A stretch of DNA of 39,362 nucleotides, from positions 1 through 39,362 of IMG/VR virus record IMGVR_UViG_3300035670_000568. The stretch is one strand, 5' to 3'. The first letter of the stretch is position 1; each line of letters opens with the position of its first letter. Of the stretch, positions 1 through 39,362 are shown in pieces. The stretch comes from a virus. The notes beneath the pieces were generated by a model. That model was not told the DNA's origin and did not search any database. It saw only the letters and a list, made by a program, of their open reading frames with translations. The translations under genes were made by a program, and so were the position numbers.

Positions 1-2
1 GA

Positions 3-575
3 GATTCAGAGGGTAAGATTTACAAAGATTGGCAATTTATTGACGAAATACCTCACGAAGCAAGACTAGAGAGGAGAGGTTTGGACTTTGGATACTCAAA
101 CGACCCTTCAGCACTTGTAGAAATCTATTATTACAACGGAGGATATATCCTAAATGAGCAACTTTACCAAAAGGGCATGTCAAATAAACAAATAGCGGAT
201 TATATTATGAACTTAGAGTTCCCTTCAGTCATGGTTGTAGCAGATTCCGCAGAACCTAAGTCAATAGATGAGCTTAGAAGCTACGGAGTAAACGTAATGC
301 CAGTCTTAAAAGGCAAAGATAGCGTTACTCAGGGGATACAATTCGTTCAAGACCAGAGAATTAGCGTTACAAAGCGTTCTACGAACCTAATTAAAGAGTA
401 TAGGAACTATTTGTGGGAAGTTGACAAAGATGGTAAGATAACAAATGAACCATCGCCTATCTTTAATCACACGATGGATGCAATCAGGTATGGGTTTGAT
501 GCACTTAGGAAGGTTGATACTAGCGAGTTTGACCTACCTAACGACCAAAAGATGTTTCAGGGTGGATTTTACTAA
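3..575 (+). CDS. terL: Terminase large subunit, C-terminal nuclease part (5' partial)
   Basis: The frame is open from the first bases of the window, so this is the 3' end of a larger gene; about 190 residues are visible. The segment matches the RNase H-like nuclease domain of phage large terminases: LDFGYSNDPSA supplies the first acidic residue on a beta strand, VVADSAEPKSIDEL the second, and NHTMDAIRYGFDAL near the C-terminus is the usual final acidic helix. In the family this domain cuts concatemeric DNA during packaging, while the N-terminal ATPase, missing here, drives translocation into the head. It is followed directly by head genes and the portal, the normal packaging order. An internal TTG at 81 could be mistaken for a start, but upstream codons in frame also read as terminase sequence. 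Confidence 0.9.
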   Translation, partial: DSEGKIYKDWQFIDEIPHEARLERRGLDFGYSNDPSALVEIYYYNGGYILNEQLYQKGMSNKQIADYIMNLEFPSVMVVADSAEPKSIDELRSYGVNVMPVLKGKDSVTQGIQFVQDQRISVTKRSTNLIKEYRNYLWEVDKDGKITNEPSPIFNHTMDAIRYGFDALRKVDTSEFDLPNDQKMFQGGFY

Positions 576-844
576 TGAAATATGATGCTTTTGAAATACC
601 AGAGAAGAATATACCAGCACATTTGGATATAGAGAAGGATATTCAGTCTCAAAAAGACGGATTATTTACATTTGTTCTCAAAATAGCGGATGGTAAGATA
701 TCTGATTACAATGTAGTAATTTATACAGATGCAAGAAAATATCTCAAACTTAAAAAAGTTGTTATTGAAGAACTTACTATTTCACGCAATATTGAATTGG
801 GAAATCAAGGAACAGCCATACGGCCAAATAACAGTAAATATTAG
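575..844 (+). CDS. Hypothetical small protein, 89 aa
   Basis: The ATG overlaps the terminase stop by one base, so it is translationally coupled to terL. The middle of the protein (FTFVLKIADGKISDY) looks like a beta hairpin of the kind seen in short phage proteins with a 'G-x-hydrophobic, D/N-G-K-I' pattern. I do not recognise a defined family. The C-terminal third is overlapped for 116 bases by another open frame that continues to 923, so either two proteins overlap or a frame change joins them. Function unknown; position suggests a minor packaging- or head-region accessory. Confidence 0.6.
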   Translation: MKYDAFEIPEKNIPAHLDIEKDIQSQKDGLFTFVLKIADGKISDYNVVIYTDARKYLKLKKVVIEELTISRNIELGNQGTAIRPNNSKY

Positions 845-923
845 GCTAAAAGATGGCATAGCAGACCTAACGAGCATAAATATTGTAAAGAATAGGAGGA
901 AGAAGTATAAAGATGAGCTATAA
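729..923 (+). CDS. Hypothetical small basic protein (DUF2292-like hairpin?), up to 64 aa
   Basis: This frame runs through the end of the previous gene and ends inside the start of the next. Its second half, YGQITVNIRLKDGIADL followed by a basic tail (KNRRKKYKDEL), resembles short phage proteins with a beta-hairpin reading 'YG-x-hydrophobic-DG-hydrophobic' and a terminal basic tail, as in DUF2292. That is a resemblance by eye, not a search result. The first ATG at 729 implies an unusually long overlap. A later non-ATG start near 790 would keep the recognisable part and shorten the overlap. Function unknown. Confidence 0.45.
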   Translation: MQENISNLKKLLLKNLLFHAILNWEIKEQPYGQITVNIRLKDGIADLTSINIVKNRRKKYKDEL

Positions 924-1095
924 ACAGTTAGAAGAACCATCAATGACCTGCCTAAAGTGTAACAGGGAATACACAGTTAGTGATAATAATCTACTGTATG
1001 GACTCTTTAGAAATGAAAGGTTAATGAGATGTGCAAAATGCTTTGAAGAAATGAAACATAAGTTCTGGCTATCGCTAATGGAACAAGGGGCTTGA
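913..1095 (+). CDS. Small zinc-ribbon protein, 60 aa
   Basis: Two Cys-x2-Cys knuckles (CLKC near residue 13 and CAKC near residue 40) are spaced as in a zinc ribbon. The ATG at 913 lies just before the previous frame ends. The stop codon TGA overlaps the -35 box of the promoter for the portal gene, so this is the last gene of the upstream unit. Tiny zinc ribbons of this kind are common in phages and may bind nucleic acid or RNA polymerase; nothing here fixes the role. Confidence 0.65.
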   Translation: MSYKQLEEPSMTCLKCNREYTVSDNNLLYGLFRNERLMRCAKCFEEMKHKFWLSLMEQGA

Positions 1096-1120
1096 CAAAT
1101 TAATTAGCACTTGATAGCAT
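1092..1120 (+). promoter_or_regulatory. Promoter for the portal/head unit
   Basis: A perfect TTGACA (1092-1097) is followed by a 17-base spacer and TAGCAT (1115-1120). The -35 box overlaps the stop codon of the zinc-ribbon gene. The box and the following AAT recur in front of two other structural genes, at 19985 and 25643, with the same spacing. Predicted start is near 1127. Confidence 0.75.
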
Positions 1121-1134
1121 TATGTTGCTAAATA

Positions 1135-1182
1135 TCCGCAAAAATAAGCGGAAATAGGCACTCGTAATTGAGTGCTTTTTTT
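1135..1182 (+). promoter_or_regulatory. Two-hairpin leader with T7 tract ending at the portal ATG (copy 1)
   Basis: Hairpin 1 pairs TCCGC (1135-1139) with GCGGA (1148-1152). The conserved octamer ATAGGCAC follows at 1154-1161. Hairpin 2 pairs GCACTC (1158-1163) with GAGTGC (1170-1175) and runs into seven Ts (1176-1182) that abut the ATG at 1183. The shape is that of an intrinsic terminator, yet it lies downstream of the promoter and upstream of the start codon. It may attenuate, may insulate from upstream transcription, or may act as a spacer bringing AGG close to the AUG. Confidence 0.7.
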
Positions 1183-3036
1183 ATGGAAGTAAAACAAGAA
1201 ATTAAGACAAGACGACAACTGGCAGAGGATTACTTATCTACTAAAAGAGATTCATGGGATAACGCAGAACAACTTTTTCATGGTCAGGTTAATGATAATG
1301 TCTCCCAAACCACCAAATCACAAGTATTTGACCCCAAGTTATCCACATTAGCGATTGAAAGGTCTTATAGAGTAATGGCCCAACTCCCAACAGGTAAAAT
1401 TAGAGGCATTTCTAAGAATGATATAGGTGGAGCCATGCTTAAAAACCTAGTTTTAGAAAAATATGTTATACCAAATGCTAATGCACAGTTTGACTTCTTA
1501 ACTAAGATGAGAATGATGGACTTATACTCCAATATCTACGGAAATATGTTCTCTTTGATAGATTGGGATGTAAAACCAAATGGATATGTAGGCCCAGACC
1601 TATGGATTTTAAATATTAGAGATGTTTTTCCACAAATCGGTGCAGTATCCTTAGAAGATTCAGATTATGTAATTACTAGAACCTGGAAACCAATTTCTTA
1701 TTTTGAAGGATTAAAAGAAAAAGATGGATTTACTAACTTAGATAAGATAATCAGGGACTTAAAAAACAAATCTGGTTCTAAACACGCAAGAAATCAGGCA
1801 ACAAGCATTTCCCAAAGAGAAAGTAATGAATATCCATATCAACAACCAGCTAAAGGTGCAGGATACTACGAAGTACTTTCAATGTTTGAAAGAGACAGAT
1901 GGGTTGATTATGTAGTAGATGCAGACGAAGTCTTCAGAGATAGAAAAAATCCACACGATGACGGAGACCTTCCAGTTAAATGCAAATATTCAATTCCACT
2001 TTTAGATGACTTTATGGGTATGTCAGACTTTGAAAGAGGAGCATCCATGCAAAAAACCATCAACTCAGCTTGGAATCTTTACTTAGATGCAGTCAAAATG
2101 TCTATTTTTCCTCCAATTTTGATAAATAAGGACAATATTGCTTCTATGAGTTCAATTTCACAAACAGCAGCAGCTAAATGGCTAGTTAGAAACCAAATCT
2201 CAAATGCTGCAACACCTTTACAGCTTTCTCCACAGGGTATTCAAACCTTTAATAATGTTTATCAGGTCGCTACAGCCTCAATTTTGAACCTATTTGGAAC
2301 AACTGAAACACAGACTACAGCACAAACAGACCCATCATTCGGAAGGACTCCACAAGCCCTAAAGATGCAAGGACAGAGAGAAAATACCAGAGATAACGCA
2401 GATAGGTTCTATATGGAGTCTTATATGGGTCAAGTAATGAAAAAGTTCTGCACGTTACTCTCAAAGAAGCAGTCTAGTGCAATTCAGATTAGAATGTTTG
2501 AGGAAGAAATTGAAGAAATAGGTAGAAGCTATCCAGATATAAATGAAAACTACAATGAAGATACTGGAAAACTCTCAATCAAGAAAGATTCAGGACTTTA
2601 TGATTATGAAGTTGTACCAGGTTCTACTTACTTAGTTGACCAACAGCAACAACAACAAAATATGGGAAATCTTCTAACACTTTTCCAGCAAGCTCAAACA
2701 CCACAGGGAAATCTTTTACAGATGAAATTAAAAGAAGAAGGTTATGATTTTAAGTTTGGTGAGTTGATGAAAAGAATAGTTAGTAATTCTGGTATTCAAG
2801 ATTGGGATAAGATATTAGTAGAGATGACTCCAGCAGAAGTTGGAGACGAAGTTTTAACAAATGATGCTAACCAGTTCCAACAGGCTATTATGCAGATGAA
2901 TAGCAATCCTAATGAAACTCCAGCGATGCCAGGTCAACCTCAACAAGGTGGAATGCCTCAACCACCTCAACAAGAACCACCTGAACAGAATCCAATGGGT
3001 GTAAGTCCAATAGGTAATACTGGATTTGTACAATAA
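1183..3036 (+). CDS. Portal protein
   Basis: A protein of about 617 residues directly after terminase, in the size range of portals of N4-gp56-capsid phages. Portals form the dodecameric ring at the packaging vertex through which DNA enters and leaves. Sequence supports this only generally: an N-terminal alpha-helical region, a central mixed domain with many aromatic residues (WILNIRDVFP, YYEVLSMFERDRW), and a Gln/Pro-rich, probably disordered C-terminus from about residue 570. A Gln run (VDQQQQQQNMG) sits near residue 490. I chose ATG 1183 rather than the in-frame TTG 1168, because the TTG lies inside the leader hairpin and 1183 gives a normal N-terminus (MEVKQEIK). There is no adjacent Shine-Dalgarno; the start is preceded by seven Ts. 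Confidence 0.82.
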   Translation: MEVKQEIKTRRQLAEDYLSTKRDSWDNAEQLFHGQVNDNVSQTTKSQVFDPKLSTLAIERSYRVMAQLPTGKIRGISKNDIGGAMLKNLVLEKYVIPNANAQFDFLTKMRMMDLYSNIYGNMFSLIDWDVKPNGYVGPDLWILNIRDVFPQIGAVSLEDSDYVITRTWKPISYFEGLKEKDGFTNLDKIIRDLKNKSGSKHARNQATSISQRESNEYPYQQPAKGAGYYEVLSMFERDRWVDYVVDADEVFRDRKNPHDDGDLPVKCKYSIPLLDDFMGMSDFERGASMQKTINSAWNLYLDAVKMSIFPPILINKDNIASMSSISQTAAAKWLVRNQISNAATPLQLSPQGIQTFNNVYQVATASILNLFGTTETQTTAQTDPSFGRTPQALKMQGQRENTRDNADRFYMESYMGQVMKKFCTLLSKKQSSAIQIRMFEEEIEEIGRSYPDINENYNEDTGKLSIKKDSGLYDYEVVPGSTYLVDQQQQQQNMGNLLTLFQQAQTPQGNLLQMKLKEEGYDFKFGELMKRIVSNSGIQDWDKILVEMTPAEVGDEVLTNDANQFQQAIMQMNSNPNETPAMPGQPQQGGMPQPPQQEPPEQNPMGVSPIGNTGFVQ

Positions 3037-3038
3037 TT

Positions 3039-3368
3039 ATGAAGGATACTAGTGCATTAAGGCCAGAGATATTCAATATCAAGGGGTACATAGACCAGAA
3101 ACCATCTGATGATAGAGATTTAACAGAGGAGAAAATCCTAGCAGCAGGTTCAGAAAATGCTTTTTGGAAAATATTAAAAAGGCACTTTGATAATTCTATA
3201 GAACAGTTAGAGCAGATAAATGATACAGCTATGGCACAAGGGCTTCCAATGGAGGAAATAGGAAGAAACGCTATTGTTATCAGTCAAGTTAAGGGAGTGC
3301 TAAGAAAAATAGAAAATGTAGTACAAGATGCAAAGGAGGCCATAGAAAGTGGAGGAGAAGAAAAATGA
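3039..3368 (+). CDS. Hypothetical head-region protein, 109 aa
   Basis: Starts three bases after the portal stop and is co-transcribed with it. The sequence is acidic and mostly helical (IEQLEQINDTAMAQGLP, VLRKIENVVQDAKEAIESG), fitting a small coiled-coil protein. Its place between portal and scaffold suggests a head assembly accessory. No family recognised. The stop lies inside the next gene. Confidence 0.65.
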   Translation: MKDTSALRPEIFNIKGYIDQKPSDDRDLTEEKILAAGSENAFWKILKRHFDNSIEQLEQINDTAMAQGLPMEEIGRNAIVISQVKGVLRKIENVVQDAKEAIESGGEEK

Positions 3369-3570
3369 AGATAAACCAGAGGAGGAAATACTTGATTTCA
3401 CAAAACCAGATTTTGACTTTGTCCCTAAAGGAGTTCACGAATGGAGACAGCAGGGTTACTACATCATTTGTAAGTCCTGCGACCTTGAACACGCAAGTTG
3501 GATTGGAGCGAATCAAATACTCGTTGGTATCAAAGAATCAGGTTTACCAATTTTAAAGGTTAGGAGTTGA
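3349..3570 (+). CDS. Hypothetical protein with CxxC motif, 73 aa
   Basis: Starts with GTG at 3349 and overlaps the previous gene by 20 bases. After a charged N-terminus, the second half (YYIICKSCDLEHASWIG) has a Cys-x2-Cys followed by a His, a possible single zinc knuckle. A competing frame at 3365-3556 lacks this and looks like a shadow. Function unknown; context is head assembly. The gene ends in the first stem of the structured leader that precedes the scaffold gene. Confidence 0.6.
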   Translation: MEEKKNEDKPEEEILDFTKPDFDFVPKGVHEWRQQGYYIICKSCDLEHASWIGANQILVGIKESGLPILKVRS

Positions 3571-3640
3571 GTGTCTTTCCAAATACACTTAACTCTTAGT
3601 CTTTAAGACTAACGTTTCATCGCACTACGAAACAGGTGTG
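3564..3640 (+). promoter_or_regulatory. Structured leader of the scaffold gene: two hairpins and a possible H-type pseudoknot
   Basis: Three structures lie in a row. GAGTTGAGTGT (3564-3574) pairs with ACACTTAACTC (3585-3595), 11 pairs with one G-U. TTAGTCT (3596-3602) pairs with AGACTAA (3606-3612). GTTTC (3614-3618) pairs with GAAAC (3629-3633), and its loop CGCAC (3621-3625) can pair with GTGTG (3636-3640), giving an H-type pseudoknot. A strong Shine-Dalgarno, AAGGAGGTGA (3645-3654), follows at once. No promoter was seen, so this is an internal leader that could act in processing, mRNA stability or translation control of the highly expressed scaffold/capsid genes. Confidence 0.55.
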
Positions 3641-3659
3641 AGGTAAGGAGGTGAACATC

Positions 3660-4418
3660 ATGATAGATGATTTGGGCGTAAAAGAGGGAGAGAGTCTCCA
3701 AGAAGAATCGCCAACTTTAGAAAAAACAACTGAGGAAGTTGAAGAACCAAAGGCCGAAGTTGCAACTGAGGAACAGGTTACTGAAACTGAAACAGCGTCA
3801 GAAGGTAAGGGTGCTAACCAAAGAATTAGGGAGCTTAATCAAAAAGCGAAAGCTGAAAGAGAAGCTAGACTAGAAGCAGAAGCTAGAGCACAATCCTTAG
3901 CCGAAAAATTAGCGGAAATCACAGAGCCGATAGGCGTTGAACAGCCAGGAGCTGTTCCACAGTATCCGCAATATCAAGACGGTGAAGAATTGAGTGTAGA
4001 TAAAGTCCAACAGGACATTACTAAAACAGCAAATGCAATAGTTGAGTTAAGGATAAAGCAGAATAATGCTATCAATAGAATCAATAATGAGGCTATGGAT
4101 GCAGTTCGTAAATATCCGCAACTTGACCCTGATAATAAGGAAGTATTCAATAAAAAACTTTCTGATTCGGTTACAAAAGCGGTAGAGGCACACGTTAGGG
4201 CCAATCCGTATCAAGCATCAGTTAAGCAGTTTGTAGACGAGCTGATGGAGCCTTATTTAGAGGCAGTAACCAAGGAAGTTGGACAAGTTAATGAGAATAT
4301 TGCCAAGCAGGTATCTGAGACTGCTCTAAGACCAACTTCAGTACGCAAACAAGAGAAACCTATTTCTGAAAAGACAATAGAGGAACATGAACGAGATTTA
4401 GGGATAGTTCACGTTTAA
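3660..4418 (+). CDS. Probable scaffolding / capsid assembly protein
   Basis: About 252 residues, highly charged. A Glu-rich N-terminus (to about 55) leads into a long Lys/Glu/Ala helix (RIRELNQKAKAEREARLEAE, about 60-85), then a Pro-rich break and further helices. This is the typical composition of phage scaffolding proteins, which fill the procapsid and guide shell assembly. It sits immediately upstream of the major capsid gene, as scaffolds do. Start ATG 3660 is preferred over the upstream in-frame GTG 3651, because the Shine-Dalgarno AAGGAGGTGA (3645-3654) is correctly spaced for it. The assignment is by context and composition, not by a sequence motif. Confidence 0.7.
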   Translation: MIDDLGVKEGESLQEESPTLEKTTEEVEEPKAEVATEEQVTETETASEGKGANQRIRELNQKAKAEREARLEAEARAQSLAEKLAEITEPIGVEQPGAVPQYPQYQDGEELSVDKVQQDITKTANAIVELRIKQNNAINRINNEAMDAVRKYPQLDPDNKEVFNKKLSDSVTKAVEAHVRANPYQASVKQFVDELMEPYLEAVTKEVGQVNENIAKQVSETALRPTSVRKQEKPISEKTIEEHERDLGIVHV

Positions 4419-4447
4419 TCTTGGCAGGAAGTGAGGTGAATTAAATT

Positions 4448-5404
4448 ATGGCAGCAATCGGTGTAGGTATTGATACAGCAGACGCTAATACAAGCGTTAC
4501 AAGTAATTTGGCACAGGAAGTTAAGACATACTACGAAAAAGTATTCTTAGCTAGGTCTGAGTATGAACTCATTCTTGAAGAAGGAGGACAGAAAAGAACT
4601 CATCCAGCAAATGAAGGCAGAACTGTAAACTTTACTAGGTACAATCCATTGACGATAGTAACTGACCCACTCGGGGAAGCATCATCGCCAATCACATGTC
4701 CTATTAATGCAAGTACAGTTTCTATGACATTATCTGAATATGGTTTAACTACCACTCATGGCAGACTTTTAACTACAGTTTCTATTGATTCTGGAATGAA
4801 AGAGAAAGTTGCATTAGTCGGTCAAAATATGGGAGAAACCCTAAACAGACTAGTCAGAAATGAACTTCAAAATGGAACGGCATTTTATCCAAATGGACAT
4901 CATGTCGCATCCTTCGCAGCAGGAGATGTGTTAGATGCTTGTAATATTAGATTGATGGTTCAAACCTTAGAATTAGCAAAAACCAGATTATATCCAGATG
5001 GATTTTATATTGGTAAAACAGACCCAATCTCTAAGTACAAGTTACTCGGAGATACAACATGGGTAAATGCTAAGACATACTCTGATGTACAAAAATTGTA
5101 CAAAGGAGAAATGGGTGAATTGTATCAAGTTAGATGGCTCTTAAATAAAGATGTGTCTTCAGGAATAGAAGCAGCTTCAACAGCTTCTTCAGCAGTAACT
5201 AGATATTACACTTATGTTCATGGAGCAGATTCTTTCGGAGTCTACGACTTAGAAACAAACAAACCTCAATTATTTATTTTACCAAACGTTGTGGATTCAA
5301 ACTCCCCAGCAGGTAGAGTATCTTACATTTCTTGGGCAGGTGCATTCGCTTCAAAAATACTCAACTCAAGTTGGGTACTAGCAGCGAGATTCGCAGCAGC
5401 TTAG
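4448..5404 (+). CDS. Major capsid protein, N4-gp56 family
   Basis: 318 residues. The N-terminal half follows the N4-gp56 capsid pattern: an early helix ending in YYEKVFLARSEYELILEEGG, then GRTVNFTRYNPL, an 'L-x-E-x-x-S-P' loop, an alternating beta stretch (STVSMTLSEYGLTTTHGRLL) and a helix with MGETLNRLVRNEL. This family has the HK97 fold and forms the icosahedral shell of N4-like and many metagenomic phages. The upstream scaffold-like gene and a strong ribosome site (GAGGTGA at 4432-4438) fit high expression. A stable pseudoknot-like element follows the stop codon and may mark or protect the mRNA 3' side. Start is well supported by the Shine-Dalgarno. Confidence 0.9.
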   Translation: MAAIGVGIDTADANTSVTSNLAQEVKTYYEKVFLARSEYELILEEGGQKRTHPANEGRTVNFTRYNPLTIVTDPLGEASSPITCPINASTVSMTLSEYGLTTTHGRLLTTVSIDSGMKEKVALVGQNMGETLNRLVRNELQNGTAFYPNGHHVASFAAGDVLDACNIRLMVQTLELAKTRLYPDGFYIGKTDPISKYKLLGDTTWVNAKTYSDVQKLYKGEMGELYQVRWLLNKDVSSGIEAASTASSAVTRYYTYVHGADSFGVYDLETNKPQLFILPNVVDSNSPAGRVSYISWAGAFASKILNSSWVLAARFAAA

Positions 5405-5412
5405 GATAAATG

Positions 5413-5466
5413 AGTTGTTTTGGTCTCTCCATCCTAATGAGGGAGACCAAGCATTAGGAAACAACT
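5413..5466 (+). promoter_or_regulatory. Intergenic RNA element with enclosed pseudoknot, after the capsid gene
   Basis: Three complementarities fill the 63-base gap. AGTTGTTT (5413-5420) pairs with AAACAACT (5459-5466). Inside it TGGTCTCTC (5421-5429) pairs with GGGAGACCA (5441-5449) with one G-U. The loop of that stem, CCTAATG (5433-5439), pairs perfectly with CATTAGG (5452-5458). The last two helices interleave, making an H-type pseudoknot closed by the outer helix. The likely ribosome site AGGA (5456-5459) of the next gene lies inside the paired 3' strands. There is no T tract, so an intrinsic terminator is unlikely. Confidence 0.7.
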
Positions 5467-5467
5467 T

Positions 5468-5725
5468 ATGGATGATTGGACAAGGAAACAGGATTTGAAT
5501 GAATTAGAGGAATTATGGGCATCTGCACCAAATAGTTTTTGGAGAGACCAATATGAGACGCAGATAAGAAAGATTCTTAGAGAATCAACAAATCCTGCAA
5601 TAAGAAAATATAGAGAAGAACTGGTATTAGCAGTTAAAAATAACGATAGAAGGCATGTTAAATACATACAGGGTGAAATTAATCATTTAATGCAGGGTTT
5701 AACAGGCGGAAGGGAAATATCATAA
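5468..5725 (+). CDS. Hypothetical head-region protein, 85 aa
   Basis: Starts two bases after the pseudoknot-like element and ends overlapping the next start by one base. The protein is helical and charged, with no recognised family (NELEELWASAPNSFWRDQYE, then a Lys/Arg-rich helix). Because its ribosome site is inside the upstream structure, its translation may depend on that element. Context suggests a head completion or minor virion protein; this is inference only. Confidence 0.6.
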   Translation: MDDWTRKQDLNELEELWASAPNSFWRDQYETQIRKILRESTNPAIRKYREELVLAVKNNDRRHVKYIQGEINHLMQGLTGGREIS

Positions 5726-6141
5726 TGTCAGATGTAGTATTTAGAAAAGCAGATGAAGTAGAGATAGCAGAAGCTCCTAAAATTGAGGCTAAAAATGACC
5801 CCATACAGGAGATTACTGATAATGTGCCTACTCCATATACAGAGACTAAAGACTTCTTAGAAGATTACTTTGGTCTAGGTACACAATGGAAAGATCAAGA
5901 CATGATGTTTTTTGATGATATCAATATGATTGACCAATACATTAAATTACAAATTAAAAATGGAGAAGTAGCAAACGACCAAGAAGCAGTTAAAAAGATG
6001 CTTGGTAAGTTTGAGATGCTAAATAATCTTACTGATGAGACTAGGTCAGTAGTTAGATTAGAGGTACTTGCTAATTATGCAGAGTTTCTCCTAAAGAATG
6101 AGAATCTTAAAAGTACATTAAGGAGGTTAAATGCCAACTAA
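5725..6141 (+). CDS. Hypothetical protein, 138 aa
   Basis: Begins at the stop of the previous gene (TAATG overlap). The sequence is acidic in its first half and helical in the second (MLGKFEMLNNLTDETRSVVRLEVLANYAEFL). I do not recognise it. It is co-directional with the head genes and tightly packed between them, so a virion or assembly role is plausible. The gene ends just inside the start of the next one. Confidence 0.6.
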   Translation: MSDVVFRKADEVEIAEAPKIEAKNDPIQEITDNVPTPYTETKDFLEDYFGLGTQWKDQDMMFFDDINMIDQYIKLQIKNGEVANDQEAVKKMLGKFEMLNNLTDETRSVVRLEVLANYAEFLLKNENLKSTLRRLNAN

Positions 6142-6478
6142 GCCACCAGTAAAGATTAAATACAGCGTACAGGAGATTCAAAACTTAGGTTTTGATGAAG
6201 ACTATCTAGTTCCAGTTGTAGAAATAATGGGTGGAGATGGTCAAAATCTTCAAAGACTAAATGCTTCTAACCTAGCGATAAGAATTGAATACGATGGAAG
6301 TGGTAATCCTATCTATCTTGGCTTGGCTTCACCAGGAAGTTTAGTTAGTGAAGAAAAATGGCAGATAAGAAAACTTACATTTGATGGAAGCGGTAATCTA
6401 ACAGCGATGGAATATGCAGGTGGAGTTCCAAACTTTAGTTATATTTGGGACAATCGTACTGGATTGAGCTATTCATAA
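6131..6478 (+). CDS. Small virion-associated beta protein, 115 aa
   Basis: The protein carries two copies of a short motif, YDGSGNPIYLGLASPGS and FDGSGNLTAMEYAGG, with WQIRKL between and IWDNR at the end. This repeat-like pattern occurs in small phage structural proteins often found near tail or fibre genes, from recall of the family only. Starts 11 bases before the previous stop. Probably a virion decoration or tail-associated protein; exact role unknown. Confidence 0.6.
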   Translation: MPTKPPVKIKYSVQEIQNLGFDEDYLVPVVEIMGGDGQNLQRLNASNLAIRIEYDGSGNPIYLGLASPGSLVSEEKWQIRKLTFDGSGNLTAMEYAGGVPNFSYIWDNRTGLSYS

Positions 6479-6483
6479 TATGT

Positions 6484-7359
6484 ATGTTGAGTGTAATAAT
6501 ACCATCAAGAAACGAAAGATTTTTACAGCAAACTGTAAACAGTCTCTTAGATAACGCAAGAGGAGAGATTGAAGTTATTGCAGTAATTGATGAGAACGAC
6601 CAAGAACTAATCCCAAGAGAAGGCCTCGTAGTATTGAAAAAAGAAGGTAAGCCAGGAATGAAGTCCGCAATAATGCAAGGCGTTGCAAAAGCTAAAGGAG
6701 ATTTCATTATGAAGTCAGATGCTCATTGTATGTACGGAGAGGGATTTGATGTTATTCTAGCAGCAGAGTGCGAGCCTAACTGGATTATAGTCCCCCGAAG
6801 ATACAGTTTAGATGGAGAGAAATGGGCTATTAAAAAAGACAGACCAATTATTGACTACGAGTTTGTTAATTTCCCTTGGGTTGAGACTCAATCAGTTAGA
6901 TTGGGTGGTAAATGGTACGAAAGAGCCAAAGAGAGACAAGATATTTTATTAGATGAGACAATGACCTTTCAAGGTTCTTGTTATTTCATGCCAAAGCAAC
7001 ACTTTCTAAACATAGGTCAATTCATGCCTACTCCTACTGGTGATGACTTCATTTTAGACTCAGAGGAAGTAACAAATAAGACTTGGTTATCTGGTGGGAA
7101 GGTAATGGTAAATAAAAAGACATGGTATGCCCATCTTCATAAAGGGAAACAATGGGGTAGAGGTTACTTTATCAATAAATGGCCCATGAGACACCAAAGA
7201 GAGTGGTTTTATGATTATTGGATGAATGATAGGTGGCCACAGGCGACTCGCAAGATGGAATGGTTAATAGAACACTTTATGCCAATACCACATTGGCCAC
7301 AAGACTGGAAAGACCCTAAGTATCAAGCTGAATGGAGGAAAATAAATGCAATATCTTGA
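6484..7359 (+). CDS. Glycosyltransferase family 2, 291 aa
   Basis: A GT-A nucleotide-diphospho-sugar transferase. The N-terminus LSVIIPSRNE is the classic first strand and donor-binding loop. The metal-binding site near residues 79-81 reads DAH in KSDAHCMYGEGFD, where family 2 enzymes usually have DxD or a variant. A later block TWLSGGKVMVNKKTWYAH is shared almost exactly with the C-terminal part of the GT domain encoded at 8331. Such enzymes transfer a sugar from a nucleotide donor to an acceptor. ATG 6484 starts the protein at the expected strand; an upstream in-frame TTG at 6445 lies inside the preceding gene. The 3' end overlaps the next gene by 14 bases. Confidence 0.85.
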   Translation: MLSVIIPSRNERFLQQTVNSLLDNARGEIEVIAVIDENDQELIPREGLVVLKKEGKPGMKSAIMQGVAKAKGDFIMKSDAHCMYGEGFDVILAAECEPNWIIVPRRYSLDGEKWAIKKDRPIIDYEFVNFPWVETQSVRLGGKWYERAKERQDILLDETMTFQGSCYFMPKQHFLNIGQFMPTPTGDDFILDSEEVTNKTWLSGGKVMVNKKTWYAHLHKGKQWGRGYFINKWPMRHQREWFYDYWMNDRWPQATRKMEWLIEHFMPIPHWPQDWKDPKYQAEWRKINAIS

Positions 7360-7630
7360 TGTTTTACTTCACAGGGTAAACAGAGAAATAGGGATATGTG
7401 AACAAACTAGGAGAGTTGGAGATTTGGTTTGGGATATAGAAGACAAAGAACTAAGAGATAAGATTTTTGCAGAGTTGTTAGTTGTTTTAAAGATGGCTAA
7501 GAAGATGGGAGATAGACTTACTTACTACCACAAGTTGACAGGAGATACTAGCGGAACACAAGGAAATAACTTAGTTCAGTATTCTAAAGAGGAAATCAAA
7601 AGACTTAGGAGGTTAAGGAAATGCAGGTAA
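7346..7630 (+). CDS. Hypothetical helical protein, 94 aa
   Basis: Overlaps the glycosyltransferase before it and the dehydrogenase after it, so it is part of the same translationally coupled set. Sequence is helical and charged (DLVWDIEDKELRDKIFAELL, then a basic end KEEIKRLRRLRKCR). No family recognised. It may be a small accessory of the sugar enzymes or an unrelated phage gene caught in the unit. Confidence 0.55.
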   Translation: MQYLDVLLHRVNREIGICEQTRRVGDLVWDIEDKELRDKIFAELLVVLKMAKKMGDRLTYYHKLTGDTSGTQGNNLVQYSKEEIKRLRRLRKCR

Positions 7631-8349
7631 AGATTATTGGACATGGTTGGGTTGGTAAGGCGATGGAGAGTTTATTTCCAGATGCAATTATTGAAGTCCA
7701 CACCAAGAAGCCCAAAGCAGACGTAGCATTTATTTGTGTACCTACTCCTTTAAAGAATGGAAGGTTGGATACATCAATCGTAGAGGAAGTAATCAAAAAC
7801 TGTGAGGAAGATTTAATCGTAGTTAGAAGTACAGTAATGCCAGGAACCTGCGACAAGCTGGGAAAGAATATTTGTTTTATGCCAGAGTATCTCGGTGAGA
7901 CAGTAGCACATCCCTTACTAGATGAGACACAAAGAAGATTCTTAATTATTGGTGGAACTCCAGAGAACAGAAGGAGAGTAATTGAGTTAATGCAGACAGT
8001 CTACAACGCAAATATCACTATCCGCCAAGTTAGCAATTACGAAGCCGAAGTGATAAAACTCTCGGAGAATAGAGCAATAGCATTCAAGGTTGCCGAGTGC
8101 CAAGAACTCTACGATGTGTGTGAAAAAGCAAATATAGATTATTACGCAATACGGGATGCCGTCTATGGAGACGACCCTCGTTTTAATCTGTGGTGGACAT
8201 TTGTCTACCCAGATAAGCGAGGTTTTAATTCTAAGTGTATCCCAAAGGATGTCTATGGCTGGGCGGCTTGGGCTGAGTCTTTGGGGTACACGCCTGATAT
8301 CACTAGAAGTATTTTAGAAAGGAATGAAAAATGGATTTATCAATCTTAA
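7621..8349 (+). CDS. UDP-sugar/GDP-mannose dehydrogenase-like protein lacking the C-terminal domain
   Basis: 242 residues. The N-terminal Rossmann signature IIGHGWVGKAM binds NAD. FICVPTPLKNG, VVRSTVMPGT and FMPEYLGE match conserved blocks of UDP-glucose/GDP-mannose dehydrogenases. The central helix (KLSENRAIAFKVAECQEL) is the domain linker. The catalytic cysteine is kept at about residue 206, in GFNSKCIPKDV. Full-length family members have roughly 400-450 residues; here the protein stops about 36 residues after the cysteine, so the UDP-binding C-terminal domain is missing. It may oxidise a different sugar, act as a reduced enzyme, or be non-catalytic. It sits between two glycosyltransferases. 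Confidence 0.8.
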   Translation: MQVKIIGHGWVGKAMESLFPDAIIEVHTKKPKADVAFICVPTPLKNGRLDTSIVEEVIKNCEEDLIVVRSTVMPGTCDKLGKNICFMPEYLGETVAHPLLDETQRRFLIIGGTPENRRRVIELMQTVYNANITIRQVSNYEAEVIKLSENRAIAFKVAECQELYDVCEKANIDYYAIRDAVYGDDPRFNLWWTFVYPDKRGFNSKCIPKDVYGWAAWAESLGYTPDITRSILERNEKWIYQS

Positions 8350-9959
8350 TCCCTGCAAGAAACGAGGAGTTCTTAGGAAAAACAATACAAAACATACTAG
8401 AAAACATAGAAGGAAAAACAGAAGTTATTGCTGTTTGTGATGGATATACAGACCCTATTCCTGAACTTCCACAAGACCCTAGAGTTAAAGTTATAGTGCT
8501 ACCTAAGTCAATCGGTCAACGAGCAGCAACTAATTTGGCTTGTAAAATGAGTACTGCTAAATATGTAATGAAGTGTGATGCCCATGTAGCTTTTGATAAA
8601 GGGTTTGATGTAAAGATGATAACCGAGATGCAGGATGATTGGACAATGGTACCAACTATGAGAAACCTACATGCTTTTGATTGGGTTTGTAGAAACGGAC
8701 ACCGAAGGTATCAGGGTCCAAGTGGTGGATGTTTAGAATGTGGCAAGTCTACTAAGAAAGAGATTCTTTGGATTGGAAAGACTAGTCCACAAAGTAATGG
8801 ATACAGGTTTGATACTGATATGCACTTTCAATATTGGCCAGAGTTAGCCAAGAGACAAGAGGGAGATATTATAGAGACTATGTCTTTACAGGGAAGTTGC
8901 TTTATGTTGACCAGAGAAAAGTATTGGGAGTTGGATATTTGTAGTGAGGAGTTCTATTCTTGGGGACAACAAGGAGTGGAAGTAGCTTGTAAGACTTGGC
9001 TTAGTGGTGGAAAAGTGATGGTTAATAAGAAGACTTGGTATGCACACATGTTCAGAACACAGGGTGGAGACTTCTCATTTCCTTATGAACAGTCTGGTAA
9101 GGAAGTAGTTGCTAATAGAGAAAAAAGCAAAGAGTTATTCAGAGACAACAAGTGGCCTAAAGCAGTTCATGACTTTCAATGGTTATTAGATAGGTTTAAT
9201 CCGCCAGGTTGGGAGAATAAAACTAAAGGAATACTCTACTACTCAGATAATAGACTAGAGCCTAAGATAATGACTAGAGTACAAGAACAGCTTAAATTAA
9301 TCGGATTACCTATAACAAGTGTAACCCTACTTCCTACTGATCTTGGAAATAACATTGTTTTACCTTTAGAAAGAAGTTATCTAACAGTAGCAAAGCAAAT
9401 CGTTACAGGGTTGGAGAGTATGAAAGAGGATATAGTTTACTTTGCAGAACATGATGTACTCTATCCAAAGGAACATTTTGATTTTGATGGTTACGAGAAT
9501 AATGTCTACTACTACAATACAAACTCTTGGTTTCTAAGAGCCAAGGATGGACATTGTCTCTATTATAATCACAGAAGCCTAAGTGGTATGAGTTGTTACA
9601 GAGAGACAGCGTTAAATCACTTTAAGGAAAGGGTAAGAAGAATTGAAGCATTAATCGCAGAAGCAGAACAAAATGGCGGTAAAGTTAGGTCTTTAAAAGA
9701 CACCTCAACATTTGTATCATTAAAAGAGGGAATCCATAGACTTGGATTTGAACCAGGTACTCATTCAAGACCAGATAGAATTGATACATTACCTGCTAAG
9801 AATTACCAATCTAGTGTTCCTACAGTTGATATTAAACATGGAAATAATCTTACACAAGCAAGGTTTAGAAAAGACCAATTTAGAAATGAAAGAAGTTATG
9901 AAGGATGGAAAGAATCTGATGAAATCCCATTTTGGGGGAAAGGTAGGGATATAATTTAA
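8331..9959 (+). CDS. Two-domain glycosyltransferase with inserted zinc knuckle, 542 aa
   Basis: The N-terminal domain is family 2-like (DLSILIPARNEE, then KCDAHVAFDKGFD with DAH at 83-85) and is paralogous to the product of 6484, sharing TWLSGGKVMVNKKTWYAH. Between them an insert carries Cys120, His124, Cys134 and Cys137 (CRNGH, CLECGK), a probable zinc-binding loop absent from the shorter paralogue. From about residue 300 a second region (GILYYSDNRLEP, IVYFAEHDVLYPKEHF) looks like another GT-A-type fold, with AEHD in the place of a metal motif. It probably makes a disaccharide step or recognises its acceptor. The start overlaps the dehydrogenase stop; the end overlaps the mucin-like tail gene by one base. 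Confidence 0.75.
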   Translation: MDLSILIPARNEEFLGKTIQNILENIEGKTEVIAVCDGYTDPIPELPQDPRVKVIVLPKSIGQRAATNLACKMSTAKYVMKCDAHVAFDKGFDVKMITEMQDDWTMVPTMRNLHAFDWVCRNGHRRYQGPSGGCLECGKSTKKEILWIGKTSPQSNGYRFDTDMHFQYWPELAKRQEGDIIETMSLQGSCFMLTREKYWELDICSEEFYSWGQQGVEVACKTWLSGGKVMVNKKTWYAHMFRTQGGDFSFPYEQSGKEVVANREKSKELFRDNKWPKAVHDFQWLLDRFNPPGWENKTKGILYYSDNRLEPKIMTRVQEQLKLIGLPITSVTLLPTDLGNNIVLPLERSYLTVAKQIVTGLESMKEDIVYFAEHDVLYPKEHFDFDGYENNVYYYNTNSWFLRAKDGHCLYYNHRSLSGMSCYRETALNHFKERVRRIEALIAEAEQNGGKVRSLKDTSTFVSLKEGIHRLGFEPGTHSRPDRIDTLPAKNYQSSVPTVDIKHGNNLTQARFRKDQFRNERSYEGWKESDEIPFWGKGRDII

Positions 9960-12900
9960 TGGCAGTATCATACGTCAACGCTTCTACTGGTGCAGCAGAC
10001 GCTGGTGGAGCTTTTACAATTACAGGAATGACCCCTGCTCAGGCTGGGAATATTATTATCCTTCAAATCTTGCAGGATGGTACTACTGATGGTGCAGTAA
10101 CTCAAACTTCTGCAACTAACATCACAGCCTTAGATGGAACAGCTAATACTTGGACAGCAATAGGCGAGTATCAGGTGGGTAATGCCGAGAGTGGTCGGCA
10201 ATACCTGTGGGTAGGGCGGTCAACAGGGACTTCTGCTCCTACATTTACAGGTGGTAACTCAACTTCTGAGGATGTGTTTGCTAGGATGTATGAGTTTTCA
10301 GGAGTGGATGCAAACGCTACAACCGTAGCTGGGATTTTAGAAAACGCAACTGCTGGAACTATTGGCAGTGCATACAACACTTCTACTACCTGTTCTGATG
10401 TTTCCGTTCAGACTACCTACGCTGGCGGTATGGCGTTAAACTTCGTTGCTCTTTCAGATGACGCTATGGGACTGGCTGTTTTCGATGGAGAAACTGGTGG
10501 AAACTGGCAACTCACCCCTGATGTTTATTCAGACAATGCTGGAACTGATGGAACTATCGCTCTGATGAGAGCTGAGATGGCTTCTGCTGGTACGATAGAT
10601 GGTGGTTCGGACACAATAACTTCTATTGGCTGGGGAGTAATAGGTTTTGCTCTTATCCCTGAACTTTCTCCTACAGTTGCTCTCTCAACTCCTAATGATA
10701 CAGCCACAGGTGTAAGCGTAACTCCTGCTCTAGTCTTTACAGGAACAGACGGTAATGGTGATGAGGTGGAATATGAGGTACAGGTGGATACGAGTAGTGG
10801 GTTTGATAGTTTAGGGAGTCCATCTGGTGTAAATACATATTATATTGATGCTTCGGATGCAGCTGCTTCAGGTCTTGCTTGGACAGATAATGCAAATGCT
10901 TTTGATGGCTCTACTAGCACTAACGCATATACAACAAATACTGGCTCAACATCTTCTAACTTTTTAAAAGCAGAAGGAACAAATGCTCCAACCGCAACTA
11001 CGCCAATTACACAGGTTAGAGCAAGGGTATATCATAGTTGTGGTGGAGGAGGAATGGACACAACAAATGTTGCAATTTATACGGATGCATTGGGTGAGTT
11101 ACTTGGAACAATATCGGCTACAACTCCATCAACTGCTGGGTGGTCTAGTTATACTACATTATCAACTCCATCTGGTGGTTGGACTTGGGCAAAAGTTCAG
11201 GCAATAGAAACAAAAATATATATAACAAATGAGGCTACACATACTCCAAGAATATACAGAGTTGATATAGAAGTTACATCTACTGGCATCCCTCTCCTCG
11301 ACATCCTCTCCTCCACCGATGATGATGCTAATTTTGAGTGGACTGTGTATCCCGACACTCATCCGTATGATAGTGGACACCCGATAACTTATACCATACC
11401 TAGTGCTAGTGAATTAGACGCTTCTACTGAATACTTTTGGAGAGTTAGAGCTATTGACCCTCTAGGAAGTAATACTTGGGGTAGCTGGGCGACTACGAGG
11501 AGTTTTACAACTCAAACTGCGGGTTCTGAATCTCCATCTGTTTCACCTTCGGTTTCACCCTCAACCAGTGCTTCAGCATCGGCTTCTTCTAGTCCCAGTC
11601 CAAGCGCTTCTCCATCTATTTCTCCATCAGCAAGTCCAAGTGTAAGTCCTAGTGTATCAGCTTCTACATCAGCGTCAGCTTCACCATCACCTTCTGCTTC
11701 TCCTAGCGCCTCACCTTCTCCATCTAGTTCACCATCTGCTAGTGAGTCTCGTAGTCCTTCAGCGTCTCCTTCTGTAAGTGCGTCAGCTAGTGCATCGGCA
11801 AGTCCTTCTCCATCAGCATCGCCAAGTAGTTCACCAAGTAGTGTTGAATCTGAATCTCCATCAGCATCTCCTAGCCCATCCGCTAGTCCCTCAACATCAG
11901 CGAGTGCTTCTGGAAGTGCATCGCCTAGTGTATCTCCATCAACTAGTGCTTCTGCTTCTGAATCTAGGTCTCCTTCATCAAGTCCGAGTCCAAGTAATTC
12001 ACCTTCTGTAAGTAGTTCAGCATCACCTAGTAGCTCTCCATCGCCTAGTGCGAGTCCTAGTACAAGCGAATCTCGTTCACCAAGTGCCTCACCATCACCA
12101 AGTGCCAGTCCATCTACTTCATCTAGTGCATCAGCTTCAGCTTCGCCATCGCCTTCGGCTAGTCCCAGTATCTCTCCTAGTGCATCTGCTTCGGCTAGTG
12201 GTTCTGCGTCTCCAAGTAGTAGCCCTTCACCGAGTGCATCGCCCAGTACAAGTTCGTCAGCGTCAGCGAGTGCAAGTCCTTCACCATCGGCCAGTCCGAG
12301 TACCAGTTCTTCGGCTTCAGCTAGTTCGTCTCCTAGCCCAAGTGCTTCTCCAAGCACGTCAGCAAGTGCGTCTAGTAGTACCAGTCCTTCAAGTAGTCCA
12401 TCATTAAGTTTTGGTAGTGAATCACCCTCTACTTCAGCTTCTACCTCACCTAGCCCTTCTGCTTCGCCATCTGTTAGTGCTAGTACAAGTGCTTCTAGCT
12501 CTCCTTCTCCTAGTGCCTCTCCCTCGGTTAGTGCAAGCACTAGTGCATCTGCTTCTCCAAGCCCAAGTAGTAGCCCAAGCGTGTCTGCTAGTAGTAGTGC
12601 TAGTACTTCTATATCAGCAAGTCCATCAAGTTCACCATCTTTGGGAACACCATTCTGGTATTTAGCTTCATCTTTAACTATAGGAAATGGTTCTATTACT
12701 TCAGGAACACTATCAGATACTTACACAGACGATGGTAATATATTAGTCTTAGGAGAAACTGGAACAGGTTTTACTTATGATTTTACATTCGGAGAGAATG
12801 ACCCAGTACCAACTCCACATGTAGATATCTATTTTAGAGCTTGGTATGATGGAAATCCTGCACACAATATAAGAATACTTCAAAAGAATTGGACATCTGG

Positions 12901-13297
12901 ATTATGGGAATACTTAACTGGAGAAACAAATGATTTTCCACAATCAGAAACAGAACAGGATTTTGAGTTTTTCTTAATAAATGGAGCTGATTATATTCAA
13001 GATGGCAAAGTACAAATAAGAATACAACATCCAACTGGTGGTTCACCATTACATCAATTTCATATTGATAGAATGTGGTTACAAACTGGTGGTGCTTCTC
13101 AATCAGTAAGTGCTTCGCCTTCTATATCGCCAAGTGCTTCGGCAAGTACATCACCAAGTCCTAGTGCCAGTCCTAGTGGAAGTATATCGGCTACGCCCTC
13201 AGCCTCACCTAGTGCAGCACAATTAGAGAAAAAGATTATACTTGTAGATGGTAAATTAGCATTGAAATTATCACATGGATTTTATATAAGTATTTAA
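9959..13297 (+). CDS. Large virion protein with mucin-like Ser/Pro/Ala tract (tail fibre or appendage)
   Basis: 1112 residues. Residues 1 to about 250 form a Thr/Ala/Gly-rich beta domain of the type found in phage and bacterial surface proteins. Residues from about 250 to 520 include a fibronectin/Ig-like part (TEYFWRVRAIDPLGSNTWGSW). Residues from about 523 to 893 are an almost uninterrupted Ser/Pro/Ala tract (SPSVSP, SASPSPSASP units). A globular beta domain (about 895-1045, SLTIGNGSITSGTL to HIDRMWLQTGG) follows, then a short second Ser/Pro tract (about 1048-1085) and a tail. Such tracts are extended and, in other systems, O-glycosylated. Flanking glycosyltransferase genes suggest it may be their target. 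No signal peptide, consistent with a virion protein. Confidence 0.7.
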   Translation: MAVSYVNASTGAADAGGAFTITGMTPAQAGNIIILQILQDGTTDGAVTQTSATNITALDGTANTWTAIGEYQVGNAESGRQYLWVGRSTGTSAPTFTGGNSTSEDVFARMYEFSGVDANATTVAGILENATAGTIGSAYNTSTTCSDVSVQTTYAGGMALNFVALSDDAMGLAVFDGETGGNWQLTPDVYSDNAGTDGTIALMRAEMASAGTIDGGSDTITSIGWGVIGFALIPELSPTVALSTPNDTATGVSVTPALVFTGTDGNGDEVEYEVQVDTSSGFDSLGSPSGVNTYYIDASDAAASGLAWTDNANAFDGSTSTNAYTTNTGSTSSNFLKAEGTNAPTATTPITQVRARVYHSCGGGGMDTTNVAIYTDALGELLGTISATTPSTAGWSSYTTLSTPSGGWTWAKVQAIETKIYITNEATHTPRIYRVDIEVTSTGIPLLDILSSTDDDANFEWTVYPDTHPYDSGHPITYTIPSASELDASTEYFWRVRAIDPLGSNTWGSWATTRSFTTQTAGSESPSVSPSVSPSTSASASASSSPSPSASPSISPSASPSVSPSVSASTSASASPSPSASPSASPSPSSSPSASESRSPSASPSVSASASASASPSPSASPSSSPSSVESESPSASPSPSASPSTSASASGSASPSVSPSTSASASESRSPSSSPSPSNSPSVSSSASPSSSPSPSASPSTSESRSPSASPSPSASPSTSSSASASASPSPSASPSISPSASASASGSASPSSSPSPSASPSTSSSASASASPSPSASPSTSSSASASSSPSPSASPSTSASASSSTSPSSSPSLSFGSESPSTSASTSPSPSASPSVSASTSASSSPSPSASPSVSASTSASASPSPSSSPSVSASSSASTSISASPSSSPSLGTPFWYLASSLTIGNGSITSGTLSDTYTDDGNILVLGETGTGFTYDFTFGENDPVPTPHVDIYFRAWYDGNPAHNIRILQKNWTSGLWEYLTGETNDFPQSETEQDFEFFLINGADYIQDGKVQIRIQHPTGGSPLHQFHIDRMWLQTGGASQSVSASPSISPSASASTSPSPSASPSGSISATPSASPSAAQLEKKIILVDGKLALKLSHGFYISI
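11527..12642 (+). repeat. Ser/Pro/Ala-coding low-complexity repeat tract
   Basis: About 1.1 kb of degenerate repeats of codons for Ser, Pro and Ala, based on the units AGT/TCT/TCA/AGC with CCA/CCT/CCC. Codons vary freely between units, so selection is on the protein, not the DNA. Long spurious frames on both strands come from this bias. Related shorter tracts lie at 13105-13217, 13800-14164 and 31255-31325. Confidence 0.9.
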
Positions 13298-13298
13298 T

Positions 13299-14228
13299 AT
13301 GTTAAGAAAAAATATTTGGTCATCAGGAGATTCTTTACCAACAATGACTGTTGATTTAAACAGTAATGCTAGTAATACTTCTTCCTTTTCTGTTGTCTCT
13401 GACTATATTCAGTCAACATTTACTTTAACTGGTGGTGGTAATCAGTATAGATATGTTGACATGTCTTCTATTACTGATTATGTAGTTCAATCTGGAGATT
13501 ATTTGGAGTATTATGTTTATTGGGAAACCGCAGGTGCAATATTACAAGCTGTAGATTTAAGATGTAGTGATGCTACTACATTGAGAGATTCTGGTATTAC
13601 AGACCAAAATAGTGTTGCTGCTCATCCAAGTACAGATATCTCTGCTAGATGTTCTGGTACCTGGTATCATAGGAAGTTTAATATCGGAGCCTGGGCTGGA
13701 AAAACAATTCAATATTATGACATAGCATCAGAGTTTGATAGTACTGGAGCAAAAATAGCTAGATTTAAGGATATTGCAATTACAGATGGAAGTGGAGCTG
13801 GTTCAGCTTCCCCATCTACAAGCCCATCATCCTCTCCCTCAGTTAGCCCTTCTGCTAGTGCTTCAAGAAGCCCAAGTGCTTCTATTAGTCCATCCGCTAG
13901 TGTATCTCGTTCTCCAAGTGCTAGTCCAAGCCCTAGTGCTAGTCCATCTGTATCTCCATCGGCATCACCATCTCCTTCTAGTAGTCCTTCGTCAAGTCCT
14001 AGTATTAGTCCTAGTGCTTCAGTTAGTCGTTCTCCTTCTACGTCATTATCTCCATCGGCTTCAATATCAAGGTCTCCATCTACGTCAATAAGTCCTTCTA
14101 CCTCACCAAGTAAGAGTCCATCGTATAGTCCTAGTGCTAGTCCGAGTGCGAGTCCTAGTCCTGCACCTACATATAGACAATATCCAAGACAAAAGTTTTA
14201 TTCAAGATATTTCAGAAGGTTTAGATAG
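13299..14228 (+). CDS. Second mucin-like virion protein, 309 aa
   Basis: Starts two bases after the previous gene. Residues 1 to about 165 form a beta-rich domain (YRYVDMSSITDYVVQSGDYLEYYVYW, IARFKDIAITDGSG) resembling a carbohydrate-binding or jelly-roll fold. Residues from about 168 to 289 are Ser/Pro/Ala repeats like those of the larger neighbour. A short basic tail (YRQYPRQKFYSRYFRRFR) ends the protein and could anchor it to another surface. Likely a tail or head appendage paired with the 1112-residue protein. The stop is followed directly by the promoter of the sugar cassette. Confidence 0.65.
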   Translation: MLRKNIWSSGDSLPTMTVDLNSNASNTSSFSVVSDYIQSTFTLTGGGNQYRYVDMSSITDYVVQSGDYLEYYVYWETAGAILQAVDLRCSDATTLRDSGITDQNSVAAHPSTDISARCSGTWYHRKFNIGAWAGKTIQYYDIASEFDSTGAKIARFKDIAITDGSGAGSASPSTSPSSSPSVSPSASASRSPSASISPSASVSRSPSASPSPSASPSVSPSASPSPSSSPSSSPSISPSASVSRSPSTSLSPSASISRSPSTSISPSTSPSKSPSYSPSASPSASPSPAPTYRQYPRQKFYSRYFRRFR

Positions 14229-14257
14229 TTGACAACTGTTTATAGTTTTGATAGGAT
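14229..14257 (+). promoter_or_regulatory. Promoter of the sugar-gene cassette
   Basis: TTGACA (14229-14234), a 17-base spacer and TAGGAT (14252-14257). The next gene starts at 14273, so the leader would be only about 9 bases and has no clear Shine-Dalgarno. Unlike the promoters at 1092, 19985 and 25643, no hairpin leader follows. Confidence 0.65.
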
Positions 14258-14272
14258 TTTATTAGGTTAGTT

Positions 14273-15037
14273 ATGGTTTATTGTACTGGTAGTACTGGTT
14301 TTATAGGCAAACATTTAGCTAAGAAATTAGATATTACTCCTATTCCTCACGACAAAATATCCTCAGTTAAATTAAAACCATTTGATTACTTTTTCTTTCT
14401 CTCATCCTATGGTAATTTAGCATCTCACTTAGACGAAGATGAGATATACGAGGCTAATGTTGCTGACTTGATGAGAATTCTTCATAAAATTAAGGGTATG
14501 AAGTTTAAATCATTTGTATTTGTATCAACTTCTTCGGTAATGTTAAAAACACAGACTACTTATTCAAGAATGAAGCGTGTAGCAGAAGAAATACTCTTGG
14601 CTTATATGGAAAGACACGATGTACCAATCTGTATAGTAAGACCTTTTAGTGTAGTTGGTGTAGGAGAGCATCCAGAACACCTAATTCCTACTTTAATTGA
14701 GGCTACCAAATCGGGTAAAACTGTTAATTTTGTCTCTAACGCTACACATGACTTTATAGACGTAGATGACTTTGTTGATGGCATGATTTCCCTGGCTAAT
14801 CATAGTGCTAGAGGAATATTTCAGTTAGGAACAGGCATTAAGACTACAAACCAGCAAGTGTTAGATTATGTGGAATCTATTTCTAGGAAAAAAGTAAAAA
14901 TTAATAGAGTTGATTCTCTAAGAAGCTATGATAATGATAATTGGGTTTCAAACAATTACAAAGCTAGGAGTTATGGATGGTTGCCAAAGAAAACACTAAG
15001 AGAAACAATAAAGGAGATGTATGATTCCTCTAAGTAA
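14273..15037 (+). CDS. NAD-dependent epimerase/dehydratase (extended SDR)
   Basis: 254 residues. The N-terminal YCTGSTGFIGKHLAKKL is the nucleotide-binding TGxxGxxG motif. SFVFVSTSSVM followed by YSRMKRVAEE supplies the Ser and the Tyr-x3-Lys of the active site. VRPFSVVG and a C-terminal substrate-binding part (GIFQLGTG) follow family order. Slightly shorter than usual (about 300). These enzymes remodel nucleotide-activated sugars by 4-epimerisation or 4,6-dehydration; the exact reaction cannot be told from sequence by eye. First gene after its own promoter and probably makes the donor sugar used by the glycosyltransferases downstream. Confidence 0.85.
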   Translation: MVYCTGSTGFIGKHLAKKLDITPIPHDKISSVKLKPFDYFFFLSSYGNLASHLDEDEIYEANVADLMRILHKIKGMKFKSFVFVSTSSVMLKTQTTYSRMKRVAEEILLAYMERHDVPICIVRPFSVVGVGEHPEHLIPTLIEATKSGKTVNFVSNATHDFIDVDDFVDGMISLANHSARGIFQLGTGIKTTNQQVLDYVESISRKKVKINRVDSLRSYDNDNWVSNNYKARSYGWLPKKTLRETIKEMYDSSK

Positions 15038-15650
15038 ATTAGAAAAACGAGTATTAGATATCAGTTATAAGCATAAGTTAAGCCATCTGGGTAGTTGTTT
15101 AACAGCAGTTCAGTTATTGGATAATATCTTTAAGGTTAAGAAGGTACAGGATATTGTAGTTCTTTCACAAGGACACGCTGGACTAGCTTTATATGTAATC
15201 TTAGAGAAATATCACAATAAAGATGCTGAAGCATTGTTTCTAAAGCATGGAGTACACCCAAATAGAGATGTAAATGACAAGATAACTGTTACAGCAGGTT
15301 CTTTAGGTCATGGAATAGGAATTGCAGTAGGTATGGCACTCGCAGACAGAACAAGAGATGTATATGTCTTAACCTCTGATGGAGAACTAGCGGAAGGAAG
15401 TTGTTGGGAAGCTCTAAGAATAGCAGGAGAACTTCGTTTAGAGAACTTAAAAATTATGGTTAACGCAAATGGCTATGGAGCTTATGGAAAAATTGATACA
15501 GATATCTTAGATACTAGATTACAGTTCTTTTTTCCAACTTTAGTGGCTAGAACACAGATATTAAAGTATCCAAGTTATTTGCAAGGCCTTGCAGGACATT
15601 ACAAAGTCTTAACAGAAGAAGAATATAAGGAGATTACAAATGCGACCTAA
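15021..15650 (+). CDS. Transketolase-like, N-terminal thiamine-diphosphate (PP) subunit
   Basis: 209 residues. SHLGSCLTAVQLLDNIF, LSQGHAGLALYVIL and GSLGHGIGIAVGMALA are hallmark blocks of the transketolase PP domain. TSDGELAEGSCWEALRIAG with a later VNANGYGAYG gives the GDG-type Mg/thiamine-diphosphate motif. The protein is only the first domain of a normal 600-residue enzyme. The partner Pyr domain is the next gene, overlapping by 11 bases, as in split transketolases. With the epimerase it may transfer a two-carbon unit to build an unusual sugar or cofactor precursor. Confidence 0.85.
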   Translation: MIPLSKLEKRVLDISYKHKLSHLGSCLTAVQLLDNIFKVKKVQDIVVLSQGHAGLALYVILEKYHNKDAEALFLKHGVHPNRDVNDKITVTAGSLGHGIGIAVGMALADRTRDVYVLTSDGELAEGSCWEALRIAGELRLENLKIMVNANGYGAYGKIDTDILDTRLQFFFPTLVARTQILKYPSYLQGLAGHYKVLTEEEYKEITNAT

Positions 15651-16134
15651 GTTTTTTGAACTATTGTTAGAGGAAATGCGAAAGAATAAGGACATTTATT
15701 TGTTGGTAGGAGATTTAGGTTATGGTGGAGCAGATAAAATAAGAGATGAGTTCCCAGATAGGTTTCTAAACGTAGGTGCAGCAGAGCAAACAATGTTGGA
15801 TATAGCAGTTGGGTTAGCTTATGAGGGTAAACTTCCCTTCTGCTATACAATAACGCCATTCTTTTTTAGAGGATTTGAAACAATCAGAACTTATATAGCT
15901 CACGAAAACCTTCCAGTATTCTTGGTTGGTTCAGGTAGAGACAGAGATTATGCCCATGATGGATTTTCCCATGATGCTTCTGATATGAAAAGAATATTTA
16001 ATGAGCTTGAAAGCATTGTACAGTATTATCCTAACTCACTAGAAGAAGTTGAGGCTAGTTTTAAGTTAATCTTAGATTATAAGTTTCCAAGTTTTATCTC
16101 ATTAGCAAGGGAGGTGAAACATGGACAAAGTTAA
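15640..16134 (+). CDS. Transketolase-like, pyrimidine-binding (Pyr) subunit
   Basis: 164 residues. FLNVGAAEQTMLDIAVGLAYEG contains the conserved Glu that activates thiamine diphosphate. YTITPFFFRGFETIRTYIA and VGSGRDRDYAHDGFSHDASD match the transketolase Pyr domain. The family's third (C-terminal, swivel) domain is missing, which is also seen in minimal split enzymes; its loss does not remove active-site residues. Should form a heteromeric enzyme with the gene before it. Overlaps both neighbours, so translation is coupled. Confidence 0.82.
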   Translation: MRPKFFELLLEEMRKNKDIYLLVGDLGYGGADKIRDEFPDRFLNVGAAEQTMLDIAVGLAYEGKLPFCYTITPFFFRGFETIRTYIAHENLPVFLVGSGRDRDYAHDGFSHDASDMKRIFNELESIVQYYPNSLEEVEASFKLILDYKFPSFISLAREVKHGQS

Positions 16135-16864
16135 ATTAGGAGGAATATTCTATCCAAAGGTTGACCAAGACGGAAACGAAATACCTTTTGATAGCTTATT
16201 CATTCCACACATATTTAGAGAGATTTATTTTGAAGGAATATACATAGATGTACTTAATCAGAAGAAAGATTTAACAATTATTGATGTAGGAGCAAACATA
16301 GGCATCACAGTTAAACACTTTCAGCCTTATGCTAAAAAGTTATACGCTATTGAACCAAGTCCAGAGCACTTTGTAGCCTTAGAAAAGAACAAAGAGTTTA
16401 ATAATTGGGACAATGTATCTTTACATAACATAGCTTTAGCAGATAAGGATGGGGAAATGGAGTTTAGTCAAAATGTTCACAATAGAACCATGAACTCTTT
16501 AATGGTTGGACACTCACATGATGAAGAAGGAAACCAATTATTAGAAGATGGTATCCATAAAGAGCCTATGATTAAAGCTAGAGGCTATAATGAACATGGA
16601 GTTAAGGTTCAGGCTAAATCCATAGACCATTTCTTTGAGGAAAATGGAATCATGCACGTAGACTTTATGAAGTTTGACCCAGAAGGAGCAGAAGACATGA
16701 TACTGCGAAGTGAAGGATTCAAGAAAGTTGCTAATAAAATAGACAACATTATTATTGAGTTCCACTTTCCTACATGGATTGAACTAGTAGATTACATGGT
16801 TTCACTAGGATTTAAAGCTAGACAGTACGATTCAAGTGCAAAAGTAGTTTTATTCTTTAGATGA
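16121..16864 (+). CDS. FkbM-family methyltransferase
   Basis: 247 residues. IIDVGANIGITVKHF is the S-adenosylmethionine-binding motif I, LYAIEPSPEHFVALEKN motif II, and VDFMKFDPEGAEDMIL the FkbM signature 'D-x-K-x-D-x-EG-x-E'. FkbM enzymes are O-methyltransferases acting on small molecules and sugars, often in glycan clusters. Within this cassette it probably methylates a sugar hydroxyl. Next gene starts in its stop codon (ATGA). Confidence 0.88.
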   Translation: MDKVKLGGIFYPKVDQDGNEIPFDSLFIPHIFREIYFEGIYIDVLNQKKDLTIIDVGANIGITVKHFQPYAKKLYAIEPSPEHFVALEKNKEFNNWDNVSLHNIALADKDGEMEFSQNVHNRTMNSLMVGHSHDEEGNQLLEDGIHKEPMIKARGYNEHGVKVQAKSIDHFFEENGIMHVDFMKFDPEGAEDMILRSEGFKKVANKIDNIIIEFHFPTWIELVDYMVSLGFKARQYDSSAKVVLFFR

Positions 16865-17445
16865 TTATAGATATTGAATCAGATAGGTTTGTAAGAGAGG
16901 TCATTGAAAAGAACGAATACGCATTTCTTTTTAAAGACTTAGTGGTAATTGATATTGGAAGCAATATCGGTTCCTTCTCTTACTGGATTAAAGACCTTGC
17001 TAGAGAGGTTTATGCTATTGATATGGTTGAGGAGAACATTGAAAGTATGAATAAAACCATCGCAGACAATAAAATAACCAATATCAAGACATTTTGTGTA
17101 GCTATAGCAGGTCATTCACAAGACAGAAAGTTTGTTAAGGACAAGGTATTGGGTGGTGGTGGTTCTATGATTGCAGATAGCGGAGAGTTTACTACTAAAG
17201 CTATGACTTTAGGTCAGTTTATGAAGGATATTCCATACGCAAATGTAGTAAAAATTGATGTAGAAGGCTTAGAGAGGGAAATAATGGAAGCACCAGACTT
17301 TCCTTATGATAAGATAGGCACAGTTATAGGAGAGTTACATAAGCCACAGCATTTTGATAGAATAGAAGTTAGGGATTTGCTTGAAAAACATGGATTTAGA
17401 TATACAGAAGTGCCAGGAAATCATTTTGTAGCTAGAAAAATATGA
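16861..17445 (+). CDS. Second FkbM-type methyltransferase, 194 aa
   Basis: VVIDIGSNIGSFSYWIKD is motif I of a SAM methyltransferase and NVVKIDVEGLEREIM is the FkbM-type 'K-x-D-VEG-x-E' block. It is shorter than its neighbour (194 against 247 residues) and diverged from it, so this is not a recent duplication. Two consecutive O-methyltransferases suggest a glycan with more than one methyl group. ATGA overlaps at both ends show tight coupling. Confidence 0.85.
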   Translation: MIIDIESDRFVREVIEKNEYAFLFKDLVVIDIGSNIGSFSYWIKDLAREVYAIDMVEENIESMNKTIADNKITNIKTFCVAIAGHSQDRKFVKDKVLGGGGSMIADSGEFTTKAMTLGQFMKDIPYANVVKIDVEGLEREIMEAPDFPYDKIGTVIGELHKPQHFDRIEVRDLLEKHGFRYTEVPGNHFVARKI

Positions 17446-18173
17446 GAAAAGTAGCATTTGTGCCAGTAGCAGACAGTCATTATTACCCAGAGGGGACGCA
17501 TATAATGATTAACTCGTTCAAGAAGTATCATCCTGATATAGATTTGGTGATTTTTAGACAGGATGTGGTAGATAAGCTCTTTAGGGAAAAGGGAATTAAT
17601 TGGTATAACGCCAAACCTTACTTTGCACAGCTTTTAGAAGATAAATACGACCTAATAGTGAATATGGATGCAGACCATATCGTTACAGGTAGAATGAGTG
17701 AGATATTTGACAAGGTAGATTATGAAGTAGCAGGGCCTTGGAACTTCAATGACTATGAAAACGCTAGCTTTGACCACATAACCGAGGAAATGTATGTACA
17801 GGGCGGCATGATAGCCTCTACTTCTCATGATTTCTGGGCCAAGTGGAGAGAAGCCAACAAGGATGCTATGAAATACCTAAGAAAAGAGAATGATGTAATG
17901 AACTTAGTCATCTACGACAACAAGTTTAACCTAAAGATAGTAGATAAGGAAAAAGACTACTATGGATGCAAGAGTTTAGGTAGAGAACCAGAGTTCTATG
18001 TAGAGGGAGACAAAACTATGTGCAGGGGAGAGCAGGTATTTGCTTATCACTTCGCTAGAGGCGGACAATTTCCTAAACTAGACATACCTAATATGCCATT
18101 AGTTGATGAAGTTAAGTATCTTTGGACACAAATAGCAACATACGGACAGAGTTTTAAAGCAGTAGCAATATGA
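17442..18173 (+). CDS. GT-A glycosyltransferase (GT8-like), 243 aa
   Basis: DLIVNMDADHIVTGRMSEIF contains a DxD motif (DAD) in the context typical of GT8-type and related enzymes, following a first strand KVAFVPVADSHYYP. A His block near the C-terminus (VFAYHFARGG) fits the second metal ligand. Retaining or inverting chemistry cannot be decided. Overlaps both neighbours by four bases. Likely adds one sugar of the cassette's glycan. Confidence 0.75.
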   Translation: MRKVAFVPVADSHYYPEGTHIMINSFKKYHPDIDLVIFRQDVVDKLFREKGINWYNAKPYFAQLLEDKYDLIVNMDADHIVTGRMSEIFDKVDYEVAGPWNFNDYENASFDHITEEMYVQGGMIASTSHDFWAKWREANKDAMKYLRKENDVMNLVIYDNKFNLKIVDKEKDYYGCKSLGREPEFYVEGDKTMCRGEQVFAYHFARGGQFPKLDIPNMPLVDEVKYLWTQIATYGQSFKAVAI

Positions 18174-18922
18174 GAAAACCCTATTTAATCAGAACACCAG
18201 ATTTTGACCCAGTAAGTGGTGGGATAAGAGTAATGTATGCTCTTTATGGATGGTTATTGGCTAAGGGACAGATAGCATTCTTAAATCAAGGACTCTATAT
18301 TCCATCAGTAGGTATTTATCCTGAAATATATCATGGTAATGACATGAATGCAGATAAGGTAATAAGATGGATTCTACAAAAACCAGGAGTGATGAGTACT
18401 AATGGAATACCAGGCCCAACAGTATTTGATGAAACAGATGAAATATACGCTTTTAGTAAGGTATATGACCAATGGGGACTAGATGATGACCACATCTTAT
18501 TCTTACCAGTATTAGACTTACATACTTTTAAAGACCAGAAAAAGAAACGAACCAAGACAGCTTATTATTGTGCAAGAGGAAACAATCTACAGAAACATCC
18601 ACAAGATGCCATAGAAATAACCAGAGCATTTGCTACAGACCAACAAGCATTAGCAGACTTACTTAATGAGTGCCAAAAACTCTATATCTATGACAATATT
18701 ACAGCTATGTTAGAAGTAGCAAGATTATGCGGTTGTCCAGTAGAGTATTGGGGTAAAGATACTGAAGAAACACTTCAAAAATACGAACCTGGTGTAAATG
18801 GAATATCAACTAGCGAAGTAACTAGAGACTTTAATTCAGATGCCTTCAGAAGCCACTATATTGACCTACAACGCATTTTTAGTGAGAAACTGGATAAGTT
18901 CATTGAAAGGACACAAAAATGA
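18170..18922 (+). CDS. Putative GT-B-type glycosyltransferase, 250 aa
   Basis: The start LIRTPDFDPVSGGIRVMYAL with the GG-x-R loop resembles the first motif of WsaF/GT4-like GT-B enzymes. AYYCARGNNLQKHP and LYIYDNITAMLEVARLCGCPVEYW look like the second Rossmann half with a late Glu in the donor site. The length is short for GT-B (usually over 350 residues), so it may be a reduced enzyme. Part of the ATGA-coupled set. Confidence 0.6.
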   Translation: MRKPYLIRTPDFDPVSGGIRVMYALYGWLLAKGQIAFLNQGLYIPSVGIYPEIYHGNDMNADKVIRWILQKPGVMSTNGIPGPTVFDETDEIYAFSKVYDQWGLDDDHILFLPVLDLHTFKDQKKKRTKTAYYCARGNNLQKHPQDAIEITRAFATDQQALADLLNECQKLYIYDNITAMLEVARLCGCPVEYWGKDTEETLQKYEPGVNGISTSEVTRDFNSDAFRSHYIDLQRIFSEKLDKFIERTQK

Positions 18923-19995
18923 AGATTTATACACTTCCTAGCCACACTACAAAAGAAAAAACCACAGGTGTAGATTTCGCTAGAATGATACAACCTATGA
19001 CACATCTTAATGGATATAAAAATGTTAAATCTATAGTTTATGACCCCAAAGAAGAAGAAAAACACAACAATCCTATGGAATGGGTAAATGTTATGAAAAA
19101 TAATGATATATTCTACTTCAATTATTTAAACAATCCATGGGGATTTGCAGCTATGGGTATGATGGCTAGAAAGTTTGGTGTTAAACTGGTAATGGATTTG
19201 GATGACTCCTTGTGGGATATACATCCAGATAATCCAGCCCATGCAGTCTATAAGAAAGGTTCACCAGAATTGAAGAACTTTACAGCTATTTGTAACGAAG
19301 TTGACTATATAACCTGTACTAATGACTATTTAAAGAATGTAATCATCAACAACACGAACAAAACACCAGATAAGATAAAGGTTTTACCTAACTATATTGA
19401 CCTAAAAAGGTACAAATACACTCCTAAACCTAATGATTTTGATGAAATAGTTATTATGCACTTTGGAAGCACTACTCATTTTATGGATTTGGTAGAAACA
19501 GAGTTTGCTAGAGGCATGGAGAGGATTATGAAAGAATACCCAAATGTAGTATTTAAGACTGTAGGAGCTAATATTGCACCATTTAAGGAAAAATGGGGAG
19601 CAAAATACGAACAATTATTTGGTCATGAAGACATAAATGGTTGGATTGACACTAAGTTTGAGGGATTTATGAAAGACGCAGATATTATCGTAACACCATT
19701 AGTTGATGATATTTATAACAGATGTAAGTCAAATATTAAGTGGTTAGAGGCTTCAAGTGCTAAAAAACCAGGTGTTTGGGCAAAAATTAGACAATATGAG
19801 GAAGTTATTGACGGAACTAATGGAATATTGGCCAAAAAAGACACAGAATGGTACAAAGGAATCAAATATTTAATAGATAACAAGGATAAAAGAGACAAAA
19901 TGGGAGAAAAAGCCTACAAAGACGTACAAAAGCACCAAATACAAGACCATTTAGAAGAATATTATCAATTCTTTAAAATGATACTTGACAAATAA
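18919..19995 (+). CDS. Glycosyltransferase family 4-like (GT-B), 358 aa
   Basis: MKIYTLPSHTTKEKTTGVDFARM begins a GT-B N-domain, with KLVMDLDDSLWDIHPDNP in the middle. The second half has KVLPNYIDLKRY, the usual donor-site strand, and ADIIVTPLVDDIYNRCKSNIKWLEASSAKKP, where the conserved donor Glu is in the WLEASS helix. Family 4 enzymes transfer sugars with retention. Last gene of the cassette; its final codons overlap the -35 box of the next promoter. Confidence 0.8.
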   Translation: MKIYTLPSHTTKEKTTGVDFARMIQPMTHLNGYKNVKSIVYDPKEEEKHNNPMEWVNVMKNNDIFYFNYLNNPWGFAAMGMMARKFGVKLVMDLDDSLWDIHPDNPAHAVYKKGSPELKNFTAICNEVDYITCTNDYLKNVIINNTNKTPDKIKVLPNYIDLKRYKYTPKPNDFDEIVIMHFGSTTHFMDLVETEFARGMERIMKEYPNVVFKTVGANIAPFKEKWGAKYEQLFGHEDINGWIDTKFEGFMKDADIIVTPLVDDIYNRCKSNIKWLEASSAKKPGVWAKIRQYEEVIDGTNGILAKKDTEWYKGIKYLIDNKDKRDKMGEKAYKDVQKHQIQDHLEEYYQFFKMILDK

Positions 19996-20013
19996 TTTTG
20001 GCAGTATTATGAT
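19985..20013 (+). promoter_or_regulatory. Promoter of the internal-protein unit
   Basis: TTGACA (19985-19990), 17-base spacer, TATGAT (20008-20013). The -35 box lies inside the last codons of the glycosyltransferase gene. Same arrangement and following AAT as the promoters at 1092 and 25643. Confidence 0.78.
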
Positions 20014-20020
20014 TTAATTG

Positions 20021-20072
20021 CTAATGCTAACATTGTATTAGATAGGCACAGCTATTTATGCTGTGTTTTTTT
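20021..20072 (+). promoter_or_regulatory. Two-hairpin leader with T7 tract (copy 2)
   Basis: Hairpin 1 pairs CTAAT (20021-20025) with ATTAG (20037-20041). The octamer ATAGGCAC follows at 20042-20049. Hairpin 2 pairs CACAGC (20047-20052) with GCTGTG (20060-20065), then seven Ts (20066-20072) and ATG at 20073. An in-frame ATG at 20058 lies inside the hairpin and is unlikely to be the start. Confidence 0.7.
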
Positions 20073-21131
20073 ATGATTAATCATTCAAATTACGAAGGTA
20101 GATTCAACAATAAAAGAGTAATGTGGCTAAACCAGTTTGACGCTTTATTTAATTTAGGTAGTAATCCTACATCAGCTTCATCTGGTTCAATGACTTTTAC
20201 TCCAACTACAACAGCAGCACCAGGAGGTAATTGGACTCCTCCAATTACATCTAGTGGTGGGGATGGAGGTGGTGCTACTGGCGGTACTCAAACAACTACA
20301 AATACTGGTGGTACTTCTGGTGGTACTTCTAATCTTTCACTTAGACAACAAATGGAACAGGGCATTATTCCTTGGGATGATAATTTGCTTAATTCAGGTG
20401 AACAAACTAGTCAAAGTGATGAAGAAGCAAGATTAAGAGGAGAAATTGGTGGAGCTTGGGATGCTTATATTCAGAGTTTAGGTACCTTAGAAGGTGATAT
20501 TGTTAATTCAAAATCTGCTCAAATGAATACAGTTAATACTAATTTAGAGCATAATAACCAATTAGTTAATAATCAGAGTGCATCTTCATTAAAAGACCTT
20601 CATAATCAAATGAGAAATGCTTTTCAGGCAGGAAATACTCAGCTTGGAGCATTCGGAGCTGGAGATAGTTCAGCAGCTAATATGTATGGATACGCTATTA
20701 ATAGACAGGGTTTAAGACAAGCTGGAGATTTACAAACTCAAACTCGTAATGCTTTAATGGAAAATAAATATCAAGCTGATAATGCTTTAAATGGAATTGC
20801 TCAATGGTTTTCAGAAAAACAAATACAATTAAAGCAAATGATTGCAGAAGGTTCACTAAACAAAGCTAAAGATATAGCAGCACTTTCTAAAAGTTTCTTA
20901 GACCAAGCTATTGCACAAGCTAATGCAGTTACTCAAAATAGAACGAATAGAGAAAATGCTATTATAGAATGGGCTACAGCTAATTCTACAAATATGGCTC
21001 AATTATCTCAAAATATCTCTCAAATACCAGGAATTATAAGCCAAATAAATGGTACATTTACTACTCCAAAAGGCGGATATGTTCCAAATACTCAACAAAA
21101 AGAAAAAGAAAAAAATAGTTTATTTGGTTAA
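20073..21131 (+). CDS. Probable internal virion protein with coiled coil, about 352 aa
   Basis: The N-terminus (about residues 25-85) is rich in Ser, Thr and Gly and probably disordered. From about 105 onward it is helical with many Gln and Asn residues (QMNTVNTNLEHNNQLVNN, QAIAQANAVTQNRTNRENA), a heptad-friendly composition. It directly precedes a 1502-residue protein and shares its promoter. In podoviruses such pairs are internal core or ejection proteins; this is inference from context. ATG 20073 follows the T7 tract; ATG 20121 (MWLNQFDALF) is an alternative. Confidence 0.6.
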   Translation: MINHSNYEGRFNNKRVMWLNQFDALFNLGSNPTSASSGSMTFTPTTTAAPGGNWTPPITSSGGDGGGATGGTQTTTNTGGTSGGTSNLSLRQQMEQGIIPWDDNLLNSGEQTSQSDEEARLRGEIGGAWDAYIQSLGTLEGDIVNSKSAQMNTVNTNLEHNNQLVNNQSASSLKDLHNQMRNAFQAGNTQLGAFGAGDSSAANMYGYAINRQGLRQAGDLQTQTRNALMENKYQADNALNGIAQWFSEKQIQLKQMIAEGSLNKAKDIAALSKSFLDQAIAQANAVTQNRTNRENAIIEWATANSTNMAQLSQNISQIPGIISQINGTFTTPKGGYVPNTQQKEKEKNSLFG

Positions 21132-21137
21132 TTATGT

Positions 21138-24100
21138 ATGACACTAAAAGACATTCAATCCTTCACGAATAACCTCTTTAATCAGGGTGTAAAATCTGTG
21201 CAAAAAGCAGCTCCACATATAGAACAGGGTATTCGTGATTTACCAGCTTCTTATGGAGTTTTATTTAAGAATATACCAGGTGCAGTTAGCCACTTATTTA
21301 GAAATCCCCAAGAGGCTGCAGATTTCGCTAGGTCTACGCCTCAGTATTCTAATTTTAAGTTGCCAGGTTTACAAACATTAGCAAACTTCTCAGCTAATTC
21401 AGGTCAATCTTTTGGAAGCGGGGTGAAAAATGTAGGTGGTGGTATTAATAGAATACAAACTACAGATGGATTATTTAATAAAGTTGCTGGTGCAGGGCAA
21501 ATAGTTAAGGGAATATCACAAGCAGTAACACCTTTTACTCCTTTATTTGATGCAGTTAATTTAGGAGCATCTTTACCACAAACAGGTTTACCTGGGACAG
21601 GCAAGGCACAGAGACTAGCAGCAGGTTTAACTCAGGGAATAGGTCTTGATGATACTCTGGCTCCAAATATTAAACGCAAAGAATCTGTTAGATTTGATGT
21701 ATTAGGAAATAAGATTGGTATTGACCCATTTATGGATGCTGGTAGAATGGTTGGCTTTGTAAAGAATCCAGCAAATCAAAAATTATTCCAAATAACCGAA
21801 AAAGTATTCCCAGCAGGTCAATTATTTGAAAAAGGAACTAGTCTTAAAAGGTGGTTAGGAACGACAGCTCTTAGAGGCTCTGTTGAAGATATATTCTTAT
21901 TCATGGACCAAATGCCTAAAAACGCAACTAATGAGCAAAAATTATTATTTATGAGTCAGTTAGCGGTTCAGGGTGCAGCATCGGAAGTAGTAGGTAGGGG
22001 CGTATTGCAAACCCTAGGTAAAGGAAACAGGATTATAAAAAATAGAACAGAATCTGTAAAGAATAATAAAATGGTTATTGATGCCTTTGATGCTCTAAGA
22101 AAACTAAGTACACCAATATATACAAAAGACCCTAAAACAGGTAAAAGAATTACGACTCGATTTTATCAAGTGGAAGCTGAAAAATTAGCTAAAAAGGCAG
22201 CAGAAAAATTGAAAATAGATAATGAAAGAGGTGCAATAAATCCTGATTTGTTAACTGGCGGTGCAGCTAGACCATTAGCTAAAATCTTAGATAGTAAGAG
22301 ATTTGGAGAGTTTGATGCGTATAAAGATATTAAAACTAGAGTAGATTTAGAAAATAGTGGTAATGTTAACTATAAACAAGAAAAAACATATTCTAAATTA
22401 GATTGGTATGCTAAAGAAAGTGGATTAGCTGAAGAAAAAATAGCTGAAATTGCAGATACTTTCTTAGGTAAGGAAGATAAAAAATCACTTACTAAAATGT
22501 GGAAGGCATTATATGAAGCCTTGCCACCAGAAAAAAAGATTACAGCTCCACAATGGGTTAAGGACTGGAAAGAAGCAGATGAAACTCTTACACAAACCGA
22601 ACCACAAGGTGTACCTAGTGCTAAATTAAAACCACAAGACGCACAACTTACTACACCTACGGCTGGATTACCTCAAGGATATAGATATGCAGACTATGAT
22701 GAAATAAAACAAAACTTTGATGAATATGACGAAGGTGTAATGGAAAATAGATTGCCAAATGGTAAATGGATTGTAGATAATGAAGGAACTATACATCCAT
22801 TAGAGGACATTTCTAAAATCTATGCTAAAGAAAAAGGTGGTATTGTTACGCAACCTAGCACTCCTGAAGTAAAAGTGCCAGAACCACAGATAGATACTTC
22901 AGTTAAGTTCAGTAAGAGACTTCCAGACAGAACAACAATAGATGAAACAAATTATGTTAAAACAGTTGATGATACTTTGTCAGACTTTACCCAGAATGAA
23001 CTAAAACCAATATCAGACCACATAACTAAGAATAAACTAGATAAAGATATTATTCGTCAATTATGGGATGGGGAATTGGTTACTCCACCAAATAAAGCCT
23101 ACGCAAAAGCAGTTGAAATGTTAAAGAGTGCTAATGATGAACTTTATGAAATTAGAAAAGGTGTTAGGGATTTAGGATACAATCCACAAATGCCTAGGGT
23201 TTGGGGAACAGAAGTTGAGGATTTAATGAAGTTCTTTGAAAACCCTTATAGAAATAACCCTATTACTCCATTTTTATCAGACCCACATTTCTTGGGAAAG
23301 ACAGGTAAAGGTACTGGCTATATAACAGACCCAGTTGAGGCACTTAATATATCTGCAGGTTCAGCACTTAGAGAAGCTCTTAAACCTCTTACTAAAGTAC
23401 AAGCAGAAGTTAAGGCAAAACTAGATGCAGGAGAAACTGTTGATTGGGTTGATGTAGCAAACAAAAGTAGTGATGCTCCTAAGATTAAGATTGATTACAA
23501 ATTAGATGACATAGCCCCTATAAGAACAATGAATGATATTGTAGAGAAGACTTCAGGAGCAACTAAAGTCGGAGACACCATCCAATATAAGCAAAAGGAA
23601 TTATTTGATGCTTTTAGAACACTTAGAGATATGGATGATATCGTTTATGGTCTAAGAAAAGAAGTTAATAATCTAATACAAACAAATCAGCCAAAAGAAC
23701 TAATTGAGTATTTTATAGTTAAACTTGGCGTACCTGAAGCAAATAGAGCTGGATTTATTAAAGATTCAATAAGAGATATAAATACTAAAGGAATCCAAGA
23801 TTATGCTTTTGGGATAATGAATAGATATACTAAACAATTTCCACTCCAAAACTTTATGGAAGTATTAGGTAAATATGAGTTTACCAATGGTAAGACAAAA
23901 CAGTTCTTTAATGACTTTGTAGAAGAACAGAGAATAAAACAAAACTTTGAAACCCAGTTGGGTGAAAAGATAATAAATGCTTTAACTACCACATTTTCTT
24001 GGGCAAATATAGGACTTAATCTAAAAACAGCAGCTTTACAGGGTACTGAAATCTTTAGAGCATTTGCCAGATATAATCCACAAGATGTAGCAAAAGGTAT

Positions 24101-25646
24101 AGCTAAGGCTACTACTCATTATTCTGGTACTGGGAGTAAGTTTGGATTTGGCAACAAACAACCATATTATTTATTCCATGAACCAAAAACAGGAGTAACT
24201 AGAAAAGTAAGTAATGTTTTATTTAAGCCTTTACAGATAGTTGAAACTTGGAAAAATGATGTATTTGCTTCAGCAGCAGAAAGTAAAGCTAAAAGATTAG
24301 GTTTAGAGGGTAAACAGCTTTATGATTTTGTTAGAGATGAAGTATATAGATATGCTCATTTAGCAGATGAGTTTAATACACCATTATTGATGAAAAATCA
24401 CGCTTCAGCTAGATTAGCACTTCAGTATTCACAATATTTCTTAAAACATTTTGCTAGAGATTACTACGATACAATTAAGGGTGGAGAAAATAAACAAGCA
24501 GCAGCTTATTTAGCGTCAGATTTATTAGTGGCAGCAACTCTAATGACAGTAGCTGGAGTTACTTGGGATAGAGCTATTTCTGGACTATTTCCAGCAGGAT
24601 TCGGACCAATCTTTACAACAATAGGAGATTTTGTGGAACACGCACAGGGTTTACAAAAAGCAGCAGAAGAAGGTAGGAGTACTGCTTATCATCAGGAACA
24701 ACTAACTAATACAGCTATTAGAAATCTAGTTCCAGCAGGTTCTCAAATAATGAAAACTGGTGGTATGGTAAATCAATTATTACAAGGATATGAAACTTCG
24801 CCTACAGGTTTAGTTCAATATAAGGCACCAACAAATATGCTTGAAGTGGGTCAAGGATTAATATTTGGTAAAGGGGCAATTAAATCAAGTAAAGACTTCT
24901 ATAAAGATGGTGGTAAAGAGTTAGGAAAAGACCAATCTGAAGTATTTAAGGCTATATATAAAAATAATCCAGATGAAGCTATTAAGTATATGACTGATTT
25001 GAGAAGACAAGCTGCTGAAAGCAAAGCTGGTAGGGATTTATTAGAAGGTAAAGAAATCAAAGGAGATGTTAAACTAGAAGAAAAAACATATAAGATTGAT
25101 GGAACAGATTTTGAAGGATATAAAATAGGTAATAAGTTTTATTATATAGATGAGTTTGGTGAACAAACATCTAAAAGAGTTGATGTTATTGAAAAACAGC
25201 AAAGAAATGAAGAAAAAGGAATTGCTGATGCAACTTATTCGCTGGTAACAGATAGGCAAAAAAGAGAAGATGATATTGAAGGCTGGGTTGATACTACCGA
25301 AAAGTATATTGAATATTTAACCGAATACCAAAAGAAGTTAGATACAGTTAAAGAGGCTAAGGAAATAATTACTACACAAAACAAGATTGAAGATTTACAA
25401 GATAAATTAAAAACTTATAAGAGTTATGGTGGATTTAGTAAACCTAAAAAAGCTCCTAAGATAAGTATTCCCAAAATATCATTCTCTAAGCCTAAATCAA
25501 GCACAATTAAATGGAGTACACCTAAGATGAAAAAACTGTCTTTGGCTCCAACTAAAACTTATACAGTTTCTTCTGCTCCTAAAGTAAAACCATTTAAAGT
25601 TAAAAAGATGAGGGTTAAGTTTAGTTCTAGACCATTTCTTAGTTGA
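21138..25646 (+). CDS. Very large putative internal/ejection protein, 1502 aa
   Basis: Mostly helical and charged, with a hydrophobic N-terminal stretch (ASYGVLFKNIPGAVSHLF). Two candidate membrane segments lie near residues 1125-1165 (AYLASDLLVAATLMTVAG and SGLFPAGFGPIFTTIG). The block around 950-1110 (NIGLNLKTAALQGTEIFRAF, LKHFARDYYDTIKGG) resembles the large internal or polyvalent proteins of podoviruses. The C-terminal 60 residues are strongly basic with repeated SKPK/KAPK/KIS units, suited to DNA binding inside the head. A role in DNA ejection across the cell envelope is plausible, not proven. No lytic transglycosylase motif was seen. Its stop codon overlaps the next promoter. Confidence 0.6.
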   Translation: MTLKDIQSFTNNLFNQGVKSVQKAAPHIEQGIRDLPASYGVLFKNIPGAVSHLFRNPQEAADFARSTPQYSNFKLPGLQTLANFSANSGQSFGSGVKNVGGGINRIQTTDGLFNKVAGAGQIVKGISQAVTPFTPLFDAVNLGASLPQTGLPGTGKAQRLAAGLTQGIGLDDTLAPNIKRKESVRFDVLGNKIGIDPFMDAGRMVGFVKNPANQKLFQITEKVFPAGQLFEKGTSLKRWLGTTALRGSVEDIFLFMDQMPKNATNEQKLLFMSQLAVQGAASEVVGRGVLQTLGKGNRIIKNRTESVKNNKMVIDAFDALRKLSTPIYTKDPKTGKRITTRFYQVEAEKLAKKAAEKLKIDNERGAINPDLLTGGAARPLAKILDSKRFGEFDAYKDIKTRVDLENSGNVNYKQEKTYSKLDWYAKESGLAEEKIAEIADTFLGKEDKKSLTKMWKALYEALPPEKKITAPQWVKDWKEADETLTQTEPQGVPSAKLKPQDAQLTTPTAGLPQGYRYADYDEIKQNFDEYDEGVMENRLPNGKWIVDNEGTIHPLEDISKIYAKEKGGIVTQPSTPEVKVPEPQIDTSVKFSKRLPDRTTIDETNYVKTVDDTLSDFTQNELKPISDHITKNKLDKDIIRQLWDGELVTPPNKAYAKAVEMLKSANDELYEIRKGVRDLGYNPQMPRVWGTEVEDLMKFFENPYRNNPITPFLSDPHFLGKTGKGTGYITDPVEALNISAGSALREALKPLTKVQAEVKAKLDAGETVDWVDVANKSSDAPKIKIDYKLDDIAPIRTMNDIVEKTSGATKVGDTIQYKQKELFDAFRTLRDMDDIVYGLRKEVNNLIQTNQPKELIEYFIVKLGVPEANRAGFIKDSIRDINTKGIQDYAFGIMNRYTKQFPLQNFMEVLGKYEFTNGKTKQFFNDFVEEQRIKQNFETQLGEKIINALTTTFSWANIGLNLKTAALQGTEIFRAFARYNPQDVAKGIAKATTHYSGTGSKFGFGNKQPYYLFHEPKTGVTRKVSNVLFKPLQIVETWKNDVFASAAESKAKRLGLEGKQLYDFVRDEVYRYAHLADEFNTPLLMKNHASARLALQYSQYFLKHFARDYYDTIKGGENKQAAAYLASDLLVAATLMTVAGVTWDRAISGLFPAGFGPIFTTIGDFVEHAQGLQKAAEEGRSTAYHQEQLTNTAIRNLVPAGSQIMKTGGMVNQLLQGYETSPTGLVQYKAPTNMLEVGQGLIFGKGAIKSSKDFYKDGGKELGKDQSEVFKAIYKNNPDEAIKYMTDLRRQAAESKAGRDLLEGKEIKGDVKLEEKTYKIDGTDFEGYKIGNKFYYIDEFGEQTSKRVDVIEKQQRNEEKGIADATYSLVTDRQKREDDIEGWVDTTEKYIEYLTEYQKKLDTVKEAKEIITTQNKIEDLQDKLKTYKSYGGFSKPKKAPKISIPKISFSKPKSSTIKWSTPKMKKLSLAPTKTYTVSSAPKVKPFKVKKMRVKFSSRPFLS

Positions 25647-25671
25647 CAAATATGAAAAATAAGAATATGAT
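25643..25671 (+). promoter_or_regulatory. Promoter of the connector/tail unit
   Basis: TTGACA (25643-25648) overlaps the TGA stop of the large internal protein. A 17-base spacer and TATGAT (25666-25671) follow. Third member of the shared promoter-leader design. Confidence 0.8.
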
Positions 25672-25684
25672 TATATTACCAAAG

Positions 25685-25731
25685 CCCACAAGAGTGGTGG
25701 GATAGGCACAGTTTAAAGCTGTGCTTTTTTT
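25685..25731 (+). promoter_or_regulatory. Two-hairpin leader with T7 tract (copy 3)
   Basis: Hairpin 1 pairs CCCAC (25685-25689) with GTGGG (25697-25701). ATAGGCAC follows at 25702-25709. Hairpin 2 pairs GCACAG (25706-25711) with CTGTGC (25719-25724), then seven Ts (25725-25731) directly before ATG 25732. Confidence 0.72.
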
Positions 25732-26400
25732 ATGGCAGCAGTAATTACAACATTAGATGACGCAATACAGAAGTTAAACACTCTTTATAACGGGAGTACA
25801 GATGTTCCTGTTGATGGAGATGAAGATTATGAAGTGTGGAAAGACTTATTGAATGCAGCAATAAATATCTGGGAAAAAGAAGAAGGGATACTTTGGAAAC
25901 AATTATTTGTTAACGTAACTTCAGCATCTACTGGAGATAAGGCTACAGATGGCGGTAATTCTTATTCTCTACCAAGTGATTTTGTATTTCCTAATTCAGC
26001 TTATGTTTGGCTAGGAACAGGAACCACAAAATTAGCTTATAAAGTAATCAGGATTGAAGACAAGCAACTCTATGAAAATGATTCAGGAGATTGGTGTTAT
26101 TTCACAGGAACTACATTAGAGTTTAATCCCAATATAACCATAGATTCAGGCTCTACAATAAACTATTCTTATTACAAAAAGGCTACTGCACTTTCAACAT
26201 CATCAAGTACATTTGAAATGACAGACCCTATGTTTGCGGTCTATTATGCTCTATCTGAGCTTAAAAAAGAGGAAGGTGATACATCAGCTTTAACGATTGC
26301 TACTCAAAAACTAGATGCTATGAAAACCATCAATAGTATGACCTCGGAACATCAAGATAACGGATTTATAGATGTTAACACAGAGGGATTCGGGATATGA
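25732..26400 (+). CDS. Head-tail connector-like protein (tail tubular A-like?), 222 aa
   Basis: The N-terminus ITTLDDAIQKLNTLYNG and the mostly helical fold with WKDLLNAAINIWEKEEGILW resemble phage connectors and the tail tubular A group of podoviruses, which bridge portal and tail. Recognition is by pattern and context (small, before a large tail protein), without a decisive motif. The ATG directly follows the T7 tract, without an adjacent Shine-Dalgarno. The stop overlaps the next start (ATGA). Confidence 0.55.
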   Translation: MAAVITTLDDAIQKLNTLYNGSTDVPVDGDEDYEVWKDLLNAAINIWEKEEGILWKQLFVNVTSASTGDKATDGGNSYSLPSDFVFPNSAYVWLGTGTTKLAYKVIRIEDKQLYENDSGDWCYFTGTTLEFNPNITIDSGSTINYSYYKKATALSTSSSTFEMTDPMFAVYYALSELKKEEGDTSALTIATQKLDAMKTINSMTSEHQDNGFIDVNTEGFGI

Positions 26401-28433
26401 GATTTACTGGTACCAATCAACAGCCAAAAAATCTTCTTGTAAGTATAGATGACTTCTCAGGTGGAAGTAACTCCTTAATTAACCAAGCAAAAATGCCTCC
26501 AAAGTTTGCTTACGAAGCTAAAAATATGATGCAGGTTGAGAATGGGCTATGGAAGACACGATGGGGAACACAAACTTATGGTTCAGATTTGGTTGCTAAT
26601 GCAGATGGGGCTTCAGAGTATGTTAAAAGCGATGGCACTACAGAATTAATCGCAGTTGCTAATGGGGTAGTTTACAAATCAACAGACGGTGGTAGTTGGA
26701 CAGAAGTAACAGGAGCTACCTTTACAGCAGGAATACCTTGTTATTTTATGCAGATGGGTGGATATGATTCTTCAAATACTTACTATAATTATTTATATAT
26801 TACTAATGGAACTGATGATCTAGCTAGATATAATGGTTCTACTTTAACAAAATATACTTCAATGGCTGCTCCAGCCAATCTTACAGCTTCATTAGTAGCT
26901 TCAGGACTTTCTTCAGGTACTTATACATATTATGGAATGGTTACAGCCATTAACGAAGTAGGAGAAACAGTAGGTTCCACAGAGGCTTCAATTACTACAA
27001 ACAAGGCTAGAGAAAACTGGGTAGCTACTACTGATAAGGGAGTTTATTGGGGATGGGATGCTGTAGCTGGTGCAAAGGCTTATCAACTCTATATTTCAGA
27101 TACAACAGGACATGAAGAATGGGTTACTGGTACTACTGCAACTTCGTTTATTGATGATGGAACTAGTGTAATAAATCCATTTATGATACCTCCAGAGGCT
27201 AACACAACTGGTGCTCCTAAGTTTAAATCTATGGCTTCATCTAATAACAGGTTATGGGCAACAAATAATCCAGATGAGAAATATAAAGTCTATTATTCTG
27301 GAACAGGTAGAAACTTAGGTATATTTAGTGAGTTCTATGGTGGTGGTTGGATAAATCTTGAAAGGGGTGGTAAAGAACTTCCTATAGCAGTTAAACACTT
27401 TCAGTCAGGAACTGGTGAGGGTAGAGCTACAATACTTTGTAAGACTCCTAATGGACAGGGAGCAGTTTGGCAGATAAACATTATAAGTGCTGCGGTTGAT
27501 GATGTTAATTTTACTATTCCTTCAGCTACTAAAGTAGTAGGTAGCTTTGGTACTGAATCAGTTAACGGAGTAGTACAGGCTTTAAATAACATAGGTTTTC
27601 CAAATCGTAGAGGTTGGTTTACTTTGGGTGCACAGAGTAATTATTATGGAATACTTAGAACTAATGAAATCTCTAGTAATATTAGACCATATTGGAGAAA
27701 TCTAATTGGTGCAGATATGGACAATGTAGCATCGTATTTCTATGATGCAAAGATATTTATAAGTGTACCTACATCTTCTGGTGGAAATGATAGAATAATT
27801 GTCTTGGATGAAGAAAGAAAGAATTGGTCAGTTGACTGGACAATAGGAGCTAAACAATTCTTAGAATATACAGACACAGCAGGAAATACTCATTTTCTTT
27901 ATATTCCAGTATCAGGAACTAAACTAATTGAATTAAGTGAGAACTTTTTAAATGACCAAGGAGTTCCATTTAATCAAAGCTATATATCTCCTTTATTACC
28001 AGTAAGTAAAGATAAAACAGATATTATGAGTCTTAAAGAAGCTATTCTTGAATTAGGAGAACCGCAGGGAGCTATCAATTTCCAGCTTTTAGGTGTAGGT
28101 AAGAAAAATACATTTGCTACACTAGCTACAGCAACAATAACTAACTTTGGAAGTAATACTGGAGTAGGTTCAGATTTAATGGGAGACTTCTTCGCTACAA
28201 GCACTAACGATAACTCTAGTGGTGGTGCAGATGCTTGGGCTATTTATTATGAAGATGTACCTTCAACCTTTACTCAATCTACTACTAAGAAAGCGATTAA
28301 GAAAAGAGCTAAGATATATGCTTTACAATTTAAAGTCTATTCAACAACAGCAGATACTAGATATACTATAAATAGCTTACAGGCAAGAGGAAGACTGATA
28401 AGGAGCAGGATTCCCAGTAGTTGGACAAACTAG
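26397..28433 (+). CDS. Large tail protein with fibronectin-like domain, 678 aa
   Basis: The start (IDDFSGGSNSLINQAKMPPKFAYEAKNMM) is typical of phage tail or stabilisation proteins in which a beta-propeller-like body follows. LTASLVASGLSSGTYTYYGMVTAINEVGE around residues 160-195 reads as a fibronectin type III or Ig-like domain. Repeated short strands (FKSMASSNNRLWATNN, RIIVLDEERKNWSVDW) support a beta-propeller. Probably a tail tube or nozzle component of the short tail, coupled to the connector gene. Confidence 0.6.
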   Translation: MRFTGTNQQPKNLLVSIDDFSGGSNSLINQAKMPPKFAYEAKNMMQVENGLWKTRWGTQTYGSDLVANADGASEYVKSDGTTELIAVANGVVYKSTDGGSWTEVTGATFTAGIPCYFMQMGGYDSSNTYYNYLYITNGTDDLARYNGSTLTKYTSMAAPANLTASLVASGLSSGTYTYYGMVTAINEVGETVGSTEASITTNKARENWVATTDKGVYWGWDAVAGAKAYQLYISDTTGHEEWVTGTTATSFIDDGTSVINPFMIPPEANTTGAPKFKSMASSNNRLWATNNPDEKYKVYYSGTGRNLGIFSEFYGGGWINLERGGKELPIAVKHFQSGTGEGRATILCKTPNGQGAVWQINIISAAVDDVNFTIPSATKVVGSFGTESVNGVVQALNNIGFPNRRGWFTLGAQSNYYGILRTNEISSNIRPYWRNLIGADMDNVASYFYDAKIFISVPTSSGGNDRIIVLDEERKNWSVDWTIGAKQFLEYTDTAGNTHFLYIPVSGTKLIELSENFLNDQGVPFNQSYISPLLPVSKDKTDIMSLKEAILELGEPQGAINFQLLGVGKKNTFATLATATITNFGSNTGVGSDLMGDFFATSTNDNSSGGADAWAIYYEDVPSTFTQSTTKKAIKKRAKIYALQFKVYSTTADTRYTINSLQARGRLIRSRIPSSWTN

Positions 28434-28451
28434 AAAGTGAGGTGAGAGAAG

Positions 28452-29294
28452 ATGGCAGCAAGTAGTACAGACAAGTTTAGAAAATTATCAAGAAGATGGG
28501 TGGGACAGATTGGGGCTGGTGGAGTTTCTGATGATACCACAACAACAGTTCCATTATCATCTACAACTAATTTACCAACAGATACAGGTATAACAGTTGT
28601 TATTGATAGAGTTGATGCAAATGGCACAGCAACTCCTTCTCTTGAAGAAACAGTTACTGGAGTAGTATCAGGTTCAAATCTGATTGACTGTATAAGAGGA
28701 GTAGAAGGTACAGCACAAGCTCATAATGCAGGTGCAGTAGTTGAGGTTCTATTTACAGCAGCAGGATGGAATGATTTTATTGATGGATTCTTAGCAGACC
28801 ATTTGGGAGATGGAACACATGGTAACTTAGATGCTTCTACAATTACTACAAATAGAGTTAGTGGAGTAGCAAGTGCTAATTTAGATTTCTATGTTTCAGG
28901 TGGCGGAAAGTTCAGAAGACCAACAATAGTTGAAATACCAGTCGGAGATTCTTTGTCTAGCTTATCAACAGGAGATGGAAAAGCATTCTTTAGAGTTCCA
29001 GCAGAATTAAATGGAATGAATCTTACAGGAGTAGCAGCAGCAGTCTATACAGCAGGTACAACAAATACCTTAGATGTTCAAATAAGAAATAAGACTCAAA
29101 CTGCGGATATGTTATCAACCAAGATTACCATTGATTCAACTGAAACAGATAGCTCAACAGCAGCAACACCAGCAGTTATTGATACGGGAAATGATGATGT
29201 AGCAACTGGAGACATGATTGCTATTGATATAGATGCAGTTCATACCACACCAGCTAAGGGATTAGTTGTAGAAATGAGGTTTGAACTTCCATAA
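28452..29294 (+). CDS. Virion appendage protein, 280 aa
   Basis: Good ribosome site (AGTGAGGTGAGAG) 6-10 bases before ATG 28452. The first half includes LIDCIRGVEGTAQAHNAGAVVEV, a block recurrent in phage tail and fibre-adjacent proteins. The second half is beta-rich (LDVQIRNKTQTADMLSTKITI) and may bind the next gene's adhesin or a host glycan. No catalytic motif. Structural role inferred. Confidence 0.6.
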   Translation: MAASSTDKFRKLSRRWVGQIGAGGVSDDTTTTVPLSSTTNLPTDTGITVVIDRVDANGTATPSLEETVTGVVSGSNLIDCIRGVEGTAQAHNAGAVVEVLFTAAGWNDFIDGFLADHLGDGTHGNLDASTITTNRVSGVASANLDFYVSGGGKFRRPTIVEIPVGDSLSSLSTGDGKAFFRVPAELNGMNLTGVAAAVYTAGTTNTLDVQIRNKTQTADMLSTKITIDSTETDSSTAATPAVIDTGNDDVATGDMIAIDIDAVHTTPAKGLVVEMRFELP

Positions 29295-29305
29295 AGGAGT
29301 AATCT

Positions 29306-30466
29306 ATGGCACAACGACAATTTGCTAGTGGAGATACATCAATTTGGTTAGATAAATATGGTGATGGTTCAGCAGGTGATTATTCAACATCTGGTTCTAT
29401 TGCTGATTCTTCTCGTACTGGCTATGCTAATACTACTATTACTGGAACTGCTGATTCCACATCTGCAACAGCAGGTGCTGGAACTGGATTTAGTGCTGGA
29501 GATTTGGTTTTGATTCATCAATCTAAATCAACTGGTGCTGGTGCTTGGGAATTAAATAAAATATCATCTACTGGTACGGGTACTAATTGGACAATGAGTT
29601 ATGCTCTTATAAACAGTTATGTAACTGGAGCTCAGGTTTATCGTCTTGCTCAATTTAATAATGTAACTATAGGAAATGGACATACATTAACTGGAGTATC
29701 ATGGAGTGGGACGGCTGGTGGAATAGTTGCTTTACTTGCTAAGGGAACCATTACTGTAACTGGAACTATATCTGGAAACAGTATTGGGTTTAGTGGTGGA
29801 GCTAATTCTTCTGCTGATAATGTTGTTGGGTGGACTGGATTGGGAACAAATGGCACAGCAACATCTCGTTCTACCTCTGCTAATTCAACTGGAGGTGGGG
29901 GTGGTGGAGCAAATCTTACTGCACCAGGTGGTGGTGGAGGAGGTGGTCATGCGGCTGCTGGAAGTAACGGAACAGTCTTAGTGGGTACTGGTGGCGATGC
30001 TGGTGGTACAGCTTCTTTAACTACTGCAATATTCGGTGGTGGCGGTGCAGGTGGTGGTAGAGGGAATAATTCTTATGAGTCTGGAGCAGGTGGAAAATCT
30101 GGTACTTTAATATTTTTAATAGGTAAAACAATTACTGTTACAGGTGGTATTACCAGTAATGGTGAAAATGGGGCAAATGCTACTGGTGTAGGTGGAACTA
30201 CTCATGGAGGAGGCGGAGGGGGAGGTTCTGGTGGAGGCATACTAATAAAAGGACAAAATATTTCTCTTGGTTCTACAGTAGTTACTGCTACTGGTGGAAC
30301 TGGTGGAACTGGAATAAGTGGTGGCGGTAATGGTGGAGCTGGTTCAGTTGGTCGTATTCATGTAGATTATTCTGGTTCTATCTCGGGAACAACAAATCCA
30401 ACATTAGATAGTACGCAGGATGGAACTTTGGCAGATGTAGGAGGTTATATATTTATACAAGCATGA
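29306..30466 (+). CDS. Glycine-rich adhesin-like protein, 386 aa
   Basis: Residues 1 to about 180 are Ser/Thr/Gly-rich beta repeats. From about 195 to 330 there are runs of six or more Gly (GGGGGGAN, PGGGGGGGH, GGGGGGGSGGG) separated by beta strands. Poly-glycine blocks of this kind form PGII-helix sandwiches in some phage adhesins, such as T-even-type gp38 proteins. The end returns to a regular strand (IHVDYSGSIS, VGGYIFIQA). Likely the receptor-binding tip, with variable loops set by the Gly-rich scaffold. Confidence 0.6.
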   Translation: MAQRQFASGDTSIWLDKYGDGSAGDYSTSGSIADSSRTGYANTTITGTADSTSATAGAGTGFSAGDLVLIHQSKSTGAGAWELNKISSTGTGTNWTMSYALINSYVTGAQVYRLAQFNNVTIGNGHTLTGVSWSGTAGGIVALLAKGTITVTGTISGNSIGFSGGANSSADNVVGWTGLGTNGTATSRSTSANSTGGGGGGANLTAPGGGGGGGHAAAGSNGTVLVGTGGDAGGTASLTTAIFGGGGAGGGRGNNSYESGAGGKSGTLIFLIGKTITVTGGITSNGENGANATGVGGTTHGGGGGGGSGGGILIKGQNISLGSTVVTATGGTGGTGISGGGNGGAGSVGRIHVDYSGSISGTTNPTLDSTQDGTLADVGGYIFIQA

Positions 30467-30717
30467 CAAATAACGACCAATACGAACAATTAAAGGATTT
30501 ACTAGAAGCAAACCTTAAACCAATAAGGCAAGATATAGCTGAAATAAATAAGGCTATTAATGGTAATGGACATAAAGGAATACTTGATAGACTAAGTGAG
30601 TTAGAAGGATTTAAAATTAAGGTTTATACAATTTATGGCGTATTGGCAACAATATTTGCAATAGTAGGAGTATATATTAAAGGATTTATAGAAGACGTTT
30701 ATAAACACATAATATGA
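30463..30717 (+). CDS. Holin-like protein with N-terminal coiled coil, 84 aa
   Basis: Residues 1-50 form a charged helix (LLEANLKPIRQDIAEINKAIN), then one hydrophobic segment VYTIYGVLATIFAIVGVYI at about 53-71 and a short basic end. This is the layout of XhlA-type hemolysin/holin-like proteins. It precedes the amidase gene with an ATGA overlap, a usual lysis arrangement. It may be a holin, antiholin or membrane anchor for the amidase. Confidence 0.65.
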   Translation: MTNNDQYEQLKDLLEANLKPIRQDIAEINKAINGNGHKGILDRLSELEGFKIKVYTIYGVLATIFAIVGVYIKGFIEDVYKHII

Positions 30718-31424
30718 TTAAAGTCTTAATCCAAGCAGGACATCAGAACACTACAACGGGGGCAACAGGAGCTCCCGAAGAAGGACAGAACAATATCCGA
30801 ATAAGGGATAGGCTAGGACAGATTCTAATTTCAAAAGGCTTCCAAGTCTACTTATGTGATGCTAACTTTAAGGATTACGTTAACGACTACCACCTAGCTT
30901 TAGCTTTGCATTGTGATGCTAATTACGCAGGAGATGAGGGTGGCGGATTTGTAGATTACCCAGACCCATCAGTTGATATGGTTAATCCTGAGTCTAAGCG
31001 AATAAAGGAGGCTATTGAGGCTGAATACTTCACTCACTCTGGTATTAGAAACGTACCTAGTAGGTCAAATCCTAATACTAAGTTCTATTATTGGTGGAGT
31101 TACTTAACTGCTAAAACCCCTTGCGTAATTTTAGAAATGGGAGAAAGCATTGACCCACACGATAAAGTAATCCTAGCTGATACAGACAGAGTAGCTAATG
31201 CTATCGCTAGAGGAGTTTGTAGGGCATTTAATGTAGCATTTGATGTAGTCCCATCAGTAAGCCCGAGTGTAAGCCCAAGTAAATCAGTCTCTCCATCTCC
31301 ATCTGCGAGTCCAAGCCCAGAGCCTTGCAGTTCTAAGTTGAAAAGAATTAATGATATAGCAAAAAGCAGTTGGCTTACATGGTTAAGGTCAAGAACTGCC
31401 ATTAAAGAATTATCAAATGGATAA
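30714..31424 (+). CDS. Endolysin: N-acetylmuramoyl-L-alanine amidase with Ser/Pro linker
   Basis: The N-terminal domain (1 to about 178) matches amidase_3-type enzymes: VLIQAGHQN carries the first zinc His, ALALHCDANY the second His, and CVILEMGESID the catalytic Glu. It cleaves the bond between N-acetylmuramic acid and L-alanine in peptidoglycan. A linker at about 181-204 (SVSPSVSPSKSVSPSPSASP) is the same kind of Ser/Pro tract found in the tail proteins, unusual for an endolysin. The short C-terminal helix (SSKLKRINDIAKSSWLTWLRSR) may bind the cell wall or membrane. Flanked by holin-like genes. Confidence 0.82.
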   Translation: MIKVLIQAGHQNTTTGATGAPEEGQNNIRIRDRLGQILISKGFQVYLCDANFKDYVNDYHLALALHCDANYAGDEGGGFVDYPDPSVDMVNPESKRIKEAIEAEYFTHSGIRNVPSRSNPNTKFYYWWSYLTAKTPCVILEMGESIDPHDKVILADTDRVANAIARGVCRAFNVAFDVVPSVSPSVSPSKSVSPSPSASPSPEPCSSKLKRINDIAKSSWLTWLRSRTAIKELSNG

Positions 31425-31707
31425 ATCAATAGACGCAAGACTAGAACAACTGGTAAAGAGAGTAGATATATTACAGGCAACTGTTGATAGGTTTATAGAA
31501 CAGTTGAATGATGATAGAAAAGACCTCTCTGATATGAAAGTTAATATAGCCAAACTAGAAGCAAGTGTATCTGGTGCTAGAGAAGACATACATGACCAGA
31601 CAAAGGTAATGGTTAAGGAAGTAAAAGAGAACTTACAGCCAATACCAGATGTAGTTTCAGATGCAGTAAGCGAAGCAGTTAAGAAGAAGAAAGGACTATT
31701 TAAGTAA
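31417..31707 (+). CDS. Coiled-coil lysis-region protein, 96 aa
   Basis: One long heptad-rich helix (RLEQLVKRVDILQATVDRFIEQL, KVNIAKLEASVSGAREDIHD) and a basic end (KKKKGLFK). No membrane segment. It overlaps the endolysin stop by eight bases and lies before a holin-like gene, so a role as lysis accessory or structural coiled coil is possible. No family identified. Confidence 0.6.
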   Translation: MDKSIDARLEQLVKRVDILQATVDRFIEQLNDDRKDLSDMKVNIAKLEASVSGAREDIHDQTKVMVKEVKENLQPIPDVVSDAVSEAVKKKKGLFK

Positions 31708-31716
31708 GGAGGTGTT

Positions 31717-31914
31717 ATGAGCAAAAAATATTCATTAAATAAAGAAGATTTGCTAAAGATAGCAGAGACTACTCTTTGGTATTTAATCGGTGCAGGATTT
31801 GTATTCCTAGCTAGTCAATTACAATTAGTAGATTTTGGAGAGTTTGATGGTTTTGCAACCATAATAGTTTTATTTTTAACCTATACAGGAAAGAAGTTTT
31901 TGGCGGGAAAGTAG
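31717..31914 (+). CDS. Holin-like membrane protein, 65 aa
   Basis: Two hydrophobic segments (about 18-36, LWYLIGAGFVFLASQLQL, and about 44-57, ATIIVLFLTYTG) with a charged N-terminus and a basic C-terminus (KKFLAGK), the layout of small class II phage holins. It has a good ribosome site (AAGGAGGTG at 31706-31714). Close to the amidase gene, it is the better candidate for the main holin. Confidence 0.7.
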   Translation: MSKKYSLNKEDLLKIAETTLWYLIGAGFVFLASQLQLVDFGEFDGFATIIVLFLTYTGKKFLAGK

Positions 31915-31922
31915 GATAATTT

Positions 31923-32291
31923 GTGAAAGAGAAAGAAATACCAAGTAAAGAGATGGTTGAGGTTTATACCAGACGCCTCGTGGACGCCTGTACTTTACTT
32001 AGAGTTGTGGAAACAGCCTCATATCCCCTCAAAGAATACTCCTCAGGAGAACATGAATCAGTAAGACTTCCTAATGGAGCATGGAAAGAAACAGATAAGC
32101 TAGTATCACTTCCTATATTTAAGCCTACTAAGGGTAGAGAAAAAGGTTTGTTGTTTGGCGTTAAGCATACAATCTTTAACACCAGAGAAGTATTTGTAAG
32201 GTGGGGTTGTGGAAAGGAAGCAGACGAAGTAATTAATAATTTCAAAACAATGGCGGTTAAGAAAGGGTGTGAGTCTGATGAGAGAAAGTAG
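31923..32291 (+). CDS. Hypothetical protein, 122 aa
   Basis: Starts with GTG at 31923, eight bases after the holin gene. Mixed alpha/beta with VKHTIFNTREVFVRWGCGKEA near the C-terminus. No motif recognised. The end overlaps a short membrane-protein frame by 14 bases. Position suggests a lysis-region accessory; function unknown. Confidence 0.5.
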   Translation: MKEKEIPSKEMVEVYTRRLVDACTLLRVVETASYPLKEYSSGEHESVRLPNGAWKETDKLVSLPIFKPTKGREKGLLFGVKHTIFNTREVFVRWGCGKEADEVINNFKTMAVKKGCESDERK

Positions 32292-32391
32292 AAGATATAA
32301 AAGATATTGCAGAGAAGATTGGAGCCTAACATGTCATTCACTAGGCTTAATATTAGCTTTAATACTTAGCTGGTTTTTATTAACAATATGA
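32278..32391 (+). CDS. Small single-pass membrane protein, 37 aa
   Basis: The sequence begins with a basic stretch (MRESRRYKRYCRED), then a C-terminal hydrophobic segment (LGLILALILSWFLLTI). The ATG lies within the end of the previous gene and the TGA overlaps the next ATG (ATGA), which supports translation. Basic N-terminus and C-terminal membrane helix fit a tail-anchored or spanin-like/antiholin peptide near the lysis genes. Role unproven. Confidence 0.5.
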   Translation: MRESRRYKRYCREDWSLTCHSLGLILALILSWFLLTI

Positions 32392-32630
32392 ACGAAAAAG
32401 TTATTTGGTCTATAAAAATGGAGACAGATAGAGGAGAGATAATACACTCAGAGAAAAAAGATGAGTGGCTTACTGATTTGGAAATGCACTATCTAGCAAG
32501 AGACCCAGTATATGAAGACCACAACATTGTAAAAGCAATTAAAGTAAAAGAACAGGATAGTGTTCTACTTGCTAGGGTAAGGCAAGAGCTAAATGACATT
32601 ATCAGAAACGAGGTGAACAATGGAGCGTGA
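32388..32630 (+). CDS. Hypothetical protein, 80 aa
   Basis: ATGA coupling to the small membrane protein before it, and overlap with the phosphoesterase after it. The sequence is charged and alpha/beta mixed (VIWSIKMETDRGEIIH, VLLARVRQELNDIIR). No family recognised. Confidence 0.55.
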   Translation: MNEKVIWSIKMETDRGEIIHSEKKDEWLTDLEMHYLARDPVYEDHNIVKAIKVKEQDSVLLARVRQELNDIIRNEVNNGA

Positions 32631-33570
32631 ACCCAGAAAAATGAGAGTACCAAGAACAAAGCCTGAACCTGCCTATCAGACAGTTCTTAGGAATCCAGAC
32701 GTTGAGTTTCCAACAGTAGAACATTTTATGCCTACTTATGAGGAGCATATTGTTTGGTTACAAGAAAGACAGACTCAAATGGAAAGGATGTCTAAGAATA
32801 GTGAATATGCAGAAATTAAAATTAGAAGTGATAACCCAGTAGGAATAGCTCTAACAAGTGATTGGCATATCGGCTCAGTTGAAACAGATTATAAAACTTT
32901 TAATAAGCATCAGGAGATTATTAAGAATGACCCTAACTTATTTGAAGTAGCCTTATCAAACACCATTGATGGATATATTTGGCCAGGTGGAATGATGAGT
33001 GAAGTTGCACATGTACCAGAACAGATTGATATTGCTAAAAAGTTTGCTAAAGAATGGAAAGGTAAGATTTTAGCAGTCGTTGGTTCCAGGTGCCATGATT
33101 GGAGTAAAGATAAAGGACTTATATCAGCACAGGAATTAGCATTTATGGAAAATGTTGATGAAGGAATGCCATTTTTTCAATCAGGTGGATTATTGACAAT
33201 AGACCTAAACGGAATAAAATATAAGGTTGGGATGCAACACAAGAGCAGATTCAATTCTGCCTTGAATGTAACCAATGCCAATAAAAGAACCCTAGATTTG
33301 AGATGGCCAAGTGCAGATGTAGTAGCAATAGCACATCATCATGTAGCAAGTATTGAACATACTGCCAGATGGGAAGGCCCAGACAAGCGAGACGTAGTCT
33401 TAGTAAGAACTGGAACTTATAAAATAGATGACCAGTATGGAAGAAGCGAGGGATTTGGTAATGGTCAATTAGGTGCACCAATGATAGTTTTGGATAACAA
33501 AACTAAACATATAACACCATTCTTACATTTGGAAGATGGAGCAGAGTTTGTTAGATTGAAAAAGAGATAA
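32620..33570 (+). CDS. Calcineurin-like metallophosphoesterase, 316 aa
   Basis: LTSDWHIGS near residue 86 gives the D-x-H metal motif. AVVGSRCHDW around 152 occupies the position of the GNHD/E block, with Cys-His-Asp in place of Asn-His-Asp. VVAIAHHHVASIEH about 230 provides the GHxH-like His pair. Metal-dependent phosphoesterases of phages act on nucleotides or DNA ends, sometimes as exonuclease subunits. An N-terminal extension (1-80) holds no known motif. The gene ends just before a bidirectional hairpin. Confidence 0.75.
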   Translation: MEREPRKMRVPRTKPEPAYQTVLRNPDVEFPTVEHFMPTYEEHIVWLQERQTQMERMSKNSEYAEIKIRSDNPVGIALTSDWHIGSVETDYKTFNKHQEIIKNDPNLFEVALSNTIDGYIWPGGMMSEVAHVPEQIDIAKKFAKEWKGKILAVVGSRCHDWSKDKGLISAQELAFMENVDEGMPFFQSGGLLTIDLNGIKYKVGMQHKSRFNSALNVTNANKRTLDLRWPSADVVAIAHHHVASIEHTARWEGPDKRDVVLVRTGTYKIDDQYGRSEGFGNGQLGAPMIVLDNKTKHITPFLHLEDGAEFVRLKKR

Positions 33571-33572
33571 AA

Positions 33573-33605
33573 AAAGTGATAGTAGCTCATAACTATTATC
33601 ACTTT
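33573..33605. terminator. Strong hairpin terminator, best on the minus strand, possibly both
   Basis: AAAGTGATAGTAG (33573-33585) pairs with CTATTATCACTTT (33593-33605), 13 pairs with one G-U and a 7-base loop. Read on the minus strand it is followed by a run of Ts (the A run at 33569-33575). On the plus strand only TTT follows, then GTTGC. A second small hairpin, GTTGC/GCAAC (33606-33620), follows. It ends the phosphoesterase unit. Confidence 0.6.
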
Positions 33606-33679
33606 GTTGCGTGAAGCAACTCTGGAAAGAGAAAGAGGCATGGGGCGTGATGTCCCCAATACCACTTATATTATATCAT

Positions 33680-33779
33680 GGGGGTGCAATACTAGTTCGA
33701 CCCTAGAGACGAAATAGACATTATTTTGCTTAGTCAGCTGGTCACTAGGGATACGAGGCCTCGCTGGCCTCCACCCCCT
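33680..33779 (+). ncRNA. Structured RNA element 5' of the HNH gene
   Basis: Inside 100 bases: CCCTAG-GAC (33701-33706, 33708-33710) pairs with GTC-CTAGGG (33741-33743, 33745-33750). CGAAATA (33710-33716) pairs with TATTTTG (33722-33728) as an overlapping alternative at its tip. GAGGCC (33755-33760) pairs with GGCCTC (33766-33771). GGGGGTG (33680-33686) can close it with CACCCCC (33772-33778), or each end can pair instead with partners downstream of the HNH gene (see 34241-34331). No known RNA family recognised. Confidence 0.5.
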
Positions 33780-33789
33780 CACTAAAATT

Positions 33790-34242
33790 ATGAGGAAAAA
33801 CTGGAAGGAAATACAAATTAGAAGAACTAAGGAGTATAAAAGCGAGTTGGGATTATTACCAACAACTGCCAATTTAAGACTTAGCAGGTCTTTATTGTTT
33901 AATTATGCCAAGAGATTGGGAATGGGTAATTGTTTTAGGTGCGGAAAAGAAATTATATCAATAGAAGATTTTACATTAGACCATAAACAGGAATGGAGAC
34001 ACAATGACCCAAGATTATTTTGGGATATAGACAATATAGCATTTTCACATCAGTTGTGTAACGCAAGTAGCAATAGAGTGGCAAGATTTTATCAAGCTAG
34101 AACACATAAAAAGTGTAATGAGTGTAAAGAGGAAAAGGATTTAAATAGTTTTGGAACAAGAATACAAAGGGGACAAAAAAGATATAGAAGTTTTTGTAAT
34201 GAGTGTAGAAATAAGCGTAAAAAAGAAGGAAAAAGTTACTAG
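33790..34242 (+). CDS. Free-standing HNH endonuclease, 150 aa
   Basis: CFRCGKE about 52-57 is the zinc knuckle, FTLDHKQEWRHND about 66-78 contains the first His of HNH after Asp, and NIAFSHQLCNASSN about 87-100 supplies the N and final H. The C-terminal CNECKEEKDLNSFG with CNECRNKRKK is a second zinc-binding unit typical of phage HNH proteins. Small HNH nucleases of this size behave as homing endonucleases. No RuvC or PLMP-type domain, so not IscB. There is no obvious interrupted gene around it, but structured RNA surrounds it on both sides. Confidence 0.82.
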   Translation: MRKNWKEIQIRRTKEYKSELGLLPTTANLRLSRSLLFNYAKRLGMGNCFRCGKEIISIEDFTLDHKQEWRHNDPRLFWDIDNIAFSHQLCNASSNRVARFYQARTHKKCNECKEEKDLNSFGTRIQRGQKRYRSFCNECRNKRKKEGKSY

Positions 34243-34331
34243 GGGGTGAAAGGTTTGACCTTGTGGGCGGAAGCCCCTGTTCAGTTTTAATACCGACAAA
34301 CAAGGAACTGGATTTCAATATCCACACCTCC
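34241..34331 (+). ncRNA. Structured RNA element 3' of the HNH gene, partner of 33680-33779
   Basis: AGGGGGTG (34241-34248, overlapping the HNH stop) pairs perfectly with CACCCCCT (33772-33779). CACCTCC (34325-34331) pairs with GGGGGTG (33680-33686) with one G-U, so the HNH frame lies in the loop of nested helices. Inside this part GGGC-ggaa-GCCC (34265-34276) is a GNRA-type hairpin. CCTTGT (34259-34264) pairs with ACAAGG (34300-34305) and interleaves with CAGTT (34282-34286)/AACTG (34306-34310), giving a pseudoknot. GGAT/ATCC (34310-34323) forms a last hairpin. Confidence 0.5.
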
Positions 34332-34337
34332 ACATTT

Positions 34338-34391
34338 ACAGTTTACAGTAAACTGTGAACTAAAAGACTAATTGTTACAAAAAATGTAACA
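34338..34391. promoter_or_regulatory. Two operator-like palindromes
   Basis: ACAGTTTACAGTAAACTGT (34338-34356) is a perfect 19-base palindrome around a central A. TGTTACA (34373-34379) and TGTAACA (34385-34391) form a second one with a 5-base centre. Both contain TTAC/GTAA half-sites. They lie 100-160 bases before the second HNH gene. The rest of 34392-34497 holds only a weak promoter candidate. Confidence 0.5.
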
Positions 34392-34433
34392 TCTGGAAGT
34401 ATTTGGAAATATATGGAAGGACATATCTTTAGA

Positions 34434-34462
34434 TTGTGCTGGTTCTTGGTAGTTACGATAAT
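34434..34462 (+). promoter_or_regulatory. Weak promoter candidate before the second HNH gene
   Basis: TTGTGC (34434-34439), 17-base spacer, GATAAT (34457-34462). The -35 box is poor. Its place between the palindromes and the next gene is the main support. Confidence 0.3.
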
Positions 34463-34497
34463 TAACTTTTATCTATTGATTCATGAGTGGGTAACTT

Positions 34498-34818
34498 ATG
34501 GAAAGGGGTAGATTCACAAACCAAGATAAGGCGTGGGTTCACAATCGGGCTAATAGACATTGTGAGTTTCCTGCTGGGTGTGAGAATAAATCTGATGGGA
34601 TTATTCACCACATTACAGGGGTTTATGAAGGACACCTAAAGGGAGTACCAGACAATGTCTTATCAGACCCGTCTATGAATGCGGTAGAACTATGCCCAAA
34701 GCATAGAGATTTGCATGACATACAGGAGAAGGAACAGGTAACATTATATGAAAATAGAAGATATACAAGCAGAACTAAATCATCTTATAAACGGAGTACT
34801 AAGAAAAGAAGACGTTAA
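34498..34818 (+). CDS. Second HNH-type nuclease, 106 aa
   Basis: CEFPAGC around 22-28 is a zinc knuckle, GIIHHITG around 34-41 has the paired His of the HNH core, and NAVELCPKHRDLHD around 61-74 supplies N and the final H with a Cys. The C-terminus is very basic (SYKRSTKKRRR). Different from the HNH at 33790 in sequence and spacing. Could act in recombination or packaging, or be a homing nuclease. The end overlaps a 41-codon frame. Confidence 0.75.
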   Translation: MERGRFTNQDKAWVHNRANRHCEFPAGCENKSDGIIHHITGVYEGHLKGVPDNVLSDPSMNAVELCPKHRDLHDIQEKEQVTLYENRRYTSRTKSSYKRSTKKRRR

Positions 34819-34873
34819 ACGTATTATGGATATGATAAGAAAGGCTTATGAAGAAGCTAGACAGGGAAAGTAA
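34748..34873 (+). CDS. Small helical protein, 41 aa
   Basis: The product (MKIEDIQAELNHLINGVLRK...) is one amphipathic charged helix. Starts inside the end of the HNH gene and ends inside the next gene. Codon use is like the neighbours. Kept as probable because it bridges two genes without gap; function unknown. Confidence 0.45.
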   Translation: MKIEDIQAELNHLINGVLRKEDVKRIMDMIRKAYEEARQGK

Positions 34874-35171
34874 AAAGTTTATTAAATGGGCTGATAGCAA
34901 AATGGAAGATAAGTTGTTTATGCAGATGTTATCAGCTAAGGCTATTTATAAGTTTGTAAGATACGTGAATAGTGTACCAATTAGACAAAAGATTCACGAT
35001 AAATTAGTAACAGGTGGATATGAACATGGAGAGCCTATTTATACTAAAAAACAAGCCAACAAGGAGCTTGAAGCAGAGTTTCTTGACCTATTCGGCTGGC
35101 AACTGATAGAGATGTGGCAGAAAGTGAGGCGATATGAAAGAAATAGAACCAACACACAGAATGAAAGATAG
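34848..35171 (+). CDS. Hypothetical basic protein, 107 aa
   Basis: Highly charged and helical (MKKLDRESKKFIKWADSKMED), with a basic C-terminus. Overlaps its neighbours on both sides, as the small genes here do. No family recognised; a nucleic-acid-binding accessory is possible from its charge. Confidence 0.55.
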   Translation: MKKLDRESKKFIKWADSKMEDKLFMQMLSAKAIYKFVRYVNSVPIRQKIHDKLVTGGYEHGEPIYTKKQANKELEAEFLDLFGWQLIEMWQKVRRYERNRTNTQNER

Positions 35172-35535
35172 ACGAAGGGAGTGGGATAGTAATTTTACTA
35201 AAAAGGAAAAACCAATAAATAGGATTGCAGTTGATTTTGACAATACAATTTGTAATACTCATTTCAATGAGCAAACTGGGGTTTATGAACTCGGAAGTGT
35301 TTATGAACCAGTAGCTCAAGTAATGACAGACCAATTCTGGAAAGGGAAAGAGGTCGTTATATATACAGCAAGACCTAAAAAGGAGTGGCATTTAATTAAG
35401 AACTATCTTAATGAAAATGGCATACCTTATAACAGAATAAAGAAAAAGTTATTAGCTGAAGTTTATATTGATGATAGAAACTTACGCCCAGATGAGGCGT
35501 TTATCTGGAACAGAAATGAAAGAAAGACCAAGTGA
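35134..35535 (+). CDS. HAD-superfamily phosphatase, 133 aa
   Basis: AVDFDNTICN near 32-41 is HAD motif I (D-x-D-x-T/N), VVIYTARPK near 74-82 motif II, the Lys of KKKLLAE motif III, and EVYIDDRNL near 109-117 motif IV. Small phage HAD proteins remove phosphates from nucleotides, sugar phosphates or DNA 3' ends. The N-terminal 25 residues are basic. Could support nucleotide metabolism, or sugar-phosphate removal for the glycan genes. Confidence 0.8.
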   Translation: MKEIEPTHRMKDRRREWDSNFTKKEKPINRIAVDFDNTICNTHFNEQTGVYELGSVYEPVAQVMTDQFWKGKEVVIYTARPKKEWHLIKNYLNENGIPYNRIKKKLLAEVYIDDRNLRPDEAFIWNRNERKTK

Positions 35536-35713
35536 TTTAAAAAACTATTTTGGGTTGTTTCATGGAGAGCAACATCCTAAATCAAAACTCACAGAAGCCT
35601 TACCAGCAGTTGAGGTATTGATTAAAGATGGAAAAGCTATTGAACAGTTGGGATTAGATGGAGATAGTTTAATTTTTATACCACAAGACGTAAAAAAAAA
35701 CTCAAACCAATAA
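35516..35713 (+). CDS. Hypothetical protein, 65 aa in frame, possibly extended by slippage to 35775
   Basis: The start ATG 35516 overlaps the HAD gene. The product (MKERPSDLKNYFGLF...) ends at 35713 in the normal frame. A run of nine As (35692-35700) precedes the stop. If one base is added there, the frame continues through KLKPITSLPEELPDTGEYYS to a TAA at 35773-35775, giving about 85 residues. The extension has plausible protein composition. Either transcriptional slippage, a -1 frameshift, or a homopolymer sequencing error could explain it. Confidence 0.55.
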   Translation: MKERPSDLKNYFGLFHGEQHPKSKLTEALPAVEVLIKDGKAIEQLGLDGDSLIFIPQDVKKNSNQ

Positions 35714-35771
35714 CTTCTTTACCTGAAGAACTACCTGATACAGGAGAATACTACTCTAATGGAGATAAGTT

Positions 35772-35918
35772 CTAACTCTTTGCTAGTCTTAGTGTTTTAA
35801 GATAACACTTATTACATTGTATGTCTTCAATCCAAGCAGTAACAGTTACTCCCAATATATTTTCTCCAGTTGATTGTCTTGTTTCTATTACTTCAAATGT
35901 ATGTTCACATTTATCCAT
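35772..35918 (-). CDS. Small zinc-binding protein, 48 aa
   Basis: Starts at 35918 with a clear ribosome site (AGGTGGTGA). One Cys-x-His (MDKCEHTF) and one CNKC pair form a minimal zinc site. Last gene of the minus-strand operon; its stop touches the end of the possible slippage product on the plus strand. Function unknown. Confidence 0.6.
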   Translation of the reverse strand: MDKCEHTFEVIETRQSTGENILGVTVTAWIEDIQCNKCYLKTLRLAKS

Positions 35919-35930
35919 ATAAATCACCAC

Positions 35931-36038
35931 CTATCTTTTATAAGCAATTCCTACTTTAGCGTCAAAAGCTATTGTACCTATCTGTTTACCACATTTCTTA
36001 CAGAATAATCCTTTTTGATTCTTATGTTTACATTTCAT
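35931..36038 (-). CDS. Zinc-ribbon miniprotein, 35 aa
   Basis: CKHKNQKGLFCKKCGKQIG has C-x-H and C-x2-C, a compact zinc ribbon. The ATG overlaps the stop of the gene before it (ATGA), and the next gene starts 13 bases after its stop, supporting that it is real despite its size. Confidence 0.6.
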   Translation of the reverse strand: MKCKHKNQKGLFCKKCGKQIGTIAFDAKVGIAYKR

Positions 36039-36343
36039 ATCTTCTTTAACTCTCCTTTAACTGGAGTAAGACCTATTTCTCTTAATTTGTGTTTATCACA
36101 ATGACAATCTAATTCTAATTCTGTAGGCATATCAAAGGCTTTCTTGCAACATTGTTCGCATCCGTGAGAACACGCAAAGTCTTTTCCACATCTATTTTTT
36201 TTCTTCGGCTTATTCAACCCCAACTCAATAATGATATCGTTGACCTTATCTATAATAACTCGGTCTATAATAGCTCTCTTTGAGTCTAAATCGGGATATT
36301 TGAGTTTCTCCCATTTTTCTGGTTCTATTAAATCAATTAACAT
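36035..36343 (-). CDS. Cys/His-rich zinc protein, 102 aa
   Basis: The first 45 residues are helical. RCGKDFACSHGCEQCCKKAF, then CHCDKH, gives at least seven Cys and several His suited to bind two zinc ions. Overlaps the NinG gene by 11 bases and is coupled to the zinc miniprotein after it. Likely DNA-related by neighbourhood; no family recognised. Confidence 0.6.
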   Translation of the reverse strand: MLIDLIEPEKWEKLKYPDLDSKRAIIDRVIIDKVNDIIIELGLNKPKKKNRCGKDFACSHGCEQCCKKAFDMPTELELDCHCDKHKLREIGLTPVKGELKKI

Positions 36344-36728
36344 AATCTTTTAATAACTCTTTATATTTTGTCTCTATGTCTTGATAATCTAAAATTGAAT
36401 ATTTAACTGACTGTTTACTCATAAATCTAATATTATTAAATATTTCTAATCCCATTTCTTCTTCTAGCTTTTGCGTAAAGATATCTTTATTCCCATACTT
36501 ATAGATATTACATTGAACGCATTGTGGTTTAACTACAGCCTCTAAGAATAGAACTGCGTTACTTCTTCCAGCAATTCCATGACCAGCTTGTTGTTTTTTC
36601 CAATGCTTAACTACTCCACAAGTATAGCATTTAACCATTCCATTTTTGTCTGCGTTAGATTGCCTAATATATCTACTAAACTCTGTCCAAGCTCTTTTTT
36701 TGTAATAAGATAATGTTTTAGTTTTCAT
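36333..36728 (-). CDS. ninG: NinG/Rap-like recombination nuclease, 131 aa
   Basis: KKRAWTEFSRYIRQSNAD, CYTCGVVKHWKKQQAGHGIAG, and KPQCVQCNIYKYGN with a C-terminal helix follow the order of phage lambda NinG (Rap), a zinc-bearing endonuclease that cuts D-loops and Holliday junctions in recombination. The length is a little below the lambda protein because an N-terminal part is missing. Starts within the previous gene's end and is part of the minus-strand early operon. Confidence 0.82.
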   Translation of the reverse strand: MKTKTLSYYKKRAWTEFSRYIRQSNADKNGMVKCYTCGVVKHWKKQQAGHGIAGRSNAVLFLEAVVKPQCVQCNIYKYGNKDIFTQKLEEEMGLEIFNNIRFMSKQSVKYSILDYQDIETKYKELLKDYVN

Positions 36729-37084
36729 ATTCTTTTTTTACAACTAGAACAAATTGTTATTGGCTGATGCTCATGTTCTATATCTCTTTTTGTATCTGGT
36801 AAATAAGTCGTTACTATTTTATTCCATGATATATTTTTACCTTCTGGAAATATATTTATATCTGGAAACTTTTCATAAAACTTAACTGCGTAATAAAGAG
36901 TTCTTTCACTTCTTCCTATGGATTGTGCAACATCTTGCAAATTATCTATACCTTGACTAACAATTAGTTCTCCAGCTTTATGGTATGTTTCAATTAATGC
37001 CCATCTATGTGCAAACTCTCCTTCTACAAAGATTTGTCTTAGTTCATCTATAAAATCATTAGTTGTTAGTTTATTCGTCTCCAT
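36725..37084 (-). CDS. HTH protein, 119 aa
   Basis: NLQDVAQSIGRSERTLYYAVKFYEKFP (about 45-71) reads as a helix-turn-helix, with Ser-Glu-Arg-Thr-Leu as the recognition helix. The C-terminus has CSSCKK, a zinc knuckle. Such proteins in phages act in replication initiation or transcription control. Overlaps both neighbours. No fuller domain recognised. Confidence 0.6.
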   Translation of the reverse strand: METNKLTTNDFIDELRQIFVEGEFAHRWALIETYHKAGELIVSQGIDNLQDVAQSIGRSERTLYYAVKFYEKFPDINIFPEGKNISWNKIVTTYLPDTKRDIEHEHQPITICSSCKKRI

Positions 37085-37367
37085 GCATTGTCCTCATATT
37101 TCTTGATATTTCTATTAAACATTCTTTTTCATGCAATAGGCTTCTTAATTCAATTCTCGCTTCTTGATATGGATTAAGTACATTTTCTTGTTCAGCTACT
37201 AATTTGGCTTCTGCTTCTCTTTTTTCTGCTGTACCTAAAGGAGAATGTATAAGTACTTGATAATAAACCTTATTATAGGCACTTTCAGTATCCCAAGCCT
37301 GTTTTAGAGCTTTAGGTAATTCTTCTTTTATTTCTTCTAATCTTTTGTTTATGTCTAGTATTTTCAT
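37071..37367 (-). CDS. Helical/coiled-coil protein, 98 aa
   Basis: INKRLEEIKEELPKALKQAW and REAEAKLVAEQENVLNPYQEARIEL form long helices suited to a coiled coil. Overlaps the HTH gene by 14 bases. Likely structural partner in replication or recombination; no family identified. Confidence 0.55.
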   Translation of the reverse strand: MKILDINKRLEEIKEELPKALKQAWDTESAYNKVYYQVLIHSPLGTAEKREAEAKLVAEQENVLNPYQEARIELRSLLHEKECLIEISRNMRTMHGDE

Positions 37368-37378
37368 ATCTTTTCATT

Positions 37379-37412
37379 GATGGGTACTAGCTATCGGGAA
37401 CTAATACCCATC
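37379..37412 (-). promoter_or_regulatory. Intergenic hairpin in the minus-strand operon
   Basis: GATGGGTA (37379-37386) pairs with TACCCATC (37405-37412), and TAG/CTA extends it after a one-base mismatch. No T run on the minus strand, so a processing or stability element is more likely than a terminator. Confidence 0.45.
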
Positions 37413-37425
37413 CATCAAGAGATAA

Positions 37426-37776
37426 TTAAAAATTAACGGGGTCGTTTTTTTCAAATGCCTCGTTAACCTCGTCAGCAATATCTGTTGGAAATCCCTTTCC
37501 ATTACAGAACTTTAAATCTGGATACTTACCTTCTGAGTGATAAGGTTTTCCATTTTTGTTTAGTTTCATTTCAACTTCATGGACTTTACATAATCCACCA
37601 GAAGCAGAAATAGGTTTACTGAATGATTTTTCATAAGGCACACCTTCCATGTCCTTAATAAACTCGCCTAACTTAACATAGGCTTCAGCTAAACTATCTC
37701 CTCTCTGAGTAGCGTTAATTACAAATCCTGTTTTACTTTTAAATGTTGTAAATACAACTGCGTCTTTTTCTTCCAT
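37426..37776 (-). CDS. Hypothetical protein with zinc-ribbon-like C-terminus, 116 aa
   Basis: Start ATG at 37776 has a good ribosome site (AAGGGGGTG). The first 60 residues form an alpha/beta region. CKVHEVEMKLNKNGKPYHSE, then a Cys at the LKFCNGKG turn, supply Cys-x2-His and His...Cys ligands of a zinc site found in small phage DNA-metabolism proteins. May bind single-stranded DNA or assist recombination, by neighbourhood only. An in-frame GTG two codons upstream is an alternative start. Confidence 0.55.
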   Translation of the reverse strand: MEEKDAVVFTTFKSKTGFVINATQRGDSLAEAYVKLGEFIKDMEGVPYEKSFSKPISASGGLCKVHEVEMKLNKNGKPYHSEGKYPDLKFCNGKGFPTDIADEVNEAFEKNDPVNF

Positions 37777-37787
37777 ATTCACCCCCT

Positions 37788-38315
37788 TTATAACCTAAAT
37801 GGTTTTAATTCTTTTCCTTTTATATATCTACAAGGATATTTACTTTCAAATTGGTTGTCGTCTCTCCATACTTGCTCATAAGGAATGATACCTGCAAAAT
37901 GTAATATATCATTTTCTAGATCAACCTTAACAAAATAATAATACCAAACTTTTTTTCCTTCGCTGTCGTTTTTAATTAAAAATTGAGAACTTGGTTTTAC
38001 TTCTTGCCAACCAGATTGCATAGGACTACCTTTGATATCATAAGTTGCACCCCTATGTTTAAAATCATAATCGTCTTTATGTAATTTATTATCAAAAAAT
38101 GGTGTAGTCTCGTCTAATTTATAACCTATTGCATTGATATATTGAAAGAAACCATTTTGTGCTAATGAGCCAATATAATCATTGTCCTTATTCAATTCAA
38201 TGGTTGTGGGATTGTTGAATCCCTTTTGGTCTTTAATCTTTTTAGTGTCAATCATAGCTTGGTCTTTTAAATCCTCGCTAATATCTAAATGTAAACAACT
38301 ACTTATACAACTCAT
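37788..38315 (-). CDS. Putative PD-(D/E)XK-type nuclease, 175 aa
   Basis: Residues about 90-130 read KHRGATYDIKGSP, then GWQEVKPSSQFLI. The Asp of YDIKG and the ExK of QEVK are spaced as in a PD-(D/E)XK core. A beta strand and a helix (KKVWYYYFVKVDLEND, AGIIPYEQVW) follow. This is a suggestion from pattern; the family is too diverse to be sure by eye. Overlaps the transglycosylase gene with an ATGA. Could be an exonuclease or restriction-like enzyme in the early operon. Confidence 0.45.
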   Translation of the reverse strand: MSCISSCLHLDISEDLKDQAMIDTKKIKDQKGFNNPTTIELNKDNDYIGSLAQNGFFQYINAIGYKLDETTPFFDNKLHKDDYDFKHRGATYDIKGSPMQSGWQEVKPSSQFLIKNDSEGKKVWYYYFVKVDLENDILHFAGIIPYEQVWRDDNQFESKYPCRYIKGKELKPFRL

Positions 38316-38806
38316 ATTTTGTCATTCCAACACTCCTTACTTGAAACCCAAGGTACAAGCCCTTGTTCTTTATAAAGAGCATATCCATATCCAGCATTTG
38401 CCCAACCATTTTGCATTTCTTCAATAGGTACTCTATGTACAGGTGCATTGATTTGAAAATATCCTGTTGCCCCAATAGAGTTGACAACCTTTTCTCTATA
38501 TCCACTTTCACACTCAGTAAGAGCAACGCCTACTTGCCAATCTTTTCTCCATACTTTTTTAATTATATATATTGCTTTGTCTTTTCCTGTGTAGTCAATC
38601 GTTGGTTTAATATAGGTTTTAAGCTCTTGTAGCTCTCTAGCATACGCTTTTGACTGCAAAAGGTAGTGATGGGTAAGGTTTTGTTGAAGTTTAGCTTTTC
38701 TGCCAATTATGCATACTAAGAATATAAAAGCTAATAGTAGTAATACAATGATGTATGTTCTTTTGTGCAATTTATATTTTTTATGAAATAATCTACTTTG
38801 TCTCAT
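38312..38806 (-). CDS. Membrane-anchored lytic transglycosylase-like protein, 164 aa
   Basis: A basic N-terminus and a single membrane helix (IIVLLLLAFIFLVCIIG, about 19-36) are followed by a helical stalk and a lysozyme-like domain. VGVALTECESGYREKVVNSIGATGYFQI contains the catalytic Glu and the G-x-x-Q-F-type block, and GLVPWVSSKECW ends it. It cuts peptidoglycan. Start ATG 38806 is preferred to 38842, because 38842 lies in its -35 box. It is in the early operon, away from the late lysis genes, so entry, release, or modification of the host wall are all possible. Confidence 0.72.
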   Translation of the reverse strand: MRQSRLFHKKYKLHKRTYIIVLLLLAFIFLVCIIGRKAKLQQNLTHHYLLQSKAYARELQELKTYIKPTIDYTGKDKAIYIIKKVWRKDWQVGVALTECESGYREKVVNSIGATGYFQINAPVHRVPIEEMQNGWANAGYGYALYKEQGLVPWVSSKECWNDKI

Positions 38807-38813
38807 TGATAAT

Positions 38814-38842
38814 AGATTACCACCTTTACGCTTGGTTGTCAA
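38814..38842 (-). promoter_or_regulatory. Minus-strand promoter with leaderless start
   Basis: TTGACA (complement of 38837-38842), 17-base spacer, TAATCT (complement of 38814-38819). The ATG at 38806 begins eight bases after the -10 box, so the predicted transcript starts at the start codon. Confidence 0.65.
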
Positions 38843-38984
38843 TAGTCAATTTGAGGCTAATTTTCTTATCTTGTCTTGCTTTTACACCAAGTTTTGATAT
38901 TTCTTTTAGTCGTTGGTATTCTTGTGGGGATTTTCTTTTCTCCCAAGATAGTTTGGCTAGTTCTACTGCAAATTGATTTTTCAT
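38826..38984 (-). CDS. Small basic protein, 52 aa, first gene of the minus-strand operon
   Basis: The product (MKNQFAVELAKLSWEKRKSP...) is basic and helical with no defined domain. It starts at 38984, immediately after a good -10 box, with no room for a ribosome site, so its mRNA should be leaderless. The stop lies inside the promoter of the next gene. Place and charge suggest a small regulator, by analogy with leaderless repressors such as lambda cI from PRM. Confidence 0.55.
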   Translation of the reverse strand: MKNQFAVELAKLSWEKRKSPQEYQRLKEISKLGVKARQDKKISLKLTIDNQA

Positions 38985-38990
38985 AGTTTT

Positions 38991-39020
38991 ATATTATCAT
39001 ACGTTAGATATACTTGTCAA
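38991..39020 (-). promoter_or_regulatory. Divergent minus-strand promoter
   Basis: TTGACA (complement of 39015-39020) and TAATAT (complement of 38991-38996), with an 18-base spacer; GATAAT two bases upstream is an alternative. Its -35 box is the same DNA as that of the plus-strand promoter at 39014. Confidence 0.62.
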
Positions 39021-39042
39021 CTATTGACTTATATGTTATAAT
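39014..39042 (+). promoter_or_regulatory. Strong plus-strand promoter with extended -10
   Basis: TTGTCA (39014-39019), 17-base spacer, TATAAT (39037-39042) preceded by TGT, an extended -10. Transcription should start near 39049. The palindrome GTCAACTATTGAC (39016-39028) overlaps both divergent -35 boxes and could be an operator. Confidence 0.8.
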
Positions 39043-39045
39043 ATG

Positions 39046-39128
39046 GTCGTGGTAAGTCTGATTGTCCCTTTAGGCGTGGGTTGCACCACGACAAATCAGA
39101 CGCAACCCATACCTAAGGGGATTTTTTT
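39046..39128 (+). promoter_or_regulatory. Leader RNA with three mutually interleaved helices and T7 tract
   Basis: GTCGTGGT (39046-39053) pairs with ACCACGAC (39085-39092). GTCTGATT (39056-39063) pairs with AATCAGAC (39094-39101). A long helix joins 39065-39084 with 39102-39121, 19 of 20 pairs including two G-U and one C-A mismatch. The order is A-B-C-A'-B'-C', so all three cross. The long hairpin ends at seven Ts (39122-39128) and ATG 39129, and it buries the SD-like AAGGGGA (39115-39121). The predicted transcript start (about 39049) may trim helix A. Confidence 0.75.
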
Positions 39129-39224
39129 ATGGATTCAATTTTTATTGCATTATTAGTTTTAACAATTCCTACAATTTTGGTTTATGCCTATCAATTATTA
39201 TTTAAAAAAGTCGTAGGGGGTTAG
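39129..39224 (+). CDS. Small membrane peptide, 31 aa
   Basis: The product (MDSIFIALLVLTIPTILVYA...) is one hydrophobic helix with a short basic end (KKVVGG). It follows the structured leader and its T7 tract directly. Too small for a family call; it could be a membrane regulator or toxin-like peptide. Its size also leaves open that it is only a leader peptide. Confidence 0.5.
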   Translation: MDSIFIALLVLTIPTILVYAYQLLFKKVVGG

Positions 39225-39362
39225 TTAGAAAGCGACATTAAATAAATTATCTAACAGCGTGACGCCTGTCAAACGGCTACGAGGAAGTTTGATTACCTGA
39301 CGGAATAAAAAACTGTTTGGGGGGTAGGGGGGCGATGAATTACCCTCTGGAATATATATGAA
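39225..39362 (+). other. Unassigned region with G-rich run and start of a next unit
   Basis: GTTAGA/TCTAAC near 39225-39255 and TCAAAC/GTTTGA near 39270-39292 can form weak hairpins. Two six-G runs (39319-39332) follow. An 8-codon frame MNYPLEYI (39334-39360) overlaps an ATG at 39358 that may begin a gene beyond the window. Confidence 0.35.

Follow-up and report, generated by a model that had tools for sequence, protein, structure and literature searches.

Phage antitermination has been learned from a few lambda-like systems. In the lambda Q, AlpA, and GafZ systems, a promoter is followed by a downstream terminator and by late or lysis genes, with expression gated at the level of read-through; AlpA and GafZ bind between the −10 and −35 elements and pass the downstream terminator. 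HK022 putL is among RNAs of about 70 nt that contain two stem-loops, and is located just after its promoter. Here, we describe from sequence an arrangement that resembles both, in a group of little-studied bacterial viruses in which several blocks of virion genes have a predicted stop signal after the promoter and ahead of their first gene. The analysis starts from a 39,362-base virus record (IMGVR_UViG_3300035670_000568), the whole of which is referred to as the window.

The window contains three copies of one module, at 1092–1185, 19985–20075, and 25643–25734, all on the plus strand. In all three copies, the predicted elements occur in the same order: a promoter, TTGACA-N17-TANNAT; a small hairpin (hairpin 1); a strong putative intrinsic terminator (hairpin 2) with a run of seven T residues (T7); and ATG. 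This confirms for every copy the plan that an earlier note on this DNA had described. Specifically, copy 1 comprises a promoter at 1092–1120 (TTGACA at 1092–1097, 17 bases, and TAGCAT at 1115–1120), hairpin 1 at 1135–1152 (TCCGC, an 8-base loop, and GCGGA; portal class, 8-nt loop), and the terminator at 1156–1182 (including T7 at 1176–1182); copy 2 comprises a promoter at 19985–20013 (TTGACA, 17 bases, and TATGAT), hairpin 1 at 20021–20041 (CTAATGC, a 7-base loop, and GTATTAG), and the terminator at 20044–20072 (including T7 at 20066–20072); and copy 3 comprises a promoter at 25643–25671 (TTGACA, 17 bases, and TATGAT), hairpin 1 at 25685–25701 (CCCAC, loop AAGAGTG, and GTGGG; adaptor class), and the terminator at 25704–25731 (including T7 at 25725–25731). 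A promoter scan recovers the 17-base spacing that had been reported for each copy, with scores of 10/12 at 1092, 11/12 at 19985, and 11/12 at 25643. The −10 sequence given before, TATNNT, holds for copies 2 and 3 and is corrected to TAGCAT for copy 1. The placement of a terminator between promoter and gene, also claimed before, is supported by these predicted elements.

The modules stand out within the window. By a stricter terminator definition applied to both strands of the 39 kb, the only three terminators are those of the three modules; a looser scan returns 17 terminator-like sites, approximately the shuffled number. TTGACAAAT has exactly three mismatch-free occurrences, all inside modules; ATAGGCAC has five occurrences, three of them within modules (0.99 expected); and T7-ATG has four, three of them within modules (0.41 expected; four reached in 0 of 100 shuffles).

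Copy 1 precedes the portal gene (1183–3036, plus strand, 617 aa), copy 2 precedes a gene of 352 aa from this ATG (20073–21131, plus strand), and copy 3 precedes the adaptor gene (25732–26400, plus strand, 222 aa). The names proposed for the first and third genes, portal and connector, are supported. In particular, the portal protein, which has no Pfam or PHROG match, gives a predicted structure (mean pLDDT 70.5) for which the SU10, N4, and Pan3 portals top the structure matches, and the connector matches PF24175 (SU10_adaptor, E 1.6e-08). The second gene, called an internal protein, has homologs in 16 of 17 IMG/VR records and likewise no Pfam or PHROG match by which to name it. A further unit, the gene at 14273, has a promoter at 14229–14257 (plus strand, TTGACA-N17-TAGGAT), with no hairpins or terminator in the window; the promoter stops 15 bases before the gene, which would yield an almost leaderless transcript. 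Other features of the window include glycosyltransferase genes among the virion genes (8331–9959 and 18919–19995), two consecutive ORFs with long coding repeats of the Ser/Pro/Ala type (9959–14228, where the GC skew is reversed), and a NinG/Rap-like endonuclease gene on the minus strand (36333–36728, PF05766).

Related genomes carry the module, contrary to the outcome that the earlier note had named as refuting it, absence from all relatives. Searches of viral contigs returned 12 loci for the portal and 75 loci for the major capsid protein (MCP), and a portal match was present in 73 sequences, from which 52 distinct upstream regions were examined (one, L055, being a fragment without a start). 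Promoter, hairpin, terminator, and start are present in most of these, and portal leaders of the same plan reach relatives with 32–43% amino-acid identity. Automatic parsing was unsuccessful for L060, L074, L076, L033, L096, and L081; some of these misses are due to the scan window or the −10 rule (L033 and L081 pass under a relaxed −10 rule), and in L073, a close relative of L074, the module lies further upstream. Some automatically parsed promoters are plainly wrong (e.g. L052, L106, L114, and L120). A strict adaptor-class pattern matched two viral contigs, both already in the sample, and a broad ATAGGCAC-T7-ATG pattern matched 44 stretches, mostly unrelated. In a phage collection, the portal search gave no match, and the MCP search gave 47 distant records, all below 60% identity. 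The 11 MCP loci found in genome contigs fall in unlike MAGs and so indicate no one host.

The module is restricted to the starts of a few gene families. In a table of the 17 records, a terminator is present at the portal start in 15 of 17, with a promoter too in 14, located 50–76 nt before the terminator; for the two exceptions, G006 and G013, other scans reveal a terminator-like site close to the start. The adaptor gene has a terminator in 10 of 14 cases (8 with promoter); the family of window position 20058 in 4 of 16 (all 4 with promoter); the family of 14273 in 4 of 15 (3 with promoter); the family of 28452 in 2 of 15 (1 with promoter); and the family of 15021 in 1 of 17 (0 with promoter). 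The remaining 26 of the 32 conserved families have no gene-start terminator in this table. For the 14273 gene, homologs in G004, G008, and G014 have both terminator and promoter, and several relatives, by eye, have the promoter without the terminator.

The distance between promoter and terminator is constrained. The relatives contain 148 distinct strong terminators, 80 of which are followed within 25 nt by an ORF of 90 aa or more; these 80 stand before 47 portals, 8 adaptors, 7 members of a 258-aa family, 4 members of the window 20073 family, and 2 members of the 28452 family, and they also take in eight cases from distant contigs of Oscillospiraceae and a few isolated ones that are not modules. 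A promoter scoring at least 10/12 is present 54–70 nt before the end of the T run for 42 of the 80; the corresponding counts are 7 of 68 for the other terminators and 27 of 5,100 for random positions. Across 56 non-redundant modules, the promoter-to-T-run distance has a median of 62.5 and a range of 56–74, the admission limits being 54–75. The T run is seven in 35 of the 56 (range 5–12), and the start codon directly follows it in 26 (distance 0–23). Exactly seven Ts followed by ATG, as had been claimed, is therefore true of the three window copies, and in relatives is common and not essential; ATAGGCAC, proposed as an invariant part, is mostly confined to the window phage and its nearest relatives. 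Both are local details, not invariants.

Hairpin 1 is conserved as a fold. Three sub-classes can be distinguished by eye: an adaptor type, UCUUUACC, with loop ARGARUG; a portal type with a UNUAAU loop; and a portal type with an 8-nt loop. The earlier claim that hairpin 1 keeps its place while its sequence varies holds in that the hairpin recurs, with the amendment that it differs by class and not by sequence alone. The mean folding z-score is −1.67 for 47 portal leaders (20 of 47 at or below the 5% level) and −0.81 for 8 adaptor leaders (1 of 8). Among the 56 non-redundant leaders, which were not selected for a hairpin, 14 have p≤0.05 and the Fisher combined p is 4.5e-13, an optimistic value given that the leaders share ancestry; some leaders have little or no hairpin 1 (p>0.5 in 4 of 56). 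Stem changes on both sides outnumber changes on one side by 14:0, 13:1, and 18:2 in the three classes, in alignments whose rows were selected by eye, a choice that favours pairing (for the adaptor class, the window, three further loci, and 8 of 19 distinct upstream regions; for the two portal alignments, 12 and 11 leaders); the covariation score was reached by 0 of 500 shuffles. The fold is thus kept while the stem changes by compensatory pairs, and these changes, together with the 56-leader test, uphold the proposal of selection on hairpin structure.

Covariance-model searches provide a fairer test than rows picked by eye. A scan of 989,800 bases with the adaptor-class model returned 17 hits at E<0.1, comprising 12 training rows and five others: L199:5752, L189:2891, L133:10930 (minus strand), L173:478, and L148:1793 (minus strand). 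All five are followed by a terminator and three have a clear promoter; L173:478 and L148:1793 were already known as modules, the other three are new, and the hits in L199 and L189 stand before homologs of window gene 28452. None of five inspected hits among the 12 with E≥0.2 is a module. The UNUAAU model gave 15 hits with E<0.2, comprising 11 training rows and four others, all four before terminators (two, L089 and L098, are identical in sequence).

The module has a recurrent anatomy and a fixed geometry, is conserved across a deep clade, carries a covarying, class-specific hairpin 1, and is restricted to a few genes. We propose, with a probability of about one half, that it is a gated late leader, in which read-through is licensed by antitermination, most likely loaded through the nascent hairpin 1 in a put- or nut-like manner. 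Specifically, we infer that a late (virion) transcription unit begins at each module, where the host sigma-70-type polymerase would initiate and make a leader about 55 nt long; this RNA would fold hairpin 1 first and then the strong intrinsic terminator, and most transcripts in vivo should end just before the gene. In the late phase, polymerase would become resistant to termination, and regulated read-through into the virion operons, those of portal and adaptor among them, would follow. Hairpin 1 is the most likely loading place, with a phage factor bound to it (nut-like) or with the RNA acting directly on polymerase (put-like). The window gene at 14273, with its promoter and no terminator, counts against the gate, as do the leaders with little or no hairpin 1 and the negative searches for an antitermination factor given below.

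An alternative is an unregulated attenuator or insulator, in which the terminator would stop upstream read-through and a fixed leak would set virion-protein ratios with no dedicated factor. The location of modules at unit boundaries, the small number of other strong terminators in these genomes, and the result of the factor searches are consistent with it: NusG (PF02357), Phage_antitermQ (PF06530), and Antiterm (PF03589) have 0 matches in the 17 records, which may be fragments, and no antiterminator is present in the best 25 of 211 and best 25 of 60 families (PHROG/Pfam) matched by 111 of the 232 accessory proteins. We nevertheless consider it unlikely, as it leaves unexplained both the fixed distance of the terminator downstream of the promoter and a covarying hairpin 1 with class-specific loops.

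The gated leader could instead be loaded through DNA, in the manner of lambda and phage 21 Q, AlpA, and GafZ, by a phage factor that sits on promoter DNA, engages polymerase while it is paused, and takes it through the terminator. The order of promoter, terminator, and late genes is the same, as predicted here, and AlpA and GafZ act at a promoter with a downstream terminator. In addition, an inverted repeat, TRGCA-N14-16-TGCTA, spans the −10 element in 7 of 56 promoters and in none of 200 shuffles; it points to DNA-level control in these seven, which counts against an RNA-loaded gate, and for this reason a DNA operator may account for part of the conserved 5′ sequence in this subset. Repeats of the form TTRGCA-N15-TGCTAA, about two helical turns apart, are located at window 1092–1133 and 19985–20028, and the same −10-spanning repeat is present in L048, L049, L050, L058, L116, and L123; the geometry resembles that of the CIRCE operator. 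Against loading at DNA, no motif was seen to be shared by the promoter spacers across the clade, two promoters of one genome resemble each other no more than promoters of different genomes do (9 pairs), the conserved part is an RNA hairpin before the terminator, and neither Q family (PF06530, PF03589) matches any of the 17 records, although Q proteins diverge. The arrangement also differs from the Q-type systems in having several modules per genome. Overall, we regard a Q-type mechanism as quite improbable. By comparison, in L087 the portal and 258-aa-gene leaders carry an identical hairpin 1, and in L111 the two hairpins agree in the loop and differ in the stem by a compensatory pair; because hairpin 1 is shared within these genomes while promoter spacers are not more alike, this small sample favours recognition at the RNA.

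The described RNA-loaded systems are similar in part. As in these leaders, the HK022 put RNA has two stem-loops in its first tens of nucleotides; put RNA acts in cis without a protein and is not known to end in a terminator, whereas here the second stem is a predicted intrinsic terminator and the downstream genes encode virion proteins. In adaptor-class leaders, a 5-bp hairpin comes after UCUUUA, a succession that may correspond to boxA and boxB of lambda nut. UCUUUA matches the boxA core; the loop AAGARUG is not known as a boxB loop. Unlike nut, portal-class leaders lack UCUUUA, and no N-like peptide is named among the best 25 PHROG/Pfam families of the accessory proteins; N-like peptides are short and diverged. 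In greA/GraL, a short leader is likewise ended by a terminator close to the promoter, but the gene is a host housekeeping gene and the locus is single. A classical attenuator or riboswitch with an alternative antiterminator fold does not describe these leaders as a general rule: the terminator stem has a pairing probability above 0.9 in 53 of 56 leaders, and no competing antiterminator fold recurs generally; in 7 of 56, five or more nucleotides of the arm are sequestered, at a dG of −6 or below, ahead of synthesis of the 3′ arm. Rfam has no family matching the window at E 1 and no leader family in five 20-kb stretches of relatives, where the only match is a group I intron (L167, 17445–17636; relative G012). 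Within the literature collection and the search terms used, no title or abstract describes such a leader. By analogy, the arrangement appears to work like the Q-type and put systems, and we assign it to none of the established ones.

Two further alternatives concern the transcript itself. The hairpins could guard the 5′ end of the mRNA or place the ribosome at a start that lacks a Shine-Dalgarno (SD) sequence. This agrees with the absence of an SD 4-mer in the two of three window modules scored, compared with its presence in 13 of 27 operon-internal window genes, but SD use is low in these genomes anyway (91 of 285 operon-internal genes), the spacing before the start codon ranges between 0 and 23, and all the sequence features that mark an intrinsic terminator are present in hairpin 2, which together make this reading very unlikely. 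Least probable of all, the units could be small-RNA genes, with a promoter, an RNA of about 55 nt, and a terminator as all the parts of such a gene, making trans-acting RNAs beside virion genes by chance; their positions follow the starts of a few families of virion genes, and their sequence outside hairpin 1 varies. Three local candidates were also rejected: an AGG before hairpin 2 that hairpin 2 would bring near the start as an SD sequence (absent in many relatives, and a better fit to the base of the terminator stem); a leader peptide initiated within the loop of the adaptor class (its reading frames are not conserved, by inspection); and a −10-like pause element, UAUAAU, in the loop (many relatives have UCUAAU, which lacks A at position 2).

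Returning to the gated late leader, we suggest, more tentatively than for the gate itself, that these elements form a new family of nascent-RNA antitermination elements, in which class-specific hairpins immediately ahead of an intrinsic terminator would load or act on the host polymerase, and one RNA-recognised gate would serve to turn on the separate virion operons throughout a clade of podovirus-like phages. The leaders would predict transcription-unit borders in uncultured phages. If the proposal is true, antitermination logic of this kind has also emerged or spread on the basis of a different recognition element, with a promoter, hairpin, and terminator for each of several virion operons, and the leaders would supply compact, portable transcription gates.

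Follow-up and report, generated by a model that had tools for sequence, protein, structure and literature searches.

A phage leader with three crossing helices and a terminator-like hairpin: a candidate transcription attenuator with a layout that recurs in related phages

The sequence analyzed here, referred to as the window, is a 39,362-base linear virus record (IMGVR_UViG_3300035670_000568), the left end of which is cut inside a terminase large subunit gene. Two large open reading frames (ORFs) with long Ser-Pro-Ser-Ala-Ser repeats occupy positions 9959–14228. Our subject is a leader 300 bases short of the right end, where a leftward gene cluster gives way to a rightward promoter. This promoter is a strong one, with 11 of 12 consensus matches and an extended −10, and the position of the −10 places the probable transcript start near 39049. 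A divergent leftward promoter (TTGACA-16-GATAAT, 38984 to 39020, minus strand) adjoins the ATG of a 52-codon ORF, so that its mRNA would have little or no leader. Rightward, the leader runs into a T7 tract and an ATG, and the window ends 138 nt past the short ORF opened there.

Three helices can be drawn in the leader (Table 1). Helices A and B are each 8 nt long and 100% complementary, whereas helix C spans 20 nt with 85% Watson-Crick pairing, or 19 of 20 pairs when G-U is allowed. All three cross one another, and the arms were recovered exactly where the original prediction had placed its two 8-base helices and one 19/20-pair helix. That prediction had also described the hairpin loop as almost entirely complementary to the 5′ segment 39046–39063, and the 17-nt loop (39085–39101) does consist of A′, one nucleotide, and B′; AAGGGGA is likewise present in the 3′ strand before U7-AUG, as had been noted. 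The feared shortening of helix A is borne out by the promoter position, since a start near 39049 would remove three of the eight A pairs and leave 5 bp in the RNA. Hairpin C has the form of an intrinsic terminator, a GC-containing stem of 20 positions followed by at least six T (here seven), and its folding z-score is −4.5; near the U-tract the stem opens with G-T and A-T pairs. A terminator-finding tool missed it because the 17-nt loop exceeds the tool's loop limit of 8.

Table 1. Features of the window leader, of related leaders, and of simple leaders in the window
Feature	Coordinates	Strand	Description
Sigma70-type promoter	39014–39042	+	TTGTCA 39014–39019, 17-nt spacer, extended −10 TG 39034–39035, TATAAT 39037–39042
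Arm A	39046–39053	+	Only 39049–39053 (GUGGU) expected in RNA, from predicted start
Arm B (GUCUGAUU)	39056–39063	+	5′ strand of proposed antiterminator
Arm C	39065–39084	+	5′ strand of terminator-like hairpin
Arm A′	39085–39092	+	In hairpin loop; alternative partner CGUGG inside arm C
Arm B′	39094–39101	+	In hairpin loop; 3′ strand of proposed antiterminator
Arm C′	39102–39121	+	3′ strand of terminator-like hairpin; contains AAGGGGA (39115–39121)
T7 tract of terminator-like hairpin	39122–39128	+	Immediately 5′ of ATG 39129
31-codon ORF (MDSIFIALLVLTIPTILVYAYQLLFKKVVGG)	39129–39224	+	Starts at T7-ATG; hydrophobic; no family match; translated by eye
L110 leader	2240–2385		A CGCAAG, B GATTAAAC; ABC order
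L243 leader	60–215		A TCTTGGG, B TTTCGTAGGAG; ABC order
L196 leader	17650–17806		B GTATTGCA, A weak; ABC order
L377 leader	about 2350–2525		One 11-bp loop helix; A absent
L232 leader	about 3400–3580	-	Nested loop helices A B C B′ A′ C′
L387 leader	2345–2490		Nested loop helices A B C B′ A′ C′; relative of L232
Simple leader	1092–1185	+	TTGACA promoter, small hairpin, terminator-like hairpin, T7 1176–1182, ATG 1183 of probable portal gene
Simple leader	19985–20075	+	TTGACA promoter, two hairpins, T7 20066–20072, ATG 20073
Simple leader	25643–25734	+	TTGACA...TATGAT promoter, two hairpins, T7 25725–25731, ATG 25732

Chance pairing as the source of A, B, and C was rejected by shuffling the whole window, by shuffling the loop, and by the 41-site comparison given below. 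With dinucleotide content preserved, 100 shuffles of the whole window gave topology scores of at most 37, against 40 for the native sequence. Loop shuffles gave an equally good crossing in 0 of 20,000 cases when the full upstream sequence was allowed. With the RNA taken only from 39049, the probability of two crossing loop helices was 0.00015, and the best single helix was B (p 0.002). Three crossing helices of an ABCABC topology are present in the sequence.

Relatives of the window were collected through a capsid search (75 viral loci) and a terminase search (80 further loci), and scripts scanned them for a hairpin followed by a T-run whose loop is complementary to an upstream segment, with no sequence similarity required. 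Six further leaders, in L110, L243, L196, L377, L232, and L387, share a layout in which a promoter is followed by a 5′ segment able to pair with the loop of a long hairpin, then by T6–7 and an ATG at once or soon after; those of L377 and L387 were found through replication-protein searches. The L110 terminase is 87% identical to that of the window. Sequences of the leaders are mostly unrelated, but those of L232 and L387 can be aligned, unlike most other members. Arm B reads CACGAATA/TATTCGTG in one and TACGTTTC/GAAACGTG in the other, and so has changed on both sides, with TGCCTA/TAGGCA kept. These two leaders also share AUGCCUAAA, UAGCACC, GGUGUAGGCA, and T6-GUU-AUG, which have no Rfam match and may represent a conserved RNA motif in their own right. 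The strict ABC-A′B′C′ order that had been predicted holds in four of the seven leaders (window, L110, L243, and L196, the last with its weak A) and fails in the other three, two being nested and one having a single loop helix. The conserved core of the design is B crossing C.

As an unselected set, every hairpin followed by T6 in the relatives (41 sites) was included regardless of loop complementarity, and each loop was shuffled. A crossing pair as good arose in 0 of 1000 shuffles for the window and for L243, with p 0.001 for L110 and 0.002 for L196, while the single helix of L377 gave 0 of 1000 and the nested pair of L232 p 0.008; these values are uncorrected for site number and come from rules and thresholds fixed after the first leaders had been seen, and the seven leaders in all make a small set. 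A promoter is present in all six of these, and the hairpin reaches at least 20 bp in five. Other sites were mostly unremarkable, with the exception of L234 (crossing p 0.002), which has no promoter.

Further searches added little. Viral contigs contained 74 stretches that match the A and B pattern exactly, none with complementary arms downstream, and a DNA search of a phage collection gave no match. Searches with a transglycosylase-like protein found no relatives, those with p118 only the L110 record, and those with the L243 methyltransferase mostly MT-A70 genes outside this phage group and no new leader. A capsid search of MAG contigs yielded three only, one of them binned as Chloroflexi. In G026/L210 a p119 relative is present and a leader of this class was not found, and the upstream regions of L383–L386, L388, and L389 contained no clear leader of this class when read. 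Upstream of distant replication genes, L389 carries a very long hairpin (about 2400–2460, ~20 bp, near-perfect) and L384 a 23-bp hairpin enclosing ~140 nt (about 2300–2490). H-type pseudoknot-like elements occur on the strand opposite the capsid genes in L079 (minus strand, 12540; GAGGCACGC / GCGTGCCTC) and L085 (minus strand, 18402; GGAGTCCC / GGGACTCC).

We then considered how the helices could follow one another in time, using minimum free energy (MFE) folds of growing transcripts, which are equilibrium, pseudoknot-free approximations. The B-B′ fold is the predicted MFE structure in the window from the appearance of B′ until nucleotide 69 of 74, and in L243 the antiterminator fold holds until nucleotide 116 of 119. 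Shuffles of the upstream segment matched or exceeded this delay of C in 5 of 100 cases for the window, 13 for L110, 0 for L243, 4 for L196, 0 for L377, and 10 for L232, and late takeover by C is only weak in L110 and L232. These snapshots predict a rival to the terminator fold that is able to form earlier, a competition kept in the six further leaders mostly without sequence similarity. B and B′ lie at the two ends of C, joined to it by linkers of 0–1 nt, so by simple geometry B-B′ and the full C helix look mutually exclusive, and we therefore favor competing folds over a static triple pseudoknot. The inner 5′ arm of C offers A′ a second partner in the window, L110, and L243, and A partly repeats that stretch (CGTGG, GCAAG, and GGGG, respectively). 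This alternative A′ pairing, together with a B-B′ helix enclosing the C 5′ arm, would fit a kinetic antiterminator.

We consider the leader to be probably a promoter-proximal transcription attenuator, with terminator and antiterminator folds, of a short phage transcription unit. RNA would begin near 39049, and as it emerges B would pair with B′, and A or inner C with A′, forming an antiterminator that encloses the C 5′ arm. The 20-position C-C′ helix would become more stable only once most of C′ had been transcribed. Its closure while RNA polymerase is still on T7 would terminate transcription just before the AUG, with the start site masked, whereas a B-B′ fold that persisted long enough would let polymerase read into the ORF at 39129. 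Polymerase speed, or a factor binding the 5′ segment or loop, would presumably set the balance. The switch proposed in the original prediction, in which the 5′ segment captures the loop, is supported as far as architecture and prediction go: the capture is possible, C is terminator-like, the layout recurs in six leaders, and the rival fold is the more stable in the MFE snapshots until most of the C 3′ arm is made. The underlying observation itself is confirmed.

A second part of the prediction, a buried ribosome site as the function, was not upheld. The purine-rich AAGGGGA is a possible ribosome site in the window only, and no clear Shine-Dalgarno sequence occupies that place in the other members. 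An ATG directly follows the T-run in the window, L110, L243, and L196 and lies within about 12 nt of it in L232, L387, and L377. In L243 this ATG opens a 282-codon MT-A70 DNA methyltransferase, and in L196 a 78-codon ORF preceding an O-like/DnaD-like replication gene, a relative of which follows the L377 leader. From our own reading of the sequences and a protein search, the L232 and L387 leaders also appear to precede a replication-type gene. The two closest leaders, those of the window and L110, are followed only by short ORFs, of 31 codons (with no relative) and 45 codons, respectively, and neither ORF gave a family match. Where the genes are identifiable, these complex leaders pair with replication or methyltransferase genes and simpler leaders with structural genes.

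Simple leaders place a promoter, hairpin, T7, and ATG in the same order, and three occur in the window (Table 1). The gene at ATG 1183 is probably the portal, named by its position and relatives and without a family match, and ATG 25732 opens an SU10-adaptor-like gene. All three contain a terminator-like element, AUAGGCAC...-T7-AUG. Dozens of relatives carry a simple leader, often at the portal gene. Across window and relatives we counted 55 non-redundant T6–9-ATG leaders with promoter-like sequence upstream; their terminal stems vary freely yet stay paired, a property for which the scan itself selects. In a scan that did not require an ATG, one followed the T-run directly at 13 of 29 promoter-hairpin-T6 sites of the relatives, and 74 unrelated viral contigs contained no promoter-hairpin-T6 site. 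In the simple leaders of L160 (minus strand, 18071–18126), L187 (minus, 4349), L189 (plus, 7370), and L195 (plus, 4317), the 5′ segment repeats the terminator 3′ arm (e.g., GGCGTC..GACGCC..GGCGTC), which would let the middle strand pair with either copy, as in a strand-sharing antiterminator.

This wider design bears on an alternative modeled on lambda Q or HK022 put: an antitermination factor from phage or host, loaded near the promoter, would let polymerase pass a hairpin-T7 terminator, with A and B secondary or part of the recognition signal. The window encodes a NinG relative, and in lambda NinG lies near Q. Such a factor would suit the four promoter-leader-terminator-like heads of this one genome and the dozens seen in relatives, as well as a T-run mostly 48–70 nt past the −10. 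Q-type systems position a terminator after the late promoter (PMC6606751), and in HK022 a 70-nt RNA with two stems, putL, comes directly after its promoter (PMC9378689). However, no Q-like protein was recognized among the subset of proteins scanned, the complex leaders share no common sequence signal, and the complementarity of the loop to the 5′ segment would be left unexplained, and we judge this reading unlikely. Like lambdoid Q late promoters (pR′-tR′), the window leader has a promoter-proximal terminator-like element ahead of phage genes; unlike them, the element recurs in relatives at several operons and abuts the AUG, and we know of no counterpart of the loop-to-leader pairing at those promoters. 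The put RNA of HK022 similarly forms the structured first ~70 nt of a phage transcript, but it is an antiterminator that binds RNA polymerase and has sequence common to putL and putR, whereas the element described here itself ends in a terminator-like hairpin and its sequence is not conserved.

The hairpin-T7-AUG could instead act mainly on translation or mRNA stability, as a 5′ stem before an unstructured U-rich start with no meaningful termination. The ATG does abut T7, usually without a Shine-Dalgarno sequence, compared with 25 of the 46 window genes checked that have a motif resembling one, and in many relatives the portal could plausibly start at the T7-ATG (with N-termini such as MEVKQEIKTR and MEITQEIKTR). 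We nevertheless find this improbable: a GC-containing stem abutting 6–8 T follows the canonical intrinsic terminator, a GC-rich hairpin and a 7–8-nt U-tract (PMC6606751), T-run length is kept, and in L187, L090, and L140 the T7-ATG ORF reaches a stop after a few codons, so this ATG does not serve as the main start in every case. We judge very improbable a true ABCABC pseudoknot ("pseudotrefoil") acting as a structural or protein-binding RNA, in which A and B would coexist with C or at least its inner half: it would account for the crossing order in four leaders of unrelated sequence, and by our own geometry the similar lengths of A and B and a C-A mismatch near the middle of C make a bundle with only inner C sterically conceivable, but A keeps 5 bp in the window, is weak in L196, and is missing from L377, the order is nested in L232 and L387, B-B′ looks sterically incompatible with full C, and A′ has an alternative local partner in C. 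The window leader has the three mutually crossing helices of that genus 1 topology, but the third helix is weak in this leader class and coexistence of all three is doubtful. Triple crossing is, as had been claimed, rare among known RNAs, with 51 ABCABC against 1688 ABAB sequences in RNA STRAND (PMC3390330).

The attenuator reading places the leader closest to attenuators and riboswitch expression platforms, with which it would share two competing leader folds, one of them an intrinsic terminator before a gene, and an antiterminator that forms first. Unlike those systems, the folds of the window leader share no strand but cross (B-C-B′-C′), there is no conserved ligand-binding sequence, and the start codon abuts the U-tract. 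An Rfam search for a known RNA family gave no match above the gathering score, and a targeted search of the open-access literature found no description of this leader design. Downstream of the L110 leader, a GCTAGGAAAGTCC stretch has an RNase P-like look and matched nothing in Rfam. Type III toxin-antitoxin loci combine a pseudoknot RNA, a terminator, and an ORF; a reading of that kind was set aside, there being no tandem repeats and no toxin-like ORF.

That related phages keep a competing-fold design despite fully changed letters suggests an undescribed kind of gene switch, widely used in this phage group. We tentatively go further, to a leader in which antiterminator and terminator are topologically interlocked and not strand-sharing, the most elaborate form being the ABCABC pseudotrefoil, in which crossing architecture and not sequence would be selected, and which would be part of a genome-wide system of promoter-terminator-U7-AUG operon heads; this broader proposal is possible but doubtful. 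If true, it would be a riboregulator kept by topology with its sequence almost free, and sequence-based RNA family searches would miss such elements. A common group of uncultured phages would then govern several operons through terminators directly 5′ of start codons, which would call for an antitermination mechanism as yet unknown.
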